Positions 1 through 26,330 of a stretch of DNA of 26,330 nt are shown piece by piece. Both the position numbers and the translations under genes were made by a program. The stretch is taken from positions 1-26,330 of the IMG/VR virus record IMGVR_UViG_3300041407_000002; one strand, 5' to 3'. Origin of the DNA: a virus. Position 1 is the first letter of the stretch, and every line of letters begins with the position of its first letter. The notes beneath the pieces are model-generated. The model worked only from the letters and a program-made list of their open reading frames with translations. It ran no database searches and was not told the DNA's origin.

Positions 1-2
1 TT

Positions 3-56
3 GAGGCTCGCTGCAATGCCAACTTCCGCTGCCAAGACATCAACCGCGTGAGCTGA
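3..56 (+). CDS. 3' end of an unidentified gene (partial)
   Basis: The reading frame that enters from the left edge stays open for 17 codons and stops at TGA 54-56, just before a good terminator. The visible C-terminal residues are EARCNANFRCQDINRVS. In T7 this position, between the primase-helicase and DNA polymerase, holds small genes of the 4.3-4.7 group. The visible tail does not look like the acidic end of the T7 helicase. It shares a short NFRC stretch with the C-terminus of the DNA polymerase in this window, probably by chance. The frame is chosen because the other two + frames stop early (frame 2 at once, frame 1 at 49-51) and because its stop sits 17 bases before the terminator. Product unknown. 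Confidence 0.45.
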   Translation, partial: EARCNANFRCQDINRVS

Positions 57-72
57 GTCTTTGAGCTGATCC

Positions 73-99
73 AAGAGCCTTCCTTCGGGAGGGCTTTTT
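73..99 (+). terminator. Rho-independent terminator with UUCG tetraloop
   Basis: Arms 76-83 (AGCCTTCC) and 88-95 (GGAGGGCT) pair over 8 bp with one G-U pair around the loop TTCG at 84-87. The stem can extend through A73-A74 against the following T run (95-99). A GC-rich stem, an extra-stable UUCG loop and a short T tract make a standard intrinsic terminator. It sits between the first gene tail and the gene starting at 137, upstream of the DNA polymerase, so it would reduce transcription entering the gp4.7-like/gp5/gp6 group. Confidence 0.75.
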
Positions 100-136
100 A
101 GTGAGTTCAAACAAATCAACAAGGGGGGGAAACAAC

Positions 137-616
137 ATGAACGGTTCTGAAGTCCGCAAGTTCATCAAGCAAGGTGAGCAGGCCACTGAGGTACTCAACA
201 AGCTGGGCTACACGTACAGCGACAAGCAAGGCGAGCACCCTCATTGGGTAGCCCCTGAGAAGCCAATGGACAACCTTAAGGCTGCCCTTGAGGCACTCAT
301 CAAGGTTGGGATTGAGGAAGGCGTGGAGGCTCACAAGGAGGCCCTGAAGAAGGACCCTCGTGGCCCTAACTGGCACCTCGTTGAACAGATGGTTGGCCGG
401 AACTTTAAGGTCCGCATGGAGAACATCCCAATCGGTCACTCTTTGAGAACCTTCGGATACAGCCACTTCTCTGGTCGAGTGTTCCGAGCTGAAAGCATCG
501 AGTATCGCCGCGACCCATCCTATACAGGCTATGCCGTCAACTTCACTTTTGCGACTCGGCCATATCGCCCAGAAACCGTATGGCTGCCATTGAGTTGTGC
601 CGCCTTCCAAAACTAA
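137..616 (+). CDS. gp4.7-like small protein of unknown function
   Basis: A 159-residue protein lies directly upstream of DNA polymerase, with its stop 9 bases before the next start. The start at 137 is preferred over an in-frame ATG at 101 because a strong purine ribosome site (AAGGGGGGGA, 121-130) lies 6 bases upstream of it, while 101 follows the terminator with no such site. Near the N-terminus a predicted helix leads into LNKLGYTYSDKQGEHPHW. This resembles, from memory, the K-L-G-W-T-W stretch of T7 gp4.7, and the gene holds the same position just before gene 5. The C-terminal half (about residues 85-159) is beta-rich and aromatic. There are no transmembrane segments and no catalytic motif I recognise. 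Similarity to gp4.7 is weak, and the function is unknown. Confidence 0.75.
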   Translation: MNGSEVRKFIKQGEQATEVLNKLGYTYSDKQGEHPHWVAPEKPMDNLKAALEALIKVGIEEGVEAHKEALKKDPRGPNWHLVEQMVGRNFKVRMENIPIGHSLRTFGYSHFSGRVFRAESIEYRRDPSYTGYAVNFTFATRPYRPETVWLPLSCAAFQN

Positions 617-625
617 GGAGGCCTA

Positions 626-2764
626 ATGCTCATCTCTGACATCGAAACAAACGGGCTCTACGAACAAGTAACCCGGTTCCACTGCGCCACCATTCAAGAC
701 TACTTCACCGGGCAATACGTTCGGTACAACGAGGCCACCTTTGCGGACTACATCAAGGCTCTTGAGGCAGAAGCTGCCAAGCCTGATGGCATGATCGTGG
801 GCCACAACTTCATCAAGTACGACATCCCGGTTCTGGACAAGCTCAAGCGTCTCTACTTCGGTAAGCGTTTGAACATCCCAAGGAAGCGCGTGATGGATAC
901 CTTGGTGATGACCCGTCTGGTTTACTCCAACGTTGGTGACCGCGACTCTGGTCTACTGCGCTCTGGGATTCTCCCCGGCAAGATGTTTGGCTCTCACTCC
1001 CTTGAGGCGTGGGGCTATCGTCTGGGCGAGATGAAGGGCGAGTACAAGCACGACTTCAAGGTTCAACTTGAGAACGATGGTGGCGTTTACGTTGACGGGA
1101 TGGAGTGGGCTGAGTGCTCACAATCCATGGAGGATTACTGCGAGCAGGACGTTCGGGTCACCTCTAAGTTGTTCCGTAAGATCCTTGAAGACCTGCATTA
1201 CTTCAACGATCAGGGCGAGGCCATTGAGGCCGTTCGCTTGGAACACGCGGCTGCATGGACGCTGGCCCAGATGGAGCGCAATGGCTTCCCCTTCGACACC
1301 GAGGGCGCTGAGAAGCTCTATTGCGAACTGGCGGGTCGTCGCAGTGATCTCCTCGTGGAACTCATCCAGACCTTCGGGTCTTGGTGGGCTCCTAAAGGTG
1401 GTAAGTCACCGCTGATCAACCCTCGGGATGGCAAGGAGGTTCACTTCTGGTCCGATGGTCGCCCGATGCCCAAGGTCACCTATCCGAAGGTCGGCGGGGT
1501 CTTCCTTAAGAGCGGCAAGAAGGACACCCGTGAGTATTTCGCGGATGCCCCTTACACGCCCATTGAGCTTGTCACCTTCAACCCCGGATCTCGGGCCCAC
1601 ATTGAGAAAGTGCTGCGTGATGCTGGCTGGGTTCCGACCGAGCTGACCAACACTGGCGCTGCCAAGATGGACGATGAGACCCTTGAGTTCGTCAAGGTGG
1701 CTGACCAGAAGAAGCAAGCGTGTATCAACCTTGTGCGTGAGTTCATGGAGGTCACCAAGGTCATTGGGATGCTCTCTGAGGGCGACAAAGCGTGGCTGCG
1801 GTATGTCCGTGAGGACGGCTGTATTCATGGCTCTGTGAACCCCAATGGGGCCGTTACAGGACGTGCGACCCATAGCCATCCCAACATGGGCCAAGTGCCT
1901 TCCGCCAAGAAGAAGTATGGGCCTGCGTGCCGTGCTCTCTTTGGGGCGGTCTTTGCGAGGAAACTCAAGAAGGGCTGGGAGAACGCCGTTCAGTTGGGTT
2001 CCGATGCGAGCGGCCTTGAGCTGCGTTGCCTGGGACACTTCGGGGTCCCCTTCGATGGTGGTTCCTACGTGGACACCGTACTCAATGGTGACATCCACTG
2101 GGTCAACGGGCTGGCCGCTGGGATCACTCCTGCTGGTCTCGAAAGGGACAAGTCCAACCACGAGCATGACGCCTACCGTGACATCGCCAAGACGTTCATC
2201 TATGCGTTCCTCTATGGGGCCGGTGATGGACTCGTGGGGTCGTTCGTAGGTGGCGGCAAGAAGGAAGGCAAGGCCCTGAAGAAAGCCTTCATGGAAAACA
2301 CCCCGGCCATTAGTGGCCTGCGAGGTGCCCTTGAGGAACAGCTCATCAAGGAACAGAAGTACAACAACGTCACCAAGAAGTACGACATCAAGTGGAAGCG
2401 CCGTTGGATCAAGGGCCTCGATGGCCGGAAGATTCACGTCCGCTCCCCTCACTCTGCATTGAACTCGTTGCTCCAGTCCGCTGGCGCCCTTGTGTGCAAG
2501 AAGTGGGTCGTCGAGGTGGAGCGTCTCTGCCAAGAGGCTGGGCTCTATCACGGTTGGTATGACGATGATGGCAACCCCGGTGACTTCTGCTTTATGGCTT
2601 GGGTTCACGACGAACTCCAGATCGCCTGCCGCACCCCTGAGATTGCTGAGCAGATCGCTGAGATTTGCCAGTCCGCTATTCGCCTCGTAGGTGAATCATT
2701 CAACTTCCGCTGCCCACTGGATACCGACTACAAGATCGGCCCAACGTGGCGCGAGTGTCACTAA
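626..2764 (+). CDS. 5: T7-type DNA polymerase (gp5)
   Basis: A 712-residue family A polymerase with 3'-5' exonuclease (T7 gp5 has 704). The exonuclease domain starts at residue 1 with D5 and E7 (SDIET) and also has KYD at about 64-66 and D175. Polymerase motif A has D460 in GSDASGLELR. Motif B has K522, Y526 and Y530 in KTFIYAFLYG. Motif C has D662 and E663 in WVHDEL. Y526 matches the tyrosine that makes T7 polymerase accept dideoxynucleotides. The thumb insertion that binds host thioredoxin in T7 (about 251-320 here) is present but roughly five residues shorter, having lost part of a basic loop. An extra 15 or so residues lie in the fingers (about 497-515). An AAGGAGG site precedes ATG 626. 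It replicates phage DNA with the helicase-primase, presumably with host thioredoxin. Confidence 0.98.
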   Translation: MLISDIETNGLYEQVTRFHCATIQDYFTGQYVRYNEATFADYIKALEAEAAKPDGMIVGHNFIKYDIPVLDKLKRLYFGKRLNIPRKRVMDTLVMTRLVYSNVGDRDSGLLRSGILPGKMFGSHSLEAWGYRLGEMKGEYKHDFKVQLENDGGVYVDGMEWAECSQSMEDYCEQDVRVTSKLFRKILEDLHYFNDQGEAIEAVRLEHAAAWTLAQMERNGFPFDTEGAEKLYCELAGRRSDLLVELIQTFGSWWAPKGGKSPLINPRDGKEVHFWSDGRPMPKVTYPKVGGVFLKSGKKDTREYFADAPYTPIELVTFNPGSRAHIEKVLRDAGWVPTELTNTGAAKMDDETLEFVKVADQKKQACINLVREFMEVTKVIGMLSEGDKAWLRYVREDGCIHGSVNPNGAVTGRATHSHPNMGQVPSAKKKYGPACRALFGAVFARKLKKGWENAVQLGSDASGLELRCLGHFGVPFDGGSYVDTVLNGDIHWVNGLAAGITPAGLERDKSNHEHDAYRDIAKTFIYAFLYGAGDGLVGSFVGGGKKEGKALKKAFMENTPAISGLRGALEEQLIKEQKYNNVTKKYDIKWKRRWIKGLDGRKIHVRSPHSALNSLLQSAGALVCKKWVVEVERLCQEAGLYHGWYDDDGNPGDFCFMAWVHDELQIACRTPEIAEQIAEICQSAIRLVGESFNFRCPLDTDYKIGPTWRECH

Positions 2765-2773
2765 GGAGACCCT

Positions 2774-3220
2774 ATGTCCAAGACTTTGAAAATGACTATC
2801 AGCTTGCCCCTGACTGTAGTCGTGAAGACTGAATCCATTGCTGCTCTGGAGGCTTCCCGTGAGGAGATCCGTCAGATGCCCGCTGAGAAAGTCGCAGCCC
2901 TTAAAGGTGCCCAGAAGTTCCGCTATGAGCTGTTTGCTGGCGACAAGACCACTGAGCAAGTCCTTGAGGTGATCTACCGTCAGGGCCTGCGCGAAGGCGT
3001 CCGTGATCTGATCATGGGTGAGATCCAAGGAAATGAATCGACCTGCCGTGTGGGTGACATCAAGGTGACCTTTGAGGCCCCTATGGTTCCCCGTAGCTGT
3101 GACCGCTGCACACAAGAAGCCTGCTTCCATCCGAATCGCGTTGCGAACATCGGTTGCGAACTCAAGCGGACTGGCCTGCGTGAAGCGTGTGGTGGTCCTC
3201 GCTGGACTGAAACGGTATGA
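2774..3220 (+). CDS. 5.5: gp5.5-like protein with Cys-rich C-terminal extension
   Basis: 148 residues, ATG after AAGGAG, between polymerase and the gp5.7-like gene, which is where T7 places gene 5.5. Residues 1 to about 100 resemble T7 gp5.5 (99 residues) in pattern: a K-x-x-I/F-S start, then a conserved run around AQKFRYELF and VIYRQGLREGVRDL, matching the KQKEMIVQF and VVRTSFREAIKDM run of gp5.5 as I recall it. T7 gp5.5 binds and blocks the host nucleoid protein H-NS. Residues 101-148 have no counterpart in T7 gp5.5 and carry cysteines at 109, 112, 117, 128 and 139 (plus C91 earlier), a C-x2-C-x4-C layout that could bind metal. The stop overlaps the next start (ATGA). The homology is a moderate-confidence reading, and the tail function is unknown. 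Confidence 0.7.
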   Translation: MSKTLKMTISLPLTVVVKTESIAALEASREEIRQMPAEKVAALKGAQKFRYELFAGDKTTEQVLEVIYRQGLREGVRDLIMGEIQGNESTCRVGDIKVTFEAPMVPRSCDRCTQEACFHPNRVANIGCELKRTGLREACGGPRWTETV

Positions 3221-3426
3221 ACGAATACCTAAAGGTTCTCTGGGAGATCAAGAAGCAAGCCCGCTCGTACCAATCCGACTTCGTTCGATCCCGCATTGCG
3301 TTGGTCAATGAGGCGTCCTCTCGGGGCCACATCTCGTGCCTCTCTACAGCGGGCAAGAACATGGGTCTCTGGACCCTGACCACTGAGGGGCAACTGTTCC
3401 TCGCAGAACATGGAGGTGCTGTATGA
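3217..3426 (+). CDS. 5.7: gp5.7-like host sigma-S RNA polymerase inhibitor
   Basis: 69 residues, the same length as T7 gp5.7 as I recall it. The middle, EASSRGHISCLSTAGKN, is nearly the same as the conserved core of that protein, and the N-terminal pattern xxYLKVLxxIK and the ending GG-x-V also match. T7 gp5.7 binds host RNA polymerase carrying the stationary-phase factor sigma-S and stops it acting during infection, so a similar role is inferred. The ATG overlaps the upstream TGA by four bases (ATGA), and its own stop overlaps the next small ORF the same way, so the 5.5-5.7-mini ORF-6 group looks translationally coupled. The protein is soluble, with no membrane segment. Confidence 0.85.
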   Translation: MNEYLKVLWEIKKQARSYQSDFVRSRIALVNEASSRGHISCLSTAGKNMGLWTLTTEGQLFLAEHGGAV

Positions 3427-3485
3427 AACTGACGTATTGCGTGTGTGGTTGCCAAGGTTGTCGTGGAGGTTGCCGCCCATGGTGA
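3423..3485 (+). CDS. 20-residue cysteine-rich miniprotein
   Basis: A complete ORF of 20 codons. ATG 3423 overlaps the stop of the gp5.7-like gene (ATGA), GGAGG lies at 3412-3416 with a 6-base spacer, and the stop TGA is at 3483-3485, overlapping the exonuclease start. Five of 20 residues are cysteine (positions 6, 8, 10, 13, 17), four are glycine, and the protein ends RPW. In T7 this interval holds gene 5.9, a RecBCD inhibitor of 52 residues, but I see no similarity to it. It might bind metal or simply serve to couple translation of the next gene. The strong ribosome site and exact overlaps support a real gene; the function is unknown. Confidence 0.6.
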   Translation: MKLTYCVCGCQGCRGGCRPW

Positions 3486-4426
3486 GCAAACTGAAAGTCG
3501 GCCTCGCCCTCGACATGGACTATCTGATCTTCTCGGCCATGAGTGCCGCTGAGGAAGAACAGGACTGGGGCGAAGACGTGTGGACGCTGTACTGCGATCA
3601 CAAGAAAGCCCGTGACATTCTGTTCGGCACCATCAAGACCATCAAGGCTGACATTGCCGGTCAACTCAAGCGCAAGTTCAAACTCACTGACGACAAGTAT
3701 GAGTTCGTGGACATCTGCATCCTGAGTGGTGATGACAACTGGCGTAAGGAGGTCCTTGAGACCTATAAGGCCAACCGCAAAGGTAAGCGCAAGCCAGTCG
3801 GCTATCCAAAGTTCTGCCAAGAGGTGATGGATCACTACGGTGAGATGTCCTTCAAGTGGCATGGCATGGAAGGCGATGACCTCTGTGGGATCTTTATGAC
3901 CAACCCTGAGCTGGTCGGCTGCGACCGTGTGATCTCGGTGAGCTGTGATAAGGACTTCAACACGGTGCCAGGATACTTCTTCTGGCTGACCGAGATGGAC
4001 CTCGTGAAGAACGATGAGGCCACCGCTGACCTACATCACTTCTATCAGACCCTCAAAGGTGACACCACCGATGGTTATGGTGGAGTGCCGGGTGTCGGTG
4101 AGGCGTTCGGTCCCGGTCTCTGGGAGTGGCTCCAAGATCCTGAGTTCTTCTATGAGGCCACCAAGATCATGAAGTCCGGCAAGGACAAGGGTCTTGAGCG
4201 TTCCTACTGGACTTCCTGTAAGCCCGGTGATGAGGAGTGGGACTTGCGTCAAGCGCCAACCCTCTGGGCCTGCATGGCGAGTCTCGCCGCTAAGCAAGGG
4301 ATGACTGAAGAGGAACTCATTGTTCAAGCTCAAGTCGCTCGCATCTGCCGTGGCTCTGACTTCGACATGGAAACCAAGAAGCCAATCCTGTGGACTCCTC
4401 GGGCCTACGAAACAGGCCGAGTCTAA
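3479..4426 (+). CDS. 6: T7-type 5'-3' exonuclease (gp6)
   Basis: 315 residues from ATG 3479 (T7 gp6 is about 300). This start is preferred over upstream in-frame ATG 3410 because the conserved N-terminus begins right after it and because GGAGG at 3464-3468 fits. GTG 3482 is also possible. FEN/5'-nuclease features are D12 and D14 near the start, FSAMSAAE (18-25), YKANRKGKRKPVGY (96-109), EGDD (131-134), CDKDF (156-160) and the helix-two-turn-helix stretch KGDTTDGYGGVPGVG (193-207). T7 gp6 removes RNA primers, degrades host DNA to nucleotides for reuse, and acts in recombination and concatemer formation. The start overlaps the miniprotein stop, and the stop codon forms the first bases of the next phage promoter. 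Confidence 0.96.
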   Translation: MVSKLKVGLALDMDYLIFSAMSAAEEEQDWGEDVWTLYCDHKKARDILFGTIKTIKADIAGQLKRKFKLTDDKYEFVDICILSGDDNWRKEVLETYKANRKGKRKPVGYPKFCQEVMDHYGEMSFKWHGMEGDDLCGIFMTNPELVGCDRVISVSCDKDFNTVPGYFFWLTEMDLVKNDEATADLHHFYQTLKGDTTDGYGGVPGVGEAFGPGLWEWLQDPEFFYEATKIMKSGKDKGLERSYWTSCKPGDEEWDLRQAPTLWACMASLAAKQGMTEEELIVQAQVARICRGSDFDMETKKPILWTPRAYETGRV

Positions 4427-4446
4427 AAACCCTCACTATGGCTACC
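4424..4446 (+). promoter_or_regulatory. Phage RNA polymerase promoter, upstream of gp6.5-gp8 genes
   Basis: The core TAAAAACCCTCACTATGG occurs at 4424-4441, followed by CTACC. The same core recurs at five other intergenic sites in this window and matches the gh-1-type promoter consensus I recall. Aligned with the T7 promoter, transcription would start at G4441. The TAA at its 5' end is the exonuclease stop codon. It would drive the 6.5-6.7-7-7.3-8 group. Confidence 0.92.
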
Positions 4447-4482
4447 GTAAGGGGTTCTTACCTTTAAGAGCCCTTAAGGAGG
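4447..4482 (+). promoter_or_regulatory. Structured leader: small hairpin plus possible Shine-Dalgarno hairpin
   Basis: Just after the transcription start, GTAAG (4447-4451) can pair with CTTAC (4457-4461). A second pairing of CCTT-(T)-AAG (4461-4468) with CTT-AAGG (4473-4479), loop AGCC, would cover the first half of the ribosome site AAGGAGG (4476-4482) of the TTG-started gene. The two share C4461, so one base pair must give way. Both are short stems, and regulation is only suggested. Confidence 0.35.
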
Positions 4483-4486
4483 AACT

Positions 4487-4729
4487 TTGCTCAAACAGAT
4501 TCAACACTTCATTCACAACCCTGACGACATCCCTGACATCTCCCCGGCGTCTGCCGACTATCTCAATGCCCGCCTTAACGCTACCTATTTGATTGCCACT
4601 GGGGCCATCGACGAACTCAGGAAACTGGGCTACTCGGAGAGCCACATTCTGGGCTTCATTGACGGCTGCAACGCGGCCACCGAGATCGTGGAGCTGATGC
4701 AGGAGAGTCAATTCAACAAGGAGGTCTGA
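4487..4729 (+). CDS. 6.5: gp6.5-like small protein, TTG start
   Basis: 80 residues. The start is TTG 4487 with AAGGAGG ending 4 bases upstream. No ATG lies near the ribosome site in this frame, so a TTG start must be accepted. The protein is mostly helical and soluble, with a PDISPASADYL stretch (about 17-27) and a LGYSESHILGFIDGCNAA stretch (about 47-64). Its size and place, first gene after the promoter behind gene 6 and before gene 6.7, correspond to T7 gene 6.5, whose function is unknown to me. The assignment is by position and size. The stop lies 5 bases before the start of gp6.7. Confidence 0.8.
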   Translation: MLKQIQHFIHNPDDIPDISPASADYLNARLNATYLIATGAIDELRKLGYSESHILGFIDGCNAATEIVELMQESQFNKEV

Positions 4730-4734
4730 TTCCT

Positions 4735-5028
4735 ATGTGCTTCAAGTCCAAACAGAAGGTCCCAAGGACCAACCCGGAAGCCATCAAGGCACCAACCCCG
4801 GTTCTTATTGAGGAACCTAAAGGCGTTGACTTCGGTGCCACTGAAGATGACAAGTCCGATGATGAGTCGGGCATTGATGGTCTGAAGGTCGCCAAGTCCG
4901 ATGTCTCTACCAGCGATAAAGGTGACGGCACCTCTGATGCTGTCGCTGCTGACACTGGCACCGGGACCATCAAGAAGGCCAAACCTACGGCCTCCATCAA
5001 GAAGGCCCTTAAGAAGGTCACTCAGTGA
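4735..5028 (+). CDS. 6.7: gp6.7-like virion protein
   Basis: 97 residues; T7 gp6.7 has 88. The start MCFKSKQKVPRTNPEAIKA mirrors the MCFSPKIKTPK start of T7 gp6.7, followed by VxFG (about 31-34), an acidic stretch DDKSDDESG (38-46), GLKV (49-52) and a basic tail IKKALKKV. T7 gp6.7 is a small virion protein that leaves the particle with DNA at infection. The middle is low-complexity and acidic, typical of a disordered protein. AAGGAGG precedes ATG 4735. The stop TGA overlaps the GTG start of the next gene (GTGA), suggesting coupled translation. Confidence 0.88.
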   Translation: MCFKSKQKVPRTNPEAIKAPTPVLIEEPKGVDFGATEDDKSDDESGIDGLKVAKSDVSTSDKGDGTSDAVAADTGTGTIKKAKPTASIKKALKKVTQ

Positions 5029-5462
5029 ACCTGGCCTCAACGCATCTCCGAGCGGGCTCACCGGCCTGCTTTCGTGAGGTGCTTGGGGAAATTCTCAATG
5101 AACTCGATGAGTTGACTTGGGGAAGCTCAAGGGTCGAGTCCATGGCCCGCATCTGCCAATCAACCGAGGAGCTTGATGAGCGCATTGAGATCACCGTAAG
5201 GGATTCCAATAGCGTCCTCGTTGGCTTCGCTGTGATCACTCCTGATGAGGATGACCATGTTGGCACATGCCTTGGTACTCAGTGGCATTGGGTACGCCCA
5301 GACCACAGGGGCCTTGTGGGTCGAATGATCCTTAGGGAGATCCTCAAGCAGGCCCGTTTGTTCGGGTTCAAAACCGTGGCGTATACCAAGCGCTTAGGCG
5401 TTGGCCGCTACGAGATCAATTACAAACAACTTAAGGAGAACCTACATGGGCAAGAAAATTAA
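5025..5462 (+). CDS. 7: GNAT-like acetyltransferase at the gp7 position
   Basis: 145 residues from GTG 5025, which overlaps the gp6.7 stop (GTGA). The only other methionine near the N-terminus is too far in, so GTG is the likely start. Residues about 62-100 form a beta strand (SVLVGFAVIT), then a strand and turn (HWVRPDHRGLVGRMIL, about 87-102) with the R-G-x-x-G-R loop typical of the acetyl-CoA-binding motif A of GNAT enzymes, then a helix (REILKQARLFG) and a strand (TVAYTKRLG). It sits where T7 has gene 7, a poorly understood host-range gene. The substrate is unknown. The last 17 bases overlap the gp7.3 start, so the two genes are tightly packed. Confidence 0.75.
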   Translation: MNLASTHLRAGSPACFREVLGEILNELDELTWGSSRVESMARICQSTEELDERIEITVRDSNSVLVGFAVITPDEDDHVGTCLGTQWHWVRPDHRGLVGRMILREILKQARLFGFKTVAYTKRLGVGRYEINYKQLKENLHGQEN

Positions 5463-5751
5463 GAAGGCCATCAAGAAAGTCACCAAGTCGGTCACCAAGA
5501 TCGCTGACCCGGCCAACGTGCTGGGCAAGAACGATTCCGAAAAGGCAGCCCCTGAGGCAGCCGCTCCGACCCCAACTCCTGTGGCTGCTGCTGCACCGGC
5601 TCCTGTGGCTGCTGCAAACGTTGAAGCCCCAAAGGACACCACTGAGGGTGAGGATGATTCCGACTCGGAAGCTGCCAAGAAGGCTGCCCGTGCCAAAGGT
5701 AAACGTGGTCTTCAAGTGGCGCGTGCTGCTGGTACTGGCATCAACATTTAA
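5446..5751 (+). CDS. 7.3: gp7.3-like tail/virion assembly protein
   Basis: 101 residues from ATG 5446 (AAGGAG upstream); T7 gp7.3 has 99. Both ends match T7 gp7.3: the start MGKKIKKAIKKVTKSVTKI and the end QVARAAGTGINI, against an SVARSSGGGINI-like end in T7. Between them is an Ala/Pro-rich, low-complexity stretch (residues about 31-60, with APTPTPVAAAAPAPVAA) and an acidic patch EGEDDSDSE. In T7, gp7.3 is a virion protein needed for making infective tails and is lost on DNA ejection. The Ala-Pro linker differs from T7 and looks freely variable. The gene overlaps the gp7 end by 17 bases. Confidence 0.9.
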   Translation: MGKKIKKAIKKVTKSVTKIADPANVLGKNDSEKAAPEAAAPTPTPVAAAAPAPVAAANVEAPKDTTEGEDDSDSEAAKKAARAKGKRGLQVARAAGTGINI

Positions 5752-5763
5752 AGGAGGTGACCC

Positions 5764-7389
5764 GTGGCTGATTCTACTCGCACCGGGCTCGCTGAAGGAG
5801 GCGCCAAAGCTGTTTACGAACGGCTGAAGAACGACCGAGTTCCATACGAGACCCGTGCTGAAAACTGCGCGAAGGTCACTATCCCCTCCCTGTTCCCTAA
5901 AGACTCCGACAACGCCTCCACTGACTACTCCACTCCGTGGCAAGCAGTAGGCGCTCGTGGTCTCAACAACCTGTCAGCCAAGGTGATGCTCGCTCTGTTC
6001 CCGCTCCAAGCGTGGATGAAGTTGAAGGTGTCCGAATGGCAAGCAAAGCAACTGGTCGCTGACCCGTCGCAACTGGCTGTCGTGGAGCAAGGTCTGGGCA
6101 TGGTTGAACGTATCCTGATGTCCTACATGGAAGCCAACTCGTACCGCGTGACGCTCTTTGAGCTGATCCGTCAGTTAGCCCTTGCAGGCTCTGCGTTGAT
6201 CTACCTTCCGCCACCTGATGCAAGCTCGACTGCTTACAACCCAATGAAGCTCTACACGCTCCACAACCATGTTGTTCAGCGAGATGCCTTCGGGAACGTC
6301 TTACAGATCGTCACTCTGGATAAGGTCGCCTTTGCGGCACTCCCTGAGGACGTTCGGAATACTCTGGGCACTGACGGTGAGAAGAAGCCTGACCAAGAGA
6401 TCGAAGTCTACACGCACATCTATCTGGACGATGAGTCCGGTGAATTCCTCTCTTATCAGGAAGTGGATGGTGTCGAAGTGGATGGCTCTGATGGTCAGTA
6501 CCCTCTTGACGCCTGCCCTTGGATTGCCGTTCGGTGGACCAAGCGCGATGGTGAACATTATGGCCGTTCCCATGTTGAGGAATACCTCGGGGATTTGAAC
6601 TCCCTTGAGAGCCTCCATGAGGCCATGATCAAGTTCTCAATGGTCGCCTCGAAGGTGATCGGCTTGGTGAACCCTAACGGGGTCACTCAGGTTCGTCGCT
6701 TAGTCAAAGCCCAGACGGGTGACTTTGTGGCTGGCCGTAAGCAAGACATCGAGTTCCTCCAGTTGGAGAAGACCGCTGACTTCACAGTCGCTAAGTCTGT
6801 CGCTGACGCCATCGAGCAACGCCTCTCCTACGTCTTCATGTTGAACTCTGCGGTACAACGCAAGGGTGAACGTGTGACCGCCGAAGAGATCCGTTACGTG
6901 GCGAGTGAACTTGAGGACACCCTTGGTGGCGTCTATTCGATCCTCTCTCAGGAACTCCAACTTCCCATCGTCCGCATCCTGCTCAATCAGCTTCAGGCTA
7001 CCAGTCAGATCCCTGACATGCCTAAGGAAGCCGTAGAGCCGACTGTGAGCACTGGTGTCGAAGCGTTGGGTCGGGGCCAGGATCTCGACAAGCTCAATCA
7101 ATTCCTGAGCGCAATGGCTAACGTGAGTCAGCTACAGGCTGATCCAGACCTCAACATGAGCAACATCAAGTTGAGACTGGCGAACGCTATAGGCCTCGAC
7201 ACGTCCGGTCTGCTCCTCACGGAAACCGAGAAGGCACAGCTTCAGTCCCAAGAGATGCTCAAGCAAGGTGGCCTCAACGCTGCCGCTGGCATTGGTCAGG
7301 GATTGGCGCAACAAGCCACCGCAAGTCCAGATGCCATCCAAGGCGCTATGGACACTGCTGGCTTAGAGCCGGGGATGCCCGGTAGTTAA
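5764..7389 (+). CDS. 8: Head-tail connector (portal) protein gp8
   Basis: 541 residues from GTG 5764, with a near-perfect anti-16S match AAGGAGGTGA just upstream; T7 gp8 has 536. The N-terminus (TGLAEGGAKAVYERLKNDR, then YETRAENCAK) and the blocks FPKDSDNASTDY, VQRDAFGNVLQ, VTAEEIRYVASELEDTLGG and GRGQDLDKL are essentially those of T7 gp8. Twelve copies form the ring at one capsid vertex through which DNA is packaged by the terminase and later ejected, and to which gp11/gp12 attach. It is the last gene of the 4424 transcript before the next promoter, and its TAA is part of that promoter. Confidence 0.97.
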   Translation: MADSTRTGLAEGGAKAVYERLKNDRVPYETRAENCAKVTIPSLFPKDSDNASTDYSTPWQAVGARGLNNLSAKVMLALFPLQAWMKLKVSEWQAKQLVADPSQLAVVEQGLGMVERILMSYMEANSYRVTLFELIRQLALAGSALIYLPPPDASSTAYNPMKLYTLHNHVVQRDAFGNVLQIVTLDKVAFAALPEDVRNTLGTDGEKKPDQEIEVYTHIYLDDESGEFLSYQEVDGVEVDGSDGQYPLDACPWIAVRWTKRDGEHYGRSHVEEYLGDLNSLESLHEAMIKFSMVASKVIGLVNPNGVTQVRRLVKAQTGDFVAGRKQDIEFLQLEKTADFTVAKSVADAIEQRLSYVFMLNSAVQRKGERVTAEEIRYVASELEDTLGGVYSILSQELQLPIVRILLNQLQATSQIPDMPKEAVEPTVSTGVEALGRGQDLDKLNQFLSAMANVSQLQADPDLNMSNIKLRLANAIGLDTSGLLLTETEKAQLQSQEMLKQGGLNAAAGIGQGLAQQATASPDAIQGAMDTAGLEPGMPGS

Positions 7390-7409
7390 AAACCCTCACT
7401 ATGGCTACA
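7387..7409 (+). promoter_or_regulatory. Phage RNA polymerase promoter upstream of scaffold gene 9
   Basis: TAAAAACCCTCACTATGG at 7387-7404 followed by CTACA, full match to the shared core. By alignment with T7 promoters the transcript starts at G7404. The first three bases are the stop codon of gp8. It drives the scaffold gene and, by readthrough, the capsid gene. Confidence 0.92.
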
Positions 7410-7464
7410 GCTTGCTTAGCGAGTACATCCGAGAAAGCACGGATAGATTGCCCGTGCCTGTAGC
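7404..7464 (+). promoter_or_regulatory. Closed, branched 5' leader of the scaffold mRNA
   Basis: The predicted first seven transcript bases GCTACAG (7404-7410) pair perfectly with CTGTAGC (7458-7464). Inside, CTTG (7411-7414) can pair with CGAG (7420-7423), and GCACGG (7437-7442) pairs with CCGTGC (7452-7457). All three stems abut, forming a compact three-way junction that sequesters the 5' end. The gene 9 ribosome site (AAGGAG) lies outside it, 14-20 bases further on. It may protect the mRNA from 5'-end decay. It is not a tRNA: too short and without an anticodon arm. Confidence 0.65.
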
Positions 7465-7489
7465 CAACCAAATTCTTTAAGGAGACCCA

Positions 7490-8368
7490 ATGTCCGATAA
7501 CCAATCCCAAGCAGATGTCTATGCGTCCTTCGGTGCAAACAGCGCTGTGATGTCTGGTAGTTCCATTGAGGAACACGAACAGAACATGCTGTCTCTGCCA
7601 GTCGATGTCCGTGATGGTGATGACTCCATTGTTCTCCAATCTGACGATCAGGAAGAACGCCAAGAGCTGGAACTGAACGAACTCAATGAGGAAGGCCAAG
7701 AAGAGAATGAGGAGGGTGCCGAAGAAGGTGCTGACTCCGATGAGTTCACTCCTTTGGGCGATCCTGATGCTGACCTCGTAGAAGCCTCTGAGGCTGTCGA
7801 TGAGTACGCTGATGGCTTCCAGCAAATGCGCGCTCAGGCGATCAAAGGTGGTCTCCCAGTTGAGATTGCTGACCAGATCGAAGCCGAGTATGAGGCCGAC
7901 AACAAGCTCTCCGAGGCGTCCTTGAAGGCGCTCGAAAAGGCTGGCTTTAGTCGTGGCTTCGTCAAGTCCTTTATCAGTGGACAAGAAGCGCTCGCTCAGA
8001 CCTACGTTGCGCAGATCCAAGCGTATGCCGGTGGTCCTGAGAAGTTCAAATCCATCGTTGCCCACATGACTGCAAACTCTCCAGATGCTGTCGAGGCCCT
8101 TGAGAACGCCATTCAGAATCAAGACCTGAAGGCCATCAAGACCCTGATCAATCTGGGCATGGCGAGTCGAACCAAGAAGTTCGGTAAATCGCCTGAACGT
8201 TCGGTCACCAAGCGCGCTCCTGCCAGCGCACCTCAATCGCAGCGTCAAGCCCCTCAAGGCTTCTCTTCGCAGCGCGAGATGGTCAAGGCGATGAGCGATG
8301 CGCGTTATCAGAATGACGCCCAATACCGTTCCGAAGTGGAAGCCAAAGTGCTCCGCTCGAACTGGTAA
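7490..8368 (+). CDS. 9: Capsid assembly scaffold protein gp9
   Basis: 292 residues; T7 gp9 has 307. The N-terminus ADVYASFGANSAVMSG (about 8-23) and EEHEQNML, the central EFTPLGDPD, the stretch RGFVKSFISGQEALAQTYV and the C-terminal KAMSDARYQNDAQYRSEV with a final SNW all have direct T7 gp9 counterparts. The N-terminal third is very acidic (about 60-90, many E and D) and the C-terminus is basic, as expected for a scaffold that binds the inside of the capsid shell and leaves before DNA enters. AAGGAG precedes ATG 7490. It is the first gene of the 7387 transcript. Confidence 0.96.
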   Translation: MSDNQSQADVYASFGANSAVMSGSSIEEHEQNMLSLPVDVRDGDDSIVLQSDDQEERQELELNELNEEGQEENEEGAEEGADSDEFTPLGDPDADLVEASEAVDEYADGFQQMRAQAIKGGLPVEIADQIEAEYEADNKLSEASLKALEKAGFSRGFVKSFISGQEALAQTYVAQIQAYAGGPEKFKSIVAHMTANSPDAVEALENAIQNQDLKAIKTLINLGMASRTKKFGKSPERSVTKRAPASAPQSQRQAPQGFSSQREMVKAMSDARYQNDAQYRSEVEAKVLRSNW

Positions 8369-8378
8369 GTCCCTGATT

Positions 8379-8401
8379 TAAAAACCCTCACTATGGCTAC
8401 A
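8379..8401 (+). promoter_or_regulatory. Phage RNA polymerase promoter upstream of capsid gene 10
   Basis: TAAAAACCCTCACTATGG at 8379-8396 plus CTACA. Expected start at G8396. This one is separate from the gp9 stop (8366-8368). It corresponds to phi10 of T7, the strongest promoter of that phage. Confidence 0.92.
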
Positions 8402-8405
8402 GAGA

Positions 8406-8432
8406 GAGTTCACCACTAATCGTGGAGGACTC
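8406..8432 (+). promoter_or_regulatory. Stable hairpin in the capsid mRNA leader
   Basis: GAGTTCACCAC (8406-8416) and GTGGAGGACTC (8422-8432) pair over 11 positions with one A-A mismatch and one G-U, loop TAATC. It starts about 10 bases after the predicted transcript start and ends 38 bases before ATG 8471, leaving the AAAGGAG ribosome site free. It corresponds in place to the 5' stem-loop of the T7 gene 10 leader, so a role in mRNA stability or RNase III cutting is likely. Confidence 0.7.
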
Positions 8433-8470
8433 CTTGTGCCTATCAGAAACTCATAAAGGAGAACTACTAC

Positions 8471-9499
8471 ATGGCAACTATGACTGGCGGTCAACAAATC
8501 GGCTCGAACCAAGGTAAAGGTCAAAACCCTGCTGACAAACTGGCCAACTTCCTGAAGCTGTTCGGTGGTGAAGTTCTGACTGCATTCGTGCGTCGTTCGG
8601 TAACCATGGACAAGCATATGGTCCGTACCATTCAAAACGGTAAGTCCGCTTCCTTCCCTGTCATGGGTCGCACCAAGGGTTACTACTTGGCAGCCGGTGA
8701 GAGTCTTGATGACAAGCGTAAAGACATCAAGCACTCCGAGAAAGTGATCCAGATCGATGGCCTGCTGACCAGCGACGTGCTGATCTACGACATCGAGGAT
8801 GCCATGAACCACTACGACGTTCGTGCTGAATACTCGGCGCAACTGGGTGAAGCTCTGGCTCTGGCCGCTGACGGTGCTGTACTGGCCGAGATGGCGAACC
8901 TGTGCAACCTGCCAGCCGCTTCCAACGAGAACATCGCTGGTCTGGGTACTGCCGTTGTGTTGAACATCGGTGCTGCTGCTGACCTCGTTGACGTTGAGCT
9001 GCGCGGTAAGGCGATCCTGAAGGGTCTGACTCTGGCTCGTGGTCGCTTCACCAAGAACTACGTTCCGGCTTCGGATCGTCGCTTCTTCACTTCGCCTGAC
9101 GACTACAGCGCGATCCTGTCCGCTCTGATGCCAAACGCTGCTAACTACAGCGCTTTGATCGACCCAGAGACTGGCAACATCCGCAACGTGATGGGCTTCG
9201 AGATCATCGAGGTTCCACATCTGGTTGCTGGTGGTGCTGGTACTGACGCTGATGGCGCCAACCAGAAGCACGTCTTCCCGGCAACCGCTGGTGGTGACGT
9301 ACTGGTCGCAATGAACAACGTGATCGGCCTGCTGGTTCACCGTTCGGCTGTCGGCACCGTGAAGCTGAAGGACATGGCGCTGGAACGTGCTCGCCGTCCT
9401 GAATACCAAGCTGACCAGATCATCGGCAAGTATGCGATGGGTCACGGTGGCCTGCGTCCTGAAGCTGCTGGCGCATTGGTCTTCACCCCTGCTGCCTAA
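8471..9499 (+). CDS. 10: Major capsid protein gp10
   Basis: 342 residues; T7 gp10A has 345. The N-terminus MATMTGGQQIGSNQGKG is almost the well-known T7 gene 10 leader peptide. FLKLFGGEVLTAF, DDKRKDIKHSEKVIQIDGLL, DVLIYDIEDAMNHYDVR, SALMPNAANYSALIDPE and KYAMGHGGLRPEAAGALVF follow as in T7. It has the HK97 fold and forms the icosahedral shell. Codon use is more biased to the preferred C/G-ending codons than in its neighbours, as expected for the most expressed gene. I see no slippery site for a -1 frameshift like the one that makes T7 gp10B; the terminator begins 10 bases after the stop. AAAGGAG precedes ATG. Confidence 0.98.
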   Translation: MATMTGGQQIGSNQGKGQNPADKLANFLKLFGGEVLTAFVRRSVTMDKHMVRTIQNGKSASFPVMGRTKGYYLAAGESLDDKRKDIKHSEKVIQIDGLLTSDVLIYDIEDAMNHYDVRAEYSAQLGEALALAADGAVLAEMANLCNLPAASNENIAGLGTAVVLNIGAAADLVDVELRGKAILKGLTLARGRFTKNYVPASDRRFFTSPDDYSAILSALMPNAANYSALIDPETGNIRNVMGFEIIEVPHLVAGGAGTDADGANQKHVFPATAGGDVLVAMNNVIGLLVHRSAVGTVKLKDMALERARRPEYQADQIIGKYAMGHGGLRPEAAGALVFTPAA

Positions 9500-9508
9500 G
9501 GCATAACC

Positions 9509-9550
9509 AAAAACCCCTTGAGGCCCTCTATTGGCTTCGAGGGGTTTTTT
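9509..9550 (+). terminator. Strong intrinsic terminator after the capsid gene (Tphi-like)
   Basis: Arms 9509-9522 (AAAAACCCCTTGAG) and 9536-9549 (TTCGAGGGGTTTTT) pair over 14 bp with two G-U pairs. GCC/GGC (9523-9525 with 9533-9535) add three more around the loop CTCTATT. A run of six T (9545-9550) follows the GC core. It sits exactly where T7 has Tphi, the main phage polymerase terminator between genes 10 and 11, and would set the capsid to tail protein ratio by partial readthrough. Confidence 0.93.
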
Positions 9551-9566
9551 CATTAAGGAGATCCAC

Positions 9567-10151
9567 ATGGCTTCTGAATCCGTATTGGACTTTGACGATG
9601 AACTCAATGCTGTCAATGACATGCTTGGGGCCATCGGTGAGTCACCTGTAAGTTCCCTCGAAGGTGACCCTAACGCTGACGTGGCGAACTGTCGCCGTAT
9701 CCTCGCTCAGGTTAACCGGGAGATCCAGTCGAAGGGCTGGACGTTCAACATCGAGGAGGCCGCTGAGCTACAACCTGACTCCTTCTCGAACCTCATCGAG
9801 TACCTCCCAGATTACCTAAGGATGACCACTTCAGGTGGGACCATCTACATCAACCGTGGTGGCTACGTCTATGACCGCACCGCCAAGACAGACATCTTCA
9901 CCCTGCCTATCCAAGTCGATCTGATTCGCCTCAAGCAGTTCTCTGAGATGCCTGAGTGCTTCCGCTCATACATCGTCGTTAAGGCGTCTCGACGTTTCAA
10001 CATCCGGTTCTTCGGTGCCGGTGAACTTGAGGGCTCCCTTCAGGAACAAGAGAACGATGCTTGGGCTGCCATTCAGGAGTACGAGCTTGACTTTGGTGGC
10101 TTCAACATGATCACAGGCGACTCATTCGTCGGTGGTATCTCCAACCGCTAA
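9567..10151 (+). CDS. 11: Tail tubular protein A (gp11)
   Basis: 194 residues; T7 gp11 has 196. The start is ATG 9567 with AAGGAG upstream; the upstream in-frame TTG at 9531 lies inside the terminator and is rejected. [27 protein letters not shown] (about 15-41), [39 protein letters not shown] and [10 protein letters not shown] match T7 gp11 closely. Twelve copies form the gatekeeper ring between the portal gp8 and the tail nozzle gp12, also giving the fibre attachment site. There is no promoter of its own: it depends on readthrough of the terminator just upstream. Confidence 0.96.
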
Positions 10152-10160
10152 GGAGGGCCT

Positions 10161-12563
10161 ATGGGACTCGTTTCGCAATCCGTCAAGAACCTCAAAGGAG
10201 GTATCTCACAGCAACCGGACATCCTTCGGTTTTCCAACCAAGGTGCCGTACAGATCAATGGGCTCTCTTCGGAGACTCAGGGTCTACAGAAGCGCCCGCC
10301 TACCAAGTTCCTTAAGAGGCTCTTTGGGACTGGCGCACTGGGGGTCAAGCCTCTGGTCCACATGATCAACCGTGACTCCTCTGAGCAATACTTTGTGACC
10401 TTCACAGGTGGTGGTATTCACGTTCACGACCTCGCTGGGAACGCCTACACGGTGCGTGGCTACAACGGCTATGCCAACTGCTCAGACCCTCGCAATGATC
10501 TACGTCTGGTGACGGTGGCTGACTATACGTTCGTGACCAACCGTAAGACCAACACAGCGATGAACTCGACTCTGACAGAGGCTGGTTACACACCGCTGAC
10601 TCGACGGGCCTTGATCAACATTCGTGGTGGTCAGTATGGCCGGCTCATGCAGATCCTCATCAATGGTGGTGTTCATGCGTCCATTCAGATGCCCAACGGT
10701 TCCGCTGAGAAAGTCCCGGCTGGGCAACCTTATGCAGGGATGAACCAAGTGGACATGACGGACGCCAACTGGATTGCTGGTCAAATGGCGAGCCAGATCA
10801 ACACGAACCTCGGTGGTGCTGGCTGGTCCGCATCGTCGGGCGCTGGCTGGGTTCTCATCACCGCCCCTGTGACTGACGCCGTGTATTCAATCCAGACCAA
10901 GGATGGCTACGGTGACACGCTCATGAATGGCTTTGTCTACCAAGTCCAGACCTTCAACAAGCTGCCAGCTCAGGCCCCCGATGGTTACATCGTTGAGGTC
11001 ACCGGGGAGTCTGCTCGAACTGGGGATAACTACTGGGTCAAGTACAGCCTTTCCTCGAAGGTCTGGAAGGAGATCGCTAAGCCGGGGATCATCTCTGGGC
11101 TCAGCGCAACAACCATGCCTCACGCGCTCATCAGGGCCTCGGATGGTCAGTTCGATTGGACCACGTTGACTTGGAATGGCCGGACTTGTGGTGACGATAC
11201 GACCAACCCAATGCCCAGCTTTGTAGGCTACCCAGTCAATGACATCTTTTTCTTCCGCAACCGCTTGGGATTCATCTCAGGTGAGAACGTGATCATGTCA
11301 AGGACATCCAAATACTTCAACTTCTTCCCGTCCTCTGTGAGCGCCCTTAGTGATGACGATCCGATTGACGTGGCGGTATCTCACAACCGGGTCTCGATCC
11401 TGAAGTATGCCGTTCCGTTCGCTGAGCAACTGCTCCTCTGGAGTGACCAAGCTCAGTTCGTGTTGTCGTCCTCTGGGATTCTCTCATCGAAGACCGTGGA
11501 GCTGGACCTGACCACTGAGTTCGATGTGAGTGATGGCGCCCGTCCTTTCGGGATTGGTCGAGGCGTTTACTTTGCGGCGCCTCGTGCCAGCTATACGAGC
11601 CTCAAGCGCTACTACGCGATCCAAGACGTGAGCAACGTGAAGTCTGCTGAGGATGTCTCTGCACACGTTCCGAGCTACATCCCGAACACCGTGTTCAACA
11701 TCCATGGGTCTGGGACCGAGAACTTTGTCACGCTCATCTCCAGTGGCGCTCCTCAGAACCTGTACGTCTACAAGTTCCTCTATCTGGATGAGACCCTTCA
11801 GCAACAATCGTTCTCTCACTGGACCTTTGGGCCTGACGTTAAGATCCTCGCAGCGGCCTCAATCGGCTCCTACCTGTACCTGATGTTGGACCGACCTGAG
11901 GGCATCATGATGGAGCGAATCGAGTTCACTCAGAACACCATCGACATCTCAATGGAACCTTATCGGACCTACATGGACCAGAAGAAGCTCATTCAGATTG
12001 GTGCCTATGATGCTGACTTGAACACCTCCAGCGTGACCATTGAGAGCATCCTTGGGGGCCTCCCTTCGGCCACCTCAGTGTTCTACACAATTGACGCTCA
12101 AGGGGTCACTCAGCGCTTTGAGGGTCCATGGCCATCCGGCTCCAAGTTATCCTTCAATGGTGACCGGGCTGGTGAGTACGTGGTCTTCGGACGTGAGTAT
12201 GAGTTCCAATACGAGTTCTCCAAGTTCCTCATCAAGCAGACCGCTGACGATGGCTCAACCTCAACCGAGGACATTGGTCGTCTACAGCTTCGCCGTGCTT
12301 GGTTGAACTATGAGTTCTCTGGGGCCTTCGAGGTGAACGTCAACAACGGCTCCACTGAGTACGTCTATCCGATGTCTGGTGGACGCTTGGGTACTCAGAC
12401 CACTCTGGGTGAGCTGGCTCTGGGCACTGGTCAATTCAAGTTCCCGGTCACGGGCAACGCCCAGGCACAACGAGTGACGATCACCAGTTCCAATCCAAAC
12501 CCTCTCAACATCATCGGATGTGGCTGGGAGGGCAACTACATTCGCCGTTCAAGCGGCATCTAA
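10161..12563 (+). CDS. 12: Tail tubular protein B (gp12, nozzle)
   Basis: 800 residues; T7 gp12 has 794. The start LVSQSVKNLKGGISQQPDILRF, the middle SFVGYPVNDIFFFRNRLGFISGENVI and SDDDPIDVAVSHNRVSILKYAVPF, and the end KFLIKQTADDGSTSTEDIGRLQLRRAW and IIGCGWEGNYIRRSSGI are near-identical blocks in T7 gp12. Six copies form the tail nozzle that touches the host surface and carries DNA out. AAGGAGG precedes ATG 10161, nine bases after the gp11 stop. The least conserved region is around residues 625-665, as is common between T7 relatives. Confidence 0.97.
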   Translation: MGLVSQSVKNLKGGISQQPDILRFSNQGAVQINGLSSETQGLQKRPPTKFLKRLFGTGALGVKPLVHMINRDSSEQYFVTFTGGGIHVHDLAGNAYTVRGYNGYANCSDPRNDLRLVTVADYTFVTNRKTNTAMNSTLTEAGYTPLTRRALINIRGGQYGRLMQILINGGVHASIQMPNGSAEKVPAGQPYAGMNQVDMTDANWIAGQMASQINTNLGGAGWSASSGAGWVLITAPVTDAVYSIQTKDGYGDTLMNGFVYQVQTFNKLPAQAPDGYIVEVTGESARTGDNYWVKYSLSSKVWKEIAKPGIISGLSATTMPHALIRASDGQFDWTTLTWNGRTCGDDTTNPMPSFVGYPVNDIFFFRNRLGFISGENVIMSRTSKYFNFFPSSVSALSDDDPIDVAVSHNRVSILKYAVPFAEQLLLWSDQAQFVLSSSGILSSKTVELDLTTEFDVSDGARPFGIGRGVYFAAPRASYTSLKRYYAIQDVSNVKSAEDVSAHVPSYIPNTVFNIHGSGTENFVTLISSGAPQNLYVYKFLYLDETLQQQSFSHWTFGPDVKILAAASIGSYLYLMLDRPEGIMMERIEFTQNTIDISMEPYRTYMDQKKLIQIGAYDADLNTSSVTIESILGGLPSATSVFYTIDAQGVTQRFEGPWPSGSKLSFNGDRAGEYVVFGREYEFQYEFSKFLIKQTADDGSTSTEDIGRLQLRRAWLNYEFSGAFEVNVNNGSTEYVYPMSGGRLGTQTTLGELALGTGQFKFPVTGNAQAQRVTITSSNPNPLNIIGCGWEGNYIRRSSGI

Positions 12564-12571
12564 CAGGCAAA

Positions 12572-12620
12572 CCATGGTGGGGATTAAAACCCCTCACTAT
12601 GGCTACCTATGGGGGGTTTT
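12572..12620 (+). terminator. Hairpins overlapping the promoter; possible terminator of upstream transcripts
   Basis: AAAACCCC (12586-12593, inside the promoter) is a perfect inverted repeat of GGGGTTTT (12613-12620), giving a GC core followed by four T. A competing stem pairs CCATGGT plus GGGG (12572-12582) with CCCC plus ACTATGG (12590-12593 and 12596-12602), leaving TC bulged. RNA coming from upstream would contain both arms of the first hairpin. RNA starting at this promoter would lack the 5' arm. The T tract is short and the loop of the first hairpin is long, so terminator strength is uncertain. Confidence 0.4.
12585..12607 (+). promoter_or_regulatory. Phage RNA polymerase promoter (4A/4C variant) upstream of gene 13
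   Basis: TAAAACCCCTCACTATGG at 12585-12602 plus CTACC. It differs from the main core by one base, having four A and four C in place of five A and three C, and shares that variant with the promoter at 20056. Expected start at G12602, only 19 bases before the gene 13 start codon, so this mRNA has a very short leader. It drives genes 13-16. Confidence 0.9.
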
Positions 12621-13055
12621 ATGATCATCGTTAAAGCAAACAAGTGGCACCTTGAAACAGCCGCAAATGACCTTTCTAAAGGTGACCTCGAAGAGTTCCA
12701 TTCCCACATCGCTGGGAGAGACCCACGCAAGATCATGCCCAACTACCTCGACGAGACCTCTCGGGCGATCATGTTGGGCAGTTTGGTTTTAGCTGTAGGT
12801 GGTTCCAAGAATTGCCTTTGGTTTGTGACCACCAACGTGGTGAGCACTCTGACCAAGGCCGAGCGGTTCCGATTCTATCGGCTGCTCAAGGAACATCTCG
12901 AAGGTCTCCGAAAGGAGGGCCACCAGTACATGACCAACTTTGTATCGGTGGACAATCATTCCCACATCCGTCTCCTCAATTCTCTTGGTGCCAAGTTCTC
13001 TCTGGGCTATGAGGTGAGTCCTGCCGGGTGTCGGTTCCGTCAATTCTGGCTATAG
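12621..13055 (+). CDS. 13: gp13-like virion assembly protein
   Basis: 144 residues; T7 gp13 has 138. The start at ATG 12621 is chosen over in-frame ATG 12609 because GGGGGG (12611-12616) lies just before it, while 12609 is only seven bases from the predicted mRNA 5' end. The stretch LVLAVGGSKNCLWFVTTNVV (about 55-74) matches LAIGGNCGDQCWFVTSDQVW of T7 gp13, followed by a helix (ERFRFYRLLKEHLEGLRKE) and NFVSVDNHSHIRLLNSLGAKF, against YVWVGNTSHIRFLKTIGAVF in T7. The layout resembles an acetyltransferase-like fold without clear catalytic residues. T7 gp13 is required for infective particles; its mechanism is not known to me. Confidence 0.9.
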   Translation: MIIVKANKWHLETAANDLSKGDLEEFHSHIAGRDPRKIMPNYLDETSRAIMLGSLVLAVGGSKNCLWFVTTNVVSTLTKAERFRFYRLLKEHLEGLRKEGHQYMTNFVSVDNHSHIRLLNSLGAKFSLGYEVSPAGCRFRQFWL

Positions 13056-13064
13056 GAGGTTCTC

Positions 13065-13649
13065 ATGTGTGAACCAGTAAGCATCGCCATGGCGGCTGTG
13101 GCTGTGGTCGGTGGCGTAATGGCTGCCAAGGATAAAGCCAAGGGCGAAGGTAATGCCGTGGATGGTCAACGGCGCACCGCTCGTGAGCAGCTCAAAGAGA
13201 CCAACATGGCTAACGCCAACCTCAACCTGACCGCCATGGACCGCCAAGAGGAGGCCCGTTCGCAGCTCGCTGAGGTGAACATGCAGGCCCTTAAGAACAA
13301 AGGGACGATCCGAGCGGCTATCGGTGAGTCGGGCATGTCGGGCAACTCAATGAAGCGTATCGCCAACTCGGTGGACAACGAGGCATCCCAACAACGGATG
13401 GCCATCACCGACAACTACAAGCGCGACTATGCGTCCATCTTTACGAACCAGATTGCCAACGTCGAGAACACCAAGTCTGCCATCCGTGGTCAGGCTCAAG
13501 TGATCAAGACCAGTGGCCTGAGTCATGCCCTCGGGGTCGTCTCTTCGGGTGCCAATGGGTACGCCCAAGGGTCTGCCATGACGGGTCAGATGAAAGCTAA
13601 CAAGGCCACCGGCCAATCCAATGGCACCGCCCAAGGAGGTACAACTTAA
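13065..13649 (+). CDS. 14: Internal virion protein gp14
   Basis: 194 residues; T7 gp14 has 196. It starts MCEPVSIAMAAVAVVGG, with a short hydrophobic stretch at residues 5-20 that would suit membrane insertion, and continues as an Ala/Gln/Asn-rich helical protein (DGQRRTAREQLKETN, SQLAEVNMQALKNKGTIRAAIGESGMSGNSMKRI) and a Gly/Ser/Ala-rich tail. In T7, gp14 is part of the internal core and forms the outer-membrane end of the DNA ejection channel. AGGAGG precedes ATG. Its TAA overlaps the ATG of gp15 (TAATG), coupling the two ejection proteins. Confidence 0.94.
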   Translation: MCEPVSIAMAAVAVVGGVMAAKDKAKGEGNAVDGQRRTAREQLKETNMANANLNLTAMDRQEEARSQLAEVNMQALKNKGTIRAAIGESGMSGNSMKRIANSVDNEASQQRMAITDNYKRDYASIFTNQIANVENTKSAIRGQAQVIKTSGLSHALGVVSSGANGYAQGSAMTGQMKANKATGQSNGTAQGGTT

Positions 13650-15856
13650 TGGCTAACGAGATTGCTAATGCTCTGGCGTCAACCGAGATGGGCGGTAAGG
13701 AGCGCCTAAGGGGTTCCACTGCAACCATCAACTTTCAAGCTTCTCGGCAACAAGCTGATGTAGGGTCCAGTGGCTTCGCTGATTCCATGGCGAATTTCGT
13801 CAAGGCCGGTACGAGCATCTACGGTGCCTACGCTGACAACAAGTCGAAGAACGCTCAGGCTGAATCCGACAAGATCATTCGATCGATGACCCTCACGCAA
13901 CGTCGAGAGGCCATTGAGGCTGGCACCCTGCATCTCCAAGATGACCCTGATGTGATGAACATCTTACGTCACGACACTGGCCGCACCGCTGCCTATGATG
14001 TCGAAAACGAGATGCAGACCAAGATCGCCTCTGGGGAGTTCGATGGGAAGGACCGGAAGGAACTTGAGGAGTATCGTCAGACGCGCCTTGAGATGGTCCA
14101 GAAGTCCTACGCTGAGGAAGCTGGGATTGACTCGACTGACCCGGACTATCAGCGGGGCTTTAACGCTGACATCGTGCAACGGAATGCGGGCCTTTTTGAC
14201 CTCCATGACCAACGTCGATCCAAGCGCCTGATTGCCCAAGCTGTGGTCAACACACGGGGCGACATCGGTGGACTTTTGGATGACCCAGAGTTCATGAAGG
14301 GGACCGACTCTGGTCCTCAGATGGCTGCCTATTTCAAGGGCAAGGCTGCGACTGGTGGTATCCCCACTGACCAAGCTTTGATCGACGCTGTAAACCTGAC
14401 CCTCAATGATGCAATCCAGAAGGACCATGGACCTAACTTCCTGCAATCCTTCCGCGACCAAACGATCACCGTCATGGGTGTTGAGCAGAAGGTCGGGGAT
14501 GTCATTGGTCAGGATAAGTACGACAACCTTCTGGCCAAGTCCTCTCAGGCTGCCTATGAGCGCAACCAGCCACGCTATGAGAAGTTCCAACTGGGCATCG
14601 CTGAGGCTACCAATCAGACCGATGCGGCTCGTGGTTGGGACATGATCCAGTCTCTCAAGACCCAGAACCAATGGGTGCAGGACACTGAGCACATGACCCC
14701 TCAGAAGCAAGCTCTGATCAACGCTGAGATTAACCTTCTGGAGAGGGTCAAGCAGGACACTCAACGGACCCTCAAGGGCACCGAAGAGGCTGCCATGACT
14801 GACAACCGTTTGCTTCGCATTGATGAGGCTTACGAGGGTCGCATGAAGGGTGATCTTGCAGGCACCGCTAAGAAGGATATGCCCGTCGATGGCAACACTG
14901 GCGAGTATAAGGAATCCGACTGGGCGACCTACGCTCAGAAGAAGCTGGGCCAGATCGAAGCGATGAACGTTCCGGTGGAACAGAAGGATCTCCTGCGCGG
15001 CAAGCTCTTGCAGTTTGACCATGCTGATGGGCCGTTCCGTCGAGGCTTCCAAACGCTGATCGATGACGCCAACAATGAGTGGACCGGGGCGGTGGCTCTG
15101 GGTGAACTTGGGGAGACCCCTAAGATCGACCAACTGACCCGCATCTATGGTCAGCAACCATCACTCATTGCGTCCCTCTACCCGGACAAGGCTGGCTTCA
15201 TTGAAAAGATGAACCAGATGAAACACGCGGGGATTAACCCAGCGGTCCTGATCGAAGCGGACAAGCGCAACAACGCCCTGCCCAAGGAAGAACAGATCCA
15301 AAGGAACATCCAATGGGAAGCCCTTAAGAGAGACTCTGAGTTCAAGAACCTCTCGGCCATCCCCAACACGATGGACACGATGGCCCGTTCTCTCTATGAC
15401 TCCTTTGTGGCCTCTACTGGTGACGCTTCGGATGCCTCTCGGCGCCTGTCGCAGTGGCTGGACAAGAACACCATCTCGTTCAAGGGTGCCGATGAGGATG
15501 TGCAAGACGGCTACCAAGGGATGGTCAACAAGAAGGACCTGATGGCCGACCCTGATGACGCCAACTCGTGGGAGCAGGGTAAGCAGATCGTTGATGAGAC
15601 TGTGGCCGGTATCAAGGCTGCAAGTCCGTACTGGGCTGAATCCCCGGTGACCATCGAGGCCAACCGAGCGGGGAACATTCAGATCACCGCATTGACTGGC
15701 GAACGCATCACCATCACTCGTGAACAACTGGGTCTGATCTATCAGGCGCGGAAGCGTGCTGCTGCTGAGCAGGCGATGAGCGAGACGGTGGACAAGGCAC
15801 AACGCAATCAAGGTCTGTACAAAGACTTCATCCGAGGGGGCAAGGGCCCTCTCTAA
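13649..15856 (+). CDS. 15: Internal core / DNA ejection protein gp15
   Basis: 735 residues; T7 gp15 has 747. ATG 13649 overlaps the gp14 stop, and AAGGAGG lies upstream inside gp14. The N-terminus is rich in Gln, Ser and Ala (TINFQASRQQADVGSSGFADSMANFVKAGTSIYGAYAD, residues about 25-62); a long, mostly helical body follows (many charged heptads, e.g. residues 75-160 and 330-420), ending in a helical tail (LGLIYQARKRAAAEQAMSETVDKAQRNQG). T7 gp15 forms a core ring inside the capsid and, on infection, the periplasmic part of the ejection tube with gp16. It lies between gp14 and gp16 as in T7. Recognised mainly by order, length and N-terminal pattern. Confidence 0.93.
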   Translation: MANEIANALASTEMGGKERLRGSTATINFQASRQQADVGSSGFADSMANFVKAGTSIYGAYADNKSKNAQAESDKIIRSMTLTQRREAIEAGTLHLQDDPDVMNILRHDTGRTAAYDVENEMQTKIASGEFDGKDRKELEEYRQTRLEMVQKSYAEEAGIDSTDPDYQRGFNADIVQRNAGLFDLHDQRRSKRLIAQAVVNTRGDIGGLLDDPEFMKGTDSGPQMAAYFKGKAATGGIPTDQALIDAVNLTLNDAIQKDHGPNFLQSFRDQTITVMGVEQKVGDVIGQDKYDNLLAKSSQAAYERNQPRYEKFQLGIAEATNQTDAARGWDMIQSLKTQNQWVQDTEHMTPQKQALINAEINLLERVKQDTQRTLKGTEEAAMTDNRLLRIDEAYEGRMKGDLAGTAKKDMPVDGNTGEYKESDWATYAQKKLGQIEAMNVPVEQKDLLRGKLLQFDHADGPFRRGFQTLIDDANNEWTGAVALGELGETPKIDQLTRIYGQQPSLIASLYPDKAGFIEKMNQMKHAGINPAVLIEADKRNNALPKEEQIQRNIQWEALKRDSEFKNLSAIPNTMDTMARSLYDSFVASTGDASDASRRLSQWLDKNTISFKGADEDVQDGYQGMVNKKDLMADPDDANSWEQGKQIVDETVAGIKAASPYWAESPVTIEANRAGNIQITALTGERITITREQLGLIYQARKRAAAEQAMSETVDKAQRNQGLYKDFIRGGKGPL

Positions 15857-15873
15857 TTCATTTAGGAGGAACC

Positions 15874-18800
15874 ATGGCTAAGAAAACCTACGCTGATGTT
15901 AAGGCTACTGGTACGGAATACGATGGCATGATCCGTGAGGCAGCGGACGCCAACGGTGTCAGTTATGACTACCTGCACAAGAAGATCTTCAATGAGTCGT
16001 CCTTCAATCCACAAGCTCAGAGCCCTACGGGGCCAAGAGGCTTGGGTCAGTTCACTCGTGCCACTGGGAAGGCCTACGGGCTCGTTACAGATGAGGACTT
16101 CTTTGACCCTGCCAAGTCTATCGGGGCCGCTGCGAAACACACTGCTGACCTCCTGAAGACCTACAAAGGGGACTACCTTAAGGCTGCCCTTGCGTACAAC
16201 CAAGGGAATGGCCGACTGGGTGCCCCTCAACTGGCTGCACTGGATCAAGGTGACTTCTCCAAGATCGCCCCTGAGGGTCGTCAGTACATGGCGAACCTTC
16301 TGGACGTGGCGGGTGACTCACCTTCCCGTAAATGGTTCGATGGGCCTGATGCCCCAAAGCAAACCGCTGAGTTCTTCAAGGCTACCCAAGGAACCTCAGC
16401 GACCTCTAAAGTGGAGCGAGGTAGCCTTGGTGATCGCTCTACGATGAACATGCAGACTCCCGGTGCGATCCCTCAATTAGAGAAGTCGTTCCGTGAGGTG
16501 GAGCTTGAACAGAACCCTGAGCATGACGCTTGGTACAACTCTGTCGAGTCCATGAAGTCTGCCCTTGCGACATCCCTTCCGGGTCAGATCTATCGGAACA
16601 TCTCCGTGGAAGACCATGACCCAATCGAATGGATGCAGGACACAGGCGACCGTGAGTGGACCCGTGAGGACTACGACCAGATCCGTAAGGAAGGAGTCGA
16701 TCCCCAGTTCTTCGGGTTCATTGGCGACTACACACGGTACGACAAGAAGAAGCTCCCAGAGGCCATCGCTCTCGCTAAAGAGAACATGGCTCACGACCAG
16801 ACTATGCGTCAGTCGGGCTGGGCTTCTCAGTTGGCTGCTGGTGGTGTCGGCGCATTGGTTGACCCACTGACCTACGTTCCTATCCCCGGCACCGCTCTGG
16901 GCTCCTTTGGGGCTCGTGTGGGTGCTCAAGCTGCCTTCTCTGGTGGCATGGCTGTAGCCGGTGAAGGAATCAAGGAAGCCACCACTGGGATCGAGGGTCA
17001 CTACCTTGGTGCTGCTGTGGGCGGTGCTGCAATTGGTGGCACCATGGCTGCTGTCTTGGATAAGTGGATCGCCAAGTCACTCGTTAAGCCAGGCCGTGAA
17101 GAGATGTCCGATGATGACCTCGAAAAGGTGCTCGCAATGCACGGTGATTCTGCCTTGCCAAACCAGCGAGTAGACCTTGAGGATGACATGCTTCCGCAAG
17201 CGCCAAAGGCTGAGGATGAGATGGACGATGAGTACCTCGAAAAGATCCTTGGGATGCACGGTGAGCGAAGCCACAAGCAAGAGGGCCGTAAGGAACTCCC
17301 TGACGATACCGTTGAGGGCATCCTTGCGCGCCACATGGAGGCCAGCCAACCGAACGAATTCGTGGGTCCAAGCGTCCGCTTACAGGCCCGTGAACAAGCG
17401 CGTCAAGCTGGTACTGAAGACCCTACCGTCATGCCTTGGAAAACCGATGAGGAGCCTCAGGAGGCCCTTGGGGTTGACTATGTGGATCACCCTTCGGAAC
17501 CCGGTGCGGTGCGTCTACGTGATGGTTCAATCCTTGGTGCTGCCAACCCTCTCAACCCAAAGCTGATCAAGGCGATGGCCGAGCTGGAACCTGAGCGGTC
17601 TGCTGCTGGGTTCCGCCTTGGTGGTCTCACTGAGATTGGCTTGACGTTGACTCGCTCAGAGGATGAGGAGTTGCGTGGTATTGGTGCCCAACTGTTCCGC
17701 TCCCCTGTGGGCGGTGAGTCAGGTTCCAACGGTAAGTTTGGCGCTGTGGCTGCTGACGTGATTGAGCGTGAGCGTGGGCAAGACCATGTGGCCCTCAATG
17801 CCATGGTGGAGGCTCAGCAAGAGGCCATGAAGGACATCTCTGTGAAGTCCCTGCCCGGTGGCCGTCAGGCTCAGCGTGAGCATGTGGATCGTCGGATCGC
17901 TGAAGCTATCGAAGACCCTACCGGGACCAAGATGGGCAAGCTGACCGAGGCCGAGAAGAACTACGCCAAGGTTGTTGAGGATCACTTCATCCGCAAGGAG
18001 GAGTCCCTTGAGAACCCAGCGATGTACGGCAACATGGATGCTGTGTCGATCATGCCAGCGACCCGTCACTCTGGTCGGTACATTCCGAACATCTATGACG
18101 ATGCCATCAAGCTTCTCAACATCCAACGCTTCGGTGGCCCTGAGGGGCTCCAGAAGGCAATCGTTGAAAGCTGGATGGCGAGCTACCTAAGTCGTCCTGC
18201 CGTCCGCACCCGGATCGACAAGATGATCAAGGAAGGCATCGAGAAGGGCGGCAAAGTGGCAACCCCAGAGGAACTCAAAAAGGCGGTCGTGGAGTACGCC
18301 CATAACAAGGCGTTTGGTATTAGCCACACGGCTGACTTCAACCGCTCCTCGCTGATCGACGATAACCTCGAAGGTCTGGTGGGTCAGGAGGCTAATAACT
18401 TCCTCGAAGGTCGCCACCTCTTTGACTCCGACATGGCTGTTCAACTCAGTGATGGGACCACCTTCTCTGTGAATGATCTGCGCACCTTCGATGTCCCTCA
18501 GATCACCTCCTCGTACAACCGTCGAGTGAATGGCGACATCGGGATCATGGCTGCCACTGGTAAGGACACCAAGGCTCTCAAGGACGCGATCCTCAAGATC
18601 AAATCCAAGAAGGGCAACACCATGGAAGTGGAAGCCTTGCAGGAGTCCATCAAGCTGCTCACCGGGCGGTCTCGACGGGACCCTGACAGCGCTGCCGCAA
18701 CGTTCGCTCGTGCCTTGACTGACGTATCGTTCGCCACCAAGAACGCCTACATGGGCGTCCAGAACCTCACAGAGGTCGCTGGGTTGATCACTAAGGGCCA

Positions 18801-20058
18801 CACACGGATGCTCATGAAGGGTGTCCCGTTCCTGCGTGAGATGACCACTTGGGGCACCAAGATCAAACCTGAGCAACTGGCTGACATGCACAACATGATC
18901 TTCGGTCGGGAACTGGATGATCTCATCCGGCCTCGCCGTAGCGACATCGTTGATCGCTTGCGGAACCAAGGCAGCGGCAAGCTCGTGGCTAACGCTGTGG
19001 GCACCTTGAAGTTCGCCACTGGTGAGGTAGCAGCTCGTTCGCCATTCACCAAGTTCCTCACTGAGACCTCCAACTACATCATGGACGCTGGTCGTCAAGG
19101 TGCTCTGGTGGACCTCGTGAATCACTCGCTATCTGGGAAGCCCTCTAAGTTGTTCTCGAAGGAACGGCTCCACGCGATGTCGATCACCGAGGCTCAGTTT
19201 GGTGACATGCGGAACGCTCTCAAGGAGCATCTCGTGGCTGATCCTAAAGGTGGCTTTAAGGTCCGTGACCGGGCGAAGTTCCAGCAAGACCCTCGGGTGA
19301 TGGACATCTGGCGGATGGGTGACAAGGTGGCGGATGAAACCGTGCTGCGTCCTCACAAGCTGAGTAACTCCGACTCCATCGCTCAGAACGCTTGGATGAA
19401 GCTGGCCATGCAATTCAAGAACTTTGTCTTCCGTTCCGTGAATGGTCGCCTCGTGAGAGGTGTCTACAACGCCACCAAGAACAAGCAGGCCATCGACCAG
19501 ACCATGCAAGTGGGGATCTCTCTGGGCCTCGCTGCGAGCTTCTATGTGGCGCAACGCTACGTTCAAGCTCAGGGGATGCCTAAAGAAGAACGTCGAGACT
19601 TCCTCAAGCGCTCTCTGGATATGAACATGATTGCCTATGCCGCTGCATCGCGTAGCTCTCACGTTGGTTCCCCACTGGGCATTGCGAACTTCGCTATGGC
19701 CCCTCTGGGCTTCGATGCGGCTGCTGCTGTGCGTACCTCTGTGCTCCCTCGTGGGCCTCAGTACAGCGAGCGTAACAAGGCCGTGAAGTATTCCCCATTG
19801 CGCTCATCGGGCATTCAAGACTTCCAGTCGAGGCTCCTTGAGCAAGTGCCTGGGGTTGGTGTCCTTGGGTCGATCTATCAGGCTGGTTCCGGCACCGCTG
19901 GGCTCATGCGTGAAGAAGGTCGCTCCATGGACCAGCAATACAAGGCTTCCCTCTACAACGGTTTACGCAACCTCATCCCTAACGACCCAGTGTCGCAACG
20001 GGCTCTCAATGCGCTCATGCAGGAACAAGGCATGGAGTACGGGAAGCGCGGTCGCTAA
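15874..20058 (+). CDS. 16: Internal core / ejection protein gp16 with lytic transglycosylase domain
   Basis: 1394 residues, longer than T7 gp16 (1318). Residues about 15-145 are a lysozyme-like transglycosylase: EYDGMIREAADANGVSYDYL, catalytic E41 in FNESSF, GPRGLGQFT (about 52-60) and LAYNQGNGRLG (about 108-118). T7 gp16 has E37 in WTESRF at this point. It cuts peptidoglycan locally so DNA can pass. The remainder matches T7 gp16 (for example VDPLTYVPIPG at about 329-339, GFRLGGLTEIGL at about 578-590, KFGAVAADVIERE) and forms the inner-membrane part of the ejection channel. Residues about 408-492 hold an insertion with three degenerate repeats, annotated separately. AGGAGG precedes ATG; the TAA is part of the next promoter. 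Confidence 0.97.
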   Translation: MAKKTYADVKATGTEYDGMIREAADANGVSYDYLHKKIFNESSFNPQAQSPTGPRGLGQFTRATGKAYGLVTDEDFFDPAKSIGAAAKHTADLLKTYKGDYLKAALAYNQGNGRLGAPQLAALDQGDFSKIAPEGRQYMANLLDVAGDSPSRKWFDGPDAPKQTAEFFKATQGTSATSKVERGSLGDRSTMNMQTPGAIPQLEKSFREVELEQNPEHDAWYNSVESMKSALATSLPGQIYRNISVEDHDPIEWMQDTGDREWTREDYDQIRKEGVDPQFFGFIGDYTRYDKKKLPEAIALAKENMAHDQTMRQSGWASQLAAGGVGALVDPLTYVPIPGTALGSFGARVGAQAAFSGGMAVAGEGIKEATTGIEGHYLGAAVGGAAIGGTMAAVLDKWIAKSLVKPGREEMSDDDLEKVLAMHGDSALPNQRVDLEDDMLPQAPKAEDEMDDEYLEKILGMHGERSHKQEGRKELPDDTVEGILARHMEASQPNEFVGPSVRLQAREQARQAGTEDPTVMPWKTDEEPQEALGVDYVDHPSEPGAVRLRDGSILGAANPLNPKLIKAMAELEPERSAAGFRLGGLTEIGLTLTRSEDEELRGIGAQLFRSPVGGESGSNGKFGAVAADVIERERGQDHVALNAMVEAQQEAMKDISVKSLPGGRQAQREHVDRRIAEAIEDPTGTKMGKLTEAEKNYAKVVEDHFIRKEESLENPAMYGNMDAVSIMPATRHSGRYIPNIYDDAIKLLNIQRFGGPEGLQKAIVESWMASYLSRPAVRTRIDKMIKEGIEKGGKVATPEELKKAVVEYAHNKAFGISHTADFNRSSLIDDNLEGLVGQEANNFLEGRHLFDSDMAVQLSDGTTFSVNDLRTFDVPQITSSYNRRVNGDIGIMAATGKDTKALKDAILKIKSKKGNTMEVEALQESIKLLTGRSRRDPDSAAATFARALTDVSFATKNAYMGVQNLTEVAGLITKGHTRMLMKGVPFLREMTTWGTKIKPEQLADMHNMIFGRELDDLIRPRRSDIVDRLRNQGSGKLVANAVGTLKFATGEVAARSPFTKFLTETSNYIMDAGRQGALVDLVNHSLSGKPSKLFSKERLHAMSITEAQFGDMRNALKEHLVADPKGGFKVRDRAKFQQDPRVMDIWRMGDKVADETVLRPHKLSNSDSIAQNAWMKLAMQFKNFVFRSVNGRLVRGVYNATKNKQAIDQTMQVGISLGLAASFYVAQRYVQAQGMPKEERRDFLKRSLDMNMIAYAAASRSSHVGSPLGIANFAMAPLGFDAAAAVRTSVLPRGPQYSERNKAVKYSPLRSSGIQDFQSRLLEQVPGVGVLGSIYQAGSGTAGLMREEGRSMDQQYKASLYNGLRNLIPNDPVSQRALNALMQEQGMEYGKRGR
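17104..17346 (+). repeat. Three-copy degenerate repeat inside gp16
   Basis: Protein residues 411-426 (MSDDDLEKVLAMHGDS), 450-465 (MDDEYLEKILGMHGER) and about 476-491 (PDDTVEGILARHMEAS) share the pattern DD-x-x-(L/V)-E-(K/G)-(I/V)-L-x-x-H. Copies one and two also share DNA, with CCTCGAAAAG and ATGCACGGTGA. They are separated by acidic or charged linkers. As I recall T7 gp16, the flanking conserved sequence (ending at the EFVGPSVRLQARE-like block) is joined directly, so this looks like an inserted, internally duplicated module. Confidence 0.75.
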
Positions 20059-20078
20059 AACCCCTCACTATGGCTAAC
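20056..20078 (+). promoter_or_regulatory. Phage RNA polymerase promoter upstream of tail fibre gene 17
   Basis: TAAAACCCCTCACTATGG at 20056-20073 then CTAAC; the same 4A/4C variant as at 12585. Its TAA is the gp16 stop codon. Expected start at G20073. It drives genes 17, 17.5, 18, Rz/Rz1 and 19. Confidence 0.9.
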
Positions 20079-20100
20079 GGGCTCCTTCATGGGGCCCTTT
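20079..20100 (+). terminator. Terminator-like hairpin directly after the gene 17 promoter
   Basis: GGGCTCC (20079-20085) pairs with GGGGCCC (20091-20097) over 7 bp with one G-U, loop TTCAT, followed by TTTCTATTTC. It begins six bases after the predicted transcript start. This could be a weak terminator for readthrough RNA or a protective 5' hairpin of the fibre mRNA. The interrupted T tract leaves both options open. Confidence 0.55.
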
Positions 20101-20124
20101 CTATTTCTGACTTAAGGAGACCAT

Positions 20125-21537
20125 ATGGCTATCCCGAAGACAGTTCGGACATACACGCTCAATGGCACCCTCAAGGACTTCACGATCCCTTTCGAGTATC
20201 TCGCTCGAAAGTTCGTGGTCGTCACATTGATTGGTGTTGACCGGCGTGAGCTGATCCTGAACACCGACTACCGTTTCTCCACTTCAACCCAGATCACCAC
20301 CTTGCGTGGCTCTGCTTGGGGCCCTGCTGATAGCTATGACCTAATCGAGATCCGCCGTCTGACTTCCGCCACGGAACGTCTGGTTGACTTCGCTGATGGT
20401 TCGATCTTGCGGGCCTACGATTTGAACACCTCTCAGGTGCAATCCCTGCACATCGCTGAGGAAGCCCGTGACTTGACCGCTGACACAATCGGCGTGGACA
20501 ACGATGGCAACCTTGACGCTCGTGCTCGACGCATCGTGAACGTGGCAGACCCAATCAACGAGGGTGACGCTGTGACCCTTCGCTATGAGCTGGATCATGC
20601 AGCCTCGACGCTGGGCAACAAGGTGGCCTCTGAGGCTGCCCGTGATGCCTCTGTGGCCGCTAAGGATCTCTCGGTTACCGCAAGGATCGCCTCTGAGGCT
20701 GCTCGTGACTTGGCGAACACCTACAAGGGTAACGCGCTGACATCAGCGAACGCCTCTGAGGTGTCCAACCTGTCCTCCAAAGACTGGGCCTCGAAGGCTG
20801 AAGACTCGGTGGTCTCTGGTGGCCTCTATTCGAGTTACCACTACAGCCGTAAGGCCGAGATTCAGGCCGGTCTTGCGACGACTAACGGGGCTGCTCAGGT
20901 AGCTCTGGCGACCACTCAGGCTGGCATTGCGACCACTCAGGCAAACAATTCTGCTAACAGTGCAACTGCGAGTCAGGACTCAAGGTTGGCCTCAGAGGCT
21001 GCGCGTGACGCTGCTCAAACTTCTGAGACAAACGCGGCTGGTTGGGCTGCTGGCGTGAACATGCCGAGTGCCTCTGGTAATGCCTTGAAAGTAGTTCGTC
21101 AGAACACTTCAGAGACAGGCTTTGAGTACGTGTGGGGCCTCGACACAATCCGGGCGCAGATGATCGGCACTGTGAGTCAAGCAGCCGGAGTGCCGACCGG
21201 GGCAATCATTGAGTATGGAAGTAATGCTAATGGCCGGTGGACCAAGTGGGCTGATGGAACAATGATCACTAATCACCGGCTTGGTCTTACCTTAAACCTG
21301 ACAACTACCTTTGGGTCAATGTACTACGCGTCGGTTGGGTCAGTTGGTTATCCGGTTTCGTTCGTTGGAATTCCAGCACGGACAATCACCGTCTCCATCT
21401 CTGGAGGTGGGGCATGGGCTGGGCACGGGGATAATCAGACGGCATCGGCCACTGGTTCCTCAATTGTTATTTCACCCATTTCAAGACCCAGCGCGGTTGT
21501 AGTTCTCGACATTATTGCTGTAGGTCGTTGGTACTAA
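20125..21537 (+). CDS. 17: Tail fibre protein gp17 with a non-T7 tip
   Basis: 470 residues; T7 gp17 has 553. Residues 1 to about 150 are the T7-type anchor domain that binds the tail: IPFEYLARKFVVVTLIGVDR (21-40), WGPADSYDLIEIRRLT, RLVDFADGSILRAYDLN, EEARDLTADTIGVDNDG. Residues about 155-310 are an Ala/Ser-rich coiled-coil shaft with three copies of SEAARD (169-174, 190-195, 290-295) and repeats of ATTQAG-like units. The tip, from about 340, has GAIIEYGSNANGRWTKWADGTMI (359-381) and a beta-rich, Gly-rich end unlike the T7 tip; it resembles, from memory, C-terminal domains of Pseudomonas phage and prophage fibres. The tip contacts the host receptor. AAGGAG precedes ATG. Confidence 0.94.
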   Translation: MAIPKTVRTYTLNGTLKDFTIPFEYLARKFVVVTLIGVDRRELILNTDYRFSTSTQITTLRGSAWGPADSYDLIEIRRLTSATERLVDFADGSILRAYDLNTSQVQSLHIAEEARDLTADTIGVDNDGNLDARARRIVNVADPINEGDAVTLRYELDHAASTLGNKVASEAARDASVAAKDLSVTARIASEAARDLANTYKGNALTSANASEVSNLSSKDWASKAEDSVVSGGLYSSYHYSRKAEIQAGLATTNGAAQVALATTQAGIATTQANNSANSATASQDSRLASEAARDAAQTSETNAAGWAAGVNMPSASGNALKVVRQNTSETGFEYVWGLDTIRAQMIGTVSQAAGVPTGAIIEYGSNANGRWTKWADGTMITNHRLGLTLNLTTTFGSMYYASVGSVGYPVSFVGIPARTITVSISGGGAWAGHGDNQTASATGSSIVISPISRPSAVVVLDIIAVGRWY

Positions 21538-21553
21538 CTAAAGGAGACCCTTA

Positions 21554-21769
21554 ATGATTCAAATCGACTTCAACAACGGCGTGGTTCAAGCGACCCCCGT
21601 TGTAGGAGCCGCTGTGACTGACGTGGCAGCTCGCCTGTTCTTGGGGCTGTCACCTTCAGAGTGGTTCTACGCATCCGCCGTTTTGTACTCCCTCGTGATG
21701 ACTGTAATCGTGGTTTACAAGACCGTTAAAGAAGAACGCCGAAAGGACAAGGAGGTAAACAAAGAATGA
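21554..21769 (+). CDS. 17.5: Class II holin (gp17.5-like)
   Basis: 71 residues; T7 gp17.5 has 67. IDFNNGVVQATPVVGAAVTDVAARLF (4-29) matches LDFNNELIKAAPIVGTGVADVSARLF of T7 gp17.5. Then GLSPSEWFYASAVLYSLVMTVIVVY spans a clear transmembrane segment (about 38-55), followed by a strongly basic, charged tail KTVKEERRKDKE. A weaker hydrophobic stretch lies at 10-30. It makes inner-membrane holes that trigger lysis and let the endolysin, encoded outside this window, reach the wall. AAGGAG precedes ATG, and the stop overlaps the gp18 start (ATGA). Confidence 0.93.
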   Translation: MIQIDFNNGVVQATPVVGAAVTDVAARLFLGLSPSEWFYASAVLYSLVMTVIVVYKTVKEERRKDKEVNKE

Positions 21770-22029
21770 GCAACATGGAGAACCTTCTGGAGCAACTACT
21801 GGAGGCCATCGACACCGAGAAGGCTCAGTACATGCTTCAAGACCTACGGGACCCTGAGAAGCGCACACCGCAACTCTACAACGCCATTGAGAAACTCCTC
21901 GAACGACACAAGTTCACCATCGCCAAGTTGAAGCCAAACGCATCCCTCTTGGGTGATCTGGCTGCTGCTCTCGATGAGGTCCCTGAGTTGTCCGATGCGG
22001 AACTCTACGGCTCTAACAGCACGCATTAA
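21766..22029 (+). CDS. 18: Small terminase subunit gp18
   Basis: 87 residues; T7 gp18 has 89. MLQDLRDPEKRTPQLYNAIEKLLERHKFTIAKLKPNASLLGDLAAALDE (about 23-71) parallels the T7 block MLADLSDHERRSPQLYNAINKLLDRHKFQIGKLQPD and GGLAGALEE. It recognises concatemeric phage DNA and positions the large subunit for packaging and end formation. ATG 21766 overlaps the holin stop, and AAGGAGG lies within the holin gene. The acidic N- and C-terminal ends are typical. Confidence 0.94.
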   Translation: MSNMENLLEQLLEAIDTEKAQYMLQDLRDPEKRTPQLYNAIEKLLERHKFTIAKLKPNASLLGDLAAALDEVPELSDAELYGSNSTH

Positions 22030-22041
22030 AGGAGGCCCTAT

Positions 22042-22515
22042 ATGTTGAACCTTAAAGAGTTCGTCATGTGGGGCCTTTTGGTTCTGGCCGGTCTCGGACT
22101 GGTCTACGCCAAAGGACGCTCTGACGAAAACACTCAATGGACTATCAAGTCCCAAACCGAACAACTTGCAGCCGTAAGGCAACTGGAGGTGGAACGTGAA
22201 ACAACCCAAAGAGCCCTCGCTGATCTCTCGAACAACTGGCAAGCCCATCTTGCAGCGAGCAAGGCATCTACTAATCGGACTGTTAATGCTCTGCGTAGCG
22301 ATGGTATCCGGCTGTCAGTCGCCCTCGCTGATGAGACCGTCCGTTGCGTCACAGGTGACGGTAGATCCCTCAGCGATGGTCGCGCCGAACTACGAACAGA
22401 CTCTTCTGAATTTCTTATCGGAGAAGCCCAAAGAGCAGACGCCCAAGTGACGTATCTGCAAGGAGTAGTAAGAACACTGCAAGGAGAACCTAATGAATCC
22501 ACAAAAGGACGATGA
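22042..22515 (+). CDS. 18.5: Inner-membrane spanin Rz (gp18.5-like)
   Basis: 157 residues. One N-terminal transmembrane segment, [17 protein letters not shown] (about 7-23), then a periplasmic helical coiled-coil region (about 30-80, [23 protein letters not shown]) and a C-terminal polar part with one cysteine (CVTGDG). This is the usual Rz layout: it spans the periplasm and pairs with the outer-membrane lipoprotein Rz1 to fuse membranes at lysis. It lies between gp18 and gp19 as in T7, has AAGGAGG upstream, contains the whole Rz1 gene in another frame, and its last 23 bases overlap gp19. Confidence 0.9.
22196..22450 (+). CDS. 18.7: Outer-membrane spanin lipoprotein Rz1, nested in Rz
   Basis: 84 residues from GTG 22196, in the +1 frame and wholly inside Rz. 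TGGAGGTGG lies just upstream of GTG. A long basic N-terminal lead (residues 1-24) is followed by the hydrophobic stretch [16 protein letters not shown] with lipobox V37-S38-G39-C40, so cleavage before C40 and lipid attachment are expected. The mature part of about 45 residues is Pro-containing ([15 protein letters not shown]). The fully nested Rz/Rz1 layout is seen in T7 (18.5/18.7) and lambda. The signal region is longer than usual, so a later start cannot be excluded, but no better start with a ribosome site is seen. Confidence 0.88.
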   Translation: MKQPKEPSLISRTTGKPILQRARHLLIGLLMLCVAMVSGCQSPSLMRPSVASQVTVDPSAMVAPNYEQTLLNFLSEKPKEQTPK

Positions 22516-24232
22516 CCTCGAACGAATCAAGAAAAGCTTTATCCTGTTCCTCTTTGTCTTATGGCGAGCCCTGAATCTTCCCAAGCCAACCAAGTGTCAA
22601 ATCGACATGGCTGCGAAGCTCTCCAGTGGCGACCAGCGCCGCTTTATCCTTCAAGCATTCCGAGGTATTGGCAAGTCCTTCATCACCTGCGCATTCGTCG
22701 TATGGAAGCTGTGGGGCAACCCAGACCTCAAGTTCATGATCGTGTCTGCCTCCAAAGAGCGGGCGGATGCGAACAGCATCTTCATCAAGCGCATCATTGA
22801 GCTTCTCCCATTCCTCCATGAGTTGAAGCCACGAGCCGGTCAACGAGACTCCGCTCTGGCCTTCGACGTGGGGCCCGCTAAGCCTGACCACTCACCCTCG
22901 GTGAAGTCGGTTGGTATCACCGGGCAGCTCACAGGTAGTCGCGCTGACATCCTCATCGCGGATGACGTGGAGGTTCCGAACAACTCTGGGACCCAGGCAT
23001 CACGCGATCACCTCGGAGAACTCGTTAAGGAGTTCGATGCGATCCTGAAGCCCGGTGGAACGATCATCTATCTGGGCACCCCTCAGACCGAGATGACCCT
23101 CTACAGGGAGCTGGAAGGCCGTGGCTACGTCACTACCATCTGGCCTGCGAGATACCCTAAGGATCAGAAGGACTGGGAGTCCTACGGGCCCCGGCTGGCT
23201 CCTATGCTTCAAGCTGAGCTGATGACGGATGAGGGCCTCTTCTGGCAACCAACCGACCCGGTTCGCTTCGATGACAAGGATCTGCGTGAGCGGGAACTCT
23301 CATACGGGAAAGGTGGCTTCGCCCTCCAGTTCATGCTCAATCCTAACCTGAGTGACGCTGAGAAATACCCTCTGAAACTGCGTGACTTCATCGTGGGCAC
23401 GTTTGACATGATGAAAGGACCAACCACCTTGACTTGGATGCCAAACGCCTCTAACGAGGTCAAGGGGGTTCCTCTGGTGGGCCTCAAAGGTGACCGCTTC
23501 CATCGCTATGAGGGTGTCGGTCAATCCACTGCGCACTACGCTCAGAAGGTCCTTGTGATCGACCCAAGTGGCCGTGGCAAGGATGAGACTGGTTATGCAG
23601 TGCTGTACCAACTCAACGGCTACATCTTCCTGATGGACGCTGGAGGCTTCCGTGGGGGCTATGAGGACACCACTCTGCAATCCCTTGCGAACATCGCCAA
23701 GATGTTCAAGGTCAACGAGGTGGTGATCGAGGGCAACTTTGGTGACGGTATGTACCTGAAGCTATTCAGCCCTGTGATGACCGCTACGTACCCTTGCGCG
23801 ATCACTGAGGTCAAGTCCAAGGGTCAGAAGGAAATGCGCATCTGTGACGTTCTGGAGCCCGTACTGGGCAGCCATAAGCTGGTACTCAGCGAGGACCTCA
23901 TTGATAAGGACTACCGGACGGCTCTCAACAACGATGGCACCACTGACACCAAGTACAGCCTCCTCTATCAGCTCACCCGGATCACCCGTGAGCGTGGCTC
24001 TCTGGCCCACGATGACCGACTCGATGCTCTGGCTATCGGTGTCCAGTTCTTTGTGGAATCCATGGAGAAGGACTCGAAGGTGGGTGAGTCGGAGATGATG
24101 CAGGAGTTCCTTGAGGCTCAAATGGAGAACCAACTGATGGGCTTTGAGGACATCCGTAGGATCTCTGTGAGTGAGTCGGTGGATATCTACTACGAGGATG
24201 ATGGGTCCATGAGCAACTACATGGGCTGGTAG
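22493..24232 (+). CDS. 19: Large terminase subunit gp19 (DNA packaging ATPase-nuclease)
   Basis: 579 residues; T7 gp19 has about 586. The ATPase domain has Walker [10 protein letters not shown] (55-63, K61) and Walker B ILIADDVE (153-160, D157, D158, E160), then the coupling region YLGTPQTE (193-200). The nuclease domain has D357 in [19 protein letters not shown]413 in [11 protein letters not shown], and the D507/D508/D511 cluster in [11 protein letters not shown]. It pumps DNA into the prohead through gp8 and cuts concatemers to make the genome ends. AAGGAG precedes ATG 22493, which lies inside the end of Rz. It is the last gene of the gene 17 transcript. Confidence 0.97.
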
Positions 24233-24244
24233 GCACCTGAGAAC

Positions 24245-24270
24245 GTGACTGGAGAGGGAATTCCGGTCAC
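24245..24270 (+). promoter_or_regulatory. Hairpin after gp19
   Basis: GTGACTGGA (24245-24253) pairs with TCCGGTCAC (24262-24270) over 9 bp with one G-U, loop GAGGGAAT. It starts 13 bases after the gp19 stop. There is no T tract, so a 3'-end stabilising structure or RNase III cut site is more likely than an intrinsic terminator. Confidence 0.6.
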
Positions 24271-24284
24271 TCTCAATACGAATT

Positions 24285-24307
24285 TAAAAACCCTCACTAT
24301 GGCTACC
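24285..24307 (+). promoter_or_regulatory. Phage RNA polymerase promoter, phiOR-like
   Basis: TAAAAACCCTCACTATGG at 24285-24302 plus CTACC. It lies between genes 19 and 19.5, the position of T7 phiOR, a promoter linked to replication starts near the right end. Expected start at G24302. It drives gene 19.5 and would transcribe the terminal repeat in concatemers. Confidence 0.92.
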
Positions 24308-24342
24308 GTAGGGGGGTCTTATAGGATCTACCTTAAAGACAA

Positions 24343-24376
24343 CCTTCGGGATCATGAGCATCATGTCAGTCGAAGG
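24343..24376 (+). promoter_or_regulatory. Nested hairpin in the gene 19.5 leader
   Basis: CCTTCG (24343-24348) pairs with CGAAGG (24371-24376). Inside it CATGA (24353-24357) pairs with TCATG (24361-24365), extended by GA/TC (24350-24351 with 24366-24367). An irregular stem with internal loops in this position could be an RNase III site. No ORF longer than a few codons lies between the promoter and 24430. Confidence 0.5.
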
Positions 24377-24429
24377 ATGATTGACGGACCCTGATTAAGG
24401 ATTATCATCATTAGAGGAGACAAGTAACC

Positions 24430-24606
24430 ATGACCAGAGAGAAAGCCACCGTGCTCATCCTTGTGATCAAGCGCTTGGCTCTCTCCCGGTCAACCTACAA
24501 GCTCATCGGTGTCCTTCTGGTCACCTTCGGGGTCACTTCAGGCTCAGGCGTAATGGGCTGGGTTGAGACCCTCGTGTGTGTCGCTGTAGGAGGCTGCGGT
24601 GAATAG
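24430..24606 (+). CDS. 19.5: gp19.5-like small membrane protein
   Basis: 58 residues (ATG 24430, TAG 24604-24606), with AGGAG at 24415-24419 and a rather long 10-base spacer. The pattern TYKLIGVLLVTFGVTSG (about 22-38), a transmembrane segment, followed by WVETLVCVAVGGCGE at the end matches T7 gp19.5 (49 residues: TYRFLVVLCAALGY then LESVVCSILTCSD). It has the same location between phiOR and the right terminal repeat. The N-terminus is about 9 residues longer than in T7. T7 gp19.5 is nonessential and of unclear role. Confidence 0.85.
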   Translation: MTREKATVLILVIKRLALSRSTYKLIGVLLVTFGVTSGSGVMGWVETLVCVAVGGCGE

Positions 24607-24657
24607 CCAAGGCCAACACGCTCAAGTTCGGTATCGTTCCACTCTACCTCCTTGAGC

Positions 24658-24804
24658 CATTAGAGCAACAACTCTAAGGACACCCTAATGGTCCCTCAGA
24701 AGGCTCTTAGGGTCTCCCATGAGTCACCTGATAGACGGTACTGGACGATATCCTAATGAGGGCTGATACTGATCCTCAAAGGGAACCTAAAGATGGTCCT
24801 AATG
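24658..24804 (+). repeat. Right-end repeat cluster (SRR-like)
   Basis: Between gene 19.5 and the terminal repeat there are three CCTAATG words (24684, 24752, 24798) and one CCTAAAG (24786), the exact T7 end-repeat word. There is also an inverted repeat TTAGAG/CTCTAA (24660-24665 with 24672-24677) and the 13-mer AAGGCTCTTAGGG (24700-24712). The inverted repeat region and the 13-mer recur left of the early promoters. In T7, CCTAAAG arrays (SRR and SRL) flank the terminal repeat. The rest of 24607-24835 holds nothing else I can identify. Confidence 0.7.
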
Positions 24805-24835
24805 AGAATCTGATAGAAAAATCTGAAGGGGCACC

Positions 24836-25061
24836 TCTCATGGACAAACACCGACGAATCCCCCCGTAGGGCCTCTCTCAGCCATCTATCGGGCCTCTCA
24901 TCCCCATAGGGCATCTCAATGATCTCTTGAGGGATACGTTAGGTACATCGTTAGGCTATCGCATGGTGGGCTCCTTTGAGATCTCGTTGAGGTGACTTAA
25001 TGATGGCCTAAGGATTGGTGATCGTCAACCTGTGGATTCATACAGTAGTCTGTGTGTCCCT
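24836..25061 (+). repeat. Putative genome terminal repeat (single copy at an end junction)
   Basis: The left edge is placed at TCTCA (24836), as T7 DNA begins TCTCACAG. Shortly after comes TCCCCCCGTAGGG (24859-24871), resembling TTCCCCCATAGGG near the T7 left end. The right edge is placed after GTGTCCCT (25054-25061), because T7 also has GTGTCCCT followed by ATCTGTT at the end of its 160-bp repeat and this sequence continues ATCTGTT. The resulting 226 bp is close to the roughly 216 bp I recall for gh-1. CCTAATG words flank it on both sides and none occurs inside. Edges are by analogy and may be off by several bases. Confidence 0.65.
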
Positions 25062-25072
25062 ATCTGTTTGGT

Positions 25073-25155
25073 CATTAGAGCAATGACTCTATAAGGGCCT
25101 CCTAATGGTCACCTCTAAGGGCCTCCTAATGACTCTCAATGCAGCGCTCCTAATG
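25073..25155 (+). repeat. Left-end repeat cluster (SRL-like), 24-bp spaced
   Basis: CCTAATG occurs at 25101, 25125 and 25149, exactly 24 bases apart, the first two within the longer unit AAGGGCCTCCTAATG. The stretch from 25073 (CATTAGAGCAATGACTCTA) repeats the one at 24658 on the other side of the putative terminal repeat, including the TAGAG/CTCTA inverted repeat. This is the place of the T7 SRL repeats. Confidence 0.7.
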
Positions 25156-25357
25156 ATAGCCACCAGACCAACGGTAAGACCCTCTGTAAGGCCCTGAGAG
25201 CCTCTATAGGACTCGTTAGGCTATCAGGTAGGCCAATGTATAGGGTTATGGGTGATCGTTGATTCTATGCTTCCAAGGCTCTAACTCAAGGCTCTTAGGG
25301 CATCTTTGAGGCTATCCTAAGGGTATCTCTATGATACTACTGGTCAGCCCTACAGTA
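25156..25357 (+). other. Non-coding left-end DNA with repeated AGGCTATC words
   Basis: No ORF with a ribosome site is visible on either strand. AGGCTATC occurs at 25218 and 25309, again at 25378 next to the first early promoter, and once inside the putative terminal repeat at 24953. The 13-mer AAGGCTCTTAGGG recurs at 25288-25300. No phage-polymerase promoter (a phiOL equivalent) is present. Confidence 0.55.
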
Positions 25358-25386
25358 TTGACTCATTGAGGGTCTATAGGCTATCG
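25358..25386 (+). promoter_or_regulatory. Possible early host promoter, A1-like
   Basis: TTGACT (25358-25363) is followed by CTATAGG and CTATCG. The frame GTATTGACT...CTATAGG is the same as in the T7 A1 promoter region, where the -10 is GATACT. The -10 here (CTATCG at 17-base spacing, or GCTATC at 16) is poor, so this may be a weak or decayed promoter. Confidence 0.4.
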
Positions 25387-25445
25387 CGTGCGCTCCCGGT
25401 TCGTTCACCTATAAGGGTCTCTCAGATACTGGATGAATAAACAGG

Positions 25446-25473
25446 TTGACTCATGGTCTCAAGTCTATAGAAT
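25446..25473 (+). promoter_or_regulatory. Host sigma70 early promoter (A2-like)
   Basis: TTGACT (25446-25451), a 16-base spacer and TAGAAT (25468-25473): each hexamer has one mismatch to consensus. It points toward the early ORFs. The initial transcribed region contains AACACGGCCTAACGG. Confidence 0.75.
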
Positions 25474-25616
25474 GAGCCACATCAACAAGGAAACACGGCC
25501 TAACGGGTGTCTCTGAGTTGGTGGTGATGTTAGTAGCTCCTGACTTGCGATCCTACGGGTGCCAAGAGTCTTTAAGGGAGTCGAAAAGATCACCACATAG
25601 GGCAGCAACAAAACGC

Positions 25617-25645
25617 TTGACAGCAACACTGATTCACGATTAAAT
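25617..25645 (+). promoter_or_regulatory. Host sigma70 early promoter (A3-like)
   Basis: Perfect -35 TTGACA (25617-25622), 17-base spacer, -10 TTAAAT (25640-25645, two mismatches). Downstream sequence ATCGACAAGCAACACGG resembles that after the 25446 promoter at the same distance from the -35, so the two look like copies. Confidence 0.7.
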
Positions 25646-25776
25646 GGCTCCATCGACAAGCAACACGGTCACCGAACAGATGTCATGGGTAGGTGGTCTG
25701 GGAGAGTTCAAAGTCTCCAGCTTGTTTCCAAAGGGCAACGAATTGGCTGATAGACACGGCCTAAACGGCACCCTTA

Positions 25777-25788
25777 CGCTCTTTAACA
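25777..25788 (+). promoter_or_regulatory. boxA-like antitermination element in the early leader
   Basis: CGCTCTTTAACA matches the bacterial rRNA boxA TGCTCTTTAACA at 11 of 12 bases. As I recall, the T7 early leader has CGCTCTTTAACAATCTGG after promoter A3, the same relative place. boxA RNA binds NusB-NusE and helps host polymerase resist termination, so a role in early transcription is inferred. Confidence 0.65.
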
Positions 25789-25803
25789 ACTCGGATCGTA
25801 ACA

Positions 25804-25852
25804 CCACGCACTGAAACAGCATCCTCTGGGAAGAGTTGAGGCCGGTGCGTGG
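25804..25852 (+). promoter_or_regulatory. Long hairpin before the first early gene, possible RNase III site
   Basis: CCACGCAC (25804-25811) pairs perfectly with GTGCGTGG (25845-25852), plus TG/CG (25812-25813 with 25843-25844, one G-U). An inner CTCT-GGGA-AGAG stem caps it. It follows the boxA-like site and precedes the first early ORF, the position of the T7 R0.3 RNase III site. Confidence 0.6.
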
Positions 25853-25937
25853 CAGTGAAAGGATTTAAAGCAGTGGGCTCACTTGCAGTACAAAGAGAGC
25901 CTACGACTGTAAACCCAAACACATGATAGGTGACACC

Positions 25938-26147
25938 ATGGACAATCGCACTGGTGACTGCTACATCGTGACGGGCTCAATAGGCCCTCACTTTGAGCCC
26001 CAACTGTTTCGCACTAAGAAATCAGCTAAGCGTTATGTTGCTGAGATCAACACTTATGGCAAGGCTCACGACATCTGGCCAGCCTTCAAGCCGGTCATTG
26101 AGCCTCGCTGGGAATCCGACATGATCCGCATGAAGGTACAACCATGA
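25938..26147 (+). CDS. Early hypothetical protein, 69 residues
   Basis: The start is ATG 25938 with AGGTGA at 25928-25933. An in-frame ATG at 25923 lacks a ribosome site. The protein is small and soluble (MDNRTGDCYIVTGSIGPHFE start), with a short beta pattern, then LFRTKKSAKRYVAEINTYG, a basic helix, and DIWPAFKPVIEPRWES. The form 'strand, then K-S-A-K-R-Y helix' resembles small early phage proteins that present a side to host partners, but I recognise no family. It is the first gene after the early promoters, boxA and hairpin, the slot of T7 gene 0.3. Many early T7-like genes counter host functions, so that is a guess only. Stop overlaps the next start (ATGA). Confidence 0.75.
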   Translation: MDNRTGDCYIVTGSIGPHFEPQLFRTKKSAKRYVAEINTYGKAHDIWPAFKPVIEPRWESDMIRMKVQP

Positions 26148-26330
26148 GCCATCGCACTGATCGACTCCGTAAGGAGCTGGCTGACCTCGACCAACGCATA
26201 GCCACGGCTGAGGATGAACACCGTGCCGCTAAGGTCCTCTTTGGGCGCTTTGAGGGCTCTGCTGCGCATCCCATGTGGCAGAAGCTACGGGATGAGGTGG
26301 ATAGCACTCTGACGCGCTGTAGGGTCCTTG
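26144..26330 (+). CDS. Early hypothetical coiled-coil protein, cut by window end
   Basis: ATG 26144 overlaps the previous stop (ATGA), with AAGG seven bases upstream. The frame remains open for 62 codons to the window end. The visible N-terminus, MSHRTDRLRKELADLDQRIA then TAEDEHRAAKVLFGRF, is a highly charged helix likely to form a coiled coil; a short break (EGSAAHPMW) and another helix (QKLRDEVDSTLTRCRV) follow. No domain is recognised. Tight coupling to the preceding ORF suggests one early operon. Confidence 0.65.
   Translation, partial: MSHRTDRLRKELADLDQRIATAEDEHRAAKVLFGRFEGSAAHPMWQKLRDEVDSTLTRCRVL

Follow-up and report, generated by a model that had tools for sequence, protein, structure and literature searches.

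A conserved, copy-variable repeat array inserted in gp16 of gh-1-like phages and its possible role as a set of docking motifs

What is an acidic stretch carrying three similar short motifs doing in gp16, at a point where the protein of bacteriophage T7 has seven residues, and is it a genuine feature of a phage lineage? The question is raised by a virus record of 26,330 bases, analysed as one stretch (the window), which encodes a gp16 of the gh-1 (Ghunavirus) type. The protein matches phrog_342 ("internal virion protein with endolysin domain") over residues 5–1388 (1015 bits, E 0) and, among PDB sequences, the T7 gp16 chains 7eyb and 6yt5 (E<1e-299); gp13-, gp14-, and gp15-like genes lie upstream in that order (phrog_308, phrog_805, and phrog_1339; also PF11090 and PF24072). 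It is 91.5% identical overall to gp16 of the Ghunavirus Kompost-2 and is a new member of the Ghunavirus-type gp16 set. With T7 gp16 (PDB 7eyb, 9jyy, 7k5c, 6yt5) it shares the SLT domain, the hydrophobic region, and the C-terminal hub, at an identity of 38% on the N-side and 44% on the C-side of the linker that separates the last two. Judged by hydropathy of the sequence only, peaks occur at residues 320–338, 345–363, and 377–395, and further ones at 1207–1225 and 1268–1286. The features of the locus are collected in Table 1.

Table 1. Features of the gp16 locus in the window; the E-values of the repeat copies are not independent, since the 19-residue repeat HMM was trained partly on units from these genes
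Feature	Position	Strand	Residues and basis
gp16 homologue (internal virion protein D, ejectosome/transglycosylase)	15874..20058	+	1394 aa; gh-1 (Ghunavirus) type; ORF and profile matches
SLT transglycosylase domain	15928..16221	+	gp16 residues 19–116; PF01464.25, E 2e-19
Last hydrophobic segment ahead of the insert	17002..17058	+	residues 377–395; region equivalent to T7 "TMH I"; top 19-residue hydropathy of the protein, 1.54
Insert relative to T7 gp16	17089..17349	+	residues ~406–492; T7 has 7 residues (415–421); alignments
Repeat copy 1	17098..17154	+	residues 409–427 (EEMSDDDLEKVLAMHGDSA); repeat HMM domain E 3e-10
Acidic linker 1	17155..17214	+	predicted low-confidence coil, pLDDT below 50; pN/pS 0.67 (residues 425–449, 19 genes)
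Repeat copy 2	17215..17271	+	residues 448–466 (DEMDDEYLEKILGMHGERS); repeat HMM domain E 5e-10; copy with the strongest conservation
Repeat copy 3	17290..17346	+	residues 473–491 (KELPDDTVEGILARHMEAS); repeat HMM domain E 5e-8
Conserved C-terminal part	17350..20055	+	restarts at PNEF...RLQARE (T7 D422/N423); counterpart of the cytoplasmic hub and the second membrane region in the T7 model

An insertion of three acidic repeats relative to T7 had been proposed from the letters of the window, and in its main features this proposal holds. In a phmmer comparison, window residues 12–398 and 479–1390 align with T7 gp16, T7 residue 408 standing at both joins, and the multiple alignment places the insert between T7 residues ~414 and 422, with about 87 residues and three motif copies as against seven residues in T7; measured over the whole linker, 102 residues stand against 22, a net difference of 80. 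The consensus given in the original prediction is too long by one residue for copies 1 and 3; in register the motif reads M-x-D-x-x-(L/V)-E-x-(I/V)-L-x-x-H, copy 3 having L in place of M. Among 20,000 shuffles of gp16, seven contained at least one motif and none contained two or more, and the likeness of copy 3 to copies 1 and 2 was equalled by one in 20,000 shuffles of copy 3 itself. A looser pattern, run over all six frames of the window, returned the three gp16 copies and one isolated site at 23846. The acidic character stands as well: 85 residues include 25 D/E and 10 K/R, and no other 100-residue stretch of the protein is as negative as the one beginning at residue 409. The insert is thus confirmed as real and as conserved in its phage lineage.

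Identity between copies 1 and 2 at the DNA level had been put forward as a sign of duplication. It amounts to 73% over 48 nt, where 67% would be expected from the peptides and this gene's codon use (p=0.084; the same codon at eight of nine shared residues), so that it offers at best a hint of duplication and the claim does not stand in that form. The similarity of the copies at the protein level does indicate a duplication, and an old one, because copy 2 compared between 19 phages (83% DNA identity) is closer than copies 1 and 2 within one phage (65% on average).

The array proved to be distributed in a lineage-specific manner. In a first alignment of 20 gp16 proteins, three copies were present in 10 of gh-1 type (the window included), one copy in UNO-SLW1, phi-S1, and Pf17397_F_PD1, and none in seven phages (T7, YeO3-12, FE44, PP47, ICP3, CR44b, and EcoP-R1), with YeO3-12, a Teetrevirus, standing in for T3, whose own gp16 lay outside the alignment. 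The repeats are therefore absent from T7, and the comparison of repeat number called for by the original prediction gives one or three copies in the clade of gh-1-like phages and their relatives and none in the T7-side phages aligned. Ghunavirus gp16 proteins (gh-1, phiPsa17, and Kompost-2) bear the three-copy array at the same place as the window, differing from it by sequence drift and by a few residues in the length of linker 1, whereas those of Pifdecavirus, Phutvirus, and Pijolavirus (phi-S1, PPpW-4, and PspYZU08) have the motif at the same site in one copy, without linkers 1 and 2. A tblastn search of 50,697 phage records with the 100-aa segment returned 136 records at E up to 10, 133 of them named Pseudomonas phages and one each named after Dickeya, Xanthomonas, and Salmonella; 60 of the 136 were inspected row by row, the Salmonella and Xanthomonas rows lying outside those 60. 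The match in the Dickeya phage spans 94% of the segment, and, with regard to Xanthomonas, Laurelin has a gh-1-like gp16. The whole gp16 was matched in 137 Pseudomonas records. The best 12 of 1206 matches of a related gp16 with another insert (L146) are topped by 3MF5 (two records), phTUNSv, and phTUNSm, four records that could account for the difference between 137 and 133; of these, the 3MF5 sequence was read, and no motif was found in its gp16 when the insert was inspected by eye.

A larger set of 144 gp16 rows was assembled from IMG/VR scans (two of them limited to 80 loci each) and phage loci, some contigs being present twice. Over these partly redundant rows the repeat HMM counts three copies in 37, one in 26, and none in 81, one of the latter (L137) stopping short of the insert site; rows with two or four copies were not found among the 144. 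For a tree, the 132 rows of more than 1000 aa were dereplicated at 97% to 82, and residues 500–1388, which exclude the insert, were used; this was a quick tree with SH-aLRT as its sole measure of support, and copy states were assigned to it by eye, the repeat HMM agreeing for the rows checked. The unit pattern missed copy 3 of L054 and L056, both of which the HMM finds. The 38 rows of the array clade are separated by a branch with SH-aLRT 99; they comprise 22 with three copies, 14 with one, one with one copy plus a fragment, and one without, so that at least one copy is retained in 37 of 38. Another branch with SH-aLRT 99 sets apart 39 zero-copy rows, and five rows with other inserts group weakly (SH-aLRT 21). 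As far as these sequences go, the array is a trait shared within a single T7-like phage clade. The insert site is also the most length-variable site of gp16, with a range of 94 residues over 81 rows, the next site reaching 26.

Within the clade, copy number is not fixed. The vB_PaeM-G11-like subclade shows four array states in seven rows, and in each of the sister pairs L054/L058, L053/L057, and L056/L068 the two members differ in state; L054 has three copies and L058 one, yet the two are 92–93% identical on either side of the linker, and the plaque-forming vB_PaeM-G11 itself has a one-copy form like that of L058. By these comparisons, the copy number of the array is changing while the remainder of gp16 is kept. 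The argument that L054 and L058 differ in the array alone was dropped, for some 1.07 kb interrupts the gp14 frame on the L058 contig. This interruption (L131:1035-2099) has a few codons repeated on both sides and looks insertion-like; Rfam gave no match to it and Pfam none above cut-off for the frame inside, and the L058 contig is possibly a prophage in decay. Ghunavirus and L053, L054, and L056 have three-copy arrays of the same order that share the spacer HGER-x5-G after copy 2, which suggests a single three-copy ancestor and later contraction; because the deepest branches of the clade are unsupported (58 and 69), three-copy as opposed to one-copy ancestry is put forward here only as an inference.

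Relatives were also found in bacterial genomes. All six confirmed relatives in GTDB genomes sit within Pseudomonas contigs of 121–537 kb and are for this reason taken for prophages. Five of them carry one or three copies, and the sixth, from P. fildesensis (L068, which is identical to L228 over 6651 nt and was counted once), has an open gp16 frame without the motif; in its relative L060, two GACCT pentamers enclose 27 residues that are missing here. The P. fildesensis gp16 is a mosaic: its identity to L060 is 96.8% ahead of the linker and 71.9% beyond it. Since the P. fildesensis prophage, seen as sequence only, and phage 3MF5 are both devoid of the motif, the array does not appear to be required for Pseudomonas as such. 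The P. fildesensis genome set also holds a second, divergent T7-like gp16 (L235:4216-8127 on G006:C24; 1304 aa) with a short linker and no array, and on a P. petrae contig (L227/L238) the prophage gp16 frame is broken, its open frame of 1055 aa having a start out of frame with the family. Host adaptation, in the simple form of a copy number tied to the host, was rejected: on the same P. putida KT2440/Paw85 host, Kompost-2, Kallioja, and Mudajogi have three-copy genes, and eight records (H151–H158) have tblastn matches that cover copy 1 only, as judged by match extent and not by reading the sequences.

Outside gp16 the array was not encountered in the collections searched. A pattern of 15 fixed bases for LE-x-(I/V)-LA-x-HGE, which misses the leucine codons TTA and TTG, returned 30 stretches from IMG/VR. 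Nine were translated, seven of them single unrelated matches without an array and two gp16 of the clade; the remaining 21 were assigned to gp16 by contig, these contigs having been found in the gp16 scans, and were not re-read at the pattern. The 38-aa stretch of copies 2–3 gave three weak matches (E 2–7) in the plasmid collection, and the 100-aa segment gave none at E up to 10 among PDB sequences. In six Pseudomonas genomes the repeat HMM found gp16 in five, the sixth being the one with the motif-less prophage; host mimicry was rejected, the best match other than gp16 having an E of 0.1, which is not significant. That match, in a host Slt-like lytic transglycosylase (L237, G001:C8), bears SDQEVEKFLAEHGDLP; frames of a length similar to the Slt-like transglycosylase were hit in three other genomes at E 0.33, 0.9, and 2.4, and among these host matches the sequence was read for the E 0.1 transglycosylase only. 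In the open-access literature, an insert or repeats in gp16 of Pseudomonas phages were absent from the titles and abstract starts of the matches listed, and a short-motif array in a phage ejection protein was likewise unnamed there.

Whether the array is under constraint can be gauged from 19 three-copy genes, for which pN/pS values—pooled pairwise figures without a significance test—rise from 0.208 in the SLT domain through 0.249 in the helices of the repeats and 0.389 in the hub to 0.554 in the linkers. Taken copy by copy, the helix values are 0.272, 0.109, and 0.414, so that copy 3 by itself is under no tighter constraint than the hub. Each of the 19 genes keeps the motif's D, E, L, and H unchanged in every one of its three copies. 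Among 63 distinct units (81 HMM hits in 37 rows), D5 is kept in 60, E9 in 57, L12 in 61, and H15 in 62, a count that leans towards conservation, the HMM having been seeded from pattern-picked units that limit E9, L12, and H15. AlphaFold2, run on gp16 residues 196–1394 with 65 sequences (mean pLDDT 69, pTM 0.63), predicts short helices at 413–422, 453–461, and 480–489, flanked by a helix at 377–402 before the insert and one at 497–512 after it. pLDDT falls below 50 for 424–482 and 484–492, with helix 1 close to 50 and most of helices 2 and 3 under that value; the helicity of the repeat copies is consequently a weak prediction, and the insert is predicted to be a disordered tether with no domain. 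Outside the insert, the model matches 9jyy (Z 23.1) and 7eyb (Z 18.4), both of the T7 core, as well as phages E1004 (9vvp, Z 17.7) and PhiM1 (8vb2, Z 11.6), the best unrelated structure reaching 6.1; the rmsd to the T7 structures is high (24–25 Å), which we think arises from a differing placement of domains in the model.

Tandem arrays of short linear motifs in disordered regions are characterized by conserved short cores, relaxed linkers, and changing copy number. The gp16 insert resembles such arrays in its constrained cores within relaxed linkers, its predicted disorder, and its change of copy number, and a docking function is the putative one. Swanson, Hou and Cingolani (2022, PMC8954989) assign T7 gp16 residues 243–410 to TMH I and 411–1118 to a cytoplasmic hub that binds DNA and whose mutants alter genome entry; the topology of the T7 ejectosome is itself a model built from low-resolution maps. 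Mapped onto that model, the insert would lie at the boundary of TMH I and the cytoplasmic hub. The constrained cores, the relaxed linkers, the absence of a predicted domain, the copy change between relatives, and this position together favour a reading of the insert as a row of docking motifs, each a short amphipathic helix, along a disordered acidic tether that lies between the first membrane region and the hub, and the binding tag of the original prediction is thus the best-fitting reading of the sequence data and the structural model. On ejection of gp16, TMH I would cross the inner membrane and the hub would enter the cytoplasm as modelled for T7, so that the array would be exposed at the inner membrane on its cytoplasmic side, a placement that holds insofar as the T7 topology can be carried over to this gp16. 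There the helices, each through its D-x-x-φ-E-x-φ-L-x-x-H face, may all recognize one kind of site on a partner, and additional copies might add avidity or reach; candidate partners are a host membrane or cytoplasmic protein and the phage's own hub. A docking-motif array displayed to a putative partner on the cytoplasmic side after ejection is given a probability of roughly 0.4.

Several other explanations have to be set beside it, chief among them, and itself rather doubtful, that the helices act before ejection and clip gp16 to gp15, gp14, or other gp16 molecules in the core stack. Specific, conserved helix faces would suit any protein partner, gp16 stands at the top of the T7 core (PMC8954989), and it is abundant in virions of the three-copy phage phiPsa17, with 232 peptides and 86% coverage (PMC4517105). 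On the other side, gp15 indels do not track the array in the sister pairs: gp15 of L054/L058 (93.6% identical) and of L053/L057 (85.6%) aligns with no gap and that of L056/L068 (68.1%) with one, a comparison of indels alone that speaks weakly against gp15 as the partner. For gp14 the identity is 85% in L053/L057 and 69% in L056/L068, the gp14 frame of L058 being interrupted. Next in order, an unlikely possibility, comes the view that charge is what matters, the insert acting as an acidic gate or DNA mimic that neutralizes the hub's basic DNA-binding surface and tunes the clamping and release of the first stretch of the genome. The DNA binding and the mutant phenotypes reported for the T7 hub agree with this, as do the net charge of three-copy linkers (-10 to -15, against -2 to +2 in the zero-copy linkers of the T7 side) and the acidity of unrelated inserts at the same site; charge does not, however, explain an L and an H that are invariant in each copy of 19 genes, and within the insert constraint is weakest in the linkers, where part of the charge resides.

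That nothing but length is selected, or nothing at all, the array being repeat growth tolerated in a flexible linker, is slightly more doubtful still. The outstanding length variability of the site, the different copy numbers of close relatives, and the 27 residues missing from one prophage between the positions of the GACCT pentamers are what such a passive spacer would lead one to expect; against it stand a pooled pN/pS of the helices that is less than half that of the linkers and below that of the hub (copy 3 alone being the exception), the retention of at least one copy in nearly every clade row, and copy numbers of 0, 1, or 3 but never 2 in the 144 partly redundant rows. An ordinary element of the gp16 fold, lost on the T7 side, is improbable: an array or a remnant of one is present in all 38 clade rows, and with the root of the family unsettled a loss on the T7 side could have occurred, but no copy is found in the 39 T7-side rows or in the five rows with other inserts, a stable fold is not predicted, and the segment has no counterpart in the PDB search. 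Alignment as ordinary fold elements, which would have counted against the original prediction, was not seen in the sequences compared. Least probable of all is a site at which gp16 is cleaved in the virion or on ejection. A predicted exposed and disordered position would suit such a site; the one-copy gp16 of vB_PaeM-G11 is among the virion gel bands matched by size, at its expected 146.16 kDa (PMC10142737), and the spacing of the conserved residues is that of a helix face.

Inserts of another kind occur at the same site. In gp16 of the Warsawvirus 3MF5 and of the IMG/VR loci L144, L146, and L150, the insert carries short repeats (LEGE, IEGE, LEGD) of an unrelated motif, read as PLEGELLGPE...GPIEGELG in 3MF5 and PLEGDFLGPE...GPIEGEY in L146; the repeat HMM finds no copy in L144, L146, and L150, and 3MF5 was judged by eye. 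Together with those of L148 and L160, which are placed less surely, these IMG/VR inserts are acidic (-2 to -8), and AlphaFold2 renders that of L146 (37 sequences) as coil with a pLDDT near 32. It is conceivable, though on balance improbable, that the junction of membrane region and hub is a plug-in slot for independently acquired acidic repeats—the D-x-x-φ-E-x-φ-L-x-x-H helix in the main Pseudomonas clade, LEGE/IEGE repeats in Warsawvirus—which hook a host factor and whose copy number tunes the contact. If this were true, it would concern the first contact between phage and host proteins in the cytoplasm, at the inner membrane. What is known of the way gp16 engages the inner membrane and the cytoplasm while a T7-type genome enters comes from low-resolution maps and models alone, and a conserved, copy-variable array at the boundary constitutes a defined handle: with natural alleles of zero, one, and three copies in related phages, the cytoplasmic contacts of the ejectosome become testable.

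Further variation was seen in passing. The loci noted for the LEGE/IEGE/LEGD type of insert include L222:104-4219. In the set of rows L016, L017, and L019, gp16 of ICP3 is short (1127 aa), and two Kayfunavirus gp16 proteins have a different N-terminus (NNPGN), their tblastn match beginning at query residue 158 or later.
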